64,000 nt of DNA, from contig NZ_BCSG01000008.1 of the NCBI RefSeq assembly GCF_001570745.1, positions 1 through 64,000 of the forward strand. The letters are read 5' to 3'. Both the position numbers and the translations under genes were made by a program. Positions 1-64,000 of the stretch are shown in pieces (within the stretch, counting starts at the first letter, position 1; every line of letters starts with the position of its first letter). The notes beneath the pieces were generated by a model. The model was not told the origin of the DNA and ran no database searches. It worked only from the letters and a program-made list of their open reading frames with translations. The DNA is from Alicyclobacillus mali NBRC 102425. Lineage in GTDB: Bacteria > Bacillota > Bacilli > Alicyclobacillales > Alicyclobacillaceae.

Positions 1-90
1 CGTACGAGGCGTACGAGGCGTACGAGGCGTACGAGGCGTACGAGGCGTACGAGGCGTACGAGGCGTACGAGGCGTACGAGGCGTACGAGG
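1..90 (+). repeat. 9-bp tandem repeat, ten copies, in frame as (Tyr-Glu-Ala)n
   Basis: Ten perfect copies of CGTACGAGG fill bases 1-90 and probably continue upstream. Read in the frame of the helicase gene they encode Tyr-Glu-Ala repeats. Because the unit is 9 bp, copy-number change would lengthen or shorten the protein without shifting frame. Confidence 0.95.
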
Positions 91-1280
91 CGATGCGGCG
101 GGAGATTGAGGTCAAAGGCCGCGTTCAGACACTGGAAGACCTCGAGGGTTTCCTCAAAGGGATGGAGAGGACCATGGTGCCCAAGCGAGACGTGCCGTCT
201 CCAGTCGGGCCGCCCATCTCCGCGGAGACCATCGCCCACTGGTTTCACGTGGAGTATGCGCGCTACCCGGTGCGGGATCGGCGGGATCGCGTCATAGCTC
301 GCGTCAAGCGGCAGTGGGAGATGCAGGCGAAGGATGCGGGAAAGGCGGATAAGGGCGTGAAACGGCAAATTGCGGCCGCCGCGCGCGAGTTCGAGCGGGC
401 GTGGCCCGATCTCGAGCCGCTGCCCATCTACGAGTCCTTTCTGCGGCATCATCCCGAGCTGTCGCTCGCATCCATTCAGCGGCCTGCGAAGTACGGGGCC
501 CGACCGCTCGTGCAACCCGAAGACCTGCCGCTCCTCCTCGCCATTCATCAATGGCTTCGCGGCGTGGACGCGAGAGACGTGTTTCATCACGTCGTGATCG
601 ACGAAGCCCAGGATTTTTCTCCGGCCCACATCCGGGTGCTTCAGTCGTACTGTCCGAGCCAATCGTTTACCATTCTCGGGGACCTGTCTCAGAGCATACA
701 CACCGAGGCCGGTTTCCGGGACTGGAACGAAGTTCGCGCGCTGTTTCCGCGCGGAAGCCGGTATGTGGAAATGTCCGTATCGTATCGCTCGACCCACGAG
801 ATTGTGTCGTTTGCCAACCGGATTCTCGAGCCGTTCAGGCCGAAGGTCCTGGCGAAACCGGTGTTCCGCAGCGGCGATCCCGTCGTCGTCGAGCCCGTGA
901 CCTGGGAGGGCCGATTCGATGCCCTTATCGAACGACTGTCCGAGGAGAGGAGCAGAGCGACGACGCTGGCCGTGCTGACGCGCACGGAGGAGGACGCACA
1001 CGTGTATCACCAGGTGTGCCTGGAATCGGGGCTGGATGCGCATCTGCTCACGGCGGCACAGGCGCATTACGAAGGTGGCATCAGCGTCGTGCCCGTGTAC
1101 CTCGCCAAGGGGCTTGAGTTCGACAGCGTCATCATCGTGGACGCCGATGAGGCCCACTATCGCGCCGACGAGCGAGACGCGAAACTGCTGTATGTTGGCT
1201 GTACGCGCGCGTTGCACCGGCTGCGGCTGATGTACTGCGATCGCCCGTCGTCGCTCATCAGGTGGGCGAACGCGGAGTAG
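1..1280 (+). CDS. HelD-like superfamily I helicase, 3' part (5' end outside window)
   Basis: C-terminal part of a UvrD/HelD-type ATPase. The frame is already open at base 3, so the methionine at 93 is internal. Helicase motifs appear in order: IDEAQDF (Walker B, motif II), ILGDLSQSIH (III), SYRSTHEI (IV), AKGLEFDSVII (V) and LLYVGCTRALHRL (VI). The Walker A region must lie upstream of the window. In Bacillus, HelD (about 770 aa) binds RNA polymerase and helps recycle it; that role is inferred from family likeness, and another UvrD-like helicase is possible. The first 30 codons seen are ten exact Tyr-Glu-Ala units, a feature I do not know from other HelD proteins. A strong hairpin terminator follows the stop. 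Confidence 0.8.
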   Translation, partial: YEAYEAYEAYEAYEAYEAYEAYEAYEAYEAMRREIEVKGRVQTLEDLEGFLKGMERTMVPKRDVPSPVGPPISAETIAHWFHVEYARYPVRDRRDRVIARVKRQWEMQAKDAGKADKGVKRQIAAAAREFERAWPDLEPLPIYESFLRHHPELSLASIQRPAKYGARPLVQPEDLPLLLAIHQWLRGVDARDVFHHVVIDEAQDFSPAHIRVLQSYCPSQSFTILGDLSQSIHTEAGFRDWNEVRALFPRGSRYVEMSVSYRSTHEIVSFANRILEPFRPKVLAKPVFRSGDPVVVEPVTWEGRFDALIERLSEERSRATTLAVLTRTEEDAHVYHQVCLESGLDAHLLTAAQAHYEGGISVVPVYLAKGLEFDSVIIVDADEAHYRADERDAKLLYVGCTRALHRLRLMYCDRPSSLIRWANAE

Positions 1281-1293
1281 ATTCTTGTCTTTT

Positions 1294-1327
1294 GGCGCCG
1301 AAACAGGGAAATTCGGCGCCTTTCTTT
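1294..1327 (+). terminator. Rho-independent terminator after the helicase gene
   Basis: A 9-bp perfect stem (GGCGCCGAA with TTCGGCGCC, arms 1294-1302 and 1312-1320) is followed by TTTCTTT. It lies 13 bases after the helicase stop codon. Confidence 0.85.
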
Positions 1328-1452
1328 CGCAAACAAGTGCCAAGAAAGACAAGAACGATGGCATTTACGACTCCCCTGTGGGCAGAGATTCTTTTATAAT
1401 GTTTTGAGAGAAACCGTTTTCATTCCTCGTGGGGCGCGAGGGGAGGGCTAAC

Positions 1453-2670
1453 GTGAGCGTGCGCATGCCGAAAAAGACAAGTGTTTCATCCTCGCTGCAC
1501 GCCATCCGCGAAATTCGCACCAGTTGGCCGTCTGTCACCTGGGACGTGCTGCAGCAGTATCCCGTGGAACTCGACTTTCGAGAAGTGAAGAGGGCGCTCG
1601 AAGGTGTCCGCGACCGTCAGGCGTGGCTGGTGGCCGTGGTCCGCAGTTCGCGCGTCGTCCCCATCTATCCGTTTTTAGCGCAGATTCAAGCGGCGGGCTT
1701 GGATTGCGTGCATCTCCTGTCTTGCGACCCGGCGACATACGTCATCACCCTTGCCGCCCACCATCCGGAGCGGGCCATGGAGGGCTTCGAGGCCGCACTG
1801 GGGCGGTTGGCGGCGGATCGGACGCTGGTGGGCGTCAGCTCGGCGAGTGACGAGCGGGAGGTTGTGCGCTGGTGGCAGGCGCTGTTGGAGGCCACTGCGG
1901 CGTCGCACTGGAACGTGTTTGAGTTGTCGGCCTACTCGCAGGGAAGGCGCGAGCTCGTGCCGCTTCACGAGGAGGACAGGACCCGGCTCATCACGCGCGC
2001 CGTCATGCAACTCGGGGACCGGGGCTACGAAGGCATTGCCTCCGTGGTGGAGGACTGGTTCGCACAGTTCGCGGAGCGGCCGACGAAGCTGGAAGACGTG
2101 GCTGAACTCTGCGCTCAGCTCATCATGGCGGCCGTCGGGCAGCGCCAGGCGGACGGGCGGGATCGGATGCTGCAGGTTCCCATCTCGACGCGCCAGTGGC
2201 TCCGCTTTGTGGCTGAGGAATGCCCGAAGTGGTGGGACTGGCGCGACAGGCTCAAACATGCGCTCATGGTCGTGCTCGGTCGGGAGGAAGTGGCGCGCAC
2301 GGCACACAGCGCGCAGATCGGGCAGGTCATCGAGATCATTGAGCGCAACTACGATTCGGATCTCGATGTGGCGACGCTCGCGAGCCAGGTGTTTCTGAGC
2401 CCGAGCTACTTGTCCAAGCGATTCAAGAGCGAGACGGGGATGACCATTCGGGAGTTCATTGTGCAGACACGCCTCAACAAGGCGAAGGACCTGCTGCTGC
2501 GCGACTTCCACCTCAAGGCGTACGAGGTGGGCGCACACGTCGGTTACCCGGATCCCACGTATTTCAACAAGCTGTTCAAGCGACAGGTGGGGCTCACGCC
2601 GAAGGCATTTCGCGATCGCGCCATGCGGCAAGCGCGGGCGTTCAAGCAGGAGGATACGCGATCGTCGTGA
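1453..2670 (+). CDS. AraC-family transcriptional regulator
   Basis: About 405 aa. The last ~105 residues are an AraC double helix-turn-helix: IEIIERNYDSDLDVATLA starts it, then SPSYLSKRFKSETG (first recognition region), RLNKAKDLL, and GYPDPTYFNKLFKRQVGLTP (second helix and signature). The N-terminal ~290 residues match no sensor domain I recognise. GTG at 1453 is preferred over GTG 1429 because GGAGGG ends 5 bases before it. A TATAAT at 1395-1400 could be its -10, without a clear -35. It converges on an MFS exporter gene, but nothing in the sequence proves it controls that gene. Confidence 0.8.
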   Translation: MSVRMPKKTSVSSSLHAIREIRTSWPSVTWDVLQQYPVELDFREVKRALEGVRDRQAWLVAVVRSSRVVPIYPFLAQIQAAGLDCVHLLSCDPATYVITLAAHHPERAMEGFEAALGRLAADRTLVGVSSASDEREVVRWWQALLEATAASHWNVFELSAYSQGRRELVPLHEEDRTRLITRAVMQLGDRGYEGIASVVEDWFAQFAERPTKLEDVAELCAQLIMAAVGQRQADGRDRMLQVPISTRQWLRFVAEECPKWWDWRDRLKHALMVVLGREEVARTAHSAQIGQVIEIIERNYDSDLDVATLASQVFLSPSYLSKRFKSETGMTIREFIVQTRLNKAKDLLLRDFHLKAYEVGAHVGYPDPTYFNKLFKRQVGLTPKAFRDRAMRQARAFKQEDTRSS

Positions 2671-2683
2671 GTGCGCATCGCGC

Positions 2684-2726
2684 GGCCGCTCGACGAGGCG
2701 AAAGCGCCTCTTCGGGCGGCCTTTTC
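2684..2726. terminator. Shared terminator between convergent araC-type and MFS genes
   Basis: Nested hairpin: outer arms GGCCGC (2684-2689) and GCGGCC (2716-2721) enclose GAGGCG-AAAG-CGCCTC. TTTTCT follows on the plus strand. It is placed to end the AraC gene and perhaps also the opposing MFS transcript. Confidence 0.7.
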
Positions 2727-2734
2727 TCATGGCG

Positions 2735-4111
2735 TCAGCTCTGGCGAGGGAGGCGCAGGCTCATGACCAACACCAGGGCGCCGAGGCAGGCAAGCACCAC
2801 GGCCAAGATGTGCAGCGCGGACGTCGTGAGGCGCGCGCCAAACAAGAGCCCGAGCACGACCGTCGACAGGATGGTCCCCATGTAACGGGACATCTGAAAC
2901 AGCCCGGATGCCGTGCTGATGACCTCGCGTGGGCTGGCCGCGAACAGTGCCGTCTGAAGGCCCACGTTGTTAAAACCGTTGGACAGGCCCAGGACGGACA
3001 ACACCACGCACAGCCACCACACGGGCGACGCCGTGTGCAATGTCAACATGAGCAGGCTGCCCGCCGTCATGAACAAGGCGGCGAGGATGAGCGGCGGCCG
3101 GGAACCGCTGCGAGCCACCCAGCGGCCGGTGATGGGCGCCGTGATCAGGCTGAAACCAGCGACCGCGAGCATGATGAGCCCCGTCTCTTGCGAATTGAAG
3201 CCGCGCACTTCCTGCAGGTAGGTGGGCATGCCAAAGAAGATGGAATAGAAGATGATGTTAACGGTGGTGAACTGGACCAACACCCACGCGAGCGAGGTGT
3301 ATTGCCGGAAGAAGCGCAGGCTTAAAAACGGGCTTGGCGCGAGGTGTTCTCGCCACCCGAAGGCGACAAAAGCCAAGAGTCCCGCGGCGGCCGCCCACCA
3401 AACAGGCTTTTCCGTGAGCGAGAGCAGAAACACGAGCGACGCGGCGATGGCCAGAATGAACAGGGCGATGCCTGGCAGGTCGATCTCGCGCAGCACCTCG
3501 CGGGCTTTCTGGCGGTCGCCGCGGCGGGGGTTCGGCAGCACAAATATGGCGAGGAGGAAGCTCGCTACGACAAACGGGAAGTTGACGAGAAAGATGCCCT
3601 GCCAGTCCAGGTAGTTCATGATGACCCCGCCGATGGACGGGCCAAAGGCCGCAGCGCCCGACGAGAACACGGACAAAAAGGCGAGCGCCTGCGCCTGCCG
3701 ATCCGTGATGACATTGCGCACAATCCCCATGCCTGCAGGATATATGGCGCCGCTGCCGAACGACTGGATCAGCCGAAAGACGACGAGCCAAGTGAACGAG
3801 GGTGCAAATGGGGCGAGCGCACAGGACAGCGCGACCAGGGCGAGCCCGATCAGAAACAGCGGTTTGCGGCCGACGAGATCGGCCACCTTGCCCATGATGG
3901 GTTGCGCGACGGCGCTGGCGAGGTAGTACGACGAGATGAGCCACGACGCCGTGGTAAAATGGACGTGAAACACGTGTTCGAATTTGGCCATGGCCACGGA
4001 GATCATGGACGAGTTGAGGGGATTGAGAAGCACGCCGAGCGCGATGGTGATCAAGAAGAGGGCCCGGCGCCCGCCGCGCGGTTCCTTTGCGGACACGGTG
4101 ATGGTGGACAT
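2735..4111 (-). CDS. MFS transporter, probable multidrug or metabolite exporter
   Basis: 458 aa membrane protein with about 12-14 hydrophobic segments. The family loop motif between TM2 and TM3 reads GKVADLVGRKPLF, and a GSGAIYPAG glycine-rich stretch follows in the fourth or fifth helix region, as in drug/H+ antiporters of the DHA2 type. The substrate cannot be read from sequence. The methionine at 4111 is preferred over 4129 because AAGGAGGAAG lies four bases upstream. A TTGGAA-N18-TATAAT promoter sits at 4141-4170 on the same strand. It is divergent from the acetyltransferase gene. Confidence 0.85.
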   Translation of the reverse strand: MSTITVSAKEPRGGRRALFLITIALGVLLNPLNSSMISVAMAKFEHVFHVHFTTASWLISSYYLASAVAQPIMGKVADLVGRKPLFLIGLALVALSCALAPFAPSFTWLVVFRLIQSFGSGAIYPAGMGIVRNVITDRQAQALAFLSVFSSGAAAFGPSIGGVIMNYLDWQGIFLVNFPFVVASFLLAIFVLPNPRRGDRQKAREVLREIDLPGIALFILAIAASLVFLLSLTEKPVWWAAAAGLLAFVAFGWREHLAPSPFLSLRFFRQYTSLAWVLVQFTTVNIIFYSIFFGMPTYLQEVRGFNSQETGLIMLAVAGFSLITAPITGRWVARSGSRPPLILAALFMTAGSLLMLTLHTASPVWWLCVVLSVLGLSNGFNNVGLQTALFAASPREVISTASGLFQMSRYMGTILSTVVLGLLFGARLTTSALHILAVVLACLGALVLVMSLRLPRQS

Positions 4112-4140
4112 GCGCCTTCCTCCTTGCATACTCGCGTTGA

Positions 4141-4170
4141 ATTATACGCTTCTCGAAAGATGTCTTCCAA
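4141..4170 (-). promoter_or_regulatory. Sigma-A-type promoter of the MFS gene
   Basis: On the minus strand TTGGAA (4165-4170) and TATAAT (4141-4146) are separated by 18 bases, about 30 bases upstream of the MFS start. Confidence 0.65.
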
Positions 4171-4189
4171 ATCGCTGGGGGTGTTGGGG

Positions 4190-4639
4190 ATGCGCGCGGT
4201 GAAGGTCACGAATGACGCGCAGTTGCGCGATTGCCTGTCCATCCGGCGGCAGGTCTTCATTGAGGAACAGCGAGTGCCGGAAGAGTTGGAGATCGACGAG
4301 TTCGATCAGCCGGATCGGGCAGTGCACATGCTCCTGTATGACGACGATGGAGCGCCAATGGCGACGGCGCGCTTTCGCCCGTATCATCCGGGGGACCCTC
4401 ACACGGCCAAGGTGCAGCGGGTGGCGGTCTTGGCGCATGCGCGCGGCCGCGGACTGGGGCGGCGGGTGATGCAGGCTGTGGAGGACCTGGTGCGCGAAGA
4501 TGGGTTTCAGGAGATTGTGCTCGACGCGCAGCTGCACGCCGAGCCCTTTTATCTGAAGCTTGGTTACCGGCGGACTTCGGACGACGTGTTTGACGACGCC
4601 GGCATTCCTCACGTTCGGATGCAAAAATCGCTCACGTGA
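4190..4639 (+). CDS. GNAT-family N-acetyltransferase (YjcF-like)
   Basis: 149 aa if started at ATG 4190; ATG 4160 would add ten residues and has no better ribosome site. The sequence follows Bacillus YjcF closely: an N-terminal region with RRQVFIEEQRVPEELEIDEF, then VQRVAVLAHARGRGLGRRVM, the acetyl-CoA pyrophosphate loop (motif A, R/QxxGxG/A form), then LDAQLHAEPFYLKLGYR (motif B) and a GIPHVRM end. The acceptor substrate is unknown. The last 8 bases overlap the convergent cupin gene. Confidence 0.85.
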   Translation: MRAVKVTNDAQLRDCLSIRRQVFIEEQRVPEELEIDEFDQPDRAVHMLLYDDDGAPMATARFRPYHPGDPHTAKVQRVAVLAHARGRGLGRRVMQAVEDLVREDGFQEIVLDAQLHAEPFYLKLGYRRTSDDVFDDAGIPHVRMQKSLT

Positions 4640-5138
4640 GGCGCGCGATCACGTCCTCATAATCCGGAAAGAGGGGAGCCACCGCCTCGCGCGAAAGCAG
4701 CTCGAAATCCTGAAAGTCGAATCCGGGCGTCACCATGCAGCCCACCAGCGCGAATCCCGGATCGTCTCTCGGAATCAGCTCGGCCCCGAAGATGGTCCCA
4801 GCGGGAACCAAGACCTGGGGTTCCCGGCCCGGCGCGTCGGGCAGCCCGAGCTCTCGCGCCTCGTAGCGGCCGCCAGGATGGAAAAGGTGCACGACGAGTG
4901 GCCTGCCGTAGTGAAAGTACCATAGCTCGTCGGAGCGAAGCCGGTGGAGTCGAGATACTTCCCCTTCGGGCAGCAGGAAGTAGATGCTGGTGGCGCTGCG
5001 GCGCGCGCCGCCATACGCCTCCACGGTGGCCGGATCGCGTAGATAGCGCGGGGAGTGGTAGATTTCGCGGTAGTACCCGCCTTCGGGGTGCGGGGTGAGT
5101 TGCAGGCGTTCGATCCATCTGCGCGCGTCGGCGTTCAT
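4632..5138 (-). CDS. Cupin-fold protein of the DUF985 family
   Basis: 168 aa. N-terminal LTPHPEGGYYREIY and SIYFLLPEGEVSRLHRLRSDELWYFH are the hallmarks of the DUF985 cupins, whose single beta-barrel keeps the histidine and glutamate positions of a metal site; the enzymatic role of the family is not settled. VPAGTIFGAEL and GCMVTPGFDFQDFEL complete the barrel. AAGGAGGTC precedes the ATG. It overlaps the acetyltransferase stop by 8 bases on the other strand and is divergent from yojF. Confidence 0.8.
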   Translation of the reverse strand: MNADARRWIERLQLTPHPEGGYYREIYHSPRYLRDPATVEAYGGARRSATSIYFLLPEGEVSRLHRLRSDELWYFHYGRPLVVHLFHPGGRYEARELGLPDAPGREPQVLVPAGTIFGAELIPRDDPGFALVGCMVTPGFDFQDFELLSREAVAPLFPDYEDVIARLT

Positions 5139-5285
5139 GGAAGACCTCCTTCACTCCACCGCGCCCGGCGCGGGGCCGTTCGGCCATTTGAATCGGCCCC
5201 GATGTTTTGGCACGATAGAGGACGTTGATTCGTCACGATTATCGCATATCGCACAGCTGCGAAACTCGGAAGAAGGTGCTGCGCT

Positions 5286-5657
5286 TTGAAACCGATCGAT
5301 GTGCAGGCCGTGCAGGCTGCTTTGAGCCGCTTTGTGGGAGACGATGTGTACCTGCATCTCGAGACCACCAACGGCGCGTATGCCGCGCACCGGTTCGGCC
5401 AGCCGATGGCGGTGTGTGCCTACATTCGAAACGGGCGGGTTCGCTTTGAGCGGGCCGCCATCGCCGGAAATCGGCCCTACCGCGTTGGCCTGAAGATGGA
5501 AAACGGCTGGATTTACGCCGAGGGACTCACGGACTACGAAGTGGACGAGAAGGGTCGGTTGCTCTTGGCAGGCCACGATGACGAGGGGCGGCTCGCGGTT
5601 GCACTGCAGCTTTCACGCACCCCCTGGCCCATGAGCGCGATCGAGGAGGAGGCGTGA
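5286..5657 (+). CDS. yojF: YojF family protein (DUF1806), bacillithiol locus
   Basis: 123 aa from a TTG start. It matches the small Bacillus YojF family that sits directly before bshB2 (yojG), with the same order here. The family is genetically tied to bacillithiol synthesis, but I know of no assigned reaction. The TTG start is supported by GAAGAAGGTG about ten bases upstream. The next gene starts 3 bases after the stop, so both are probably one transcript. Confidence 0.8.
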   Translation: MKPIDVQAVQAALSRFVGDDVYLHLETTNGAYAAHRFGQPMAVCAYIRNGRVRFERAAIAGNRPYRVGLKMENGWIYAEGLTDYEVDEKGRLLLAGHDDEGRLAVALQLSRTPWPMSAIEEEA

Positions 5658-5660
5658 GCG

Positions 5661-6365
5661 ATGGCACAAGTGGAAAAGACGCGTCACCTGCTGCTCGTGT
5701 ATCCTCATCCAGACGACGAGTCGTTCGGCAAGGCCGGGACGGTGATTCTGTTCACCCGCGCGGGCACGCCAGCCACCCTCATCTGCGGCACGCTCGGCGA
5801 ACTCGGCCGCAACATGGGGAATCCTCCTATCGCGAATCGGGAGACGCTCCCCAAGATCCGGCGCAAGGAGCTCGAAGACGCGTGCGAGATTCTCGGCGTC
5901 CGGGATCTCCGGTTGCTCGGCCTGCGGGACAAGACGGTGGAGTTTGAGGATCCCGAGCGTATCGCGGATCGGATCGAAGCGGTGATCCGCGAGGTGAAGC
6001 CGTCGATTCTCATCACGTATTATCCCGGGCTCGGCGTGCATCCCGATCACGACGCCATGTCGAACGCGGCCGTGATCGCCGTCAAGCGGCTACCGAAGGA
6101 GGAACGGCCGGTCATCTGGGGCTCGGCCGTGGTCCACGAGCCCGAGAAGATCCTTGGCGATCCCGACTTTGTCATCGATGTGTCGAGCGTTCTGGAGCAG
6201 AAGCTCGCGGCGATGAAGGCGCACCGCTCGCAGTTCTCGGGCATCTTCGCGAGGGTCGAGGAGGCGCTCGCGGCCGGGGGAGAGGCTCGGGCGGAAGTCC
6301 TGCGCCTGCTCGGCACGGAGCGGTATTGGGTGTACCGGTTGGACGACGGGGGAGAGAGCGCATGA
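5661..6365 (+). CDS. bshB2: Bacillithiol biosynthesis deacetylase BshB2
   Basis: 234 aa LmbE/PIG-L-fold zinc deacetylase. PHPDDESFGKAG (residues 16-27) is the metal-binding and catalytic N-terminal motif, and GLGVHPDHDAMS supplies the third zinc ligand. The enzyme removes acetate from GlcNAc-malate to give GlcN-malate, the second step of bacillithiol synthesis in Firmicutes; it can also act as a bacillithiol-conjugate amidase. It follows yojF and shares an ATGA overlap with the downstream phosphatase gene, so the three genes are likely translationally coupled. Confidence 0.9.
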   Translation: MAQVEKTRHLLLVYPHPDDESFGKAGTVILFTRAGTPATLICGTLGELGRNMGNPPIANRETLPKIRRKELEDACEILGVRDLRLLGLRDKTVEFEDPERIADRIEAVIREVKPSILITYYPGLGVHPDHDAMSNAAVIAVKRLPKEERPVIWGSAVVHEPEKILGDPDFVIDVSSVLEQKLAAMKAHRSQFSGIFARVEEALAAGGEARAEVLRLLGTERYWVYRLDDGGESA

Positions 6366-6829
6366 TCCGCGTGCTGTTCGTGTGCCTCGGCAACATCTGC
6401 CGCTCGCCCATGGCCGAGGCCGTTTTCCGGGACATGGTTCGAAAAGCTGGCCTCGAGGGCGAAATTGAGGTGGATTCCGCCGGCATCGGCGACTGGCATG
6501 CCGGCGATCCGCCGCATCACGGGACGCGCCGCGTGCTCGAACAAAATGGCATCGACTACGCGGGCATCGTGAGCCGGCAGATCCGCTCGGAGGATCTCCG
6601 GCGGTTCGACTACATCGTCGCGATGGACGAGTCCAACATGCACGCCCTCGAGCGCCTCGGCGCGACTCGGTCGGAGCGCGTGTTCCGGCTGCTCGATCTC
6701 GTCCCGGACGAGCCGGACGAGGTGCCGGATCCGTATTACGACGGCCGGTTCGAAGAGGTGTACCGCCTCGTGTGCTTGGGCTGTGAGGCGCTCCTCCGAC
6801 GGATTCAGGCGGATCTCGCCAAGGCGTGA
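6362..6829 (+). CDS. Low-molecular-weight protein tyrosine (or arginine) phosphatase
   Basis: 155 aa. The P-loop CLGNICRSPMAEA gives nucleophile Cys8 and Arg14 in the C-X5-R-S form; the general acid lies in VPDPYYDGRFEEVY near the C-terminus. Length and motifs fit YfkJ/YwlE-type phosphatases, and the same fold also serves as arsenate reductase. ATG 6362 overlaps the bshB2 stop by four bases, which decides the start. Coupling to a bacillithiol gene hints at a thiol-linked role, but that is inference. A GC-rich terminator follows. Confidence 0.88.
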   Translation: MIRVLFVCLGNICRSPMAEAVFRDMVRKAGLEGEIEVDSAGIGDWHAGDPPHHGTRRVLEQNGIDYAGIVSRQIRSEDLRRFDYIVAMDESNMHALERLGATRSERVFRLLDLVPDEPDEVPDPYYDGRFEEVYRLVCLGCEALLRRIQADLAKA

Positions 6830-6849
6830 TGGAACCTATTCTGCTGTAT

Positions 6850-6882
6850 GCGGGCCCGGTGATGCCGGGCCCGCGTTCGTTT
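6850..6882 (+). terminator. Terminator after the yojF-bshB2-phosphatase operon
   Basis: Perfect 10-bp stem GCGGGCCCGG / CCGGGCCCGC with a 5-base loop (6850-6874), followed by GTTCGTTTT. Confidence 0.8.
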
Positions 6883-6947
6883 TGGCACCCGCGCTCGCAT
6901 ATCGGCATACACATGGGCGAACGGCTGAATCGGGTGGAGGATATGAG

Positions 6948-7421
6948 ATGACGACCATTCATCGCAATCAACTGCGGCGCGTGCGCACCGTGTTCCTCGA
7001 AGGCGTGTATCCCGACGGCCCGCTCGCCGGGCGCACCCTGGCCGCCGTTCGCCTGCCGCGAGGCGGCATCTATCAAGTGTGGATTGGCTGCGGCGAAGCA
7101 GTGGCCGAATGGGCGCGCCGGGCTCGCGGAAGGCTGGGCGGCACCGTCGCCGTCGGCGCGTGGCTGGACGAACACACCTTCGAGCTGTCTGTGGAGCGTT
7201 GGCGTCCACTTCCGGCCATCGCGCCGAGGAGCGACGGAAAGCGCGCACTGGGGCTTGCCCGCCCGCTCATCTTCGCCATGGCGGCTGCGGACCGCTACTT
7301 CATCGGGGCGCACGATGGCGCGGCGGATGCCGAGATTCTCGTGCGGGATGCCACGGGGGAGCGCTGGTCGGCAGGAGTTTGGCGCGATTTCCTGCCGCAG
7401 CGCGTGCGCCGGTCTTGGTAA
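6948..7421 (+). CDS. Hypothetical protein
   Basis: 157 aa, basic and rich in Arg/Ala, no signal peptide or membrane segment. I recognise no domain. GTGGAGG ends 7 bases before ATG 6948, which selects this start from a longer open frame. Codon bias matches its neighbours. It stands between a terminator at 6850-6882 and a promoter at 7481-7509, so it is probably monocistronic. Confidence 0.6.
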   Translation: MTTIHRNQLRRVRTVFLEGVYPDGPLAGRTLAAVRLPRGGIYQVWIGCGEAVAEWARRARGRLGGTVAVGAWLDEHTFELSVERWRPLPAIAPRSDGKRALGLARPLIFAMAAADRYFIGAHDGAADAEILVRDATGERWSAGVWRDFLPQRVRRSW

Positions 7422-7480
7422 GAAACATGACGATGACAGAGAAAAAACTTCGTTTATGTAAGATATCCTAACAAAAGGCG

Positions 7481-7509
7481 TTGATCCGACCCCCGCGATG
7501 CGCTACGCT
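7481..7509 (+). promoter_or_regulatory. Promoter of the 55-residue gene
   Basis: TTGATC (7481-7486) and TACGCT (7504-7509) are exactly 17 bases apart, about 50 bases upstream of the small gene. Confidence 0.6.
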
Positions 7510-7562
7510 ACAGACAACAGGGCACGCCCTGGTCCGCATTCTCTCGCGGAGGGTCGATCTCG

Positions 7563-7730
7563 ATGGAACCGCCATTCGAAACGGTCATCTTCACGCAGGC
7601 CGACGAAGCTCGCAACGAGTTGATGATGCGGGAGCTCAAGGAAGCGGTGGAACGGAGCCAAATCCGCGTCGTCGACATTCGGCGGTATCGGGATCAGTTG
7701 ATCGTCACCTTTCGCCGGCTCTCGTCCTGA
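7563..7730 (+). CDS. Small protein of 55 residues, unknown function
   Basis: Begins MEPPFETVIFTQADEARNEL and ends in VTFRRLSS. An amphipathic helix-forming middle (residues 15-32) is followed by a short beta-like end; there is no membrane segment or cysteine. GGAGGG lies 9 bases before the ATG, a good promoter lies upstream and an intrinsic terminator lies 66 bases downstream, so the unit looks like a complete single-gene transcript. Confidence 0.6.
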   Translation: MEPPFETVIFTQADEARNELMMRELKEAVERSQIRVVDIRRYRDQLIVTFRRLSS

Positions 7731-7796
7731 GATGGGCGGGAGCCACCCCGGCCACGCGCCGGTCGCTTCAGGCTGTCCACGCCACTCCTTCTCTTG

Positions 7797-7826
7797 GGCG
7801 GATCGATGTGATCCGCCTTCTTTTTG
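7797..7826 (+). terminator. Intrinsic terminator after the small gene
   Basis: Stem GGCGGATC / GATCCGCC (7797-7804, 7810-7817) with a 5-base loop, then TTCTTTTTG. Confidence 0.85.
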
Positions 7827-7907
7827 TGCCCTGTCGGACGCCTTCGCTCGGGCGGGTGGTTTTAGACACGGCGAGCAGTATAATGAAGGCGGAAGGGAGC
7901 GAGAGCC

Positions 7908-8228
7908 GTGGAAGAGATCCGCACGAGCGAAAGGTATCGGGAAGCGGTGCAATCAGGCCGCGTGGTGGTGGAATTCTATGCGACGTGGTGTCCAGACTGC
8001 CGTCGCATTGAGCCATATTTGGGGGGATGGGAGGAAAAGTACCGTGAGCAATTCGCGCTGGTCCGCGTGAATCGGGACGAGGTGCCGGACTTGGCGGAAG
8101 AGTTGCAGATTCTCGGGATTCCGACCTTCCTCGTGTACGACCAAGGCCGCGAAGTCAAGCGGCTCTTCAGCCGCGACGCGAAGTCCAAGGAGCAGGTGGA
8201 GCAGTTCTTGGACCAGGCGTACGCCTGA
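7908..8228 (+). CDS. Thioredoxin-family protein with CPDC active site
   Basis: 106 aa, cytoplasmic, one thioredoxin domain. The active site is WCPDC (Cys28, Cys31) and the cis-proline loop reads GIPTFLV. CPDC instead of CGPC places it outside classical TrxA, among the thioredoxin-like proteins of Bacilli, and suggests a different redox potential or partner. GTG is the start, with GGAAGGGAG 8 bases upstream; TATAAT at 7879-7884 may be its -10. trxB lies two genes downstream, so a supply of electrons from thioredoxin reductase is plausible. Confidence 0.85.
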   Translation: MEEIRTSERYREAVQSGRVVVEFYATWCPDCRRIEPYLGGWEEKYREQFALVRVNRDEVPDLAEELQILGIPTFLVYDQGREVKRLFSRDAKSKEQVEQFLDQAYA

Positions 8229-8300
8229 TTTGTGCGATCACGGCCGCGGGCGGCAGTTGCCACTGCGGCCGTTCGCGCCAGGAGAGGGGCAGAGAGCGGT

Positions 8301-10214
8301 ATGACGTCGTTGCACCACTTTTTTCACCCGAAGGTGGTTGCGGTTGTGGGCGCGTCGAGAAATAAGGATCGACTCGGCCACGTCCTGTTTCGCCACATCT
8401 TGAACAGCGACTTTCGCGGGACGGTCTATCCCGTCAACCCATCGGCGCAATCGGTGGCCGCGGTGCGCGCCTACCCCAGCCTGCGCGACGTCCCGGAACC
8501 CGTCGATCTCGCCGTGCTCGTCGTGCCCGCTTCGCAGGTTTTGTCCGTGATCGACGACGTGATCGCGGCGGGCATCAAGCACGTGATGATCTTGTCGTCT
8601 GGGTTTTCCGACATGGACAAACCTGGCGAGGAGTTGGAGCGCGAGATCTCGGAAAAGCTGCGCGCGGCGGGGTGCCGCCTCATTGGCCCCAACAGCCTCG
8701 GCCTCATCCAGATGGACAGCGAGACGCGGCTGAACGCGAGCTTCGCGCCGAAGGTGCCGGAGTACGGTCATGTCGCCATCGCATCCCATTCTGGCGCGCT
8801 CGGCATCACCATCCTGGACTACGCGGCCTACATCGGTTTGGGCGTCGCCAGCTTCGTCAGCCTGGGCAACCGAGCGGACGTCTCGGGCAACGACCTGCTC
8901 CAATACTGGGGCGACGATCCGGCCATCGAGATGATCCTCCTGTACCTCGAGTCGTTTGGGAATCCAAGAAATTTCTCTCGGCTCGCCCGGCGCATCACAC
9001 GCCAGAAGCCCATCCTGGCTGTGAAGAGCGCGCGGACGCCCGTTGGCCACGATGTGGCGAACGCGCGCACGGTGTCGGTCGCGGCGGAGGACGCGACCGT
9101 CGAAGCGATGTTCCTGCAGGCGGGCGTCATCCGCGTGGATACGCTGCAGGAGCTGTTCGATGTCGCCGTCCTGCTGAAGGCAGGCCCTACGCGCGGTGGG
9201 CGCCGCGTGGCGGTTGTCACCAATACCGCCGGTGGGGCCGTAATGACCGTCGATCGCATTGTGCGCGAGGGACTCGATTTTGTCGGCCCGGTCATCAACG
9301 TGGGATTCGAGACGCTCGCCGAGAGCTACCGCGAGGTGCTGCCGCAGGTGTTGCGCGATCCGAGCGTGGATTCGGTCATCGTGCTCTTCACGCCTGTGGG
9401 CCCGTCCAATGAGGAGGCTGTGCGCGTCGCCATTTCGGCGGCACTGTGCGAAGTGGCGAACGATCCGCCCGCCCCAGGCGTCCGCCACCCATACGAGAAA
9501 CCGGTGGTGGCCAACTTTCTGACCACGGGCGACTACCGCGTGCGGATGCTTGAGGTGGACTCAGAGCGGCAGATCCCCATCTACCCGTTCCCGGAGCAGG
9601 CGGTTCGTGCGCTCGCGAAGGTCGTTGCGTATCACGAGTATCGCGAGAAGGATCCGGGCGTGATCCCGTTTGTGGACGGGATCGACACGGATTTGGCCAG
9701 GGCGCGCATGTTTCAGGAAATATCTGCCAAGTCGTATCGAGGCGAGGAGGACGTTCAGGGGCTCGTGATGCTCGATTGGCCCGCCGTCCGAGAGGTGCTG
9801 GCGGCCATCGGGCTGGACGCGGCGGATGCGCCGAACGCCCAAGCGGAAGAGCAGGCGAGCTTCAACATCGTCGTGGAGACCGATCCACTCTTTGGCCCGC
9901 TTCTGCGCCTGTACCTTTCCTCGGAGGAACGGGGCGCCGCGGCGCTCCGGCGCTCGGCCAAGACGCTGCCGACGGTGCGCCTCCTGCCGCTGACGGATGC
10001 GGACGCCAGAGAACTTTGGAGCGACGCGCTCTTGAACAGCGCTTCGTCGCGGATGAAGCCGCATGAGGACGTCGTGATCGACGCGATGATCCGAATGTCG
10101 CAGTGGGTGGAAGACGTGCCGGAGATTGTGGAGGCGGACCTGTATTTTGTCATTGAGGGAGACCGCGCCGTGTGCGTGGCGGGCCGAGTGGAAGTCGCGC
10201 GGCGCAACGGGTAA
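8301..10214 (+). CDS. Degenerate NDP-forming acyl-CoA synthetase-like protein, probably catalytically inactive
   Basis: 637 aa. Residues 8-130 are a CoA-binding Rossmann domain (VVAVVGASRNKDRLGHVLF), about 145-280 and 290-450 are the two succinyl-CoA-ligase-like domains, and 485-637 resemble the ATP-grasp domain. Two essential features are missing. The phosphohistidine motif (KSGR...SHTGALAG in active enzymes) reads KSARTPVGHDVANARTVSV, with Arg256 where the His should be. The ATP-grasp part runs from the first helix (DWPAVREVLAAIGL) straight to the late FNIVVETDPLFGP strand, skipping the ATP-binding lobe, and its metal-binding ELDINP equivalent reads EADLYF. It may be a CoA or acyl-CoA sensor. 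GGAGAGGGG precedes the ATG; trxB follows after 27 bases. Confidence 0.75.
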   Translation: MTSLHHFFHPKVVAVVGASRNKDRLGHVLFRHILNSDFRGTVYPVNPSAQSVAAVRAYPSLRDVPEPVDLAVLVVPASQVLSVIDDVIAAGIKHVMILSSGFSDMDKPGEELEREISEKLRAAGCRLIGPNSLGLIQMDSETRLNASFAPKVPEYGHVAIASHSGALGITILDYAAYIGLGVASFVSLGNRADVSGNDLLQYWGDDPAIEMILLYLESFGNPRNFSRLARRITRQKPILAVKSARTPVGHDVANARTVSVAAEDATVEAMFLQAGVIRVDTLQELFDVAVLLKAGPTRGGRRVAVVTNTAGGAVMTVDRIVREGLDFVGPVINVGFETLAESYREVLPQVLRDPSVDSVIVLFTPVGPSNEEAVRVAISAALCEVANDPPAPGVRHPYEKPVVANFLTTGDYRVRMLEVDSERQIPIYPFPEQAVRALAKVVAYHEYREKDPGVIPFVDGIDTDLARARMFQEISAKSYRGEEDVQGLVMLDWPAVREVLAAIGLDAADAPNAQAEEQASFNIVVETDPLFGPLLRLYLSSEERGAAALRRSAKTLPTVRLLPLTDADARELWSDALLNSASSRMKPHEDVVIDAMIRMSQWVEDVPEIVEADLYFVIEGDRAVCVAGRVEVARRNG

Positions 10215-10241
10215 CATATATGAAAGAGGGGAGGCCTTTCC

Positions 10242-11201
10242 ATGGAACACAGGAGGCTCATTATCCTGGGAACAGGGCCTGCCGGATACACGGCGGCCAT
10301 TTACGCGGCGCGAGCGAATCTCGAGCCGATGGTGTTTGAGGGAGACCAGGCGGGCGGCCAATTGACGCTGACGACCGAAGTGGAGAATTTCCCGGGCTTT
10401 CCGGATGGCGTGATGGGCCCGGAACTGATGGAGGCCATGAAGAAGCAGGCCGAGAAGTTCGGCGCGGAATTCAGACCGGGTGTTGCGACCGATGTCGACT
10501 TGTCGCAGCGCCCGTTTAAGGTCGTGATCGACAAGGAACGTGAATACACCGCGGACGCGCTCATCGTGGCGACGGGCGCTTCGGCCAAGCTGCTGGGTAT
10601 TGAGGGAGAGAGCGAGATGATTGGCCGGGGCGTGTCAACGTGCGCCACGTGCGACGGATTCTTCTTCCGAAACAAGCGCGTCATCGTGGTGGGCGGCGGC
10701 GACTCCGCCATGGAAGAGGCGACGTTCCTCACGAAATTCGCGTCCGAGGTGACGATTGTCCACCGCCGCGAGGAGTTCCGCGCGTCGAAGATCATGCAGG
10801 AGCGCGCCAAGTCGAATCCGAAAATCCGGTTTGTGATGAACGTGCAGTCGAAGCGCGTGCTGTCAGATGGCAACAAGGTGACGGGGCTCGAGGTGGTGGA
10901 CAACCAGACGGGCGAGACGAAGGTGCTCGAGGCGGACGGCGTGTTCGTCGCCATCGGCCACAAACCGAACACGGACTTCCTGCGCGGCCAGCTCGAGTTG
11001 GACGACATCGGGTACATCATCACCAAGGGCAACACGTCGGAGACGAGCGTGGAAGGAGTCTTTGCCTGCGGCGACGTGATGGATTCGCGCTATCGGCAGG
11101 CCATCACAGCGGCGGGATCTGGCTGCAAAGCGGCCATGGACGCAGAGAAGTTCCTGGAGGGTCAGGCGGCGCACGATTGGTCGGTGTCGCTCAACGCCTG
11201 A
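10242..11201 (+). CDS. trxB: Thioredoxin-disulfide reductase
   Basis: 319 aa cytoplasmic flavoprotein that passes electrons from NADPH through FAD to thioredoxin. FAD site GTGPAGYTAAIYAARA at residues 10-25, redox pair CATC at Cys134/Cys137, NADPH site VVGGGDSAMEEATFL with HRREEFRA, and FAD C-terminal motif GVFACGDVMDSRYRQ. Length is normal for bacterial TrxB. A ribosome site GAGGGGAGG precedes the ATG. It may be co-transcribed with the pseudo-synthetase gene; the usual hprK-lgt neighbourhood is absent. Confidence 0.95.
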   Translation: MEHRRLIILGTGPAGYTAAIYAARANLEPMVFEGDQAGGQLTLTTEVENFPGFPDGVMGPELMEAMKKQAEKFGAEFRPGVATDVDLSQRPFKVVIDKEREYTADALIVATGASAKLLGIEGESEMIGRGVSTCATCDGFFFRNKRVIVVGGGDSAMEEATFLTKFASEVTIVHRREEFRASKIMQERAKSNPKIRFVMNVQSKRVLSDGNKVTGLEVVDNQTGETKVLEADGVFVAIGHKPNTDFLRGQLELDDIGYIITKGNTSETSVEGVFACGDVMDSRYRQAITAAGSGCKAAMDAEKFLEGQAAHDWSVSLNA

Positions 11202-11304
11202 CCTCTGGACGGGATTTCTGGTTCCGGCACCGTCTGCATGTCGGGTGCGACGATGGCGCATACTTCAGGCGAAACATCCACTTCAAAGAAGGAGTGACGC
11301 CTAG

Positions 11305-11958
11305 ATGCAGCCGATGCAACCGACGTATGGTGGCCAGGGCCAGGGAATGGGCTACAATGCGCAGGTGTATCAGCAGATGCGCCAGTTCGCCACCCCGGCC
11401 GAAACGGTTCATCAGCACATGCAACAGGACGCGCAGTACGCACAGCCGTCTTACGGCTACGCGCCGATGGGGACCATGGGCATGGGCCACAGCATGCTGA
11501 GCCAGTTTGGGTCCAATCCGCAGATGGTTCGTCAACACATTCAGCAGGACCTGCAACAGTACGGCGGGCACCCGATGGGACAAGCGATGGCGGGGATGCA
11601 TGACAGTGCTGGATATGGTATGGGGTACGGCTCGTACGGCACGCCTCATCAGGCGCATGTCGTCTCCATGCAGGGACGCCAGGCGTATCAACAGGCGGCG
11701 GGCCAAGCACAAGGTGGCTACGGCATGTCGCCCTCGGGTTACGGCCCGCAATTCGGTATGATGGGTGCACAGGGCCACGCGCAACCCTACCAGCAACCGT
11801 ATCAACAGATGATGCACATGCAACCCGGTCAACAAGCTTACGGTTACGGGATGCAGAACCATCCGTCGCGCGGCGCGTTTGCACAATATGGGACGGATCC
11901 CCAGGTGGTGCGCCAACACATTCAGCAGGATCTCGGCTATTACGGTGCGATGCAGTGA
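11305..11958 (+). CDS. Low-complexity Gln/Met/Gly/Tyr-rich protein with three internal repeats
   Basis: 217 aa without cysteine, signal peptide or membrane helix. Gln, Met, Gly, Tyr and His make up most of it. A repeat occurs three times, at residues 25-42, 65-82 and 192-209, with the shared core V-x-Q-H-(I/M)-Q-Q-D preceded by Q-(F/Y)-(A/G)-(T/S). The long spacer (90-185) is PYQQPYQQ/GYG-type. AAGGAGTG lies 11 bases before the ATG. Composition and repeats resemble spore-coat or other self-assembling proteins. CATACTTCA near 11261 faintly resembles a sporulation-type -10, which is weak evidence. I cannot assign a function. Confidence 0.75.
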   Translation: MQPMQPTYGGQGQGMGYNAQVYQQMRQFATPAETVHQHMQQDAQYAQPSYGYAPMGTMGMGHSMLSQFGSNPQMVRQHIQQDLQQYGGHPMGQAMAGMHDSAGYGMGYGSYGTPHQAHVVSMQGRQAYQQAAGQAQGGYGMSPSGYGPQFGMMGAQGHAQPYQQPYQQMMHMQPGQQAYGYGMQNHPSRGAFAQYGTDPQVVRQHIQQDLGYYGAMQ

Positions 11959-11964
11959 CACAAC

Positions 11965-12003
11965 GGGCCAGTCGCCAAGTAGGGCGGCTGGCCCTGTTCT
12001 TTC
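11965..12003 (+). terminator. Intrinsic terminator after the repeat-protein gene
   Basis: Stem GGGCCAG-CGCC / GGGCG-CTGGCCC with one mismatch and a 5-base loop, followed by TGTTCTTTCT. Confidence 0.75.
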
Positions 12004-12044
12004 TGTTTCGCATGAGCAGTCAGAGCCCGATTCTGGCCATTTCC

Positions 12045-12497
12045 TTAATCGTCGAGCGCGCCGCGGATGGTACCCACGAGTCGGTCCACATCGTTCGTCT
12101 CTCGCAGCGCGCCGACAAAGTCATCGTGCATGAGCTTGCGCGCCAGTTTCGACAGCAGGCGAAGGTGGTCATCGTGAGCGCCTTCTGGCACCAGAATGAG
12201 GAACACCGTGTCGACGGGGGCGCCGTCCAGGCTGTTCCAGTCCACTGGTTTTGCCAGCCGGGCGAACATCAGCGCGGCTTCCCGCACCGCCGATGATTTT
12301 CCGTGCGGAATGGCGATGCCCTTCCCGAATCCGGTCGTACCTTCTTCTTCGCGGTGCTCGACGGCCTGAACCGCAACGTCCACGTTGTCCACGTGGCCCA
12401 AGCGAAAAGCCAGTTCCACCATCCGTCGAATGACGTCCGTGCGCGTCGCGATAGATTCGTCCAGAAAGCACACGTGCTCGCGCGTCAGCATCGTCAT
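12045..12497 (-). CDS. PTS fructose-type IIA protein
   Basis: 150 aa, a free-standing IIA domain of the fructose/mannitol family. His65 in FGKGIAIPHGKS is the site phosphorylated by HPr; the following ALMFARLAKPVDW and DTVFLILVPEGAHDDHLRLLSKLAR strands are typical. In most Firmicutes this domain is fused to FruA; here it is separate and transcribed away from fruR-fruK-IIBC. It should phosphorylate Cys10 of the IIBC protein encoded at 14493-15902. A good promoter with an inverted repeat lies at 12611-12646, leaving a leader of about 100 bases. Confidence 0.88.
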   Translation of the reverse strand: MTMLTREHVCFLDESIATRTDVIRRMVELAFRLGHVDNVDVAVQAVEHREEEGTTGFGKGIAIPHGKSSAVREAALMFARLAKPVDWNSLDGAPVDTVFLILVPEGAHDDHLRLLSKLARKLMHDDFVGALRETNDVDRLVGTIRGALDD

Positions 12498-12610
12498 CTT
12501 CTTCGATCATCCTTTCGCCACGAATCCTGAGGTCGCGTGATTCGTCGGGCGTGGCGCGGCGCCGCCCCAAGCGTTTACACGCGGAATCGATACCCCGATT
12601 GACAACCTCC

Positions 12611-12646
12611 ATGCTACACCATAAAATGATCGCAATCAATCATTTT
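12611..12646 (-). promoter_or_regulatory. Promoter of the IIA gene with overlapping operator-like inverted repeat
   Basis: Minus-strand TTGATT (12634-12639) and TAGCAT (12611-12616) are 17 bases apart. A perfect inverted repeat, AAAATGAT-N8-ATCATTTT (12623-12646), covers the -35 element and spacer. It lies in the intergenic region shared with the DeoR-family gene, so binding by that repressor is the obvious hypothesis. Confidence 0.65.
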
Positions 12647-12749
12647 CGAGCATATTTGAGCGCTCGTATGTGAAGGATAGGCCATCGTTCGCGAGCGAAT
12701 GACGACCGGAGAACAACGATTTGCAAGCGCCGAGCGGGAGGTGAGCGGC

Positions 12750-13523
12750 ATGTTCGCGGACGAGCGCAAGGCCCGCATTGCGCAACACGTGCTTGTGCAC
12801 AAGCGAGCGACCGTGAGCGAACTTGCGCAGATGTTTCAAGCTTCCGAATCCACGATTCGGCGAGATTTGCAAGAACTAGAGGAGCAGGGCGTGTTGCACC
12901 GCACGCACGGCGGCGCGGTGGCCAAGGAAGTGGCCGCATTCGAGCCGACTTGGAGCGAGAAGCGAATCCAGAACCAGGATGCGAAGACGCGCATCGCCGC
13001 GCTCGCTCTCGAACTCGTGCGGCCAGGGCAAGTGTTGCTGCTCGACGCAGGGACGACGACATACGAAATCGCCCGGCAGTGGCGCCATGAGGGCGTGACG
13101 GTTGTCACCAACAGCCTGGATATCGCCTCCGAACTCAGCTCACGCCGTGAACTGGATCTCGTCATGTTGGGCGGTCAGTTTCGCGCCAAGACCGGCGCCT
13201 TTGTCGGTCCGTTTGCGGAGCGCATGTTGGGCGAATTGCATGTCGATATCGCCTTTTTAGGCGCGAACGGCGTCGATTTCCGTGGCATCACCACGCCCAA
13301 TCCCCAGGAGGCGGCCGTCAAGCGGGCGATGGTCACGAGTGCCGACCGTGTGGTTGTCGTGGCGGATCGCACCAAGCTCCATCAGACCGCGTTTGTGCGC
13401 GTGGCTACCTGGGACGAGATCGACATGTGGGTGTCGGACGGTCCCCTGCCGGACGGTGAGTGGCGCCAATGGCAGGCGGAAACCGAGGTGGAGTTCATCT
13501 GTGACAACGAGCATGGGGGGTGA
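12750..13523 (+). CDS. fruR: DeoR-family repressor of the fructose PTS operon
   Basis: 257 aa. N-terminal winged helix (RKARIAQHVLVHKRATVSEL, then ESTIRRDLQELEEQGVLHRTHGGA) is the DeoR signature; the C-terminal DeoRC sensor domain carries DAGTTTYEIA and GANGVDFRGITTPNPQEAAVKRAM, the sugar-phosphate-binding elements. The effector is presumably fructose-1-phosphate. ATG 12750 is chosen because GGGAGGTG lies 6 bases upstream; a longer frame from 12699 has no ribosome site. fruK starts 4 bases after the stop. Confidence 0.85.
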   Translation: MFADERKARIAQHVLVHKRATVSELAQMFQASESTIRRDLQELEEQGVLHRTHGGAVAKEVAAFEPTWSEKRIQNQDAKTRIAALALELVRPGQVLLLDAGTTTYEIARQWRHEGVTVVTNSLDIASELSSRRELDLVMLGGQFRAKTGAFVGPFAERMLGELHVDIAFLGANGVDFRGITTPNPQEAAVKRAMVTSADRVVVVADRTKLHQTAFVRVATWDEIDMWVSDGPLPDGEWRQWQAETEVEFICDNEHGG

Positions 13524-13527
13524 TTGG

Positions 13528-14508
13528 ATGACGGCGCAGTCGGAGGAGTCAGAGAACCTCCGCTCGACGGATATCGTGACGGTGACCGTCAATCCGGCGA
13601 TCGACGTGTACGTGCGCACACAGACCCTCCAGCCGGGCGAACTGCACCGCGTGGACGAACAGATTCTCGTCCCTGGTGGCAAGGGCGTGAATGTCTCGCG
13701 CGCGCTCGAGGCGATGGGCAGAGAAAGTCGATCGCTCGGGTTTGCAGGCGGTTCACGTGGGCGGTGGCTTGCCTCCTCGCTTCCGGAGTGGGCCCGGTGG
13801 ATCCCCATCGCGGGGGAGACGCGGATGAACCTGAAGGTGATGGAGGACAACGGTCGGCTGACCGAGCTGAACGGGCCTTCGCCTCACATCGACGCCGAGA
13901 GCTGGGCGCTAATGAGTGCTCAGGTGCTCGAGGCCTTGCGGCCGGGGGCGTGGCTCGTCATCGCCGGGAATCTGCCGGATGGATGTCCTGTGGATGGCTA
14001 TCGCGCGTGGACGGAGGCGGCAGCGCAGAAGGGGGCCCGCGTCGTCCTCGATTCAAGTGGTGATGCGCTGCGCGTGGCGCTGGAAGCTCGTCCGCACGTC
14101 GTGAAGCCAAATCGGCAGGAGCTCGCGGAGTGGGCCAAGGCTCCGGTGCTGGACGTGGCGGACGCGGTTCGACAGGCGCGGCGCATGGCTCAATACGCAG
14201 CCTGCGTCGTGGTCTCGCTCGGCGCGGAGGGCGCCATCGCGGTCACGCAAGAGGGCGTTTGGCGCGCGCGGGTGCCGAGCGTGAAGGTGGTATCGCCAGT
14301 GGGCGCCGGGGACAGTCTCGTGGCCGGAATGGTCCATGCGCTCTCAAGTGAACTTCCCGTGCCCGAGGCGCTCGCCTTCGCGTCAGCGACCGCAACGTGC
14401 AAGGTGGCGCTGCCGCCTGGTACCTTTCCGTCGCTCGGACAAATTGCGGCGATGGAGCGACAGATTGAAATCGAAACATGGAGGGATGTGTTGTGGCCAA
14501 GTTCGTAG
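13528..14508 (+). CDS. fruK: 1-phosphofructokinase
   Basis: 326 aa PfkB-family kinase that converts fructose-1-phosphate to fructose-1,6-bisphosphate. VTVNPAIDVYV (18-28), GGKGVNVSRAL (50-60) and VVSPVGAGDSLVAGMVHAL with catalytic Asp262 are the family motifs. A short hydrophilic N-terminal extension (residues 1-14) precedes the domain. It lies between fruR and fruA and its 3' end overlaps fruA by 16 bases, in keeping with one operon. Confidence 0.92.
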   Translation: MTAQSEESENLRSTDIVTVTVNPAIDVYVRTQTLQPGELHRVDEQILVPGGKGVNVSRALEAMGRESRSLGFAGGSRGRWLASSLPEWARWIPIAGETRMNLKVMEDNGRLTELNGPSPHIDAESWALMSAQVLEALRPGAWLVIAGNLPDGCPVDGYRAWTEAAAQKGARVVLDSSGDALRVALEARPHVVKPNRQELAEWAKAPVLDVADAVRQARRMAQYAACVVVSLGAEGAIAVTQEGVWRARVPSVKVVSPVGAGDSLVAGMVHALSSELPVPEALAFASATATCKVALPPGTFPSLGQIAAMERQIEIETWRDVLWPSS

Positions 14509-15902
14509 CGGTGACCGCGTGCCCAACCGGAATCGCGCACACGTTCATGGCGCAGGAGGCGCTTCTGCAGGCTGGGAAGAAGTTGGGGCACGACGTGCGC
14601 GTCGAGACGCAGGGCGCGCTCGGCGCCGAGGACGCGTTGACCGAGGCCGAGATCCGCGAGGCGGACGCCGTCATCGTGGCGGCGGATAAGCAGGTCGATC
14701 TCGACCGGTTTCAAGGAAAGCGCTTGTTGCAGACGTCTGTGAGCGCCGCCATCAAGGAGCCGGAGAAGCTGCTGGAAGATGCGCTGCGGGCGCCGACATT
14801 TGATCCTGACGGATCGCCCGGGGCGCTCGACGAGATTCAGGCCGCGAAGCAGGCGCGCAACCAAGGGACGCCCGCCGTCTACCGCCACCTGATGAACGGC
14901 GTGTCGCACATGTTGCCGCTTGTCATCGCCGGGGGCATCTTCATTGCGCTGTCCACGGCTATCGACATCAACGGCCAGTCCTCCTTGGCTCAGGCGTTTG
15001 ACAACATCGGCGGCGGATCGGCCTTTAAGCTGTTTGTTCCCGTTCTGGCGGCCTTCATCGCGCAGTCCATCGCGGATCGCGCCGCGTTCGCGGCAGGGCT
15101 CATCGGCGGTTGGATTGGCACGCAGGGGACCATGTATCACGCGGGACCGAACGCGAGCGCTGGGTATCTGGGAGGCATCATCGCAGGGTTCGTGGCGGGC
15201 TATGTCACGCTTGCGCTGAAAAAGTGGATCCGGGTGCCGCGATCGCTCGAAGGCATCAAAACCGTTCTCATCCTTCCGGTTCTGTCCGTGGGCATCGTGG
15301 GGCTGCTGATGATCTACGTCTTGGGCCATCCGGTGGCCGCGCTGATGGGCGCGTTGTCCAGTGGCCTCATGCACATTGGCGCGAGCGCGTCGCTCGGGCT
15401 CGGCGCCCTGCTCGGCCTGATGATGGCCTTCGACATGGGCGGTCCGTTCAACAAGGTGGCGTATTTCTTTGCTGTCGGCCTGCTGGCCACGAAGACGCCG
15501 GAAGCAGAGATGATCATGGCAGCTGTGATGGGGGCGGGCATGGTTCCGCCGCTCGCGATGGCCATCTCAGCTTTCGCCGCGCCGCGCAAGTACTCGCCGG
15601 AGGAGCGGGACGCCGCGAAAGCCGCCGTGATTCTGGGGGCCTGCTTCATCACCGAAGGAGCTATCCCGTTCGCAACGCGAGATCCGCTCCGCGTGATCCC
15701 GTCCATCATGGTGGGATCCGCCGTGACGGGCGCCCTCAGCATGCTGTTCCACGTCACGAACCCGGCGCCGCACGGAGGCATCTTCGTGTTCCCGCTCATC
15801 GGGCACTGGTACCTGTTCGTGGTCGCCATCCTCGTCGGGGCGGGCGTGGGCGCCGCCATGGTCACGGCGCTCAAGCGGGAAATCCAGGCTCAGTCCGCCT
15901 GA
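14493..15902 (+). CDS. fruA: PTS fructose transporter subunit IIBC
   Basis: 469 aa. The IIB domain (about 1-100) begins AKFVAVTACPTGIAHTFMAQ with phosphorylated Cys10; after a linker the IIC domain (about 130-465) carries eight or more membrane segments, with GGWIGTQGTMYHAGPNASAG and the conserved FITEGAIPFATRDPLRVIPS loop. It imports fructose and delivers fructose-1-phosphate. The IIA domain usually found at the N-terminus is missing and is supplied by the divergent gene at 12045-12497. GTG 14493 is chosen because GGAGGG lies 7 bases upstream. Confidence 0.92.
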   Translation: MAKFVAVTACPTGIAHTFMAQEALLQAGKKLGHDVRVETQGALGAEDALTEAEIREADAVIVAADKQVDLDRFQGKRLLQTSVSAAIKEPEKLLEDALRAPTFDPDGSPGALDEIQAAKQARNQGTPAVYRHLMNGVSHMLPLVIAGGIFIALSTAIDINGQSSLAQAFDNIGGGSAFKLFVPVLAAFIAQSIADRAAFAAGLIGGWIGTQGTMYHAGPNASAGYLGGIIAGFVAGYVTLALKKWIRVPRSLEGIKTVLILPVLSVGIVGLLMIYVLGHPVAALMGALSSGLMHIGASASLGLGALLGLMMAFDMGGPFNKVAYFFAVGLLATKTPEAEMIMAAVMGAGMVPPLAMAISAFAAPRKYSPEERDAAKAAVILGACFITEGAIPFATRDPLRVIPSIMVGSAVTGALSMLFHVTNPAPHGGIFVFPLIGHWYLFVVAILVGAGVGAAMVTALKREIQAQSA

Positions 15903-16245
15903 TGTGTTGGCAGGCGAAGTTCGCAGCACGCACGCAGGAGACTCGATCCGTCATCCCGCATCCGCACGCGGCTTACAAGCGGCCCCAGATCTTGCGCTGG
16001 GGTCGCTCCATCGTGTCTGACATCGTGTCTAATCCACGAGAACCCTCGGCATGTGCCAATCCGTGATGCCGACGCCGCCCGCGTCCTCTCCTCCTGCCCG
16101 CTCCTCCGCCTATTCTGCATCTTGCAATTTCCCGTCGAATGTCGCCTTCCATGGCTGAGTTGGGGCTCGGCCGCGGTCGCCGAGACAAGGGCGCATGGAC
16201 TGTGGCACAATAGCCGTGAGACTCGAAGGGATGGGGGACGGCTGG
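15903..16245. other. Intergenic region between fruA and the amidase gene
   Basis: 343 bases without a convincing gene. A CCCCAG / CTGGGG hairpin at about 15980-16003 could end the fru operon but has no T run. No clear -35/-10 pair was found for the amidase. Confidence 0.5.
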
Positions 16246-17673
16246 ATGGACGCCATGACTGGAACGCTCGTCGAGTGGGCGATGGCCATTCGACAAGGCG
16301 ATGTGTCCTCGTTCGACGCCGTGGCGCGGCATCTCGAGCAAATGGCCGCGCACAATGTGGACGGGATGGGGATTCGAGCCGTGATCGAGGTGAACCCCGA
16401 GGCTCTGTTGGAGGCCGAAGCGCGGGATCGGGAACGCCGCACCGGATTTTTGCGGGGCCCGCTGCACGGGGTGCCCATCCTCGTCAAGGATAACCTCGAC
16501 ACGGCCGATGCCATGCAGACGACGGCTGGATCGGTGGCGCTCGAGGGGCACCGGGCCAAGGAGGACGCGGAGGTGGTGCGCCGGCTTCGCGCGGCGGGCG
16601 CCGTGATCATCGGCAAGGCGAATCTGACGGAATGGGCGAACTTCCTGAGCGATCATATGCCGAACGGGTATTCCTCGCGCGGCGGGCAGACGCTGAATCC
16701 ATACGGACCTGGAAAATTCGATGTCGGCGGCTCGAGTTCAGGGTCCGGCGCGGGGGTCGCGGCGGGCTTTGCCCCCGCGGCCATCGGCACGGAGACGAGC
16801 GGCTCCATCCTGAGCCCGTCGAGCGCCAACAGCCTCGTGGGGTTGAAGCCGACGCTCGGCATGGTCAGCCGGCGGGGCATCATCCCCATCGCGATGAGCC
16901 AGGATACGGCGGGGCCGATGGCGCGCACCGTCGCCGATGCAGCGCTTTTGATGTCCGTCATCGCCGGCCCGGATCCGCGGGACGTGGCGACGCAGGGCGT
17001 GCGCTGGCCAGCGCGCGAGGCGTGGCTTCACCTTCGCCGCGGCGCGCTCCAAGGCGCGCGGATTGGCGTGCCGCAGGCGTATCTGGAGGACGTTCCAGAG
17101 GACGAGCGCTCGGTCTTCCATGAGGCGCTCTCCGAGCTGCGCGAGCTTGGGGCGGACGTGATCGAGTGCGACCTCGCGAAGGACAGCTTCGATTACGACG
17201 TGCTCGTCGCGGAGTTTCCGCCGGCGCTGGATCGGTATCTCGCCACCGTGGAGCCATGGCTGCCCGTCCACTCGCTCGCCGATGTGATGGCGTTCAATGC
17301 CTGTCACGCCGATCGCGCCCTCCGATACGGCCAGGCGATTTTCGAGCGGGCGCGGGCGCAGAGCCACCTCCACCTCGCGGACGGCGCGTACATCCGCGCG
17401 CGGCTTCGCGATCTGCGCAGGTCGCGCCAGGAAGGCATCGACCGCGTGCTCGCGGAGCACCGGTTGGACGCGCTTGCGTTTGTGAACTACTACGGCTGTT
17501 CCATTGCGGCGAAGGCGGGGTATCCGTCCATCACCGTGCCCGCCGGGTACACGCAGGAGGGCAAGCCGGTGGGACTGACGCTCACCAGCACCGCGTACAG
17601 CGACGTCCGGCTGTGCCAGTTGGCGTACGACTACGAGCAGGCGACCCATCACCGCCGCCCGCCTGCGATGTGA
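16246..17673 (+). CDS. Amidase-signature family hydrolase
   Basis: 475 aa, cytoplasmic. The Ser-cisSer-Lys triad is intact: Lys81 in GVPILVKDNLDT, cis-Ser163 in GGSSSGSGAG, and nucleophile Ser187 in GTETSGSILSPSS. Length and sequence resemble the GatA-like amidases and peptide amidases of Bacilli, but no GatB or GatC lies nearby, so a role in tRNA amidation is unlikely. The true substrate is unknown. ATG 16246 is preferred over 16195 and 16231 because GGGGGA lies 7 bases upstream. DUF423 follows after 12 bases. Confidence 0.85.
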   Translation: MDAMTGTLVEWAMAIRQGDVSSFDAVARHLEQMAAHNVDGMGIRAVIEVNPEALLEAEARDRERRTGFLRGPLHGVPILVKDNLDTADAMQTTAGSVALEGHRAKEDAEVVRRLRAAGAVIIGKANLTEWANFLSDHMPNGYSSRGGQTLNPYGPGKFDVGGSSSGSGAGVAAGFAPAAIGTETSGSILSPSSANSLVGLKPTLGMVSRRGIIPIAMSQDTAGPMARTVADAALLMSVIAGPDPRDVATQGVRWPAREAWLHLRRGALQGARIGVPQAYLEDVPEDERSVFHEALSELRELGADVIECDLAKDSFDYDVLVAEFPPALDRYLATVEPWLPVHSLADVMAFNACHADRALRYGQAIFERARAQSHLHLADGAYIRARLRDLRRSRQEGIDRVLAEHRLDALAFVNYYGCSIAAKAGYPSITVPAGYTQEGKPVGLTLTSTAYSDVRLCQLAYDYEQATHHRRPPAM

Positions 17674-17685
17674 GGAGGAAGCACC

Positions 17686-18048
17686 ATGGCGTTTGCGATT
17701 TGGGGAGGCGTGTTCGCATTTCTCGCCGTCGCGCTTGGCGCGTTTGGCGCGCACGTGTTGGGGGACAAGCTGTCAGCCGAGATGATGTCCGTCTACCACA
17801 CGGGCGATCAGTACCAGATGTATCACGCGCTGGCGCTCATCGCCGTCGGCATCCTGCTCCGGCTTCATCCCGATTCTCGCCTAATGTCCGCGGCGGGGTG
17901 GTTGTTCGCCGTGGGGATTGTGCTGTTCTCGGGCAGCCTGTACGCCCTCAGCGTGTCTGGCGTCAAGGTGCTCGGGGCCATCACGCCCATCGGCGGCCTC
18001 TGCTTCCTGGCCGGGTGGATTTGTTTCATCCTCGCCTTGGCGCGCTGA
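17686..18048 (+). CDS. DUF423 family small membrane protein (YwdK-like)
   Basis: 120 aa with four predicted membrane helices. The N-terminal FLAVALGAFGAHVL and the HALALIAVGIL and TPIGGLCFLAGW segments identify the DUF423/YwdK/YgdD family, whose function is unknown. GAGGAGGAAG precedes the ATG. The 3' half (17881-18048) is overlapped on the opposite strand by the end of an EamA transporter gene. Confidence 0.85.
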   Translation: MAFAIWGGVFAFLAVALGAFGAHVLGDKLSAEMMSVYHTGDQYQMYHALALIAVGILLRLHPDSRLMSAAGWLFAVGIVLFSGSLYALSVSGVKVLGAITPIGGLCFLAGWICFILALAR

Positions 18049-18894
18049 TCGCCAGAGATAAGCGCCCACGCTGGTGAGGCAGATGGCGCCGCCGAGCCCC
18101 TCGAGCGGCGAGATGGGCTGGTGCAGAAGCAACGCTGCGAGGATGGAACCGACCACCGGTTCCCCCACGACGGTCATGGCGATGGCCGTCGGCGGCACGC
18201 GGTGCAGGAGCGCGTTGAAGATGCCGTGGCCGAGAATGGTCGAGACAACGGCAAGCGCTGCGAACAAGAGCCAGTTGTGGGCGCTGTAGCCCCAAAACGG
18301 CGCGCCCAGGCATGCGTTGGCCAGGGCGAGCACCGCACCGCCGACGACAAAAGCCGATGCGTTGTACGTCCACGCGGGGATCTCCATCCGGGCCCGTGCG
18401 CCGACGAGGACGTAGCCCGAGACGGCGAGGGTCCCGAGGAGCGACATCAGGTCGCCCAGGGCGCCGGTGCGGGTGACTCCGGCGCTCGCCGCTGCGGCGA
18501 GGGCGGCGCCAGCGATGGCCACCGCCATGCTGGCGAGATCGACCCACGCCGCGGGCGCCCGGCGCCACAGCCGCTCACCCATCCACACAAACACCGGTTC
18601 GAGCGCCAGAATGATGAGCGACGAGGCGACGCTCGTCAGCTTCAGCGACTCAATCCAAAACAGAAAGTGAAGGCCGAGCAATACCCCGCTCGCCGCGAGC
18701 CATCCCGACATCCGCCGAACGGACTGCGCCGGCGGCCGTTCCCGCCACACGGCGGGCACGAGCAGGACGGCAGCCATCCACAGCCGGTACATGCCGATCA
18801 CGCCCGCCGGCGCCGTCGACCACGCGATGAAAATGGCGGAGAACGAGATGGCGACGAGGCCGACGGCGAGGAGCAAGGCCGTGCTCGCCCTCAC
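17881..18894 (-). CDS. EamA/DMT-family transporter with an antisense-encoded C-terminal tail
   Basis: 337 aa. Ten hydrophobic segments in two EamA repeats: first with ISFSAIFIAWSTAPAGVIGMYR and LEPVFVWMGERLW, second with SGYVLVGARARMEIP and VGEPVVGSILAALLL. The fold normally ends near YLWRSARQ, but no stop occurs there; the frame runs 56 more codons of hydrophilic sequence antisense to the DUF423 gene and stops at 17881. The start is GTG 18894, overlapping the S9 peptidase stop by four bases, so the two genes are coupled. Substrate unknown. Confidence 0.82.
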   Translation of the reverse strand: MRASTALLLAVGLVAISFSAIFIAWSTAPAGVIGMYRLWMAAVLLVPAVWRERPPAQSVRRMSGWLAASGVLLGLHFLFWIESLKLTSVASSLIILALEPVFVWMGERLWRRAPAAWVDLASMAVAIAGAALAAAASAGVTRTGALGDLMSLLGTLAVSGYVLVGARARMEIPAWTYNASAFVVGGAVLALANACLGAPFWGYSAHNWLLFAALAVVSTILGHGIFNALLHRVPPTAIAMTVVGEPVVGSILAALLLHQPISPLEGLGGAICLTSVGAYLWRSARQGEDETNPPGQEAEAADGRDGPEHLDARHAEGVQAAREQHNPHGEQPPRRGH

Positions 18895-20693
18895 GGCGTC
18901 GAAGCGTGGCGGTGCCGATCGAGAAACGCGATGGTCCGCCTGTAGGCTTCAATCTCGTTCTCCAGCTTCATAAATCCGTGGCCCTCGTCCTGAAACACGA
19001 TATATTCCACATCCCGCCCTTTCTCCCGCAGGGCTTGCACAATTTGATCCGATTCCGCCTTGACGACGCGCGGGTCGTTCGCGCCTTGGATGACGAGCAT
19101 GGGCTTCGTCATGCCGTCCAGATACGTGATGGGCGAGTCCTTGATCAGCCGCTCGCGATCCGCCGGATCGTCCGGGTCGCCCAGCCACATTTTCATGATG
19201 GGCTTCCAGAAGTCCGGGACTGATTGCGCGAAGGTGACGAGATTGCTCGGCCCGAAGAGGTCGACGCAGGCGCGGAAGTAGTCCGCATGCCGGCCATGCA
19301 AAAGAAGCGTCATATAGCCGCCGTAGCTGCCTCCGACCAAGAAAAGCTTGTCGCGGTCCGCGAGGCCCTGCGCGACGAGCCACTCGATGCTCGCAATCAT
19401 GTCCTTGCGCGGCCCTTCGCCCCAGTCGCGCTCCACCATCTTCATGAACCGGCTGCCGTACCCCGTGCTGCCGCGGAAATTCGGCGCGAACACCTGGTAC
19501 CCGAAGAGGAGCCAGTACTGAAACAGTTTCCGGAAGCCTTTGCGCTCGGCGGCCTGCGGCCCGCCATGTGGCCAAACGATGGTGTAGCCATTCGCAACCT
19601 CGGGCTTTGGGCGGAAGAGCAGCGCTTCGAGGGTCAGACCGTCAAAAGACGGGAAGTGGACCACGTCGGCCTGCACCAAGTCGTCCGGGGAAAAGCCCAT
19701 GGGGCGCACCCGCGTGAGCGGACGCCATGTGCCGTCCAGGTCGAGCATCCAAACATTCCCGGGCTCGTTGTCGCTTCCGCCGAGAAGATACAGGCGCCCG
19801 CTGTCCCCAACCTTGATTTGCCCGACGACGTCGCAAGGCGCGCTCAGCTTCTCTGCAGAACCGGTGCGCAGGTCCACTCGGTACAGTTCGTCGATCACGC
19901 CGCGCATCACGGCGGCGTACGCGGTCTGGCTGTCCTCGTGCACGGCCACGTGCGTGACGCTTCCCTTTTCCGGCGCCCAGATGCGCTGGAACGAACCGGT
20001 TTGCGGATCAAACGAGGCGAGATAGAGTTCGTCCGCTTGATAGTCCGTGGCGAAGACCACGAGATGACCCGCGAATTCGATGGACTCCACGATGTGCGGA
20101 GTCCCGGGGTCCGGCGTCAGGCTGACGCGTTCGCCGCCGCGGTGGAGGTGGGCGATCTGGTACGTGTTCGCGAAGGACGTCGCGGTTACCCAGGAAGTCT
20201 CGTCGTCGCTCACGGCCACCAAGACGGTGGGACCGCCCTCACCTTGGTAAAGGGTTTTCTCCTCGCCGGATTCGAGATCGAACACGTAGCCGCACAAATA
20301 CGTGGGATTGTCCTTGTCCGACGAGTAGTAGATGCGGTTTCCGTCCTTGGACGTCGTGCAGAACATGAAGCGGCGGCCCTCGTGGGTGCAAAGCGGCTGC
20401 TTTTCGCCGCCGCGGGGCGGGATGAGGTAGAGTTGGGCGTTCTCATCTCCGTCGTGATCGAACGCGACGAGCACGTAGCGGCCTTGGGGGTCAAAGTGCA
20501 TCGCGTAGGGCACCTGGCCTTCGTTCGTCAGCCGGTAGGGGAAGGGGCAATCGAGATCGATGCCCCAGGCGTCGTAGCGGCCGGAGAAATTGGTGGCGAC
20601 GGCGATCCGGGTCTCGTCCTTTGCGACCGCCAGCCCGAAGATGGTGGGGGTGTGAAAGAGTTGTTCGGGATTCGGGCGCGGGAGTTGTATCAC
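18891..20693 (-). CDS. S9 family serine peptidase (prolyl oligopeptidase/acylaminoacyl peptidase type)
   Basis: 600 aa, cytoplasmic, no signal peptide. Residues ~10-340 form a WD/beta-propeller-like region; the C-terminal alpha/beta-hydrolase holds Ser456 in GGSYGGYM, Asp540 in GANDPRV and His572 in EGHGF. HGGPQAAERKGF is the oxyanion-side motif of S9C enzymes. Such enzymes cut short peptides or N-acylated residues. GTG 20693 is preferred (AAGGAG ten bases upstream); GTG 20702 would sit directly on the ribosome site. Coupled to the EamA gene by a four-base overlap. Confidence 0.88.
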   Translation of the reverse strand: MIQLPRPNPEQLFHTPTIFGLAVAKDETRIAVATNFSGRYDAWGIDLDCPFPYRLTNEGQVPYAMHFDPQGRYVLVAFDHDGDENAQLYLIPPRGGEKQPLCTHEGRRFMFCTTSKDGNRIYYSSDKDNPTYLCGYVFDLESGEEKTLYQGEGGPTVLVAVSDDETSWVTATSFANTYQIAHLHRGGERVSLTPDPGTPHIVESIEFAGHLVVFATDYQADELYLASFDPQTGSFQRIWAPEKGSVTHVAVHEDSQTAYAAVMRGVIDELYRVDLRTGSAEKLSAPCDVVGQIKVGDSGRLYLLGGSDNEPGNVWMLDLDGTWRPLTRVRPMGFSPDDLVQADVVHFPSFDGLTLEALLFRPKPEVANGYTIVWPHGGPQAAERKGFRKLFQYWLLFGYQVFAPNFRGSTGYGSRFMKMVERDWGEGPRKDMIASIEWLVAQGLADRDKLFLVGGSYGGYMTLLLHGRHADYFRACVDLFGPSNLVTFAQSVPDFWKPIMKMWLGDPDDPADRERLIKDSPITYLDGMTKPMLVIQGANDPRVVKAESDQIVQALREKGRDVEYIVFQDEGHGFMKLENEIEAYRRTIAFLDRHRHASTP

Positions 20694-20918
20694 GAGTTTC
20701 ACGCTCCTTCGTGGGGTGAACCTGAGGGTGGTTCGGCCATCTGAGATGGATATTTTGCGCGGAGTGTGAAAATTCCTGCCGAGCCGTGGGGCGGTTCCAA
20801 AAGATTGGAGGATAGGCGCGGGGAACCGTATCGGCATGGGGGTCACCCGGTTCACGCCGGCGGTCGCCCTTCTGTGTTATAGTCGGGTGAGCAGAAGCGA
20901 GACGGGCGGTGAAGGTAC

Positions 20919-21584
20919 TTGACAGGTCCATTGGAGCTTGAGGGTGCACATGAGGCGCATTCCAACCCAGAAGTCGACTTGTATCTCGAACAGGGTTGCA
21001 TGCGCTGTCGCTTTGGCGGCACGCCGGACTGCAAGGTCCACCGATGGGAGGACGCGTTAAAGGCGCTTCGCGCCATTCTGCAGAGCTGCGGGCTCGCCGA
21101 GGAAGTGAAATGGCGGCAGCCTTGTTATACCTATCAGGGCCGGAATGTGGTCATCATGAGCGCCTTCAAGGACTCCTGCGCGCTCAACTTTCTCAAGGGA
21201 GGCATGTTGGAGGATCGCCACGGCTTGTTGGAGAAGCCGGGCGAGCACACGCAGGTGGGGCGCCAGATGCGGTTTCGAAGCGCGGATGAGGTGAAGGCGC
21301 GCGAGGACGCCATTCGCGACTACATCCAGCAGGCTGTCGAGATCGAGCGCGGGGGCCAAGCGGCGCCACCCTGCGAGGCGCCGGAGCTTCCGATGCCGGA
21401 GGAGCTGTTGCACAAGTTCGATGAGATGCCGGAGTTGCGGCAGGCGTTCGAGTCGCTGACACCTGGCAGGCGGCGTGCGTACCTCCTGCACTTTTCGGCG
21501 CCCAAGCAGTCGAAGACGCGGGCGGCGCGAATCGAGAAATGCATCCCCATGATCCTGGAGGGCAAGGGCCTCTACGACCGCTGA
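20919..21584 (+). CDS. YdeI/OmdA family protein with an N-terminal Cys motif
   Basis: 221 aa, closely following Bacillus YdeI: LPMPEELLHKFDEMPELRQA and FESLTPGRRRAYLLHFSAPK are the YdeI_OmdA C-terminal motif, and the N-terminal DUF1801 part has WRQPCYTYQGRNVVIM. An insertion near residues 26-42 (CMRCRFGGTPDCKVHRW) has a C-x2-C-x8-C-x2-H spacing, which could bind a metal. Function of the family is not established. The start is uncertain: TTG 20919 follows GGTGAAGG closely and TTG 20931 is an alternative. TATAGT at 20878-20883 may be a -10. Confidence 0.8.
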   Translation: MTGPLELEGAHEAHSNPEVDLYLEQGCMRCRFGGTPDCKVHRWEDALKALRAILQSCGLAEEVKWRQPCYTYQGRNVVIMSAFKDSCALNFLKGGMLEDRHGLLEKPGEHTQVGRQMRFRSADEVKAREDAIRDYIQQAVEIERGGQAAPPCEAPELPMPEELLHKFDEMPELRQAFESLTPGRRRAYLLHFSAPKQSKTRAARIEKCIPMILEGKGLYDR

Positions 21585-21649
21585 ACGGCAAGGGAAGAAA
21601 TATATGGACGGACGAGAACGGATGGGCGCTGGTGTTGTGCCTCGGCATA

Positions 21650-21678
21650 TTGCGTATTTAGCTATATGGCTATAAAAT
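21650..21678 (+). promoter_or_regulatory. Promoter of the sdpRI-like pair with small dyad
   Basis: TTGCGT (21650-21655) and TAAAAT (21673-21678) are 17 bases apart. A small dyad TAGC-N6-GCTA (21659-21672) lies in the spacer, where an ArsR-type autorepressor would be expected to bind. Confidence 0.55.
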
Positions 21679-21708
21679 GAATGAAGAAGTCGTGCGAGGA
21701 TTGTGGTG

Positions 21709-21996
21709 GTGAAGGTGAATGAGCGCGTATTTAAAGCCATGTCGGATGGGACGCGGCGGAGGATTCTTGAACTGTTGAAGACAGGACCGAAGACGGCCGG
21801 AGAGATTGCGGACCACTTTCCCCATGCGCAGCCCACAATCAGCCGTCATCTCAGCGTATTGAAATACGCAGATCTGGTGGTGGACCGGCGCGAGGGAACG
21901 CACATCGTCTACCGGCTCAACACCACCGTGTTGCAGGAGTGGCTGGCCTGGCTTCTTGAACACTTTGGGAGTGATGACCGTGATGGGGAAGCGTAA
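21709..21996 (+). CDS. sdpR: ArsR-family regulator, SdpR-like autorepressor
   Basis: 95 aa winged-helix protein. VFKAMSDGTRRRILELLKTGPKTAGEIAD followed by QPTISRHLSVLKYADLV matches B. subtilis SdpR along its full length, including the C-terminal LNTTVLQEWLAWLL. No metal-binding cysteine motif is present, so it is not a metal sensor of the classic type. Three consecutive GTG codons (21703, 21706, 21709) are possible starts; 21709 has the best spacing from GAGGA. Its stop overlaps the next gene, the same order as sdpRI. Confidence 0.85.
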   Translation: MKVNERVFKAMSDGTRRRILELLKTGPKTAGEIADHFPHAQPTISRHLSVLKYADLVVDRREGTHIVYRLNTTVLQEWLAWLLEHFGSDDRDGEA

Positions 21997-22633
21997 ACCG
22001 CAAGCGGTGCCGTGGTGGGGCTGGGCGGCATGGGCCATGGCGTTGGCGTTTGGCTGCTTGGCGTACCCGCATCTGCCCGCTGATATCCCAAGTTATCTGC
22101 AGTCGAATGATACGCCGCGCTCGCGATTTTGGGTCGTCTTTGATGGACCTGCTGTGATGTTGGGCATCATGCTCCTTTGGTACGCGTATCGGTGGTGGAA
22201 ACGGAACTCGAAGCTCGATGCTTCCTTTTGGTCGACATATCGGTACATTGGCGGCGTGGTGGTGGTCTGCGTTTCTCTGATGTACGCGGCGGACCTTGCT
22301 CATGTGCTTGACAGGGCGACGCTGCGGTGGGAGGCCACCGCGTCTGGACTCATGTTTATGCTCATCGCGAATGTGCTCCCGCGCGTACGGCCGAACGGTT
22401 GGATCGGCGTGCGCGTGTCATGGACGTTTGCGGACGAGCGCGTATGGACTTGGACGCACCGCCTCTGCGGCCAACTGGGCATTCCCGCCGGGATGTTGAT
22501 CATCCTGTTGGCGTGGGTGTTGCCAGCCGGACACGGGATGCTCGAGGTCGCCATGCTGGTTCCCGTGTGCCTGTGGCTTTTCATCGCGTTGGTGGCCTCG
22601 TATATGTACGCGAGGCGCCTTCGGAAGCTGTGA
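21974..22633 (+). CDS. sdpI: SdpI-like membrane immunity/signal protein
   Basis: 219 aa, about six membrane helices. The N-terminal domain has the DUF1648 pattern (LAYPHLPADIPSYL) and the C-terminal SdpI/YfhL domain has PNGWIGVRVSWTFADERVWTWTHR. In B. subtilis SdpI protects against the SdpC toxin and, when bound to toxin, sequesters SdpR at the membrane. No sdpABC toxin genes lie in the window. ATG 21974 overlaps sdpR and is coupled to it; ATG 21983 is an alternative. Confidence 0.85.
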   Translation: MTVMGKRKPQAVPWWGWAAWAMALAFGCLAYPHLPADIPSYLQSNDTPRSRFWVVFDGPAVMLGIMLLWYAYRWWKRNSKLDASFWSTYRYIGGVVVVCVSLMYAADLAHVLDRATLRWEATASGLMFMLIANVLPRVRPNGWIGVRVSWTFADERVWTWTHRLCGQLGIPAGMLIILLAWVLPAGHGMLEVAMLVPVCLWLFIALVASYMYARRLRKL

Positions 22634-22674
22634 CGGGCGCTTCGAGGCGGCGCTCGCGAAACGGAGGCGGCGAG

Positions 22675-23877
22675 GTGCACAAAGTCTCAAAGTGGCGCAA
22701 GGCGCTGAGAGAACTCACGTCACCCGTTGGGTGGCAGGATCTTCTCCCGGAGTACGTGTTCTATCGCGGCGTGGAATACGCGGAAACCGGGCGCGTGGTC
22801 TCCTGGTCGCTGCACGACGGCGCTATCCGCGCTGTCGTGCGCGGCTCGGCAGACTATCGCGTCTTTTTGCACATCGAAGATGTCGAGCAGAGCCGTTGCT
22901 CGTGTCCGTACGGCGGGCCCTGCAAACACTGGGTCGCCGTCGCGCTGCACGTCGCCCGCGAGACGCGGCTCGACGGGATTCGAGGAGGGCAACCGCTCGA
23001 TCTCGACGTGTGCCTCGGCTCCATCGGAGACGGTGAAGTGCCGGCCTATGTCGCCGATGTCATGGCGTTGCGCCCCGACGTCTCGCTCCTCCTTCGCACC
23101 ATGCGCTTCGTGCAAACGGCGCCCGCCCGTTGGGCGAATGAACCGCCGCTCTCCCGTCTTCACCAGGAGGCGCGAGCGCTGCTTCTTGCCGCCGACCAAA
23201 TCGCGCAAGGCGATGCGGCCGTCGCTGCGGAGCGGGGCGCGGCGCCTCCCTTCACCGTCACGTACACCGGCGCGGGCTGGGAGAGCGCACGAAGGCTGAT
23301 TCAAGCCTTCGCGGACGCTCTCGCGGGTGAAACGCCCGCGGAGCTCGCGACCTATGCGGTCTACGATTTCCGCCGGCTCGTGGCGCGCTTGAGCGACGAC
23401 GTCCCGGGCGAGTACGAGCTTCCCCACAGGGAGCTCCTCCGCTCGCTTGGCGCCCCACTCGCGGCGGCGGTCAAGCGGCTTTCCGGCCTCGGGGAGGCGG
23501 CGATGGACGAGTGGCGCGCATGGTCGCTTGCCAGACTCTCCGAAGCGACCTGTGCCGAAGATGCACTCGACGCGCTCGCCGCGCTGCAGGGCGGGTGGTT
23601 CGACACGCGCCATCTGCGCGCCGCCTGCGAGCGGGTGATTGCCGTCGATGATTTCCCCCGTCCGCCCGGCCTAGAAGGCTGCGTGCCGCACGTGCCCTGG
23701 ATTCCGGTGTCGCTGGCCACGCGGATCAAGGAGAATTGGCGCGAGATGATCGCCTTTGCGCTCCAGATGGGCGATCTCGCCGCGGCCGACGAGATCGCCC
23801 GCATGCGGCCCGTGTCTGACCGCGATGCGGATATGCGCCTGGCGCGGGCCGCCATGGACGCTCGCGCGCGTCCTTGA
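22675..23877 (+). CDS. SWIM zinc-finger protein
   Basis: 400 aa. The SWIM motif is RCSCPYGGPCKHWVAVAL with ligands Cys75, Cys77, Cys83 and His85 (C-x-C-x5-C-x-H). The N-terminal LLPEYVFYRGVEYAETGRV is the usual lead-in to this finger; residues ~100-400 are alpha-helical and unassigned. In many bacteria such proteins are encoded beside an SNF2 helicase, which is absent here. SWIM domains bind nucleic acid or proteins; the partner is unknown. GTG 22675 has GGAGG 7 bases upstream; the frame is open further 5' but without support. Confidence 0.8.
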   Translation: MHKVSKWRKALRELTSPVGWQDLLPEYVFYRGVEYAETGRVVSWSLHDGAIRAVVRGSADYRVFLHIEDVEQSRCSCPYGGPCKHWVAVALHVARETRLDGIRGGQPLDLDVCLGSIGDGEVPAYVADVMALRPDVSLLLRTMRFVQTAPARWANEPPLSRLHQEARALLLAADQIAQGDAAVAAERGAAPPFTVTYTGAGWESARRLIQAFADALAGETPAELATYAVYDFRRLVARLSDDVPGEYELPHRELLRSLGAPLAAAVKRLSGLGEAAMDEWRAWSLARLSEATCAEDALDALAALQGGWFDTRHLRAACERVIAVDDFPRPPGLEGCVPHVPWIPVSLATRIKENWREMIAFALQMGDLAAADEIARMRPVSDRDADMRLARAAMDARARP

Positions 23878-23902
23878 CGCTTGCCCTGCGCGTCTGTACA
23901 TT
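23874..23902 (+). promoter_or_regulatory. Promoter of metI
   Basis: TTGACG (23874-23879) and TACATT (23897-23902) are 17 bases apart; the -35 overlaps the stop codon of the SWIM gene. The leader is about 40 bases, too short for a SAM riboswitch or T-box. Confidence 0.7.
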
Positions 23903-23947
23903 TTGTCTATCGCTTGTGATTTGAGCGCAGGAAGGGAGCCGACCACG

Positions 23948-25114
23948 TTGAAGATCGAATCGAAGTTGGCCCAAATTGGGAATCGGCAGGATCCCAGGAC
24001 CGGGGCCGTGTCTGCCCCAATTTATCACTCGACGACATACGCTCATCCGGCGCTCGGCCAAAGCACCGGATTCGATTACACGCGGACGCTCAATCCGACT
24101 CGCAAAGTCCTCGAGGACGCCATCGCCGAGTTGGAGGGCGGCGTGCGCGGATTTGCCTTCTCCTCCGGCATGGCCGCGGTCCACGCCGTCTTTTCGCTGT
24201 TCTCCCCGGGCGATCACGTCATCGTCTCGAGCGATCTGTACGGCGGCACCTATCGCGTGCTCGAGCACATCTTTCGCCCGCTCGCCATCGAGGCAACGTA
24301 TGTGCACACGGGCCACCTCGAGGAGGTGGAGGCCGCCCTGCGCGATACCACGCGGGCGCTCTTCATCGAGACGCCAACCAATCCGACCATGCAAATTACG
24401 GACATCGCGGCCGCGAGCCTGTTTGCACGCCGGCGCGGTCTTTTGACCATCGTGGACAACACGTTCATGACGCCCTACTTCCAGCGTCCCATCGAGCTGG
24501 GCGCGGATATCGTGGTTCACTCGGCCACGAAGTTTCTGGGCGGACACAACGACGTGCTCGCCGGCCTCGTCGTGGCGAAATCGGACGAGATCGCCGAGCG
24601 GCTTTACTTCGTCCAGAACTCCATCGGAGCCGTGCTCGGGCCGCAGGACGCGTGGCTGCTCATGCGCGGCATGAAGACGCTCGCCATCCGCATGGAGCGG
24701 TGCGCCATGAACGCGAGCGCCATTGCGGCGTGGCTCGACGCGCGCGACGACATCGTGAAGGTCTACTATCCTGGCCTCGATACGCATCCCGGAAAGTCCA
24801 TCTGTTCGAAGCAGGCGTCCGGCTTCGGGGGCATGGTGTCGTTCGAGGTGCTGGACGCGCGGATGGTGCCGTTCGTCCTCGAGCATTTGAAGCTCGTCAC
24901 GTTCGCGGAGAGCCTGGGTGGCGTCGAGACGCTCATCACGTATCCCACTCGGCAGACCCATGCCGACATTCCGGAGGAAATTCGGGAGAAGGTGGGCGTC
25001 ACCGACAGGCTGCTGCGGCTGTCGGTGGGCATCGAGCACATCGGGGATCTGATTGACGATCTCAGCCAGGCGCTGGATTACGCCGCCGAGCAAGTGCTCT
25101 CCCGCAGGCGATGA
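23948..25114 (+). CDS. metI: Cystathionine gamma-synthase / O-acetylhomoserine thiolyase
   Basis: 388 aa PLP enzyme of the Cys/Met metabolism family. KLAQIGNRQDPRTGAVSAPI, TGFDYTRTLNPTRKVLEDAI, YGGTYR, and SATKFLGGHNDVLAG with the PLP lysine follow Bacillus MetI throughout. It joins an activated homoserine to cysteine or sulfide in methionine synthesis. The start is TTG 23948, with GGAAGGGAG about nine bases upstream. The usual partner metC is not adjacent. A promoter lies directly upstream and a GC-rich hairpin downstream, so it appears monocistronic. Confidence 0.92.
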   Translation: MKIESKLAQIGNRQDPRTGAVSAPIYHSTTYAHPALGQSTGFDYTRTLNPTRKVLEDAIAELEGGVRGFAFSSGMAAVHAVFSLFSPGDHVIVSSDLYGGTYRVLEHIFRPLAIEATYVHTGHLEEVEAALRDTTRALFIETPTNPTMQITDIAAASLFARRRGLLTIVDNTFMTPYFQRPIELGADIVVHSATKFLGGHNDVLAGLVVAKSDEIAERLYFVQNSIGAVLGPQDAWLLMRGMKTLAIRMERCAMNASAIAAWLDARDDIVKVYYPGLDTHPGKSICSKQASGFGGMVSFEVLDARMVPFVLEHLKLVTFAESLGGVETLITYPTRQTHADIPEEIREKVGVTDRLLRLSVGIEHIGDLIDDLSQALDYAAEQVLSRRR

Positions 25115-25121
25115 CATGCAC

Positions 25122-25156
25122 GGGCCGATCTCGCCACAGGCACGGCGGATCGGCCC
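25122..25156 (+). terminator. GC-rich hairpin after metI, no T run
   Basis: Arms GGGCCGATC (25122-25130) and GATCGGCCC (25148-25156) pair perfectly, extended inward by CGCC/GGCG. No T run follows, so termination is likely but not certain. Confidence 0.5.
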
Positions 25157-25286
25157 GGGCCATATGAGGGAAGAGGTGCGGAATCGTGGCGCGGGCGCAT
25201 AGGATTTTGTGAGATGCGCGTCGAACATGTTCCTAGTGAAAGGTTTCGAAATTGCGTTTCATCTCTGAAACCAGGGGGTGGCGAAT

Positions 25287-26363
25287 GTGGAGGTGCCATC
25301 CAAGGCGAGGGGCGCCGACGCGGAGCAGAGCCGTGCGTTGCTAGGCGCCGAACACCCCGTGCGTGTGGGGGAAACGCGCCTGGGCCCGCAGTTTCGCTAC
25401 GATCTTCGCGCGCCGCGCCTCGAGGAGCTGGATCGGTTCATCGTCGAGCGTCCGATTCGCGACTGGTCCCTCGTTCGCTGGAAGGACGTCGGCAAACCCG
25501 TTCGCGTCGAGAACTACGCATCCGGCAAACGGCTCTGGGAAGAGAAGCACGGCGACACGATGCCGGTCAAGACGAGTTGGGAGATGTTCAACCGGTCGTT
25601 CCACAGCTGGTTCGTGAAGGACGGGCCAGCGGCGCAGCGGGCCGCCATGCGCCGCATGCTGAAGAGCGTCGCTTCGCTTCGAGCGGACGAGATCGCCTCG
25701 GTTTTTCAGGACCTACAGCAGGTCACGCTGTGGAACCTGGCGCACCGCGTCACCGACACCATCTGGGACCCGCGCGGGAAGCGCGCGCTGTTTCGCGGGC
25801 TTGACGTGAAGCGTCCCCGCATTCTGTTCCTTGGCGCGGCGGAGGGTTACGAGGCGATGCAGCTGTACGCCATGTATCCCGGTGGCGAGGCCGTCATGGT
25901 GGATTACGACGCCTTCTGCCGCGATCATCGCTTCGGGGACTTTCCGGAGGATTACCCGTTTCTCGGGTACCATCCGGCGACGGGATCGGCGCGCCCGTGG
26001 TACCGAAGCGAGATGAAGCTGACGTACCTGGTGGAGGACATCCGCAAGCTGCCGTTTGGGCCGGAATTCGACATCGTGCTGAGCGTGGGGCTTTTGGAGC
26101 ACTTTCCGGACGAGTACAAACCGGAATGCATCGATTGGCACCGGAAGTTTCTGCGGCCGGGCGGTTACGCCATCCTGACCACGCCGAGGCTCGGGTGGAG
26201 GACCAAGCTGTTCTACCACGTGATGGCGGATGCGATGAACTACACGTATCGGGAACTGATGACCGTCGAGCAAATGGGGCTTTACCTTTATGAAAACGGA
26301 TTCAATATTCTGCGCCATGGCTGGATCAAGACCCACAACGGCATTGTGGCGCAACCGCGCTGA
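25287..26363 (+). CDS. Class I SAM-dependent methyltransferase
   Basis: About 358 aa. The Rossmann core starts at RILFLGAAEGYEAMQLYAMY (SAM-binding motif I), with VMVDYDAF as the acidic loop, FDIVLSVGLLEHFPDE as motif IV and FLRPGGYAILTTPR as post-IV. A ~185-residue N-terminal region with WEMFNRSFHSWFVKDGPAAQR precedes it and I do not recognise it. The acceptor is unknown. Start choice is uncertain among GTG 25278, 25287 and 25293; 25287 is best spaced from AGGGGG. It leads the cluster of E1, ligase and oxidase genes 23 bases downstream and probably shares their transcript. Confidence 0.75.
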   Translation: MEVPSKARGADAEQSRALLGAEHPVRVGETRLGPQFRYDLRAPRLEELDRFIVERPIRDWSLVRWKDVGKPVRVENYASGKRLWEEKHGDTMPVKTSWEMFNRSFHSWFVKDGPAAQRAAMRRMLKSVASLRADEIASVFQDLQQVTLWNLAHRVTDTIWDPRGKRALFRGLDVKRPRILFLGAAEGYEAMQLYAMYPGGEAVMVDYDAFCRDHRFGDFPEDYPFLGYHPATGSARPWYRSEMKLTYLVEDIRKLPFGPEFDIVLSVGLLEHFPDEYKPECIDWHRKFLRPGGYAILTTPRLGWRTKLFYHVMADAMNYTYRELMTVEQMGLYLYENGFNILRHGWIKTHNGIVAQPR

Positions 26364-26386
26364 GGGCTACAAGCGGCGAAATCGGG

Positions 26387-27463
26387 GTGGATGACGTGCA
26401 GGTTTATCGGTTCACGGGCGACACAAAGCCGGATCAGGTGCTGAACGAGGCGGGCGAGGTGGTCGGATCGTTGCCGGACAACGCGGTCGATCTCGCCCTC
26501 GAGTGGTACCCGTTCATGATCTTCTGCCGAAAGTTCGACGAGCGCGCGCAACTCCTGCAGCGCCAGGGACGAATCGGGACCTACGCGCCGTTTCGCGGCC
26601 AGGAGGCCTCGCAGATCGGCAGTTTTGCCGTGCTTCGTCCGAGCGACTGGGTGTTTCCCACGTACCGCGAGCTCGCCGGCATGATGTACCACGGGCTGGA
26701 ACCTGTGCACGCCCTGCTCAAGAGCCGCGGCCATCCGGACGCGGGACGCATGCCGGAGGGGCTCCACATGGCGCCGGTGCAGATTGCCATTGCGGCGCAG
26801 ATCCTGCACGCGGTGGGCGCGGGATGGGCGTGCAAACTCCGGCAGGCAGACGACGTTGCGGTGGCCTACTTCGGCGACGGCGCGACGTCCGAGGGGGATT
26901 TTCACGAGGGCATGAACTTCGCCTCCGTCATGCGCCTGCCCGTCGTGTTCTTCTGCCAGAACAATCAGTACGCCATCAGTGTGCCTGTTGAGCGGCAGAC
27001 GGCGTCGCCCACGATTGCGCAGAAGGCCATCGCTTACGGCGTGGAAGGGCTCCGGGTGGACGGGAACGACGTCTTTGCCGTGTACCAGGCCATGCGCTAC
27101 GCCGTCGATCGCGCGCGCCGCGGGGAGGGCCCGACGCTCATCGAGGCGGTCACGTATCGCCTGGGCCCGCACACGACGGCGGACGATCCGGGAAGATACC
27201 GGGAGGCCGCGGATGTCGAGCGATGGGCGGCGGCAAAGGACCCGCTCGTGAGGCTCAGGCTCTGGCTCACGCGCCAGGGGCTCTGGGACGATGCGCGGCA
27301 GGCCGCGTGTGAAGAGGAGGCCGAGGCGCGCGTGCGCCAGGCGGTGGCCGAGATGGAAGCGTACCCGCATAAGCCCCTCGCGGAGGCCGCGCGCCACGTC
27401 TACGCCGAAGTCCCCGAGGATCTCGCGCTCGATCTCGCCGAGCGCGGAAAGGAGGCGCGCTGA
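26387..27463 (+). CDS. 2-oxoacid dehydrogenase E1 alpha subunit (PdhA-like)
   Basis: 358 aa. The thiamine-diphosphate motif is FGDGATSEGDFHEGMNFASV ending at NNQYAIS; YAPFRGQEASQIG and the phosphorylation-loop-like TYRLGPHTTADDPGRYR are typical of pyruvate and branched-chain E1 alpha. With E1 beta it decarboxylates a 2-oxo acid and acylates lipoyl E2. No E2 or E3 gene is in the window. It ends one base before E1 beta. The start may be GTG 26387 or GTG 26396; neither has a strong ribosome site. Confidence 0.88.
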   Translation: MDDVQVYRFTGDTKPDQVLNEAGEVVGSLPDNAVDLALEWYPFMIFCRKFDERAQLLQRQGRIGTYAPFRGQEASQIGSFAVLRPSDWVFPTYRELAGMMYHGLEPVHALLKSRGHPDAGRMPEGLHMAPVQIAIAAQILHAVGAGWACKLRQADDVAVAYFGDGATSEGDFHEGMNFASVMRLPVVFFCQNNQYAISVPVERQTASPTIAQKAIAYGVEGLRVDGNDVFAVYQAMRYAVDRARRGEGPTLIEAVTYRLGPHTTADDPGRYREAADVERWAAAKDPLVRLRLWLTRQGLWDDARQAACEEEAEARVRQAVAEMEAYPHKPLAEAARHVYAEVPEDLALDLAERGKEAR

Positions 27464-27464
27464 C

Positions 27465-28442
27465 ATGCCCAAGTGGACGATGATCGAGGCCATTCGGGAT
27501 GCGCTGGCCATCGCTCTTCGCGACGATCCGCGCGTTCTCGTCTTCGGCGAGGATGTGGGGAAAAACGGGGGCGTCTTCCGCGCGACGGACGGGCTGCAGG
27601 CCGAATTCGGCGAAGCCCGCGTCGTCGACACGCCGCTCGCGGAGAAGGCCATCGTGGGAACGGCTGTCGGTCTCGCGATGGCGGGCATGAAGCCCGTCGC
27701 GGAGATCCAGTTTCTCGGCTTTGCCTACGAGGCCATGGATCAAATTGCGGCGCAGCTCGCGCGCATCCGCTTCCGCACCCAGGGGCGGTTCACGGCACCC
27801 GCGGTCATTCGCGCGCCGTACGGCGGTGGCGTGCGCACGCCGGAGCTGCACTCGGACAGCCTGGAGGCGCTCTTCGCCCACACGCCGGGGCTCGTCGTCG
27901 TGACGCCGAGCCGGCCGTACGACGCCAAGGGGCTTTTGCTCAGCGCCATCCGCTCGCCCGATCCCGTCATCTTCCTGGAACCCATCAGGCTCTATCGCGC
28001 CTTCCGGGAAGAGGTGCCGGAGGGAGATTACGAGGTGCCTCTCGGCCGTGCCGCCGTCCGCCGCGAGGGCTCGGACGTCACGCTCGTCGCCTGGGGGCCG
28101 ACCGTGCCGGTGGCGGAATCGGCCGCGGTGCAGGTGGCATCGAAGGGGATTTCGTGCGAGGTCATCGACCTGCGCACGCTCGCGCCGCTCGACCGATCCG
28201 CCCTCAAAGCGTCGGTGGAGAAGACCGGGCGCGCCGTCATCGTCCACGAGGCTGTGCGATATGCCGGGCTCGGCGCCGAGATGGCCGCCTCCATCATGGA
28301 CCTGGCGTTTTACCACCTGCGGGCGCCCATCGAGCGGGTGGCCGGGCTCGACACGCCGTATCCGCCAGCCGCGCTCGAGGACGCCTGGCTTCCCAGCGTG
28401 ACCCGCGTCGTCGAGGCCATCGAGCGGGTCATGGAAGATTGA
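27465..28442 (+). CDS. 2-oxoacid dehydrogenase E1 beta subunit (PdhB-like)
   Basis: 325 aa. VFGEDVGKNGGVFRATDGLQ, DTPLAEKAIVGTAVGLAMAG (with the glutamate that activates thiamine diphosphate), RAPYGGGVRTPELHSDSLEA and VVTPSRPYDAKGLL are the E1 beta signatures. It forms the alpha2-beta2 E1 with the preceding gene. Sequence alone does not separate pyruvate from branched-chain or acetoin specificity. The neighbouring lactate-oxidase-like gene suggests a link with 2-hydroxy or 2-oxo acid use. Confidence 0.9.
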   Translation: MPKWTMIEAIRDALAIALRDDPRVLVFGEDVGKNGGVFRATDGLQAEFGEARVVDTPLAEKAIVGTAVGLAMAGMKPVAEIQFLGFAYEAMDQIAAQLARIRFRTQGRFTAPAVIRAPYGGGVRTPELHSDSLEALFAHTPGLVVVTPSRPYDAKGLLLSAIRSPDPVIFLEPIRLYRAFREEVPEGDYEVPLGRAAVRREGSDVTLVAWGPTVPVAESAAVQVASKGISCEVIDLRTLAPLDRSALKASVEKTGRAVIVHEAVRYAGLGAEMAASIMDLAFYHLRAPIERVAGLDTPYPPAALEDAWLPSVTRVVEAIERVMED

Positions 28443-28475
28443 CACCACCTGTTTGCGATTGAAGGAGGGATTTGC

Positions 28476-30155
28476 ATGTTCACGCGCCACTTCGCGTATT
28501 GGCCGAAACGTGTTCCACGCACGCTGACCGTGCCTCGCACGCCCATTCACGACAACCTCGCCGTGTCCGCTCGCCGCTACCCGGATAAGACCGCCATCTA
28601 TTACTACGGCCGCGAGATTTCCTTTCGGGCGCTTCACGCGGAAGTCGAGGCGCTCGCCGGCTACCTCCAACAGGCCCTCGGCGTGAAGCGGGGCGATCGC
28701 GTCGCGCTCTACATGCAGAATTCGCCGCAGTTCGTCGTGGCTTATTACGCCATTCTGCGCGCCGACGCCGTCGTCGTGCCCCTGAACCCGATGCTCGTGG
28801 CGAACGAGCTCCCCTTCTACTTCGAGGACTCCGGCGCGCGCGTCGCCATCGTCGGCCAGGAACTCGTCGATCGCGTCCGGCCGCTCGCAGACACCGGCGC
28901 CATCGACAAGGCCATCGTCGCCTGTTACCGCGACGCCCTGCCGCCCGAGCCGGCGCACCGCGTGCCGGACGTGGTCGCGGCGCCCGCCGTGCCTCTCGAT
29001 CACCCTGCGCTGGTGCCGTGTTCGCAAGCGCTTACATCCGGGCTTGCCCCGCGGCCGAGCGAGGTCTCCGCGGACGATCTCGCCGTCATCCCCTACACGT
29101 CCGGCACCACCGGCGTGCCGAAGGGCTGCATGCACACGCATCGCACCGTGCAGGCCAACACCGTCTGCGCCGTCGTCTGGAACGGCGTGACGCCGGACGG
29201 CGTGGCGCTCTCAACCCTGCCCTTCTTCCACGTCACCGGCATGGAGCACAGCATGAACGCGCCCATCTACTCCGGCAACACGTTCGCGATTCTCACGCGC
29301 TGGGACCGCGAGACGGCCGCAGAGCTGATTGAAAAGCTGCGCGTGACCCACTGGACCAACATCGCCACCATGGTCGTGGACTTCCTTGCGAACCCTCGCA
29401 TCGAGTCGTACGACCTGTCCTCGCTGATGGTGGTGGGCGGCGGAGGCGCCGCGCTGCCGAAGGCGGTGGGCGAGCGGCTCAAGGCGCTCACCGGCCTCGA
29501 CTACGTCGAGGGCTACGGCTTGTCCGAGACCATCGCGCAGACCCACACCAACCCGCCGGATCGCGCCAAGCTCCAGTGCGCCGGCGTCCCGCTCTTTGAC
29601 GTGGATGCCCGTATCGTGGATCCGGAGACGCTCGCAGAGCTCGGCCCGGGTGAGGAGGGCGAGATCCTGGTCTCCGGCCCGCAGGTCTTCCTAGGCTACT
29701 GGAACCGCCCGGAGGAAAACGAGATGGCGTTTGTCGAGATCGACGGCAAGCGGTTCTTCCGCACGGGCGATCTCGGCCGGTACGACGAGGAAGGCTACTT
29801 CTTCATCGTGGACCGCATCAAGCGGATGATCAGCGCGTCTGGATTCAAGGTGTGGCCCACCGAGGTGGAGTCCATCCTCTACAAGCATCCGGCGGTGGAG
29901 CAGGCGTGCGTCGTGGGTGTCCCAGACCCGCGCCGCGGCGAGACCGTCAAGGCGTTCATCATCCTCAAGCAGGATCACAAGGGCGCGGTGACGGCGGAGG
30001 ACATCGTCGCCTGGGCGCACGAGCAGATGGCGGCGTACAAGTGCCCGCGCGAGATCGAGTTCGTCGACAGCTTGCCGATGTCCGGCAGCGGCAAGATCCT
30101 CTGGCGCGTGCTGCAGGAGGAGGAACGCAGGAAGCGGCAGGTCGCATCGCCCTGA
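28476..30155 (+). CDS. AMP-forming acyl-CoA ligase
   Basis: 559 aa ANL-superfamily enzyme that activates a carboxylate with ATP and CoA. YTSGTTGVPKGCMHTH is the P-loop, EGYGLSETIAQTH motif A5, FRTGDLGRYDEEGYFFIVDR motif A8, and SGSGKILWR holds the catalytic lysine near residue 545. Closest by pattern to medium/long-chain acyl-CoA ligases; the substrate is not determined. GAAGGAGGG precedes the ATG. It is 33 bases after E1 beta and 12 bases before the oxidase gene. Confidence 0.9.
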   Translation: MFTRHFAYWPKRVPRTLTVPRTPIHDNLAVSARRYPDKTAIYYYGREISFRALHAEVEALAGYLQQALGVKRGDRVALYMQNSPQFVVAYYAILRADAVVVPLNPMLVANELPFYFEDSGARVAIVGQELVDRVRPLADTGAIDKAIVACYRDALPPEPAHRVPDVVAAPAVPLDHPALVPCSQALTSGLAPRPSEVSADDLAVIPYTSGTTGVPKGCMHTHRTVQANTVCAVVWNGVTPDGVALSTLPFFHVTGMEHSMNAPIYSGNTFAILTRWDRETAAELIEKLRVTHWTNIATMVVDFLANPRIESYDLSSLMVVGGGGAALPKAVGERLKALTGLDYVEGYGLSETIAQTHTNPPDRAKLQCAGVPLFDVDARIVDPETLAELGPGEEGEILVSGPQVFLGYWNRPEENEMAFVEIDGKRFFRTGDLGRYDEEGYFFIVDRIKRMISASGFKVWPTEVESILYKHPAVEQACVVGVPDPRRGETVKAFIILKQDHKGAVTAEDIVAWAHEQMAAYKCPREIEFVDSLPMSGSGKILWRVLQEEERRKRQVASP

Positions 30156-30167
30156 GGAGTGAAGCGG

Positions 30168-31334
30168 ATGAACATCGGCAACGAAGCACAGTTTCAGATT
30201 TACCAGATGCGCCTGACCGGCCAGTACCGGGACGAAGCGCTTTGTATCTCGGTGGAGGACTGGGTGGCGCGGGCGCGGGAGGTGTTATCTCCAGAGGCGT
30301 TCTGGTATCTCGCGGGCGCGTCGGGGCGGGGCGAGACGATGCGCGCGAACGAGGAGGCGTTCGCCAAGTGGCGGATTGTGCCTCGCGTGTTCCGCGACGT
30401 GTCGGATCGAGATCTGTCTCTCGAACTCTTCGGTGAGCGGCTGCCGTATCCCGTGCTCCTCGCGCCCATCGGCGTGCAGTCCATTCTGCACGCCGATGGG
30501 GAGGTGGCGGCTGCGCGGGGCGCCGCGAAGCTGGGCCTGCCCTACATCGTCAGTTCGGCGTCGACCATGTCGCTTGAGACCATCGCCCAAAAGGCGCCCG
30601 GCGCGACGCTCTGGTTTCAGCTGTACTGGTCGCGCGATCGCGACGTTGCCCAGAGCTTCGTGCGCCGCGCCGAGGCGGCCGGGTGCAAGGCGCTCGTCGT
30701 CACGCTCGACACGCCCATGATGGCCTGGCGGGAGCGGGATCTCGAGCGCGCCTACCTGCCCTTCTTGCTTGGCGAAGGACTCGGCAACTATGTCTCCGAT
30801 CCGGCGTTTCGCGCGAAGCTGCGCCGGTCTCCCGAGGAAGATCCGGCGGGCGCCATCCTCCTCTGGACGCAGATCTTCGGCAATCCGGGGCTCACGTGGG
30901 ACGATCTCGAGTGGCTGCGCGAGGAGACAGATCTTCCCCTCCTCCTGAAGGGAATTCTCCATCCCGACGACGCTGAGGAGGCGTTCCGCCGCGGAGCCGA
31001 CGGCATCATCGTCTCGAACCACGGCGGCCGGCAGGTGGATGGAGCCGTGGCATCGCTGGACGCGCTGGTGGCCATCCGGGAACGCGTCGGCCGCGAGAAG
31101 GTGGTCCTCATGGACGGCGGCGTTCGGCGCGGCTCCGATGTAGTGAAGGCCATGGCGCTCGGTGCGACCGCCGTGCTGGTGGGCCGGCTGTACGGGTACG
31201 GCCTCGCGGTCGACGGCGAGCGCGGCGTGGAGACCGTCCTGCGGTATCTCCTCGCGGACTTCGATCTCACGATGGCCCTGTCGGGACACCGCTCACTTTC
31301 GGCGCTCGACGCGAACGCGCTCGCCCACTCGTAG
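30168..31334 (+). CDS. FMN-dependent alpha-hydroxyacid oxidase, lactate 2-monooxygenase-like
   Basis: 388 aa TIM-barrel flavoenzyme. The catalytic and FMN motif SNHGGRQVDGAVASLDAL places the active-site base at His285; APIGVQSILHADGE, VSSASTMSLE and LKGILHPDDAEEA are further family signatures. LDTPMMAWRERDLERAYLPF followed by GNYVSDPAFRAKL resembles mycobacterial lactate 2-monooxygenase rather than short lactate oxidases. It would convert lactate or a similar hydroxyacid to pyruvate, or to acetate and CO2. ATG 30168 is chosen for GAGGAG 8 bases upstream. Last gene of the cluster. Confidence 0.85.
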   Translation: MNIGNEAQFQIYQMRLTGQYRDEALCISVEDWVARAREVLSPEAFWYLAGASGRGETMRANEEAFAKWRIVPRVFRDVSDRDLSLELFGERLPYPVLLAPIGVQSILHADGEVAAARGAAKLGLPYIVSSASTMSLETIAQKAPGATLWFQLYWSRDRDVAQSFVRRAEAAGCKALVVTLDTPMMAWRERDLERAYLPFLLGEGLGNYVSDPAFRAKLRRSPEEDPAGAILLWTQIFGNPGLTWDDLEWLREETDLPLLLKGILHPDDAEEAFRRGADGIIVSNHGGRQVDGAVASLDALVAIRERVGREKVVLMDGGVRRGSDVVKAMALGATAVLVGRLYGYGLAVDGERGVETVLRYLLADFDLTMALSGHRSLSALDANALAHS

Positions 31335-31411
31335 CGGATCCGTCAACCCTCCTCGTGCGCTCACGGGCGGAGGATCATCGCACAGCGCTCGAGTTCCGCA
31401 CAGGATACCGC

Positions 31412-32011
31412 TTAGACAGGAGGACCGAGCGAGGTCAACTGCAGACCCAATCGGTTGAACATCTCGTCCAACAGCCCGAGCGGCAGGCCAACGACGTTGT
31501 AGTAGTCGCCTGCGATGGACTCGACCAGCAGACTCCCGTACCCTTGAATGGCGTACGCGCCTGCCTTGTCCATCGGCTCGCCCGTGGCCACGTATCGCCG
31601 CAACCACGCGTCGTCTCGAGGCCGCATGCGCACCTGTGTCTCGGCGAAAGCAAGCTCTTCCGCAAAAGCCGTGCGAACGCATACGCCCGTGTACACGAGG
31701 TGTGTCCGCCCGCGGAGGCGTGTCAGCATGGTGAGGGCCTGATGGGCATCGCGCGGCTTGCCCAGGATGTCTCCATCGATGGCGACGACGGTGTCCGCCG
31801 CCACGACGACGGCGTCCCGCCGCTCGGACTCGTCGAGCTGCGCCCACACGGCCTCTGCCTTTCGTTTGGCGAGCGTTACCACCGCTTCCTGCGGCGGCGT
31901 GCCCAAGGCGATGGTCTCGTCGGCCTGGCTCGGCCGCACGGAAAAGGCCACGCCGAGCATGCCCAACAGCTCTCGCCTTCTCGGCGATCCCGACGCGAGA
32001 ATGATGTGCAT
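31412..32011 (-). CDS. maf: Maf-family nucleoside triphosphate pyrophosphatase
   Basis: 199 aa. SGSPRRRELLGMLG, VAADTVVAIDGDILGKP (catalytic Asp) and GYGSLLVESIAGDYYNVVGLP are the Maf/YhdE signatures. These enzymes hydrolyse dTTP/UTP or modified nucleotides to monophosphates, and Maf has been linked to septum inhibition in Bacillus. ATG 32011 follows GAGGAAGGAG, which rules out the longer frame. In Bacillus maf adjoins radC-mreBCD; that cluster is not present here. Confidence 0.9.
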   Translation of the reverse strand: MHIILASGSPRRRELLGMLGVAFSVRPSQADETIALGTPPQEAVVTLAKRKAEAVWAQLDESERRDAVVVAADTVVAIDGDILGKPRDAHQALTMLTRLRGRTHLVYTGVCVRTAFAEELAFAETQVRMRPRDDAWLRRYVATGEPMDKAGAYAIQGYGSLLVESIAGDYYNVVGLPLGLLDEMFNRLGLQLTSLGPPV

Positions 32012-32103
32012 GGCGCAGATCTCCTTCCTCAATTTGCACGCATGGAAAAGACGCCGACGCGCACAGTAAGCATAGCTCCGAGCGGCAAGGAGGCGAAGGT
32101 GGC

Positions 32104-32298
32104 ATGACATCGCGGCGAAAGTCGATTGGCCGGGGCGATGAAGCGTCCGGCCCGGTGATGAGCGCTGAAGCGAGCCGCGCGATGCGCCGCGGCGAAAAAG
32201 TCGGCAGTGCCTCTCGCCATGGCAATCCGTCCTACGGACGTTATGCCCGAGCGCTCGACGGCGAATACGGCGCGTCGGTGCGCGATGAACAGATTTGA
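32104..32298 (+). CDS. Possible small basic protein of 64 residues
   Basis: Starts MTSRRKSIGRGDEASGPVMS and contains SASRHGNPSYGRYARALDGE, with no cysteine and no membrane segment. AAGGAGGCGAAGGTGGC lies directly before the ATG, a stronger ribosome site than chance would give, and a perfect 12-bp hairpin begins 23 bases after the stop. Against it: no clear promoter and a short length. Small basic hydrophilic proteins like this can be spore proteins, but I cannot recognise a family. Confidence 0.4.
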   Translation: MTSRRKSIGRGDEASGPVMSAEASRAMRRGEKVGSASRHGNPSYGRYARALDGEYGASVRDEQI

Positions 32299-32321
32299 AT
32301 CCTTTGAGCTCGGGGCAAAGT

Positions 32322-32349
32322 GCAGGGCACAGGGAGACCTGTGCCCTGC
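32322..32349. terminator. Perfect 12-bp hairpin between convergent genes
   Basis: GCAGGGCACAGG and CCTGTGCCCTGC pair perfectly around a GAGA loop. It lies between the small plus-strand gene and the end of the minus-strand flavoprotein gene and could stop both transcripts. Only a short ACTTTG follows on the minus strand. Confidence 0.6.
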
Positions 32350-32365
32350 GCGCGTTCCAGGGACC

Positions 32366-33646
32366 TCAGACGCGCTCGAGCCGGGCGTGCGCGAGCGCGT
32401 GGCGCGCCGCTTCGCTCCCTGCCGTGTGCCCCGTGGAGAACGCGATGGTGATGTTGTACCCGCCCGTGTGCGCGTGAACGTCCATCACCTCGCCGGCGAA
32501 GTAAAGCCCAGCGCACAGCTTCGACTGCATGGTCTTCGGATCAATTTCTTTCACGCTCACGCCGCCTCCCGTCACGGTGGCCTTCTCAAGCGGCAGCGTT
32601 CCCGTCACAGGGATGACGAGCCGCTTCAGCGCGCGCGACATCTTCGTCAGCGATTCGTGCGACGTCTGAGCCAGCGGCATCTCGCCGTCAACCTGCGCCT
32701 CATGCAAGATGAACGCCGCGAGGCGATCCGGCACGTGTCCTTCAAGCTCCGTGCGCAGCCTCCGCTTGGGGTGGCGCTCGCGCGCGGACTTGAAGAGCGC
32801 CATCCAGTCCTCAAACGCACGATCCGGCCGCACATCGATGGAAGCTGTGAGCTTCGCGCCCGGCTTGTCCCGCAGGGACACCGTTACATAGTGGCTCGCG
32901 CGTAGCGCCGCCGGACCACTCAGCCCAAAGTGGGTGAAGACGAGATCGCCCGGTTCCACGGTCAAGCGCTTGTCGCCTCGAAAGATGGATAGCTCGATGC
33001 CGTAGAGAGACAGCCCTTGAAGCTCTCGATGGCGAATCCACGGGTGATCCGACGTGATGGGCACGGCGGTCGGATACGGTGGCACGATGGTGTGGCCGAC
33101 AGACGCTGCAAATCGGTAGCCATCGCCGGTCGAACCGGTCTGCGGGACGCTCGCTCCTCCTGAGGCAATGACACAGGCCGACGCGGCAAGGACCTCGCCG
33201 CGCTCCGTCTCCACGCCCACAAACCGCTGCTCTTGCGTAAGGATACGCGCGACGGGCGTTTGGAGCCGAACCTCGACGCCGAGGCGCTCCATGTGTCGCA
33301 CGACGGCACGCACGACCGTGCGGGCGTCATCGGACACGGGAAACATTCGGCCGCGGTCCTCTTCCTTCAGTTTGACCCCGAGCCCTTCAAAAAAGCGAAT
33401 GATGTCCTCGTTGCCAAAGCGGTGGAACGACGAATACAGGAACTTCGGGTTCCCGAGGACATGTTGCATCAACTCGGGCAGGGGCTTCGCGTTGGTCACG
33501 TTGCAGCGCCCGCCGCCCGAGATGGCCAGTTTGCGCCCCAGCCTGTCGCCCTTTTCGACAAGCAATACGCGGGCTCCCGCCTCGCGCGCGGCAATGGCCG
33601 CCATCAAACCGGCGGGTCCACCGCCAATCACCAAGACATCCGTCAT
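32366..33646 (-). CDS. NAD(P)/FAD-dependent oxidoreductase of the BaiN/HI0933 family
   Basis: 426 aa flavoprotein. VLVIGGGPAGLMAAIAAREAG (FAD dinucleotide fold), GRKLAISGGGRCNVTNA (family signature), SGGASVPQTGSTGDGYRFA, and C-terminal CAGLYFAGEVMDVHAHTGGYN identify the HI0933/YtfP/BaiN group. Its physiological reaction is generally unknown; one member reduces bile-acid intermediates. ATG 33646 follows GGCGGGAGC and is preferred over 33661. The EamA gene upstream on the same strand ends 56 bases away. Confidence 0.85.
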   Translation of the reverse strand: MTDVLVIGGGPAGLMAAIAAREAGARVLLVEKGDRLGRKLAISGGGRCNVTNAKPLPELMQHVLGNPKFLYSSFHRFGNEDIIRFFEGLGVKLKEEDRGRMFPVSDDARTVVRAVVRHMERLGVEVRLQTPVARILTQEQRFVGVETERGEVLAASACVIASGGASVPQTGSTGDGYRFAASVGHTIVPPYPTAVPITSDHPWIRHRELQGLSLYGIELSIFRGDKRLTVEPGDLVFTHFGLSGPAALRASHYVTVSLRDKPGAKLTASIDVRPDRAFEDWMALFKSARERHPKRRLRTELEGHVPDRLAAFILHEAQVDGEMPLAQTSHESLTKMSRALKRLVIPVTGTLPLEKATVTGGGVSVKEIDPKTMQSKLCAGLYFAGEVMDVHAHTGGYNITIAFSTGHTAGSEAARHALAHARLERV

Positions 33647-33701
33647 CTGCTCCCGCCTCATTTCTGCCCTGAAGTGTACGGGAAGGCGGGGCCGTCGGCA
33701 A

Positions 33702-34607
33702 CTAGGGCGTGTGCGAGAGGATCATCGTGGCGAACCCGACCAGGCACGCGGCGGATGCGCTGTATAGGCTCGGGCGCTCGAGGTGCGGGACGAGGATCCA
33801 GGAAATGAGGGCGACAAACACGGGCTCCGACGCGGCGAGGGTCGCCACCGTGCTGACGGGGATGAGGGTTGCGCTGACGAAAAACAGGAGGACGCCCGCC
33901 GCGCTCGCCGCGCCTGCCGCAAGCAGCCAGGGGGACAGGTGCTTGCGGTAGTGGCGCAACAGCGGCCCGAGCTTGCCTTCGACGGCGAAGCTTGCGACAC
34001 AGGCGAGGGTGGCGACGGCGACGTCGACGAACGCCGAGCCCATCGGCGATGCGCCGCTCGCGAGGGAAATCCGTCGGAACACGTGCCCGACGCCTTGGAG
34101 ACCCGCCGCCGAAATGCCGATGAGGGCGCCGGACGAGAAGACGGCGCGATCGCGCGTGGGACGGGCGCGATTCTCGAGCGCCAAAAGCACAATGGCTCCG
34201 AGGACGCCCGCGAGGCTCGCGGTGATGCGCCATGAGACGGGATCGCCGAGGAACGCGTACGCGAGGATCACCGTGGCTACCGGGCTCAGACCTTTGAGAA
34301 CCACGCCGCGCACGGCGCCGAGGCGCTGAACAGCGAGGTACAAAAGGCGCCGCCCGAGGAAGGTGCCCACCACGCCCGAAAGACAGGCGAAGGCGAGAGA
34401 GCGTCCGCGCACGGGCACAAGCGGCGCTCGGTGTGAGGCGAGCCCTGCTGGTACGAGGGCCAGGAGCACCATCAGGCTTGTGGTCAGCACTGGGAGAAGA
34501 CCGCTGTCGGGAGGCGAGGAATCGGCCTGACCCTTGCGGAGGCACACATAGGACAGCGCATACGCGATGGCGCTCGCGATGGCGGTCAAGAGTCCAGGGG
34601 ACGTCAC
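33702..34607 (-). CDS. EamA/DMT-family transporter
   Basis: 301 aa, about ten membrane helices in two EamA repeats. The first repeat has IAYALSYVCLRKG and GVVGTFLGRRLLYLA; the second has FVSATLIPVSTVATLAASEPVFVAL, the conserved end of the DMT fold. Substrate unknown. GTG 34607 is the start because GGAGG lies 7 bases upstream; a TTG at 34631 is poorer. It is divergent from the alcohol dehydrogenase gene. Confidence 0.83.
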   Translation of the reverse strand: MTSPGLLTAIASAIAYALSYVCLRKGQADSSPPDSGLLPVLTTSLMVLLALVPAGLASHRAPLVPVRGRSLAFACLSGVVGTFLGRRLLYLAVQRLGAVRGVVLKGLSPVATVILAYAFLGDPVSWRITASLAGVLGAIVLLALENRARPTRDRAVFSSGALIGISAAGLQGVGHVFRRISLASGASPMGSAFVDVAVATLACVASFAVEGKLGPLLRHYRKHLSPWLLAAGAASAAGVLLFFVSATLIPVSTVATLAASEPVFVALISWILVPHLERPSLYSASAACLVGFATMILSHTP

Positions 34608-34672
34608 GGTCTCACCTCCGGTCGCGGACAACCCATGTGTATGCTGGGGCGGTTCGAGTGAGAACGCCGCTT

Positions 34673-34701
34673 TTGGAAATCGGCATTGAAGTTGTTACAA
34701 T
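34673..34701 (+). promoter_or_regulatory. Promoter of the iron-type alcohol dehydrogenase gene
   Basis: TTGGAA (34673-34678) and TACAAT (34696-34701) are exactly 17 bases apart, about 50 bases before the start codon. Confidence 0.7.
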
Positions 34702-34754
34702 GGATGAGTTACTGAAGAAACGTGTGTGACACGGGACGCGGGGGATCGAATCAC

Positions 34755-35921
34755 ATGGAACCTTTTCGTTTTCACAATCCGACGACGCTGTATTACGGCA
34801 AGGGGCAGCTGGAGAAGCATCTTGCGGACGAGGTCCTGAAGATTGGGCGTCGCGTGCTTCTGCTTTACGGTGGGGGAAGCATCAAGCGGTTTGGCCTGTA
34901 CGACAAGGTCATGAACATCCTCAAGGATGCGGGCGTCACGGTGTTTGAGCTGGGCGGCGTCGAGCCGAATCCGCGCCTGACGACGGTGTACAAGGGCATC
35001 GAGATGTGCCGGCAGAACGACATCGATCTCATCCTCGCGGTGGGCGGCGGTTCTGTGCTCGACTGCGGCAAGGCCATCGCGATGGGCGTGAAATTTGACG
35101 GAGACGTCTGGGACATCTATCAGCGCAAGGCGCAGGCGACGGGCGCGTTGCCGCTCGGCACCATTCTCACGCTCGCGGCCACCGGATCGGAGATGAACGC
35201 GGGCGGCGTGATCACGAACTGGGAGACGAAGGAGAAGCTCGGCGCGGGATCGCCGTATACGTATCCGGCGTTCTCCTTCTGCGATCCGGAAAATACGTTC
35301 ACGGTGCCGCGCGATCAGACGGTGTACGGCATCTGCGACATGCTCGCGCACTGCTTCGAGCATTACTTCCATTCCACGCCGCATGCGCCCTTGCAGAGGC
35401 ACCTGATTGAGGGTGTCATGCGCACCATCGTGGAATACGCGAAGCGCGTGGTGGAGAACCCGACCGACTACGACGCGCGCGAGACCATCATGTACTGCAG
35501 CACCATGGCGTTGAACGGGATGATCTCGATGGGCATCGTCGGCGACTGGGCCTGCCACGCGATGGAACATGAGGTGAGTGCCGTTTACGACATTCCGCAT
35601 GGCGGCGGCTTGGCCATCCTGTTCCCACACTGGATGGAGTACGTGAAGGGCACAGATCCGGCTCGATTCGCGTCGCTCGCCAAAAACGTATTTTTGGTCG
35701 ACGGGACGGGCAAGTCGGACGAGGAGTTGGCCGACATTGCCATCGAGAAGGTGAGGGAATTCTACAGGGAGATCGGCGCTCCGCAGCGTTTGGCGGACTA
35801 CGGCATCGGCGACGATCAGCTGGAGCGCATGGCGGCGCAGGCGGTGCGGTTCGGTGAAATCGGCCACTTCCGCAAGCTCGGCAAGGAGGATGTGCTGAAC
35901 ATCCTGCGGGCGAGCCTGTGA
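34755..35921 (+). CDS. Iron-containing alcohol dehydrogenase (YugJ/BdhA type)
   Basis: 388 aa, NAD(P)H-dependent, cytoplasmic. [13 protein letters not shown] (residues 98-110) is the nucleotide-binding loop. Metal ligands include Asp195 and His199 in [11 protein letters not shown], with further histidines in [20 protein letters not shown]. Close to Bacillus YugJ/YugK and clostridial butanol dehydrogenases. The physiological aldehyde is unknown. ATG 34755 has GGGGGAT 8 bases upstream. Residues near 310 are encoded by unusually AT-rich codons that form an 18-bp palindrome. Confidence 0.9.
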
Positions 35922-35954
35922 CGCTTCTGCGCCATGTGGCATGGGTCGTCGATT

Positions 35955-35997
35955 GCGGCGGGAGGCCTGGGCTTCTGGCGGAAGCGCCTCCCGCCGC
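35955..35997 (+). terminator. 12-bp perfect hairpin after the alcohol dehydrogenase gene, no T run
   Basis: GCGGCGGGAGGC (35955-35966) pairs perfectly with GCCTCCCGCCGC (35986-35997). It sits 33 bases after the stop but lacks a T run. Confidence 0.5.
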
Positions 35998-36073
35998 GGC
36001 ACATCCTGTCCTAAGTGGAGCGCACACGCCACGGGTTGAAGGAATCACCACCTCATGAACGCGATATTCCCTC

Positions 36074-36103
36074 TTGCGCTTCCAAAACGTTTTCGGGTAT
36101 ATT
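36074..36103 (+). promoter_or_regulatory. Promoter of the lacI-type sugar operon
   Basis: TTGCGC (36074-36079) and TATATT (36098-36103) are 18 bases apart. The spacer holds the first operator, a position that would block polymerase binding. Confidence 0.65.
36084..36093. promoter_or_regulatory. Operator O1 (AAAACGTTTT) in the promoter spacer
   Basis: Perfect 10-bp palindrome with the central CG typical of LacI-family sites. It lies between -35 and -10 of the operon promoter. Its centre is 55 bp from that of O2. Confidence 0.75.
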
Positions 36104-36135
36104 GATGCTGACTCGCGAGTGGTAGGGTCGCGTTG

Positions 36136-36150
36136 CCGAAAACGTTTCGG
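36136..36150. promoter_or_regulatory. Operator O2 (CCGAAAACGTTTCGG) in the leader
   Basis: Near-perfect palindrome around AAACGTTT, downstream of the expected transcription start and upstream of the repressor gene. The pair O1/O2 suits autoregulation by two repressor dimers or a roadblock. Confidence 0.75.
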
Positions 36151-36184
36151 ATGCGCCGGAGGCTCGCGAAAGGGGTTTGCCGCC

Positions 36185-37183
36185 ATGAGAGTCACCATTC
36201 GCGACGTGGCGCGCGCAGCAGGCGTTTCGGTTACCACGGTGTCGAGGGCGCTGAATGGCGCCGCAGACGTCGGGGAAGAGACGCGCCAGCGCGTCATTGA
36301 AGTCGCCAAGCAATTGAACTATCGCCCGAGCCATGTGGCTCGGAGCCTCGTGCTCAGAAAGAGCCAGAACATTGGGCTTCTGGTGTCCGATTTTCGCAAA
36401 GGCGGCCACCACTTTCTCTACGATGTTTTGGTCGGCGTACACGACACGCTCGCCGAGTACGGGTACGATGTCACGCTGGTCAGCACGGATACCGCTCGCC
36501 AGCAGCTGGTCAGCTATGTGGACTTTTGTCGGGCGCGAGGGTTGGACGGCGTGATCGTCATGGGCATTCGCCTGGACGATCCGTACGTCGAGGAGGTTGT
36601 CGAGTCGACGCTGCCGAGCGTCGTGATCGACCTGCCGCTCCTCAGTCGACACTGCGGCTATGTGATGACGGACAACGTGAACGGCGCGCGCTACGCGGTG
36701 AGGCATCTCGTGTCCCGGGGCTGCAAGCGCATCGGTTTTGTGAACGGCGCTGCGCACGCTGCGGTGAGCCGCGAGCGGCTGAGGGGATTCGAGGAAGCTG
36801 TGCGCCAATATGTGGGCGCGTTCGACGAGCGCCTCGTCGTCTACGGGGATTTCACGCTCGAAGGGGGACAGCGGGCCCTCGCCGAGCTGCTCGCCAAGTC
36901 GCCGGACGTAGACGGCGTGTTCTTTGCGAGCGACCTCATGGCCATTGGAGGCATCCAACACTGTAAGGCGATGGGCATTCGCGTTCCAGACGACCTCGCG
37001 GTGGTCGGGTTTGATGACATCGATCTCGCTCGTTTCGTGACGCCCGCGCTGACAACGGTCGCACAGCCGCGATACGAGATGGGATGCGAAGCGGCGAAGA
37101 TGCTCGTCCATATGCTGCAGAAGGGCGAGATGCCATCCGGCACGCTGTTGCCGCCGCAACTCGTCGTGCGCGAGACGGCCTGA
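36185..37183 (+). CDS. LacI-family transcriptional repressor of the glycoside operon
   Basis: 332 aa. N-terminal helix-turn-helix and hinge: TIRDVARAAGVSVTTVSRAL, then RVIEVAKQLNYRPSHVARSL. The periplasmic-binding-protein-like effector domain runs from IGLLVSDFRKGGHHF to FDDIDLARFVTPALTTVAQP and then LVVRETA. The effector is unknown; neighbours suggest a glucan or glucoside. AAAGGGG precedes the ATG by about nine bases. It heads an operon with the glycosidase gene 25 bases downstream and carries two palindromic sites in its own control region. Confidence 0.9.
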   Translation: MRVTIRDVARAAGVSVTTVSRALNGAADVGEETRQRVIEVAKQLNYRPSHVARSLVLRKSQNIGLLVSDFRKGGHHFLYDVLVGVHDTLAEYGYDVTLVSTDTARQQLVSYVDFCRARGLDGVIVMGIRLDDPYVEEVVESTLPSVVIDLPLLSRHCGYVMTDNVNGARYAVRHLVSRGCKRIGFVNGAAHAAVSRERLRGFEEAVRQYVGAFDERLVVYGDFTLEGGQRALAELLAKSPDVDGVFFASDLMAIGGIQHCKAMGIRVPDDLAVVGFDDIDLARFVTPALTTVAQPRYEMGCEAAKMLVHMLQKGEMPSGTLLPPQLVVRETA

Positions 37184-37208
37184 GCATTTCAACTGGGGGA
37201 GAGGCATC

Positions 37209-39446
37209 ATGCAGGGATGGGTCATCAAAGAAAACGACCTGTTTTGGTACGGAGACGCAGAGGGCCTGAGCGCGCATGCGGTTGAAAACGTTTCCGGTCA
37301 TGGGCTTTACACGAGGGACACGCGCGTACTTTCCACGCTGGTGTGGCGCATCGAGCCCGACGTGTGGGTGGCATTGGACGCCACGGCTGAATCCGGATCG
37401 GAATCGGTATACCGTTACACCAATCGCCCTCCGCGTGCGGAACACGAGCCTCCACGCGAGAGCCTGCTGGTGGAGCGTCGGCAGCGCGTGGATGGGCATT
37501 GTTTTCAAGAAAGCGGTATCGTGCGCAATTTTGGCGATCGCGCCGTGCGTCTTGCCGTGATCTACGAGGTCGCGGCGGACTTCGCGGACATGTTCGAAGT
37601 TCGGGGGTTCCAGGTCGAGGCGCCCGCGAGAACCATCCGCACACGCGCATCCGGAAACGTTTGCTGTTTTTCCTATTCGTCTTCGGACGGGCGGACTTGG
37701 GAGACGCGCGTCGAGCTCGCTGCGCATCCAAGTCACCAGGGTGAGATGACACCCGCGCGGTGGATGGAGTCGGCCGGCGTAGGCAAGGCGGAGTTGCGCA
37801 TGGTCGTCGAAGCCGGAGGTGTCGCGGAGTGGGCGCTCACCGTTCGACCGGAGGTGCGCGGAGGCGAAGAAGGCCCGGGCACAGGAGAAACAGGGATCGG
37901 CTTGTCTGTTTCCGAAAACGTTTCCAGCCATCTGCGTGGAGGCGCGGACGAGGGAACTGGGGCCGAAACGGCATATCTGTCGACGGAGAGGCTCTCAGCG
38001 CATGGGTGGCTTCAGCAGCCGCCGTCGGTTTCGGGAAACGAGTCGTTTCGACGTTGGTACGAGCAGGGCATGCGGGACATTCGCATGCTTCAGTCTGACT
38101 TCGGCTTCGGGCCGTTTCTCGTGGCGGGTGTCCCGTGGTATGCGGTCCCCTTCGGAAGGGACAGCTTGATAGCCGCCCGCCAAATCCTTTGCGCGGCGCC
38201 GGAGGTCGCGCGAGGCACGCTCGCCACGCTGGCTCACTTTCAGGGCACATGTGTCGATCCGGAGCGGGATGAGCAGCCTGGCAAGATTCTGCACGAGCTC
38301 AGAGACGGCGAACTCGCGCGCAACGGCAAGGTTCCATTCCGCCCGTACTACGGCAGCATCGACGCCACGCCGCTCTTTCTCATCCTCCTCGCGGACTACT
38401 GGCGCTTCACGGGCGACACGCCGTTTCTCAAGCGGATGCTTTCGCATGCCGAGCGGGCGCTTGCCTGGATGGTGCACTTTGGCGATCGCGACGGCGACGG
38501 GTTCATCGAGTATTGGCGCGAGGCCGAGGGCGGGATCGCCAATCAGGGATGGAAGGATTCAGGGGATTCGATGGTCCACGCCGACGGCAGCCTGGCGCAA
38601 GGCCCCATCGCGCTCGCGGAAGTCCAGGCGTATGCGCACACGGCGTACGTGGCTTGGCGTGACATTTACCGCGAGCTCGGCGAAATCGACGAAGCGGAGC
38701 GGCTGGCGAAACTCGCGGATGGGCTGCGATCTCGCTTCCTGCAGCACTTCTGGCTGGAGGATCGGGATGAAATCGCGATGGCGCTCGATGGAAACAAGCG
38801 CCCGCTTTCCGTGGCCTCGTCCAACATGGGCCAAGTGCTGTGGAGCGACATCCTGCCGTCCGAACTGGCCGCGCGCGTCGCGAAGCGCCTGCTGCAGCCA
38901 GACCTGTTCTCGGGGTTCGGCATTCGCACGCTCTCTGCGAAGGAGCGCCGTTACAATCCGATGAGTTATCACAACGGGTCGGTCTGGCCGCACGACACGA
39001 GCATCGTCTTCGCGGGGCTTGTGGGGCACGGAGCCTGGGATGAAGCGGAGCAGATCTTCGATGGGCTCATGCGGGCGCAGGCGCAGTTCCCGAACCACCG
39101 GCTGCCGGAGCTGTTCTGTGGGTTTTCCCGCGAGGAAAGCCCTCGGCCCGTCCCGTATCCGGTTTCGTGCTCGCCTCAGGCGTGGGCGGCCGCAGTTCCG
39201 GCCATCGTGCTGGAAAACCTGTTGGGTCTTTGCCCGGATGCACCTCGGGAAGCATTGGCGATGATGCCGCGATTGCCGGCGAGCATGCAGGAGTTGAAGG
39301 TACACGGGCTCCGCATCGGTCGCGGGAAGCTGTCGGTCGAGATCGCACGCCGGGACGGGCGCCTCTGGATGGATGTGGTGGAGAACACCACGGGCTTGCG
39401 TGTGGTCGCGATGGACGGCGCGAAGGAGGTGATGTCCACCGGCTGA
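37209..39446 (+). CDS. Debranching-type glycosidase (amylo-alpha-1,6-glucosidase family)
   Basis: 745 aa, no signal peptide, so it probably acts on imported sugars. Residues 1-~240 are a beta-rich N-terminal domain of the GDE_N_bis type (GLYTRDTRVLSTLVWR, YEVAADFADMFEVRG). Residues ~270-720 form an (alpha/alpha)6 barrel with GVPWYAVPFGRDSLIAAR, NQGWKDSGDSM (around 445-455) and YHNGSVWPHDTSIV, the conserved active-site loops; acidic residues there likely do catalysis. Exact substrate is unknown. GGGGGAG precedes the ATG. Three LacI-type operator copies lie within the first 720 bases of the gene. Confidence 0.85.
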   Translation: MQGWVIKENDLFWYGDAEGLSAHAVENVSGHGLYTRDTRVLSTLVWRIEPDVWVALDATAESGSESVYRYTNRPPRAEHEPPRESLLVERRQRVDGHCFQESGIVRNFGDRAVRLAVIYEVAADFADMFEVRGFQVEAPARTIRTRASGNVCCFSYSSSDGRTWETRVELAAHPSHQGEMTPARWMESAGVGKAELRMVVEAGGVAEWALTVRPEVRGGEEGPGTGETGIGLSVSENVSSHLRGGADEGTGAETAYLSTERLSAHGWLQQPPSVSGNESFRRWYEQGMRDIRMLQSDFGFGPFLVAGVPWYAVPFGRDSLIAARQILCAAPEVARGTLATLAHFQGTCVDPERDEQPGKILHELRDGELARNGKVPFRPYYGSIDATPLFLILLADYWRFTGDTPFLKRMLSHAERALAWMVHFGDRDGDGFIEYWREAEGGIANQGWKDSGDSMVHADGSLAQGPIALAEVQAYAHTAYVAWRDIYRELGEIDEAERLAKLADGLRSRFLQHFWLEDRDEIAMALDGNKRPLSVASSNMGQVLWSDILPSELAARVAKRLLQPDLFSGFGIRTLSAKERRYNPMSYHNGSVWPHDTSIVFAGLVGHGAWDEAEQIFDGLMRAQAQFPNHRLPELFCGFSREESPRPVPYPVSCSPQAWAAAVPAIVLENLLGLCPDAPREALAMMPRLPASMQELKVHGLRIGRGKLSVEIARRDGRLWMDVVENTTGLRVVAMDGAKEVMSTG
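37284..37295. promoter_or_regulatory. Intragenic LacI-type site 1 (GAAAACGTTTCC)
   Basis: Exact AAACGTTT core inside the glycosidase coding sequence, encoding the Glu-Asn-Val-Ser stretch near residues 26-29. Same core as O1 and O2. Confidence 0.6.
37653..37664. promoter_or_regulatory. Intragenic LacI-type site 2 (GGAAACGTTTGC)
   Basis: Exact AAACGTTT core inside the glycosidase gene, encoding Gly-Asn-Val-Cys. It shares the core of the two promoter operators. Confidence 0.6.
37912..37925. promoter_or_regulatory. Intragenic LacI-type site 3 (CCGAAAACGTTTCC)
   Basis: Exact AAACGTTT core inside the glycosidase gene, encoding Glu-Asn-Val-Ser as at site 1. It matches O2 at 13 of 14 positions. Confidence 0.6.
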
Positions 39447-39517
39447 GAACGATCCCTGAACGCGCGATAGAAGGGAGACAAGCGGGGTCAAACCGAATCG
39501 TGGGAGGTTGAAAGGGC

Positions 39518-40783
39518 ATGAAAAAACGACTGATGGGTATGGCGGGCGCAGCGGTGGTCGCGATGGGCGTGGTGACGGCGTGCGGCCAGGCGCAGAGCGC
39601 GCCCTCGAGTCAGGCGAATGTCGGCAGCGCGTCGGCGGCGCCCATTCATCTGACGCTGGGGATGTGGGCGTCGAGCCCGGCGGAGAAGCAGCTCGTGCAA
39701 CGACAGGTCGCCCTGTTCGAAAAGGAAAACCCGAACATCAAGGTGAGCATCCAGGTCATCACGGGTAACTACCTGCAGGCGCTGCAGCCGATGCTCGCAG
39801 CCCACGACGCGCCGGACATCTTCTACGTGGATTCGTCCTACGCACCGACGCTTGAGGCGTCGGGAGCCATCATGCCGCTTGACAGTTTGATCAAGCAGGA
39901 CCACGTGGATTTGTCCGACTTTCAGAAAAACTTGCTCGACGCGTTCACCTGGCAGGGGCACATCTACGGCCTGCCCAAGGACATGAACACGATGGCCTTG
40001 GAGTACAACCCGGCGCTCCTCGCCAAGGCGGGCATCCAGTCGCCGCCGAAGACGTTTGCTCAATTTGATCAGGACGCCGCGAAGCTGAAGGCCAAGGGCA
40101 TTGTGCCGCTCGATATGCCGATTGACGTGGCGCGCTATTATCCGTTCATCGTCGATATGGGCGGGAGCTATTACAACAAGGCCACCAACCAGGCCACCTT
40201 CACCAACAAGGCGAACGCCGCGGGCCTCACATGGTTTATGAAAGAGATGGAGAACGGCAACTTCGTGACGCCGCAAGACCAAGGCGGATCCTGGGCGGGC
40301 GTGCCCTTCGCGGAAGGCAAGGCGGCGATGGCCCTCGAGGGCGCCTGGATTGTACCGTTCATGCAGCAGACCGCGCCGAAGATGAAGTACGGCATTGCGG
40401 ACTTCCCGTCCCTCAACGGGCACGATGCCAACATGCTGTTCACGGTGGCGTACGAGATGTCGAAGTACACGAAAAACCCGGATGCCGCCGCGAAGTTGCT
40501 CTTCTTCATGACGGGCAAAGAGGCGCTCAAGATGACGGCCGACTCGGGCCTCGCCATTCCGTCCCGCACAAGCGAGCAGGGAGAGTTTCTGAAGAAGTAT
40601 CCGTCCTATAAGGGCTTCGTGGACGGCCTCAAGGGCGCCATTCCGTATCAGTTCGGCACGCTCGGGCAGAACTTCCTTGATGCCATCAACAATGCCACGC
40701 AACAAGGCATCCTCAAGAAGGAATCGGCCCAGCAAGTCCTGAGCCAGGCGCAACAGACGCTCGCTTCGCAGATGAACGACTGA
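39518..40783 (+). CDS. Sugar ABC transporter substrate-binding lipoprotein
   Basis: 421 aa. A lipoprotein signal peptide (MKKRLMGMAGAAVVAMGV) ends in the lipobox VTAC with Cys22 as the lipidated residue. The mature protein follows the family-1 sugar-binding fold: ITLTLGMWAS-like start, VSIQVITGNYLQALQPML, APDIFYVDSSYAPTLEASG and FAEGKAAMALEGAWIV. It should capture an oligosaccharide outside the membrane for the two permeases downstream. GGGAGGTTGAAAGG precedes the ATG. Confidence 0.9.
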   Translation: MKKRLMGMAGAAVVAMGVVTACGQAQSAPSSQANVGSASAAPIHLTLGMWASSPAEKQLVQRQVALFEKENPNIKVSIQVITGNYLQALQPMLAAHDAPDIFYVDSSYAPTLEASGAIMPLDSLIKQDHVDLSDFQKNLLDAFTWQGHIYGLPKDMNTMALEYNPALLAKAGIQSPPKTFAQFDQDAAKLKAKGIVPLDMPIDVARYYPFIVDMGGSYYNKATNQATFTNKANAAGLTWFMKEMENGNFVTPQDQGGSWAGVPFAEGKAAMALEGAWIVPFMQQTAPKMKYGIADFPSLNGHDANMLFTVAYEMSKYTKNPDAAAKLLFFMTGKEALKMTADSGLAIPSRTSEQGEFLKKYPSYKGFVDGLKGAIPYQFGTLGQNFLDAINNATQQGILKKESAQQVLSQAQQTLASQMND

Positions 40784-40841
40784 CGCTCTACGCGGCGGGG
40801 CCGGCGGAGGCTCCGCCGCCGGGATCGAGGAGGGGGTTGGA

Positions 40842-41774
40842 ATGAGCGTCGCAAACTCCGCTGCCGAGCGGGTCACGGGGCGCGGGCGGCGCATCCGTTG
40901 GAGCGTGGTGGAACAGGCGCTCGCCGGTTACCTGTTCATACTCCCCGCCATCGTGGAATTGGCCGTGTTTCTCCTGGGGCCCATCCTGTACGCCTTTGTC
41001 ATCAGTTTCAAGCACTTTTCGTATCTGGATCCTTTGGACTCGCATTTCGTGGGATTCCTGAACTACGTTCACCTCTTCCAAGATCCGGTGTTTCTGCGAG
41101 CGCTGTGGAACACCACGGTGTACGCCCTCGTGGTGGTGCCGGTGCAGACTGCGATCGCCATGATGCTGGCCGTGATCGTCAACCGCATCCGCGGCAAGAC
41201 GGTCTTCCGAGTCATCTACTATCTGCCGTCGATCACGTCGACCGTTGGCGTGGCGGTCATTTTCAGCTTTCTGTTCCAGCCGAACGGGCTGTTGAACCGC
41301 CTGCTGTGGATCGTGTTTCACATTCAGGGGCCCGACTACTTCAACAGCCCCATCTTCGCGTTTCCGGCCATCATGGCGGTCGCCGTGTGGACCACGGCAG
41401 GCCAGTTCATGGTCATCTATCTTGCGGCGCTGCAGGAGATTCCGGAAGAACTTTACGAAGCCGCGGCCATCGACGGCGCGCAAGGGTTCGCCATGTTGCG
41501 CTATATCACCGTCCCATCGCTGCGTCGGACGACGTTTTTGGTCGTGGTGCTCGGCATGATCGGCGCATTTCAGGTGTTCGATCTCGTCTACGTCATCTCA
41601 AGCGCCAGTTCGCTTCCGCAGCAGTACACCATGACCGTCGTCCTTGATCTGTTTGAAAAAGGGTTCCGCACCATGCAGATGGGCTACGCGTCCGCCATGG
41701 GCTTCGTTTTGTTTGCCATTATCTTGATTCTGACGCTGATTCAGCAGCTGTGGCTTGGAAGGGAGGACGGATGA
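40842..41774 (+). CDS. Sugar ABC transporter permease, MalF/UgpA type
   Basis: 310 aa with six membrane helices. The cytoplasmic EAA loop, which contacts the ATPase, reads EELYEAAAIDGAQGFAMLRY. FVIIYLAAL-type and LAGYLFILPAIVELAVFLLG segments are typical of CUT1 permeases. GAGGAGGGGG precedes the ATG. Its stop is one base before the next permease start. Confidence 0.92.
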   Translation: MSVANSAAERVTGRGRRIRWSVVEQALAGYLFILPAIVELAVFLLGPILYAFVISFKHFSYLDPLDSHFVGFLNYVHLFQDPVFLRALWNTTVYALVVVPVQTAIAMMLAVIVNRIRGKTVFRVIYYLPSITSTVGVAVIFSFLFQPNGLLNRLLWIVFHIQGPDYFNSPIFAFPAIMAVAVWTTAGQFMVIYLAALQEIPEELYEAAAIDGAQGFAMLRYITVPSLRRTTFLVVVLGMIGAFQVFDLVYVISSASSLPQQYTMTVVLDLFEKGFRTMQMGYASAMGFVLFAIILILTLIQQLWLGREDG

Positions 41775-41775
41775 G

Positions 41776-42618
41776 ATGCGAATGGCCACGTCCGCACAGT
41801 CCCCATCCTGGCGACGCGCCGGCCTGTGGATGTACGTGATGGCTGTCATCTACGCAGCCATCTCCCTGGTTCCCTTTCTCTGGTCCATTTACACCTCTGT
41901 CAAGCCGACATCCGAGGTGTTTCAACTCTTTGCGCCCTGGCGGACCCTGACGCTGTCGAGCTACACGTCCATCTTGCAGAACTTCCCGTTTGGGCGCTGG
42001 TTTTTGAATAGCGCCATCGTGGCGTTCATCGTGACCGTGGGCAACCTTGTGGTCAACACGTTTGCAGGTTACGCGTTCGCGCGTCTGCGCTTTCCGGGCC
42101 GGGGCGTTCTGTTTTACGTCTTCCTCGGCGTCATGATGATTCCCGGACAGGTGGTCTTGGTTCCCATTTATATGTTGCTCGCGCACCTCGGCTGGATCGA
42201 CACCTACGTCGGGCTCACCGTGCCCTTCTTGTTGAGCTCCACGATGGTCTTCCTGTCGCGTCAGTTCTTTCTCGGCATCCCGAAGGAGTTGGAGGAGGCG
42301 GCCCGGATCGATGGGATCGGGCACTTTGGAATGTTCTTTCGCATCATGCTGCCGCTCGCGCGCCCGCTCTTGGCCGCGCAGACCATTTTGACGTTCCAGG
42401 GCAACTGGAACTCCTTCCTCTGGCCGCTTCTCATCGGTCAAACAACGGACATGTACACGTTGCCGGTGGGGCTGAACTCGTTTTATGGGCAGTATAACGC
42501 GTACTGGAACAGCGTGATGGCGGGCATGGTCATGCTGACGCTGCCGATGATGGTGGTGTTCATCATCTTTCAGCGCCAATTCATTCAGGGCGTGTCTCAG
42601 GCAGGACTCAAAGGCTGA
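41776..42618 (+). CDS. Sugar ABC transporter permease, MalG/UgpE type
   Basis: 280 aa, six membrane helices. EAA loop: KELEEAARIDGIGHFGMFFR. Opening FLWSIYTSVKPTSEVF is typical of CUT1 MalG-type proteins. ATG 41776 follows GGGAGG by nine bases. No ATP-binding subunit follows; transporters of this class in Firmicutes usually share one MsmX-type ATPase encoded elsewhere, which is presumably the case here. A bidirectional terminator follows. Confidence 0.92.
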   Translation: MRMATSAQSPSWRRAGLWMYVMAVIYAAISLVPFLWSIYTSVKPTSEVFQLFAPWRTLTLSSYTSILQNFPFGRWFLNSAIVAFIVTVGNLVVNTFAGYAFARLRFPGRGVLFYVFLGVMMIPGQVVLVPIYMLLAHLGWIDTYVGLTVPFLLSSTMVFLSRQFFLGIPKELEEAARIDGIGHFGMFFRIMLPLARPLLAAQTILTFQGNWNSFLWPLLIGQTTDMYTLPVGLNSFYGQYNAYWNSVMAGMVMLTLPMMVVFIIFQRQFIQGVSQAGLKG

Positions 42619-42641
42619 CGAGAACTTGCGCCGACACACGC

Positions 42642-42674
42642 AAAAGGGGCTCCTCGTGGGAGCCCCTTTCTTGC
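42642..42674. terminator. Bidirectional terminator between sugar operon and acnA
   Basis: Perfect 11-bp stem AAAGGGGCTCC / GGAGCCCCTTT with a 5-base loop. TTTCTT follows on plus and TTTTG on minus, so it serves both convergent units. Confidence 0.85.
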
Positions 42675-42688
42675 GAGTGCGCGTTTCT

Positions 42689-45403
<2,715 letters not shown>

Positions 45404-45607
45404 CTTACTCACTCCTTCTATGTAGGTTCTGCCTCTATTTTGCGACGCGTCCCCCGCATCTGTCGAATCCTCATCCAGATTGCCGATACCGATATCGAAA
45501 ACCTGCGAGGCGAGGGCTTGGAAGCGTTCGCACGAGACGAGTCCTCTGTCACTCTACTACCATGGAGGAATTTACGCAAGGCGAAGAGTCCCAGTTGTAG
45601 GGGGCAC

Positions 45608-45634
45608 AAAAAACGCCCGGCTAGGCGCCGGGCG
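45608..45634 (-). terminator. Intrinsic terminator of tagO
   Basis: CGCCCGGC / GCCGGGCG stem (45614-45634) followed on the minus strand by six T, just after the tagO stop. Confidence 0.88.
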
Positions 45635-45644
45635 CGGCGATTCG

Positions 45645-46610
45645 TTACCCCCGATTCAGAAGCAGTACGAGCATCGACACGAGCGAAAAACAAGCGCTGA
45701 TGAGGTAGACCACAGTCACCGTCTGTACCTGCGTCAGCCCGAGGCGCAAGAGCCAGTGGTGCACGTGGTTCTGATCCGGCTTGTACACCGGCCGGCCGGC
45801 CCGCGCGCGGAGCAATACGACGCGTACGGCGTCGAAAATGGGCACGCCCAGGGCAAGAATGGGCACGCCGATGGACACAACGGTGGCTGACTTGAACGCG
45901 CCAACCGAAGCGATGGAGGCGAGCAGATAGCCGAGCACGGTCGATCCGGCGTCCCCCATGATGATGCGCGCGGGATAAAAATTGTGGCGCAGGAAGCCGA
46001 CGGCCGCGCCGGTCACCGCAATGGCGAACCAAGCGGACGCGCTGTCACCCTTGATGAGCGCCACAAAAAACAGCGTCGTCGCCGAAATGGCCGCGATGCC
46101 GGCCGCGAGGCCATCGACGCCGTCGAGAAAGTTGAAGACGTTCGTCACGCCCACGATCCACAGGAGCGTGAGGAAGAGCGAAAGATAAGGGGGGATGGCC
46201 ACGAAGTGGTGACCGCCGAAGGGAGACGTGAATCCCTGAATCGCGCCGCCGAAAAGCGGCACCATGAGGGCCGCAAGGATCTGCACCACGAAGCGAATGC
46301 CGACAGAGAAGTCCTTGCCTCTCGTCTTGTAATAATCATCAAGAAGGCCTATCACAAAGAGCATCGCTGCGCCGATTACGACGCCGATGTAGGGCGTTTC
46401 GAGCCAATTCTTCCAGAGCGCCCCCGCGATAAACGCGCCGAGGACACCTGCGAAAATGGCCGCGCCTCCGAGTAGTGGCAGCGGGTCCCGGTGAATTTTT
46501 CGCTCGTTTGGAAGATCGACAAAACGGTATCGGAGCGCGATTTTTCGCATGTGCGGCGCCAACAGGTAGGCGAGCGCGAAAGCCACAATACCCGACAGCC
46601 AAAGGGGCAT
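45645..46610 (-). CDS. tagO: Undecaprenyl-phosphate GlcNAc-1-phosphate transferase (TagO/WecA type)
   Basis: 321 aa membrane enzyme with about ten helices. It links GlcNAc-1-phosphate to undecaprenyl phosphate at the start of teichoic or teichuronic acid synthesis. Motifs: VDLPNERKIHRDPLPLLGG, GLLDDYYKTRGKDF (double Asp), NVFNFLDGVDGLAAG, PARIIMGDAGS and DQNHVHHWLLRLG (His motif). GGGAGAG precedes the ATG, and TATAAT on the minus strand at 46646-46651 may be its -10. It is divergent from ctaB. Confidence 0.9.
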   Translation of the reverse strand: MPLWLSGIVAFALAYLLAPHMRKIALRYRFVDLPNERKIHRDPLPLLGGAAIFAGVLGAFIAGALWKNWLETPYIGVVIGAAMLFVIGLLDDYYKTRGKDFSVGIRFVVQILAALMVPLFGGAIQGFTSPFGGHHFVAIPPYLSLFLTLLWIVGVTNVFNFLDGVDGLAAGIAAISATTLFFVALIKGDSASAWFAIAVTGAAVGFLRHNFYPARIIMGDAGSTVLGYLLASIASVGAFKSATVVSIGVPILALGVPIFDAVRVVLLRARAGRPVYKPDQNHVHHWLLRLGLTQVQTVTVVYLISACFSLVSMLVLLLNRG

Positions 46611-46843
46611 ACGTTTCTCTCCCTAGCTCGTGTCATTCCACGGCAATTATACTAAACAGGACCCTTGCGGGCTATACTGCAATCTGTGTCTTTTCAGGGG
46701 CCAAAGTATGTCTGTTGGATGACAAATGGGGCACAGCCGTTGTGTTTCCGCGCACTCTTTGCAAACATAGTGGACGGAAACGAAGGTCAGCGTGCGGCGA
46801 TCATCGACTCTCGTGGCCTCATGGCGAAGGATGTGATGAACCG

Positions 46844-47770
46844 TTGCAAGCAAACGGCGTTGTGTATCAGGAGCCCCCGAAGGGCGTAGAATCCGCGCGG
46901 GCCACGCTTCGCGATTATCTTTCCATTATGAAGTGGGGCATCACGGTCGCCAACCTCATGGCGACGTTCGCCGGGCTGTGGGTGGCGTCCGGCGGCCATC
47001 CGCCGCTCACCATCATGCTGTTCACGCTCGTCGGCACGATGTTCGTGGTGGCAGGAGGCGCGGCACTGAACAATTTTTACGATCGCGACATCGATCAGCG
47101 GATGCCTCGGACAAAGATGCGCGCCGTCGCGCGAGGCAAAGTGTCCCCGGGTGTCGCGCTCGGCATCGGACTCACCATGAGTGCTGTTGGCCTCGCGGTG
47201 CTGCTCGTCGGTGTGAATTGGCAGGCCGCCGTCTGCGCGTTTGTGGGTCTGTTCGTATATTCCTACCTGTACACCGTATGGTTCAAGCGGCACACCACGT
47301 TGAACACGGTGCTCGGCGGCGTGTCCGGTGCGATGCCACCGCTCATCGGGTGGGTGGCTGGAAGCGGCGGGACGCTGTCTCTGGCGGCCTGGTGCATGTT
47401 TTTCACCTTCTTTTTGTGGCAGCCGCCTCATTTCCTGCCTCTCGCGATGAAAAAGACGGAGGATTACCGAGCGGCTGGCGTGCCGATGCTCCCGGTGGTC
47501 CGTGGATTTCGCGAGACGAAGCGGCAGATTGTCTTCTACACGGCGGCCATGGTGCCTGTCTCGCTGATGCTCACCGTGCTCGGCGCCGAGGGATGGCTGT
47601 ACTTCGTCGTCATGGGTGCGCTCGGACTGTGGTTTTTGTACCTCGCGGTCAAGGGGTTGCTTGTCCCTCCGGAGAAGGACATGGAGTGGGCCAACCAGGT
47701 CTTCCGCTTTTCGCTCATCTATCTCACCGCGCTCTGCATCGTGTCGGTGCTCTCGGTCTCCATCCTGTGA
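46844..47770 (+). CDS. ctaB: Protoheme IX farnesyltransferase (heme O synthase)
   Basis: About 308 aa, nine membrane helices, UbiA prenyltransferase family. First Asp-rich motif NNFYDRDIDQRMPRTKMR, second KKTEDYRAAGVPMLPVV. It converts heme b to heme O for cytochrome oxidases. No ctaA or ctaCDEF genes adjoin it. The start is uncertain: TTG 46844 gives an N-terminus of family length with a distant GAAGG; GTG 46862 is the alternative; the frame is open further upstream. Confidence 0.88.
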   Translation: MQANGVVYQEPPKGVESARATLRDYLSIMKWGITVANLMATFAGLWVASGGHPPLTIMLFTLVGTMFVVAGGAALNNFYDRDIDQRMPRTKMRAVARGKVSPGVALGIGLTMSAVGLAVLLVGVNWQAAVCAFVGLFVYSYLYTVWFKRHTTLNTVLGGVSGAMPPLIGWVAGSGGTLSLAAWCMFFTFFLWQPPHFLPLAMKKTEDYRAAGVPMLPVVRGFRETKRQIVFYTAAMVPVSLMLTVLGAEGWLYFVVMGALGLWFLYLAVKGLLVPPEKDMEWANQVFRFSLIYLTALCIVSVLSVSIL

Positions 47771-47775
47771 TGAAA

Positions 47776-47816
47776 GAAGCCCCTGCGGCGGGCCGCGCGT
47801 CCGTCGCAGGGGCTTC
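47776..47816 (+). terminator. 12-bp perfect hairpin after ctaB, no T run
   Basis: GAAGCCCCTGCG (47776-47787) pairs perfectly with CGCAGGGGCTTC (47805-47816) around a GC-rich loop, five bases after the ctaB stop. No T run follows. Confidence 0.55.
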
Positions 47817-47931
47817 GCGCCTCTATCATCCTATTGACATCACCGACGGAGTCCGCTTTCCTAAGAGTGTAAACGATTTCGGGCATCGTAAGTGGATTGT
47901 TCTATTTCATAGTTGAAAGGATGTTGCAACT

Positions 47932-48987
47932 GTGAAAGCGGCACGCCTGCACGCATTCCAAACGCCATTTTCCATCGAGACCATCTCAGATCCCGAGCCA
48001 GGCCCGGAGGACGCCGTCGTTCGGGTCCGCGCGGCCGGCGTCTGCCGGAGCGATCTTCACATCTGGCAGGGGGAACTCGCCTGGGTGGGGATTCGCCCGC
48101 AGCTGCCCATCATCCTTGGCCACGAGTTCGGCGGCGAAGTGGTGGCGGTGGGGAGCGGTGTCCGCCGCTTCGCGGTGGGCGATCGCGTCACCGTCCCGTT
48201 CCACAACGGCTGCGGCCGCTGCCCGCAGTGTCAGTCGGGCAGGTCGAATCTGTGCGACGAGTTCGGATTCTACGGCGCCACGTATGACGGGTGTTTCGCG
48301 GAGTATGTCCGCGTGCCAAACGCGGACGTCAACCTCATCCGTTTACCGGACGAGGTCGATTTCGTGACTGCGGCCGCCATGGGGTGCCGATACATGACGG
48401 GCTTTCATGCCGTGATGCGCGGCCGCGTCCAGCCCGGCGAATGGGTGGCCGTGCACGGCGCTGGCGGCGTCGGACTGTCCGCGATTCAGGCGGCTCACGC
48501 CATCGGCGCTCAGGTGATTGCCGTGGACATCGACGACGAAAAGCTGGAGAAGGCGCGGGCCGAAGGCGCCGCGGTGACCATCAACAGTCGGCGCGAGGAA
48601 CGCGTGTTCAAGGCCATCAAGCAGGTCACGCGCGGAGGCGCGCACGTGAGCATCGACGCGCTCGGGCTCGCCGAGACGGTGTTCAACTCCGTGCGGTGCC
48701 TGCGCAAAGGCGGGCGCCACGTGCAGGTCGGCCTCACCTCGTCGGCTGAACAGGGCATGGTGGCACTGCCGGTCGACATCATGACCACGGGCGAGATCGA
48801 GTTCATCGGAAGCTTTGGCAACCCGCACGTCGCCTTCGACGGCTTGTTGCGCCTCGTGGCCGCGGGCAGGCTCCGGCCCAAGGCCCTCGTGGAGCGCGAG
48901 GTGGGCCTCGCTGAGTTGAACGACGTGTTCGATCGCATGCTGCGCTTTGAGACGAAGGGCTTCAACGTGATCACGTCGTTCGTGTGA
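47932..48987 (+). CDS. Zinc-dependent alcohol dehydrogenase
   Basis: 351 aa medium-chain dehydrogenase. Catalytic zinc: Cys38 and His64-Glu65 (GHEFGGE). Structural zinc: Cys94, Cys97, Cys100 and Cys108. The NAD(P) fold reads VHGAGGVGLSAIQAAHAIGA. A near relative of the bacterial propanol/ethanol-type dehydrogenases; substrate not certain. Start GTG 47932 with AAAGG eleven bases upstream; TTGACA at about 47830 may be part of its promoter. A second dehydrogenase of the same superfamily begins 35 bases after its stop. Confidence 0.88.
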   Translation: MKAARLHAFQTPFSIETISDPEPGPEDAVVRVRAAGVCRSDLHIWQGELAWVGIRPQLPIILGHEFGGEVVAVGSGVRRFAVGDRVTVPFHNGCGRCPQCQSGRSNLCDEFGFYGATYDGCFAEYVRVPNADVNLIRLPDEVDFVTAAAMGCRYMTGFHAVMRGRVQPGEWVAVHGAGGVGLSAIQAAHAIGAQVIAVDIDDEKLEKARAEGAAVTINSRREERVFKAIKQVTRGGAHVSIDALGLAETVFNSVRCLRKGGRHVQVGLTSSAEQGMVALPVDIMTTGEIEFIGSFGNPHVAFDGLLRLVAAGRLRPKALVEREVGLAELNDVFDRMLRFETKGFNVITSFV

Positions 48988-49022
48988 GGCTTGGGACATC
49001 ATTTCGAAGGGGGACGTCGACC

Positions 49023-50171
49023 GTGCAGACGCGAGCCGCTGTCCTGATGGAGATGGGGGCGAGGCCGCCCTATGCATCAACAAGGCCGCTTCGCCTGGAG
49101 ACGCTGGAACTGGAACCGCCGGGGCCGGGCGAGGTCCTCATCCGGGCGCGCGCCGCCGGCCTGTGCCACTCGGATCTTTCGGTCATCGAAGGCGCCCGCC
49201 CGCGGCCGATGCCGATGGCCCTCGGCCACGAGGCGGCTGGCGAGGTGGTGGAACTCGGTGAAGGGGTGAACGACCTCGTGCCGGGCGATCACGTCGTCTG
49301 CGCCTTCGTGCCAAGCTGCGGGCACTGCGGCCCCTGTCAAGAGGGCCGGCCGGCGCTCTGCGAGCCGGGCGCCGAGGCGAACGGCCGCGGCACGCTGCTC
49401 TCCGGCGCGCGCAGGCTGCGCCTTGGCCAAGAGCCCGTCCATCACCACCTCGGCGTATCGGCGTTCAGCGACTACGCGGTCGTCTCGCGCCGCTCGCTCG
49501 TGAAAATCGATCCGTCCCTTCCGTTTGAGCACGCGGCGCTGTTCGGCTGCGCGCTCATGACGGGCGTCGGCGCGGTCGTCAACACGGCGCGCGTCCCCGT
49601 GGGCGCCTCGGTCGCCATCGTGGGCCTCGGCGGCGTGGGGCTCGCCGCGCTGCTTGGCGCCGTGGCTTCCTCCGCCCGTCATATCGCGGCCATCGACGTG
49701 AATCCCGAGAAGCTCGCGTTCGCGCGCGAACTCGGCGCGACGCACACGTACGACGCGCGCGATCCCGGCGTGATCGACATGGTGCGCGCCGATTCGGCGG
49801 GCGGCCTGGAGTACGTGTTCGAGACGGCGGGCTCCGTCGCCGCCATGAAGACGGCGTTTGCCGTGACGCGGCGCGGCGGGACGACCGTGACCACAGGGCT
49901 GCCGGATCCGCGCCACGAGTGGAGCGTGCCCCAGGTACTCCTCGCGGCCGAGGAGCGCACGATTCGGGGCTCGTACGTGGGGAGCTGCATCCCGTCCCGC
50001 GACATTCCGCGCTTCATCTCGCTGTTTCAGCAGGGAAAACTCCCCGTCGACCGGCTGGTGTCGGACGTGATCGATCTCGACCACATCAACGAGGGCTTCG
50101 ATCGCCTCGCCGCGGGTCAAGCGGTGCGCATCGTCGTGCGCATGAGCGAGCATGATCCGCGTATTGGTTGA
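49023..50171 (+). CDS. Zinc-dependent alcohol dehydrogenase, class III-like
   Basis: 382 aa. Catalytic zinc ligands Cys48 and His69-Glu70 (ALGHEAAGEV), structural zinc Cys99, Cys102, Cys105, Cys113; nucleotide fold VAIVGLGGVGLAALLGAVAS. The long class III loop (ANGRGTLLSGARRL) and GSYVGSCIPSRDIPRFISLF resemble AdhC/S-(hydroxymethyl)glutathione-type enzymes, though a thiol cofactor in this lineage would more likely be bacillithiol or none. GTG 49023 follows AAGGGGG. Probably co-transcribed with the preceding dehydrogenase gene. Confidence 0.87.
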   Translation: MQTRAAVLMEMGARPPYASTRPLRLETLELEPPGPGEVLIRARAAGLCHSDLSVIEGARPRPMPMALGHEAAGEVVELGEGVNDLVPGDHVVCAFVPSCGHCGPCQEGRPALCEPGAEANGRGTLLSGARRLRLGQEPVHHHLGVSAFSDYAVVSRRSLVKIDPSLPFEHAALFGCALMTGVGAVVNTARVPVGASVAIVGLGGVGLAALLGAVASSARHIAAIDVNPEKLAFARELGATHTYDARDPGVIDMVRADSAGGLEYVFETAGSVAAMKTAFAVTRRGGTTVTTGLPDPRHEWSVPQVLLAAEERTIRGSYVGSCIPSRDIPRFISLFQQGKLPVDRLVSDVIDLDHINEGFDRLAAGQAVRIVVRMSEHDPRIG

Positions 50172-50196
50172 AGGACGGGCCCTCGTTCGGTAAGAT
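50168..50196 (+). promoter_or_regulatory. Promoter of ispG
   Basis: TTGAAG (50168-50173) and TAAGAT (50191-50196) are 17 bases apart. The -35 overlaps the stop codon of the dehydrogenase gene. Confidence 0.7.
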
Positions 50197-50235
50197 CCGT
50201 GGTGGGACCTCATCACGTAGCGGGGAGACGAGAGT

Positions 50236-51321
50236 ATGTATCGTCGCTGGGAGACGAAGCCGGTTCGCGTCGGCGACGTCGTGATCGGCGGGAGTAATCA
50301 GGTTATTGTGCAGAGCATGACGACGACCAAGACGGCGGACGTGAAGGCGACGGTGGAGGAGATTCACCGTCTGGAGGACGCTGGCTGTCAGGTCGTGCGG
50401 GTGACGGTCAACAACCGCGAAGCTGCTGAGGCTATCAAGGAAATCAAGCGGCAGATCCATATACCGCTTGTCGCAGATATTCACTTCGATCACCGGCTCG
50501 CGCTCGAGGCCATCAAAAACGGCGTCGACAAGGTGCGCATCAACCCGGGCAACATCGGCAAGCGCGAGAAGGTCGAGGAAGTCGTCAAGGCGTGCAAGGA
50601 GCGCGGGATTCCCATTCGCATCGGGGTCAACGCGGGATCGCTTGAAAAACACATCCTCGAGAAACACGGTTACCCCACCGCGGAGGGCATGCTCGAGAGT
50701 GCCGAGCATCACGTGAAGATCCTGGAGGATCTGGATTTTGACGATATCGTCATCTCGATGAAAGCTTCCGACGTGCCGCTCGCCATTGAGGCGTATCGTC
50801 TGGCGGCGGAGCGGTTCCGCTATCCGCTTCACCTCGGCATCACCGAGTCGGGCACCATATTCGGCGGCACCATCAAGAGCGCTGCGGGCCTCGGGACGCT
50901 TCTCCACATGGGCATTGGCAACACGATTCGCGTGTCGCTCTCCGCGGATCCGGTCGAGGAAGTCAAGGTGGCGCGCGAGCTCTTGAAGGTGTTTCACATC
51001 GTCTCGGACGCGGTGACCATTGTGTCGTGCCCGACGTGCGGGCGGATCGACATCGATCTCATCAGCATCGTGAACGAGCTCGAGGATTACGTGCAGAAGG
51101 TCCGGGCACCCATCAAGGTGTCGGTGCTTGGGTGCGCCGTGAATGGCCCGGGTGAGGCGCGCGAGGCGGACATCGGCATCGCGGGCGCGCGAGGCGAAGG
51201 GCTGCTGTTCCGCAAGGGGCAGGTCGTGCGGAAAATTCCGGAGCAGGATCTTCTCACCGAGCTGAAAAAAGAAATCGATACGATGGCGAAGCGGTACGCG
51301 GAGACGGGATCCATCTGGTGA
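50236..51321 (+). CDS. ispG: 4-hydroxy-3-methylbut-2-enyl diphosphate synthase
   Basis: 361 aa. Converts MEcPP to HMBPP in the non-mevalonate isoprenoid pathway with a [4Fe-4S] cluster. Ligands: Cys265 and Cys268 in SCPTCGR, Cys300 and Glu307 in [11 protein letters not shown]-terminal TIM barrel with [22 protein letters not shown] and [23 protein letters not shown] precedes the ATG. Monocistronic: own promoter and terminator. Confidence 0.96.
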
Positions 51322-51329
51322 TCGCGGAC

Positions 51330-51375
51330 GCGCGCCCGACTGTCGGCGTGATCGGCAGGCGGGCGCGCTTTTTTT
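51330..51375 (+). terminator. Intrinsic terminator of ispG
   Basis: GCGCGCCCG (51330-51338) pairs with CGGGCGCGC (51360-51368), followed by seven T. Confidence 0.9.
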
Positions 51376-51393
51376 GTGCGATTTTGCACGCGT

Positions 51394-51621
51394 TCAGTAC
51401 CAGCTCTTGTGGTGCGAGTGCATGTCGTGATGCATGCCGTGGTGATACGAGCCCGACTTGACGTCCTCGTAGTGCTTGCTCGGGATCTTCAACACCTGGC
51501 CGGGGTAGATCATGTTGGGGTTCTTGATGCCGTTGGCTCGGACGATGGCCGACACGGTGGTGTCGTACTTGACGGCGATGTTGCCGAGTGTGTCACCGGG
51601 TTGGACGATGTACTTAACCAC
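51394..51621 (-). CDS. Small LysM protein with histidine-rich tail
   Basis: 75 aa, a single LysM domain (residues 3-47: YIVQPGDTLGNIAVKYDTTV to YPGQVLKIP) and a short tail with seven histidines among residues 60-71 (HHGMHHDMHSHH). No signal peptide is visible, so it may reach peptidoglycan by mother-cell synthesis during sporulation, as the LysM coat proteins do; that is inference. The tail could bind Ni, Zn or Cu or act as a pH-sensitive segment. GTG 51621 has the better ribosome spacing; ATG 51627 adds two residues. It starts about 180 bases from hisZ, divergently. Confidence 0.78.
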   Translation of the reverse strand: MVKYIVQPGDTLGNIAVKYDTTVSAIVRANGIKNPNMIYPGQVLKIPSKHYEDVKSGSYHHGMHHDMHSHHKSWY

Positions 51622-51705
51622 TGTCATCCCTCCTCTGTGCGTGGTTCGTTCCAACGTATGCGGATGTGCCGGGACTTGCCGCGGATGCACGCCTAGATTC
51701 ACTAG

Positions 51706-51734
51706 TTGCAATGTGAGCTCGTGTCCGATATGCT
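51706..51734 (+). promoter_or_regulatory. Promoter of the histidine operon
   Basis: TTGCAA (51706-51711) and TATGCT (51729-51734) are 17 bases apart, about 70 bases before hisZ. The leader is too short for a T-box or peptide-attenuator. Confidence 0.65.
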
Positions 51735-51747
51735 TGCTTTAGCATAT
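51728..51747. promoter_or_regulatory. Palindrome over the his promoter -10, candidate operator
   Basis: Perfect inverted repeat ATATGCT-N6-AGCATAT (arms 51728-51734 and 51741-51747). The left arm contains the -10 hexamer, so a bound protein would block transcription. The regulator is not in the window. Confidence 0.6.
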
Positions 51748-51802
51748 TAGCGAAGTAAAGAGCGCCGAGTCGGCGCGGAGAAGGCGTGGAGGAGAACGAC
51801 GC

Positions 51803-52915
51803 ATGAATGACGCGAGAAGCGCGTGGGGCGCTCGGGCGTGGGGGGCGGTGCGCGGGTTTGCGGACCGGCCTCCGGGGATGCAGGACGGGTATCCGGATTT
51901 CGCCAAGCGCCGCAGGGCGGTCGAAACGCGCCTGCTCTCGTTTGTCGAGGACGCAGGGTATGAGTCCGTCACGAGCGGGCTGTTTGAATACGTGGACACA
52001 CTTTTGCGGGCGAGATCGCCCGAGTCGAGCCGCGACTGGATCCGGCTGTTCGACGGGGGCGGGCACGCCGTGGCGCTTCGCCCGGAGATGACGCCGTCCA
52101 TCGCGCGCATGGCGGCGCCACGCGTGGCTGCGGGGCGAACGCCGATTCGCTGGTGTTACTGCGAGCGGGTGTATCGCCGCACGGACGATCCGGCCTCGCT
52201 CTCCTGGGCGAGCGGCAAAGCTGCGGAGTCGACGCAGGTCGGGATCGAGCGCATCGGCGAGGAGGCGAGCGTCGATGTGGACATGGACGTGCTGCGCCTG
52301 TTGCACGAGGCGAGCGCTGCGGCCGGCGTGAGGCGCCACCGCATCGTGGTGAGCCACGCGCGACTGGTGCCGCGCTTGCTCGAGGCGCTGGGCATCTCCG
52401 CATCGCGCGCGCGCGCGTTCCTCGCGTGCTTGACGAGTGGAAATTACGTCCAGTTCCGCGAGCTGTGGCAGACGCACGCCGCGAAGGATAGGGATCTCCT
52501 CTCGAGCCTGCTCGCGTGGTCTCCCGCTGAGCGCGACGCCGGGAAGCGAATCCGCGAGGCGTCGCAAGGTGAGCTTGAGGCGCTGCTCCGAGACGCCGTC
52601 GATCCGCGCGCGGCCGAGGACGTGCGGGACGCGTGGCGGTATCTCTGCCGCCTCGCCGATGCGCTTCACGACTCGGGCCTCGCCTCGGACGTGGTGACGT
52701 TCGATCTCGCCCTCCACCGCGAGCTCGACTACTACACGGGTCTCGTCTTCGAGATGTTCGCGCCGGGCGTCGGCGCGCCCATCGCGCAGGGCGGGCGGTA
52801 CGATGAACTTTTGGCCCAATTCGGGGCTGGCGCGCCCGCCGTCGGCTTCGCGTTCGAGGTGGAGCGCGTCATGGCGGTGCTCGAGGCGCAGGAGGAGGGT
52901 GAAGCCGGATGTTGA
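51803..52915 (+). CDS. hisZ: ATP phosphoribosyltransferase regulatory subunit
   Basis: 370 aa class II aminoacyl-tRNA-synthetase-like protein that pairs with the short HisG. ALRPEMTPSIARM is motif 2-like and GGRYDELLAQFG motif 3-like, as in HisRS; PPGMQDGYPD at the N-terminus matches HisRS/HisZ. The HisRS anticodon-binding domain is absent, which separates it from a true tRNA synthetase. GTGGAGGAG precedes the ATG. Its end overlaps hisG by 7 bases. Confidence 0.9.
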   Translation: MNDARSAWGARAWGAVRGFADRPPGMQDGYPDFAKRRRAVETRLLSFVEDAGYESVTSGLFEYVDTLLRARSPESSRDWIRLFDGGGHAVALRPEMTPSIARMAAPRVAAGRTPIRWCYCERVYRRTDDPASLSWASGKAAESTQVGIERIGEEASVDVDMDVLRLLHEASAAAGVRRHRIVVSHARLVPRLLEALGISASRARAFLACLTSGNYVQFRELWQTHAAKDRDLLSSLLAWSPAERDAGKRIREASQGELEALLRDAVDPRAAEDVRDAWRYLCRLADALHDSGLASDVVTFDLALHRELDYYTGLVFEMFAPGVGAPIAQGGRYDELLAQFGAGAPAVGFAFEVERVMAVLEAQEEGEAGC

Positions 52916-53550
52916 CCGTGGCGATGGCCAAGGGGCGCACGCTGGACGACGTGGTGCCGCTCTGGGAAGAGGCCGGCATCTCGTATCCGCGCGACTGGGA
53001 CGAGAGCCGCGCCCTCGTGTTCGAGATCCCTTGGCAAGACTGGACCCTGCGCTACCTCCTCGCCAAGCCCGCCGACGTGCCCACGTACGTCGCGTACGGC
53101 GTGGCCGATCTCGGCATTGTCGGAAACGACATCCTGCTCGAGCAGGAGCGGGAGATGTACGAGTTGCTCGATCTCGGCGTCGCGCGCTGCAAGCTGTGCG
53201 TCGCGGGGCGCGAGGAGGAGCGCCGGCACGCGCCGCGGCGCGTGGCGACCAAATACCCGAAGCTCGCGGACCGGTACTTTCGCAGCCAGGGGCACCAGGT
53301 GGAAATTGTGCCGCTCGCGGGGTCCATCGAGCTCGCGAGCGTGATTGGCCTGACGGATCGCATCTTCGATCTCGTCCAGACCGGCGAAACGCTCCGGGCC
53401 AACGGGCTCGTCGTCTTCGACGAGGTGCTCGACATCTCCGCGAGGCTCGTGGCCAACCGATCCAGCTACCGGATGAAACACCGAGAAATCTCGGCCTGCC
53501 TGGAGCGCCTCGAGGCGGCCGTCGCGAGGAGGAACGCGTATGCGCCTTGA
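52909..53550 (+). CDS. hisG: ATP phosphoribosyltransferase, short form
   Basis: 213 aa, the short form that needs HisZ. MAKGRTLDDVVPLWEEAG, VADLGIVGNDILLE, RVATKYPKLADRYF, and DLVQTGETLRANGL (PRPP-binding region) are diagnostic. First committed step of histidine synthesis: PRPP plus ATP to phosphoribosyl-ATP. The C-terminal regulatory domain of long HisG is missing, as expected. Overlaps hisZ by 7 and hisD by 11 bases. Confidence 0.95.
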   Translation: MLTVAMAKGRTLDDVVPLWEEAGISYPRDWDESRALVFEIPWQDWTLRYLLAKPADVPTYVAYGVADLGIVGNDILLEQEREMYELLDLGVARCKLCVAGREEERRHAPRRVATKYPKLADRYFRSQGHQVEIVPLAGSIELASVIGLTDRIFDLVQTGETLRANGLVVFDEVLDISARLVANRSSYRMKHREISACLERLEAAVARRNAYAP

Positions 53551-54820
53551 CCGGGTCGACGTGATCGAACAGGCTTCGTTTGACTGGCGGCGAACGACCG
53601 GCCGCGACGCGGACGTGTGGGGGAACGTCGCGCGCATCGTCGAGGAGGTGCGCCTGGGCGGCGACGGCGCGCTGCGGCGGCTGACGAGGGCGTTGGACGG
53701 CGTGGACGCGCCCTTGCGCGTGCCGCAGGAGGCGATGGAGGCCGCGTTTCGCGCGCTTCGCGCCGAGGTGCGGGAGGCGCTCGCGCGCGCGGCGGAGCGC
53801 ATCCGCCGCTTTCACGAGGCACAGCTGCCGGACGACATCGTCATCCGGGGCGAGGACGGCGAGACGCTCGAGATGCTGTGGCGACCGCTCCACCGCGTCG
53901 GCGTGTACGCGCCTGGGGGCCGAGCGGCCTACCCATCGACCGTGCTGATGGACGTCATCCCCGCGCAGGTGGCGGGCGTCCGCTCCATCGCCCTCGTGTC
54001 GCCGCCGGGGCCGGACGGCCTGCCTCACCCGGCGGTCCTCGCCGCGGCGCACCTCGTCGGCGTCGAGGAGATGTACGCGGTGGGCGGGGCGCAGGCCGTG
54101 GCGGCGCTCGCATACGGCACCGAGACCATCGCCAGAGTGGACAAGATCGTCGGGCCCGGCAACGTGTACGTGGCGACGGCGAAGCGGATGGTGATGGGCG
54201 ACGTCGGGATCGACAGCATCGCCGGGCCGACCGAGGTGGTGGTGGTGGCGGACGAGACGGCGAACCCGGCGTATGTGGCGGCGGATCTGCTCGCCCAGGC
54301 GGAGCACGACGTGGAGGCGGGGGCCGTGTGCCTGAGCCCGTCTCGCGCGCTGCTCGAGCGGGTGCACGCCGAGATCGTGCGGCAGCTGGCGGCGTTGCCG
54401 AGGGTGGACATCGCGCGCGCGGCGCTGGAGCGCCACGGGGCACTCGTCTGCGTGAAAAGTCTTCAGGATGCGGTCGATCTCGTCAACGACATGGCGCCGG
54501 AGCACGTGGAAGTGATGACGGAGGACCCGCGGCGCGTGCTGGACGGGCTTCGCACCGCGGGGGCGGTGTTTCTCGGCCCCTACACGCCGGAACCGGTGGG
54601 CGACTACTTCGCCGGGACCAATCACGTGCTGCCGACGCACGGCAGCGCGCGGTTCTCGAGCGGGCTCGGGACGCTCGATTTCATGCGCCGGATGACGGCC
54701 GCCACCTACACGGCGGAGACGCTCGCTCGCCACGCGCGCTACATCGAGGTGCTGGCGGAGGCCGAATCGCTCACCGCGCATCGGGACGCGGTGCGCATCC
54801 GCAGGGAGGAGTTGCGATGA
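53540..54820 (+). CDS. hisD: Histidinol dehydrogenase
   Basis: 426 aa zinc enzyme that oxidises histidinol to histidine in two NAD steps. [59 protein letters not shown] and [18 protein letters not shown] are the family signatures with the catalytic Glu/His region. Slightly Arg/Ala-rich N-terminus. It shares an ATGA overlap with hisB. Confidence 0.95.
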
Positions 54821-55422
54821 GTTCGAGCATGGAACGCCCCACCTTTTCCGCGGCCATCGAGCGCGAGACCGGCGAGACGTCGGTTCGCCTTTCGCTCAAC
54901 CTGCACGGTCAGGGCCGCGCATTGATGGACTTCCCTGTCCCCTTTTTGCGCCACATGCTGCATTTGTTTACGGTGCACGGGTCTTTCGATCTCACCGTCT
55001 CGGCGACCGGCGATGTGGACGTGGATGATCATCACCTCGTCGAGGACATCGGGCTGTGCTTGGGCCGCGCCATCCGCGAGGCGCTCGGCAACAAGGCGGG
55101 CATCCGCCGCTACGGCGAGCGCCACGTGCCCATGGACGAGACGCTCGCTCGGGCCGTGATCGACCTGTCCGGCCGGCCGGCGTTCGTCCTGTACGCCGGG
55201 TTCACGGACGCGCGCATCGGCACGTTTCCGACCGAGCTGGTGCACGAGTTCTTCAAGTCGGTGGCGAACGAGGCCCGGATGGCGCTGCACCTCGCTGTCC
55301 TGTACGGCGAGAACAACCACCACATGGCGGAAGCCTTGTTCAAGGCGTTCGGCCAGGCGCTGCGCGAGGCGGTCGAGGTGACGGAAGGCGGCGTGCGAAG
55401 CAGCAAGGGGGTGCTGGAATGA
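54817..55422 (+). CDS. hisB: Imidazoleglycerol-phosphate dehydratase
   Basis: 201 aa, monofunctional (no N-terminal phosphatase domain). Two manganese-binding motifs: DDHHLVEDIGLCLGRAI and ENNHHMAEALFKAFGQAL; FPVPFLRHMLHLF also fits. It dehydrates IGP to imidazole acetol-phosphate. ATG 54817 overlaps the hisD stop by four bases; an internal ATG at 54829 is less likely. It overlaps hisH by four bases. Confidence 0.95.
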   Translation: MSSSMERPTFSAAIERETGETSVRLSLNLHGQGRALMDFPVPFLRHMLHLFTVHGSFDLTVSATGDVDVDDHHLVEDIGLCLGRAIREALGNKAGIRRYGERHVPMDETLARAVIDLSGRPAFVLYAGFTDARIGTFPTELVHEFFKSVANEARMALHLAVLYGENNHHMAEALFKAFGQALREAVEVTEGGVRSSKGVLE

Positions 55423-56081
55423 TCATCGTGCTCGATCCCGGCATTGGCAACCTTCACAGCGTGCTTGGGGGGCTTCGCCGCGTGGGCACCGAGGGCCGCG
55501 TGGTGGCGTCGCGCGGCGAATGGGAGGCGGCGATGGGCGAAGAACGTGCGGTGCAGGGCGTCATCCTGCCCGGCGTGGGGGCGTTCGGCGATGCCATCAG
55601 CCAGATGCGCCTCCGGGGCCTGTGCGACGTGGTGCGAGACGCCGTGGCGCGGTCCATCCCGCTGCTTGGCATCTGCCTCGGCATGCAGCTTCTCTTCACA
55701 AGTTCGGAAGAGCACGGCGTCTTCCGCGGGTTGGATCTCGTGCCCGGCCACGTGGTCCGATTTCCGGGTGGCGCCAAGGTGCCCCATATGGGGTGGAACA
55801 GCCTCAAGGTGCGCGCGCCCCATCACCCGCTTCTGCGCGACGTGCGGGAGGGGGATTACGTGTACTTCGTGCACTCCTACTACGCCGTCGCCGAGCGAGG
55901 CGAGGACGTGATCGCGAGCACGCCATACGCCGGCGTGGAGGTGCCCGCGGTGGTGGCGCGCGGCGGCGTGATGGGCGCGCAGTTTCACCCGGAGAAGAGC
56001 GGCTCGGTGGGCGAGCGCATCCTCGCGAACTTCGTGCGCATTGCGGCATATCCGGCGTTGCTCGAGGGGGTGCGCCCATGA
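55419..56081 (+). CDS. hisH: Imidazole glycerol phosphate synthase, glutaminase subunit
   Basis: 220 aa class I glutamine amidotransferase. VILPGVGAFGDAI, nucleophile Cys in GICLGMQLLF, and QFHPEKSG with the His-Glu pair complete the triad. It feeds ammonia to HisF. It is joined to hisB and hisA by four-base ATGA overlaps. Confidence 0.95.
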   Translation: MIIVLDPGIGNLHSVLGGLRRVGTEGRVVASRGEWEAAMGEERAVQGVILPGVGAFGDAISQMRLRGLCDVVRDAVARSIPLLGICLGMQLLFTSSEEHGVFRGLDLVPGHVVRFPGGAKVPHMGWNSLKVRAPHHPLLRDVREGDYVYFVHSYYAVAERGEDVIASTPYAGVEVPAVVARGGVMGAQFHPEKSGSVGERILANFVRIAAYPALLEGVRP

Positions 56082-56836
56082 GCGGGCTAGGGTTCACGGT
56101 CTACCCGGCCATCGACATCCTGGGTGGTGAAGTGGTTCGCCTGCGCCAGGGCGACTACCAGCAGGTCACGCGCTACGAGGGTCACCCGGCAGAGGTCGCC
56201 GGGCGCCTGTGCGACGCGGGCGCTCGCTTCTTGCACGTGGTCGATCTCGACGCCGCCCGCTCCGGCCAAAGTGAGAACGAGCGGGCGGTGCGCGCCATTG
56301 TTGGGACGGCCGCGTCCTACGGCGCGGAGGTGCAGGTGGGCGGCGGCATTCGCACGCGGGAAGCCATCGCCCGATGGCTGGAGGCGGGCGTGGCACGCGT
56401 CGTCATCGGCACCGCGGTGCGACATGTCGAGGTTGTGGCGGAGTGGGCGCAGGAGTTCGGCGGCCATCGGCTCGTCGCAGGGCTTGACGGCCGCAAAGGG
56501 CGCCTCGCGGTGTCCGGCTGGCTGGAAGAGACCGAGTGGTCCATCTTCGATCTCGCCCGCGAGCTCGCCAAAGTCGGCCTCGTCCAGGCACTCGTGACCG
56601 ACGTCGAGCGCGATGGCACCGGCGAAGGCCCGAATCTGGATCTGGCGATTGGCGTGCAGCAGTCGGGGCTTTTTGCCATCGCCTCGGGGGGCATCGGTTC
56701 CATCGACGACGTCGTGGCCGCGCGCCGGGCGGGCCTCGCTGGCGCCGTGATCGGCAAGGCGCTGCACGATGGCCGCATCCATCTCGGCGAACTGTTTCAA
56801 CGCCTCGCGCAGGAAGAGGAGGGAGGCGCGTGCTGA
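56078..56836 (+). CDS. hisA: ProFAR isomerase
   Basis: 252 aa TIM barrel. [19 protein letters not shown] with catalytic Asp, [41 protein letters not shown] with the second Asp, and [11 protein letters not shown] carry the two phosphate sites. It isomerises ProFAR to PRFAR. Overlaps hisH by four and hisF by seven bases. Confidence 0.94.
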
Positions 56837-57600
56837 CCAAGCGCATCATTCCGTGTTTCGACGTGCTCGACGGCCGCGTGGTGAAGCACGTGAGCTTCTT
56901 GGAGAACCGAAGGGACGCGGGCGATCCGGTGGAGTTGGCGGAGGCGTACTGCCGCGAAGGCGCAGACGAGCTCGTGCTGCTCGACATCTCCGCGTCCAGC
57001 GAGGGACGCCTCGCCATGCTGCGGGTGGTGGAGCAGGTGGCCGCGCGCGTCAATGTGCCGCTCACCGTGGGCGGCGGCGTGTCCACCGTCGAGGACGTGC
57101 GACGACTGCTCCTCTCGGGCGCGGACAAGGTATCGATGAACACGGGGGCGTTCCGAAACCATCGGCTCATCGAGGAGTCCGCGTGGCGGTTTGGCGAACA
57201 GTGCGTCGTCGTGGCCATCGACGCGCGCTGGAGCGAGCCTCTCGGCCGCTACGAGGTCATGCTGCAGGGCGGCAAGGTGGGCACCGGCACCGACGCGGTG
57301 GAGTGGGCCAAGCGCGCGGCGCAACTTGGCGCGGGCGAAATTCTTTTGACCAGCTTTCGGCAGGATGGCACCAAGTCGGGCTACGATCTCGACTTGACCC
57401 GCCGCGTGGCAGACGCGGTCCGCGTGCCGGTCATCGCGAGCGGCGGGGCCGGATCGATGGAACATTTCGCCGAGGTGCTGACGGAAGGCGGCGCGGACGC
57501 GGCGCTCGCCGCGAGCGTGTTTCACTTTGGGGAGATTGCCATTCCGACGTTGAAGCAGTATCTGCGCGACAGGGGGGTGCCGGTGCGGTGGCCGCTGTGA
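56830..57600 (+). CDS. hisF: Imidazole glycerol phosphate synthase, cyclase subunit
   Basis: 256 aa TIM barrel. [19 protein letters not shown] with catalytic Asp, [44 protein letters not shown] (second catalytic Asp) and [11 protein letters not shown] are typical. It closes the imidazole ring using ammonia from HisH, releasing AICAR. GTG start inside the hisA stop region. Confidence 0.95.
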
Positions 57601-58352
57601 AGGGAGAGGTGGAACTCGCGCGCGTCCGCTATGACGCGGCCACGGGCCTCGTGCCTGTGGTGGCCCAGGACGCCGAAACGGGTGACGTGTTGATGCTCGC
57701 CTACGCGGACCGCGAGGCGCTGAAGCGGACGCTTGCGACGGGCTACGCCTGGTATTACAGCCGATCCCGTCGGGCGTACTGGCGCAAGGGCGAGACGTCA
57801 GGCAACGTGCAGCGCGTGGTGGAGGTGCGGGTGGACTGCGACGGTGACGCCGTGCTGTACAGGGTGGTGCCCGAGGGACCCGCTTGCCACACGGGAGAGC
57901 AGGTGTGTTTTTATCGCCGCCTGGTGCCGGACGGGGTTTCGTCGGAGGCGTCGAAGGAGGGGGGCCTGAACCCCGAAGGCGCAGCGGTTCGCGCGGAAGA
58001 AGGCGATGCGCCCGCGGCGAGCGACGCGTCGGGCGATGTGCCCGGGAACGTGGCGTGGGATGAATCGGCGCTGGCGAGATTGTGGGGCGTGATCGACAGC
58101 CGCTACCGCGAGCGGCCGGATGGGAGCTACACCACGTACCTTTTCACACACGGCGCGGAGCGGATGGGCAAGAAGATTGGCGAAGAGGCGGTGGAGGTGG
58201 CGCTCGCGGGCCTGAAGGCCGAGCGCGACGCGACGGCGAAGGCCGAGGTGGCGTCCGAATCCGCGGATCTGTTGTATCACCTGCTTGTCCTGTGGCGCCA
58301 CGTGGGCGTCCAGCCGTCCGAGGTGTGGCAGGTTCTCGAGAAGCGGGCGTAG
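57597..58352 (+). CDS. hisIE: Bifunctional phosphoribosyl-AMP cyclohydrolase / phosphoribosyl-ATP pyrophosphatase
   Basis: 251 aa. HisI domain (about 1-108): [32 protein letters not shown], zinc cysteines Cys81, Cys97, Cys104. HisE domain (about 157-251): [20 protein letters not shown] and EEAVEVALA, with [12 protein letters not shown]. An acidic, Ala/Gly/Glu-rich linker of about 45 residues (111-155) joins them, longer than I expect for HisIE. The start is likely GTG 57597, giving a four-base overlap with hisF; GTG 57588 is possible. Last gene of the his operon; hisC and a histidinol-phosphatase are not in the window. Confidence 0.92.
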
Positions 58353-58443
58353 GGCCCGCGAGAGGGCATGAGACGGGAGCCTGCAAATTGGCGGGCGCAC
58401 CATTCCACCTTCATGCATTCGATACAGCATGGAGGTGGAAAAG

Positions 58444-58683
58444 ATGGTGGTCATCCTACATCCGCTGGTCACGGGCAGCGCCGAGATCGTCGTGAACGCG
58501 GGGAGCAGCTCGGACGAAAGCGTCGTCATTGCCGATTACCTCGGGATGACGGTCGGGGATGTAATTCGCAAGCTGGAGCGGCACGGCTATCGACTGACGT
58601 TTGTCACGGATCACTACCTCGTGCTTGAGCGGCGGGGGCCATCCCTGCCACGCGCGCGAAAGAGGCCCACGATGTTCCGGTAG
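58444..58683 (+). CDS. Small conserved-looking protein, unknown function
   Basis: 79 aa, MVVILHPLVTGSAEIVVNAG, then DYLGMTVGDVIRKLERHGYRLTFVTD and a basic end (PRARKRPTMFR). The helix-strand pattern suggests a small alpha/beta fold; no domain is recognised. ATG 58444 has GGAGGTGG 5 bases upstream, better than ATG 58429. It starts 91 bases after the his operon and may have its own transcript. Confidence 0.6.
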   Translation: MVVILHPLVTGSAEIVVNAGSSSDESVVIADYLGMTVGDVIRKLERHGYRLTFVTDHYLVLERRGPSLPRARKRPTMFR

Positions 58684-58709
58684 GTGTGAAATGCGGAAGA
58701 CTTGGGGGC

Positions 58710-58739
58710 TTGAGTTGAGCCGGTCGCTCGGCGTAGATT
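58710..58739 (+). promoter_or_regulatory. Promoter of the EamA gene
   Basis: TTGAGT (58710-58715) and TAGATT (58734-58739) are 18 bases apart, about 24 bases before the TTG start codon. Confidence 0.6.
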
Positions 58740-58762
58740 AGCTACGGAGGGGGGCCGGCTCG

Positions 58763-59680
58763 TTGCGTATTCCGAAATGGGGATTGTTTGCACTGCTCAT
58801 CTTTGCCAATCTGATTTGGTCCGCGAGCTTCACGGCGACGGGGCTTGCCGCCGAGAGCTTCTCGCCGCCGCTCATTGTGATGGCGCGCATGGTCATCGGC
58901 GGGCTCGTTCTCATGCCCTTTGTCGTACGCGACGTGCGCCTCGGGGTCTGGACGTGGAAGAAGGTGCTCCGCATCTCGCTCCTTGGCCTTCTCGGCTTCA
59001 CGCTCCCGGTGACCATGGAGACGGAGGGCATTCGCGCGTCGTCGCCGGCGCTCGGCGCGGTGTCGATTGCGCTCGAGCCACTTCTGACGCTCGTGGTCTC
59101 GGCGCTCGCGTTTCGGACGCCGCTTGGCCCGCGCAGATGGTTCGCCATGATGTTGGCGGCGACAGGGGCCTGGGTGGTCGCGGGTTGCCCGAGGCCTGGG
59201 TTTGCGGGCTACCTTTTGGGAGATCTCCTCATGCTCGGCGCCGTCGCCTGTTACGCCATCTACAACGCCATTTCGGGGAGGCTGACGGCCGACGTCTCCG
59301 CGGCGAGCGCGACCTCCATCATGCTGTTGGCCGCAGGCATCGGCTGTATACCGGTGTACGCGTGGACGGGGCACGCCTGGCCGCACCACGTCACGCCGGT
59401 GAGCCTTTGGAGCCTCGTATTTCTCGCGTTTTTCGCGACGGCCGCGGCCTATTTGATCTGGATTTTCGTCCTGCAGGATCACGACGTGGCGAGCGCGGCC
59501 ATCACGCTGTATCTGCAACCCGTGTTTGGCGTCCTGATTTCGGTTGTCGTCACTGGGGAACGGCCGTCTGCGCTGTTTTACGCTGGCGGCGCGATGATTC
59601 TCCTGGCGCTCTTCCTCGGTCAACACCGGGGGCAGGCGAAGACGGTCACCGCGTCGGAAATGGAGCGCGCGTCGATGTGA
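58763..59680 (+). CDS. EamA/DMT-family transporter
   Basis: 305 aa, ten membrane helices in two EamA repeats: FANLIWSASFTATGLA, LGAVSIALEPLLTLVVSAL (first), and LLMLGAVACYAIYNAISGRL, AAITLYLQPVFGVLISVVVTGE (second). Substrate unknown. The start is TTG 58763 with GGAGGGGGG upstream. Third EamA protein in this window; the three are not near-identical, so recent duplication is unlikely. Confidence 0.85.
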   Translation: MRIPKWGLFALLIFANLIWSASFTATGLAAESFSPPLIVMARMVIGGLVLMPFVVRDVRLGVWTWKKVLRISLLGLLGFTLPVTMETEGIRASSPALGAVSIALEPLLTLVVSALAFRTPLGPRRWFAMMLAATGAWVVAGCPRPGFAGYLLGDLLMLGAVACYAIYNAISGRLTADVSAASATSIMLLAAGIGCIPVYAWTGHAWPHHVTPVSLWSLVFLAFFATAAAYLIWIFVLQDHDVASAAITLYLQPVFGVLISVVVTGERPSALFYAGGAMILLALFLGQHRGQAKTVTASEMERASM

Positions 59681-59789
59681 CGGTGCTGCTCCATGTCACT
59701 GGTTTTCAAACCCTTCAGACGCGAGTAGAATAGAACCAAATTTGCGGGTTTCGTTGACCGATATGGACTACAACGGGCGGGTCTCGAGC

Positions 59790-60002
59790 ATGTCGGACAC
59801 CTTCACATCCATCGTCGTGACGGCGAGTTCGGTCGCCATCGGTTGGGCGGCGTCACACCTGTCAGTGGATACCGTCTATGTGACTTGGGGGCCCGTCACA
59901 GCCCTCATCGCGCTGGCGATTCTCGCGGTGCTTCGCCGATGGCTCCGCGGGCAATCCGCTATCCCATCCGCCGCCGCAGCAGACCCGCCTTCCGCGCCGT
60001 GA
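59790..60002 (+). CDS. Possible small membrane protein
   Basis: 70 aa from ATG 59790. Two hydrophobic segments (SIVVTASSVAIGWAASHL and ALIALAILAVL) are followed by a basic patch (RRWLRG) and an Ala/Pro-rich end. TAGAAT at 59726-59731 may be a -10. The ribosome site is weak, and ATG 59763 or TTG 59742 are other starts. Could be a non-conserved frame. Confidence 0.4.
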   Translation: MSDTFTSIVVTASSVAIGWAASHLSVDTVYVTWGPVTALIALAILAVLRRWLRGQSAIPSAAAADPPSAP

Positions 60003-60031
60003 AAAGGAGCGAGCGCAAAGCCGCTCGCTCC
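60002..60031 (-). terminator. Terminator of the zinc-type reductase gene
   Basis: GGAGCGAGCG / CGCTCGCTCC 10-bp stem (60006-60031) followed by TTTTC on the minus strand, 12 bases beyond the reductase stop. It may also stop the plus-strand small gene. Confidence 0.75.
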
Positions 60032-60042
60032 CTGTGCCTTCT

Positions 60043-61068
60043 TCAGAATCCCGAGAGCACGATTTTGCCGATGGTCCTGCCGGACTCGAGCTTCGCATGT
60101 GCCTTCCGCAGATTCTCCGCATTGATGGGCGACAGGTGTTCCGTCATGGTGCTTTGAATCTCGCCAGCATCGACGAGATCGGCCACTCGATTCAGAATGT
60201 CGCGCTGCCTGGCCATGTCCGCCGTCTGGTACCGCGGCCGCGTGAACATCAGTTCCCACGCGAACGTCACGCTCTTGCCAAACAGGAGTTCCAGATTGAG
60301 CAGCGTGCTCGTCTCCACGATGGAGCAGATCTTGCCCTGCGGCGCAATGACGTCCGCCATCTGCTCCCAGTGCTTGTCGGTGGCGTTGAGGCACAGGATG
60401 GCGTCGACGTCGCGGAAGCCAAGCGCCTCGATCTGTGGCCGGAAGGGGCGCGTGTGATCGAGGATGTGGTCCGCGCCGTGTTGCAAGGCCCATTCCTTGG
60501 TCTCCGGCCTGGACGCCGTCCCGATGACCGTGAATCCGGCGCGCTTGGCCAACTGGGTCGCGATGGAGCCCACGCCGCCAGCCGCGCCGATGATGAGCAG
60601 CGACGTGCCGCGATTCGCGCCGGGATCGAGCGAGAACCCGAGTCGATCCTCCAGCGCTTCCCAGGCCGTCAAGCTCGTCAGCGGCAGTGCGGCGGCTTCA
60701 GCGAAGGAGAGCGCCTTCGGCTTGCGGCCCACGATGCGCTCGTCGACGAGGTGGTACTCCGCGTTCGTGCCTTGCCGCACGTTGCTGCCGGCGTAAAACA
60801 CCTCGTCGCCTGGCTTGTACCACTGGCACTCCGGCCCCGTTTCGACGACAATTCCAGCGGCGTCAAAGCCGAGGATTTTGGGCGTGGATTCCACCCTGTC
60901 TTTTGGCGCGCGGATCTTTGTATCGACGGGATTGACGGACACGGCCCGGATCTGCACCAACAGATCGCGCCCTTGCGGGCGGGGGCGCTCCACCTCCACG
61001 TCCAGCTGGCTCTCCGGATCCGAGATGGGCAGGTATCGATACAGGCCCACCGCTTTCATCTTCGCCAC
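60043..61068 (-). CDS. Zinc-binding-type alcohol dehydrogenase / quinone reductase family protein
   Basis: 341 aa medium-chain reductase without zinc cysteines. SVNPVDTKIR, LGFDAAGIVVETG, LTSLTAWEALEDRLGF and the nucleotide fold LLIIGAAGGVGSIATQLAKRAG place it in the ZADH/NADPH:quinone-reductase group. GTG 61068 is preferred because AGGAGG lies 8 bases upstream; the frame is open to 61113. Promoter TTGCGT-N17-TATAAT lies at 61119-61147. Divergent from the APC permease gene. Confidence 0.85.
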   Translation of the reverse strand: MAKMKAVGLYRYLPISDPESQLDVEVERPRPQGRDLLVQIRAVSVNPVDTKIRAPKDRVESTPKILGFDAAGIVVETGPECQWYKPGDEVFYAGSNVRQGTNAEYHLVDERIVGRKPKALSFAEAAALPLTSLTAWEALEDRLGFSLDPGANRGTSLLIIGAAGGVGSIATQLAKRAGFTVIGTASRPETKEWALQHGADHILDHTRPFRPQIEALGFRDVDAILCLNATDKHWEQMADVIAPQGKICSIVETSTLLNLELLFGKSVTFAWELMFTRPRYQTADMARQRDILNRVADLVDAGEIQSTMTEHLSPINAENLRKAHAKLESGRTIGKIVLSGF

Positions 61069-61118
61069 AGGCATCGCCTCCTCGTGAACCAAGGTCAAGC
61101 GGATATTACTCACAAAGA

Positions 61119-61147
61119 ATTATACACTTCCCTTTCGTTCAACGCAA
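61119..61147 (-). promoter_or_regulatory. Promoter of the zinc-type reductase gene
   Basis: Minus-strand TTGCGT (61142-61147) and a perfect TATAAT (61119-61124) are 17 bases apart. Confidence 0.75.
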
Positions 61148-61243
61148 AATCCCGCAAAATCGTCCGGTGATTCGGTATACTCGAACTACGAATTTGTTCA
61201 AGCGCGGCGCGTGTTTGCCCGCCGCTTCTGGGGAGGAGATGTC

Positions 61244-62626
61244 GTGGAGCGTTCGGAAGGTCAAGGATTTCGCCGTTCGCTCGGATTGCGCCAGGTGCTC
61301 TCCATCGCCGTGGCCGCCATTTCGCCCACCACGTCCGTGTTTCTGGTCTACAACACGGCCCTGTTTCAGGCTGGCACGGGCGTGTTCTGGGCCTTTCTCG
61401 TCGGCGCCTGCATCGCGCTGTCCATGGCGTTTTGCTACGCGGAACTCGGGTCCGCATATCCCGGTGCGGGCGGTGCGTACCGCATCGTGCAGCGCGTGCT
61501 GGGCGAGCCGTTTGGCTTCATCGCCGTCTTTCTCTTTCTCGTGCTCGGCGTCGTGATCACCGCGAGCATCCTCGTGTCCGCCGCCTCCTACCTGCACGCG
61601 CTCATCCCGGCGCTCCCGGTCAACTGGACGGCGGTCGCCATGATGGCCCTCGTCACCTGGCTTTCGCTGGAGCGCATCGGCGCAACGAGCGCCGTGGCGA
61701 CGGCGATGCTCGTGCTGGAGCTCGTGGTCATCCTCGCGTTCACGGCGCTGGCGTTTGCGCACGCGCAGCATTCGCTCGCGTACCTCGGGCGCCTCACCTA
61801 TCCCATCCGGGTCGATCACGCCCCGCAGTCCGTGAACGGGCAGGACCTCCTGGCCGCGGTGGTGCCGGCGCTGTTTGCGTTCAACGGCTACGATTGGCCG
61901 CTCTACTTCGCGGAAGAGACCGTCGAGACCCGTCGCGTCCTGCCCCGCGCCGTCCTTTTGGCTGCCATCATCAGCGTGGTGGTCGAGGTCCTCGCCGTGA
62001 TGGCGGCGACGCTCGCGGTGCCGCAGACGTCGTTCACCGTCATCCCATCGTCCTACTTGCCACTCGTGTCCATCGCGCAGTCGGCCGCGGGCCAGGCCGG
62101 GGCCACCATCTTGCTCGTCGGCGTCGTGATCGCCATGTTTGACACCGGACTCACGGGCAATTTGGCCTACGCGCGCATCTATCTGGACGCCGCGCGGGAC
62201 GGGAGTTGGCCAGGACCCGTCAACCGATTCTTCGCGAGCATGAATCGGCGCGGCGTGCCGAAGTGGGGATTTGTGTTGCTCGGCGTGGGCAACGCGCTGT
62301 TGTGTTACTTCACGTCTTTGAACAACCTCATCACCTTCACCGGCGTGATCATTGTCACCATCTACCTGCTCGTGGCGGTGTCGGCCATCGTGCACCGCGT
62401 GCGCCGCGGATCGGCCGAAGCGCCGTTTCGCATGCCGCTCTGGCCGCTGCCGCCTCTGATTGCGCTCTGCGGCGTGGGCTTGTCGCTCGTCGAACAGGCG
62501 CCTGGCGATCTCATCCGGACGGCCGTCCTCGTCGCCATCGCGCTCGTGTACGCGCTGGCCTATCTGCAGCGGCGCCGGGACTTGCGATCCGGCCGCGAAT
62601 CGTCCATGATGAAAGACAACAACTGA
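61244..62626 (+). CDS. APC-family amino acid permease
   Basis: 460 aa, about 12 membrane helices. FAELGSAYPGAGGAY-like segment reads CYAELGSAYPGAGGAYRIVQ, the TM2-3 signature of amino acid/polyamine/organocation carriers; FAFNGYDWPLYFAEET is the helix-6 region. Substrate not determined. GTG 61244 has GGGAGGAG 5 bases upstream; TATACT at 61176-61181 may be its -10. Confidence 0.85.
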   Translation: MERSEGQGFRRSLGLRQVLSIAVAAISPTTSVFLVYNTALFQAGTGVFWAFLVGACIALSMAFCYAELGSAYPGAGGAYRIVQRVLGEPFGFIAVFLFLVLGVVITASILVSAASYLHALIPALPVNWTAVAMMALVTWLSLERIGATSAVATAMLVLELVVILAFTALAFAHAQHSLAYLGRLTYPIRVDHAPQSVNGQDLLAAVVPALFAFNGYDWPLYFAEETVETRRVLPRAVLLAAIISVVVEVLAVMAATLAVPQTSFTVIPSSYLPLVSIAQSAAGQAGATILLVGVVIAMFDTGLTGNLAYARIYLDAARDGSWPGPVNRFFASMNRRGVPKWGFVLLGVGNALLCYFTSLNNLITFTGVIIVTIYLLVAVSAIVHRVRRGSAEAPFRMPLWPLPPLIALCGVGLSLVEQAPGDLIRTAVLVAIALVYALAYLQRRRDLRSGRESSMMKDNN

Positions 62627-62645
62627 ATCCGGAACACAACGCGCA

Positions 62646-62786
62646 ATCCTTCGGGGCAGGGTGAGGCCAAACGGCCAATTCCCGATCGGTGGTGATCCGA
62701 GCGCACGACTCGGTCAGTCCACGAGCCGCAAGGCACGAACTGGTGAGATTCCAGTACCGACGGTATAGTCCGGATGAAAGAAGGAT
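62646..62786 (+). ncRNA. FMN riboswitch (RFN element) upstream of ribD
   Basis: P1 pairs ATCCTTC (62646-62652) with GAAGGAT (62780-62786). The conserved blocks are present in order: CTTCGGGGCAGGGTGA, AATTCCCGATCGGTGGT, AGTCCACGAG, CTGGTGAGATTCCAGTACC, and GACGGTATAGTCCGGATG. It binds FMN and should lower ribD transcription through the terminator at 62847-62871. P3 has a normal extension. Twelve extra bases (GGCCAAACGGCC, 62665-62676) are inserted in loop L2, which is usually TGAAATT. Confidence 0.95.
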
Positions 62787-62846
62787 GGCGGCGCGTTGGC
62801 GCACGTCGTGCGCTTGCGCAGCTTGCCGAGACTCTTTTGCCCATTC

Positions 62847-62871
62847 GCCCCTGATTGCCAGGGGCTTTTTT
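62847..62871 (+). terminator. Riboswitch-controlled intrinsic terminator
   Basis: GCCCCTG / CAGGGGC stem (62847-62865) with a 5-base loop and six T, 26 bases before ribD. Confidence 0.9.
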
Positions 62872-62897
62872 CATGGGCGGATATGGGGGGATGGCCG

Positions 62898-64000
62898 ATG
62901 ACCGAAGACGAGCGGTACATGCACATGGCGCTTGAGGTGGCGCGCCTTGGCGAAGGCCAGACGTCTCCAAACCCGATGGTCGGTGCCATCGTCGTGAACG
63001 GCGGACGGGTGGTGGGGCAAGGCGCACATCTGATGGCGAGCACGCCGCACGCGGAGGTGCACGCGCTACGCATGGCGGGGGAGGCGGCGCGAGGCGCGAC
63101 GCTCTACGTCACGCTCGAGCCGTGCAATCACCACGGCAGGACCCCGCCCTGCACGGACGCCATCCTCGCCACAGGCGTTCGGCGCGTGGTGGTGGCCACG
63201 TTGGACGTGGATCCGCGAACCGCCGGGCTCGGCGTGAAGCGGCTGCAGGAGGCCGGGATCGAGGTGACGGTGGGCGTGCTCGAAGAAGAGGCGCGCGAAC
63301 TGAATCGTCACTTTTTTCACCGGGTCACGACCGGTCGCCCGTACGTGGTGTACAAGGTGGCCATGACGCTAAGCGGCCACGTGGCCGCATCGAGTGGCCA
63401 CAGCCAGTACGTGACCGGCCTCGCGGCGAGAGAGGACGTGCATCGGCTGCGGCAGGTCATTCCGGCCATCGGCGTCGGCGTCGGCACAGTCCTCGCGGAC
63501 GATCCGGAGTTGACCGCGCGCGATCTCGCCACGGGGACAAGGCGAGATCGTCAGCCGCTTCGCGTGGTGTTCGACACGCGGCTTCGCACGCCGCTAACCG
63601 CGCGCCTGCTGGCGGCGCCCGGGCGCACGCTTCTCCTCACGTCGGAGCGCATGGCGTCGTCGCCTGCCGCGAGGCGCCTCGCGGAACAGGGCGACGTCCG
63701 CATCGCGCCGGTGGCCGAGCGGGACGGCCACCTGGATCTGCACGCGGCGCTTTTGGCCGTCGCGGCGGAAGGCGCGAATGCCCTTCTGATGGAGGGCGGG
63801 CCCACGCTCGCGTCGGCGCTTCTTCAGAGCCGGCTCATCGACGAGGTGCGCGTGTATGTGGCGCCCAAGCTCCTCGCCAGCGGGTTGCCCGCCTTCGCGG
63901 GCGCTTTCACCCAGTCGATGGCCGAGGCCGTTGAACTTCACAGCGTGAGGAGCGAATGGCTGGGTGACCATCTCGTCCTCACAGGGCGAGTTCACTATCG
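62898..64000 (+). CDS. ribD: Riboflavin biosynthesis deaminase/reductase RibD, 3' end outside window
   Basis: First 367 codons are present. Deaminase domain (1-~145): zinc ligands His51, Cys76, Cys85 with catalytic Glu53 in TPHAEVHAL and LEPCNHHGRTPPCTDA. Reductase domain (~145 on): YVVYKVAMTLSGHVA, GVGTVLADDPELTAR, and LMEGGPTLASALLQSRLIDE. It makes the second and third steps from the GTP-derived pyrimidine in riboflavin synthesis. ATG 62898 follows GGGGGG by 7 bases. Under FMN riboswitch control; ribE, ribBA and ribH probably follow. Confidence 0.95.
   Translation, partial: MTEDERYMHMALEVARLGEGQTSPNPMVGAIVVNGGRVVGQGAHLMASTPHAEVHALRMAGEAARGATLYVTLEPCNHHGRTPPCTDAILATGVRRVVVATLDVDPRTAGLGVKRLQEAGIEVTVGVLEEEARELNRHFFHRVTTGRPYVVYKVAMTLSGHVAASSGHSQYVTGLAAREDVHRLRQVIPAIGVGVGTVLADDPELTARDLATGTRRDRQPLRVVFDTRLRTPLTARLLAAPGRTLLLTSERMASSPAARRLAEQGDVRIAPVAERDGHLDLHAALLAVAAEGANALLMEGGPTLASALLQSRLIDEVRVYVAPKLLASGLPAFAGAFTQSMAEAVELHSVRSEWLGDHLVLTGRVHY

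Follow-up and report, generated by a model that had tools for sequence, protein, structure and literature searches.

The open reading frame at 8301..10214 encodes what is left of a protein acetyltransferase. Comparison of its sequence and gene order with relatives shows that the 637-aa product derives from a compact type II Pat lysine acetyltransferase of which only the acyl-CoA-synthetase-like half is present, the N-terminal GNAT domain being missing in place. The frame runs intact from the ATG at 8301 to the stop at 10214. Coordinates refer to the window, i.e. the whole 64,000-nucleotide stretch that was analysed; the gene, its parts, the spacer in front of it and its two flanking genes all lie on the forward strand. 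Codon comparisons show that purifying selection on the orphan half is strong, and it therefore probably serves some function by itself. We suggest, with moderate confidence, that it is now a free-standing, non-catalytic sensor of CoA or acetyl-CoA, or a scaffold.

The first-pass annotation described the protein as a synthetase that had lost two catalytic centres, with CoA-binding and ligase domains that are well kept. The domains are indeed well kept. A CoA-binding Rossmann domain (Pfam CoA_binding_2, E 9.9e-24) covers residues 11-135 (8331..8705), and a succinyl-CoA-ligase-like domain (Pfam PF13607 Succ_CoA_lig, E 8.3e-49) covers residues 156-291 (8766..9173). The losses are also found as described. 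Only the second half of the ATP-grasp domain is left, at residues 517-627 (9849..10181), where Pfam ATP-grasp_5 is matched over profile positions 108-216 of 221 (E 6.7e-7, 29.3 bits, cut-off 27.6); the ATP-binding lobe is gone while the last part is retained. In ADP-forming synthetases a catalytic histidine is phosphorylated. At this position the orphan protein has Arg256 (codon CGC, 9066..9068), which aligns with the His of the ...SHT... motif in solved ADP-forming synthetases and falls in the same column as the His of two His-bearing relatives, L087 and L088. The former phosphohistidine loop, residues 244-262 (9030..9086), is the longest of three segments with pLDDT below 50 in an AlphaFold model that otherwise has a confident fold (pLDDT 84.7, pTM 0.84). 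No usable His is seen at this site in the family: none of the 26 sequences in alignment A2 has one, with R in 20, P in 3, I in 2 and A in 1. This alignment takes in 8 of the 10 loci without a GNAT and 18 of the 20 fused ones (L005, L011, L027 and L031 left out).

Compared with L087 and L088, the ATP-grasp domain of the orphan protein is short of 43 columns in one place and about 27 in another, and a loop of 20 columns is missing behind residue 331. The fused relatives, which carry the GNAT domain and the synthetase half in one chain, have the same ATP-grasp gap and are also without the His. In these alignments, the loss of the His and the shrinkage of the ATP-grasp domain are common to the fused relatives and predate the loss of the GNAT. 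The idea that a synthetase decayed here is therefore not supported; the gene descends from a type II Pat that lost its GNAT. The parts of an active ADP-forming acyl-CoA synthetase that are found are the CoA-binding and ligase domains, whereas the phosphohistidine and a complete ATP-grasp domain are absent, and the protein is predicted to have no synthetase activity. By its domains and residues it is neither an acetyltransferase nor a synthetase, and it descends from an acetyltransferase. L087 (frame from 1644, 940 aa) and L088 (frame from 1910, 932 aa) are more distant members of the class, in which an N-terminal GNAT-like domain is followed by a synthetase half with the SHT His still in place and with a full-length ATP-grasp region. 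These two might combine an acetyltransferase and an active synthetase in one chain.

At the level of the order, 47 of 59 genomes have a match at E<=1e-60; 37 of these align from the GNAT on, while ten start at the synthetase half. These ten (G000-G003, G005, G009-G012 and G014) are all Alicyclobacillus and make up 10 of the 15 genomes of the genus; the other five carry the GNAT. Named species without the GNAT are A. sendaiensis, A. fructus, A. hesperidum, A. sacchari, A. tengchongensis and A. acidiphilus, and named species with it are A. suci and A. fastidiosus. The GNAT-less form recurs in assemblies of one contig (G003) and four contigs (G002), and together with its presence in ten genomes this speaks against an assembly error. 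Within the family an orthologue is found in 33 of 41 genomes, and 23 of the 33 begin with a GNAT domain of about 175 residues and a linker. Among 398 genomes drawn from the class, most of these included, 37 had a match at E<=1e-100, and none of the 37 added to the GNAT-less cases.

The identity of the missing domain can be read from the fused relatives, whose Alicyclobacillus members are 65-69% identical to the orphan protein. Pfam calls the N-terminal domain a GNAT in all three proteins tested. The GNAT of one fused relative matches the chains of 4nxy and 4u5y (3e-17 and 7e-17), deposited under the title 'acyl-CoA synthetase', which we take to be the GNAT of S. lividans PatA, and, at 3.5e-7, the part of E. 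coli PatZ that forms its GNAT. Glu92, Gly105 and Gly107 are invariant in the GNATs of the 15 of 20 fused loci that form alignment A1 (L014, L015, L021, L023 and L024 lie outside it). A GNAT followed by an NDP-forming acyl-CoA synthetase domain that has no His and is inactive is the layout given for type II lysine acetyltransferases in passages of PMC8556138, and the same order of domains is given in part of PMC6456759. The N-terminal GNAT is absent from our open reading frame, while identity, flanking genes and the tree all point to common descent. Apart from lacking the GNAT, the orphan protein also differs from the S. lividans PatA kind in that it and the aligned fused relatives are without the first half of the ATP-grasp domain.

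The site of the loss is clear from gene order, which is Trx, GNAT-synthetase, TrxB in GNAT-bearing Alicyclobacillus and Trx, synthetase, TrxB in the GNAT-less genomes. In the 15 Alicyclobacillus loci compared, the left flank is the gene of the thioredoxin-like protein (here 7908..8228) and the right flank is trxB (here 10242..11201, 27 bp 3' of the orphan gene). From the stop of the Trx gene to the first residue of the synthetase half there are 67-75 bp in all ten GNAT-less loci, against 622-628 bp in all five fused Alicyclobacillus loci. These distances between the same flanks point to a loss of the GNAT by deletion in place. In the window the space left is 72 bp (8229..8300), at the site that in GNAT-bearing Alicyclobacillus is taken up by spacer, GNAT and linker. 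A Shine-Dalgarno-like stretch, GGAGAGGGG, and a GGCCGC..GCGGCC inverted repeat were spotted in it by eye; a terminator scan made no call on the repeat, and we claim no terminator.

Nor has the GNAT moved elsewhere in recognisable form. A Pat-GNAT profile built from 15 fused relatives finds the five fused Alicyclobacillus genomes at 6.2e-78 or better, while its best matches in the ten GNAT-less genomes are at 7.8e-4 (this genome) and 1.4e-4 (G011), with nothing at 1e-3 in the other eight. In a tree of the rows of alignment A2 plus L087-L090, the 8 GNAT-less rows form one clade inside the fused family with support 100/100, although the branch joining the five fused Alicyclobacillus is weak (87/60). 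One loss is enough to explain such a clade, and we infer that a single deletion event removed the GNAT. The first-pass annotation had asked for a check whether the degenerate form is a conserved clade next to trxB, and would have been refuted by its absence in relatives; the form is conserved in them.

A new acetyltransferase partner could have taken the place of the lost domain. This genome has 13 PF00583 genes, which were set against 10 loci of G011, covering 11 of its 14 matches, and 28 loci of G006, covering 30 of its 38 matches; among the PF00583 matches listed no replacement GNAT was found. Two GNATs of this genome, L048 and L049, had a good match in G011 and no good match in G006 among these. 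L048 was rejected as a replacement, as it occurs in four of the five fused genomes and is broken in the GNAT-less G002. The mirror image of the orphan case is also found in the family: G020-G022 and G033 (assembly 85% complete) have lone GNATs (L067, L079, L080 and L081) with frames of 196-206 aa and without a synthetase half, which match the Pat-GNAT profile at 1.4e-30 to 5.0e-52.

The setting of the ancestor may have been protein acetylation. Outside Alicyclobacillus, all 18 family genomes with a fused gene have a strong sirtuin (PF02146, E 1e-41 or better), as does G033. The other 22 of the 41 family genomes are without it, 21 of these having no more than a sirtuin of weaker score; the two classes are separated by E-value and identity (48-100% against 33%) and not by a tree. 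In 13 of the 18 non-Alicyclobacillus genomes the sirtuin gene directly adjoins the fused gene, as it does in L090 and L091, the two loci of a second family that were inspected, and does not in L087-L089. The two neighbours are likely an acetylase and deacetylase pair, which fits a role of the ancestor in reversible protein acetylation. The strong sirtuin is missing from all 15 Alicyclobacillus, fused or GNAT-less, so the order of loss was probably first the sirtuin and then, in one clade, the GNAT.

What may the remaining half do? According to passages of a 2021 review, what exactly the inactive acyl-CoA synthetase half does in Pat enzymes is not completely understood (PMC8556138). The same source reports that the His-less domain of type I and II KATs binds acetyl-CoA (290 nM in SePat) and promotes oligomerisation, and that in SePat and PatZ the synthetase half does both and is needed for activity. 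By analogy, the Rossmann domain of the lone half would bind CoA or acetyl-CoA, and the half may then change shape or oligomerise, as reported for the same domain in SePat. The signal would be passed in trans to another protein; AcsA is one candidate, and a different acetyltransferase or some other CoA-linked enzyme could equally be the target. In its more specific form, the suggestion is that an intramolecular regulatory domain turned into a stand-alone acetyl-CoA sensor throughout the clade in Alicyclobacillus, with old or new targets that it reaches in trans. This we put forward tentatively, as something quite possible.

A regulator that senses a ligand and acts in trans on an acetylation system has a precedent in AcuB of the Bacillus Acu system. 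However, AcuB is built from Bateman and ACT domains, and in its AMP-bound form inhibits the deacetylase AcuC (PMC13121692, in part). It counts against a sensor that, according to passages of PMC8556138, E. coli PatZ cannot do without its synthetase half and its GNAT is inactive in isolation, so that one would not by default expect a half to be useful alone. The first-pass annotation had proposed non-catalytic sensing of CoA or acyl-CoA from the loss of the catalytic centres. With an intact frame under purifying selection this is still the natural reading, while a decay from a synthetase at this site is not supported. The orphan half is a natural experiment: whatever its function, it acts without acetyltransferase activity of its own, and may reveal the contribution of the regulatory half by itself. 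Searches of one open-access library found no paper on GNAT-less Pat forms, and none that combines Alicyclobacillus, lysine acetylation and acetyltransferase; we do not claim that the case is unpublished.

A rather unlikely alternative is that the orphan half is a direct inhibitor or sink, which binds free CoA or acyl-CoA or docks on AcsA, and does not work through another acetyltransferase. AcsA is the classical target of Pat, and acsA is present in all 41 family genomes, as would suit an inhibitor. There is also the example of B. subtilis AcuA, which restrains AcsA by complex formation besides acetylation, as part of PMC11910552 describes. However, the orphan gene is unlinked to acsA, whose two acsA-type matches in this genome lie on contigs C20 and C1. 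No AcuA gene was identified beside acsA in the ORF lists. Loss of the acetylation target, as a cause of the GNAT loss, is unsupported: besides the presence of acsA in every family genome, the motif PKTRSGK is kept in both AcsA copies here. The AcsA C-termini of G006 and G001 (L097 and L098) read PKTRSAK, with a Gly-to-Ala change beside the Lys that is usually acetylated by Pat enzymes.

It is improbable that the gene is a dying remnant, i.e. that the Pat system is being dismantled by genome streamlining, first the sirtuin and then the GNAT, and the synthetase half is yet to decay. The strong sirtuin is gone from all 15 Alicyclobacillus, as such dismantling would have it, and nine of the ten GNAT-less genomes are small (2.8-3.2 Mb; G001 has 3.9). 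PF00583 matches number 13, 14 and 14 in three small genomes and 34 in G001, against 37, 38 and 46 in three fused ones. However, all ten GNAT-less frames are open, with no internal stops, and the median dN/dS of the orphan gene in the GNAT-less clade is 0.024 (18 of 45 pairs usable). The estimates were made by NG86, which is rough at high dS, from pairs with dS 0.01-1.5 only; even so, such a low value argues strongly against a dead gene. At the same loci trxB has a median of 0.035 (22 of 45 pairs), and that of the thioredoxin gene is 0.084 (21 of 45). By part, the CoA-binding domain (residues 1-135) is the slowest at 0.008 (20 of 45 pairs), the two ligase parts follow at 0.013 and 0.015, and the C-terminal ATP-grasp part changes faster at 0.062.

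The orphan gene is not uniformly tighter than trxB. In the L009-L011 group it has 0.031-0.034 against 0.019-0.020 for trxB, and the saturated pair L003-L009, which lies outside the medians, gives 0.066 against 0.048. The comparison among fused loci is thin (2 or 3 of 10 pairs, for the gene 2 of 10), with medians of 0.045 for the gene and 0.029 for trxB. The columns of the alignment also speak against a decaying gene, as only 9 of the 133 that are invariant in the 18 fused rows vary in the 8 GNAT-less rows. In the 8 GNAT-less rows V and N replace C87 and K224, which are conserved in at least 90% of the fused rows; we attach no meaning to this.

The position directly before trxB, as first described, could suggest a redox partner that works with the flanking thioredoxin and thioredoxin reductase, e.g. 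on CoA disulphide. In all ten GNAT-less loci trxB lies 27-35 bp downstream and the Trx gene 67-75 bp upstream. However, all five fused Alicyclobacillus loci have the same flanks, and trxB lies near the fused gene in only two of the 18 other fused family genomes (both g6, at about 1.9 kb), searched over about 7 kb or to the contig end. In one of the 15 Alicyclobacillus loci trxB is 535 bp away. Since fused Alicyclobacillus have this neighbourhood too and other genera rarely do, it says little for a partnership with TrxB, and we find this explanation very improbable.

Structurally, the model of the orphan protein matches ckcACD1 with CoA (4xyl, Z 39.7) and PatZ (9it0, Z 35.9). The synthetase-like half of E. 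coli PatZ (9isq and 9it0) aligns over model residues 1-637; however, the synthetase half of this type I Pat is longer and is followed by a C-terminal GNAT, while the orphan frame has no GNAT. With the ADP-forming synthetases, i.e. ckcACD1 and the Nitrosopumilus 4-hydroxybutyrate ligase (8wzu), the protein shares the CoA-binding and ligase domains and the overall fold, but not the phosphohistidine and the ATP-binding lobe. The DMSP lyase DddX (7cm9) also matches, with Z 33.7 over 554 aligned residues, and is a case of the same superfamily fold being reused, so that a different chemistry on this fold could be imagined for the orphan protein. DddX itself is catalytic. This alternative is highly improbable, as the identity to DddX is only 22%, the ATP-binding lobe is missing and the fused ancestor points to a regulatory domain.

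That the protein is still a ligase, with a separate ATP-grasp subunit for the phosphoryl transfer as in some archaeal ADP-forming enzymes that are split into subunits, is hardly credible, as none of the 26 family rows has a His at the site and the other ATP-grasp_5 matches belong elsewhere or are partial. The best ATP-grasp_5 match in the genome lies just upstream of a succinyl-CoA ligase alpha-like gene on contig C12, the only other Succ_CoA_lig match in the genome, and is presumably its beta subunit. Besides the orphan gene, the remaining ATP-grasp_5 matches are partial and lie in other frames, and four of the five score below the curated cut-off. A separate subunit gene that restores activity, which could have overturned the first-pass annotation, is thus judged unlikely.

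Downstream of trxB lies a gene for a 217-aa protein (11305-11958) rich in Gln, Gly, Met and Tyr, with no Pfam (E<=0.1) or NCBIfam match. A relative is found beyond trxB in Alicyclobacillus loci and in two g6 loci, with an identity of 76-78% in the two species closest to this one, mostly 31-45% elsewhere, and higher values in a few short stretches.
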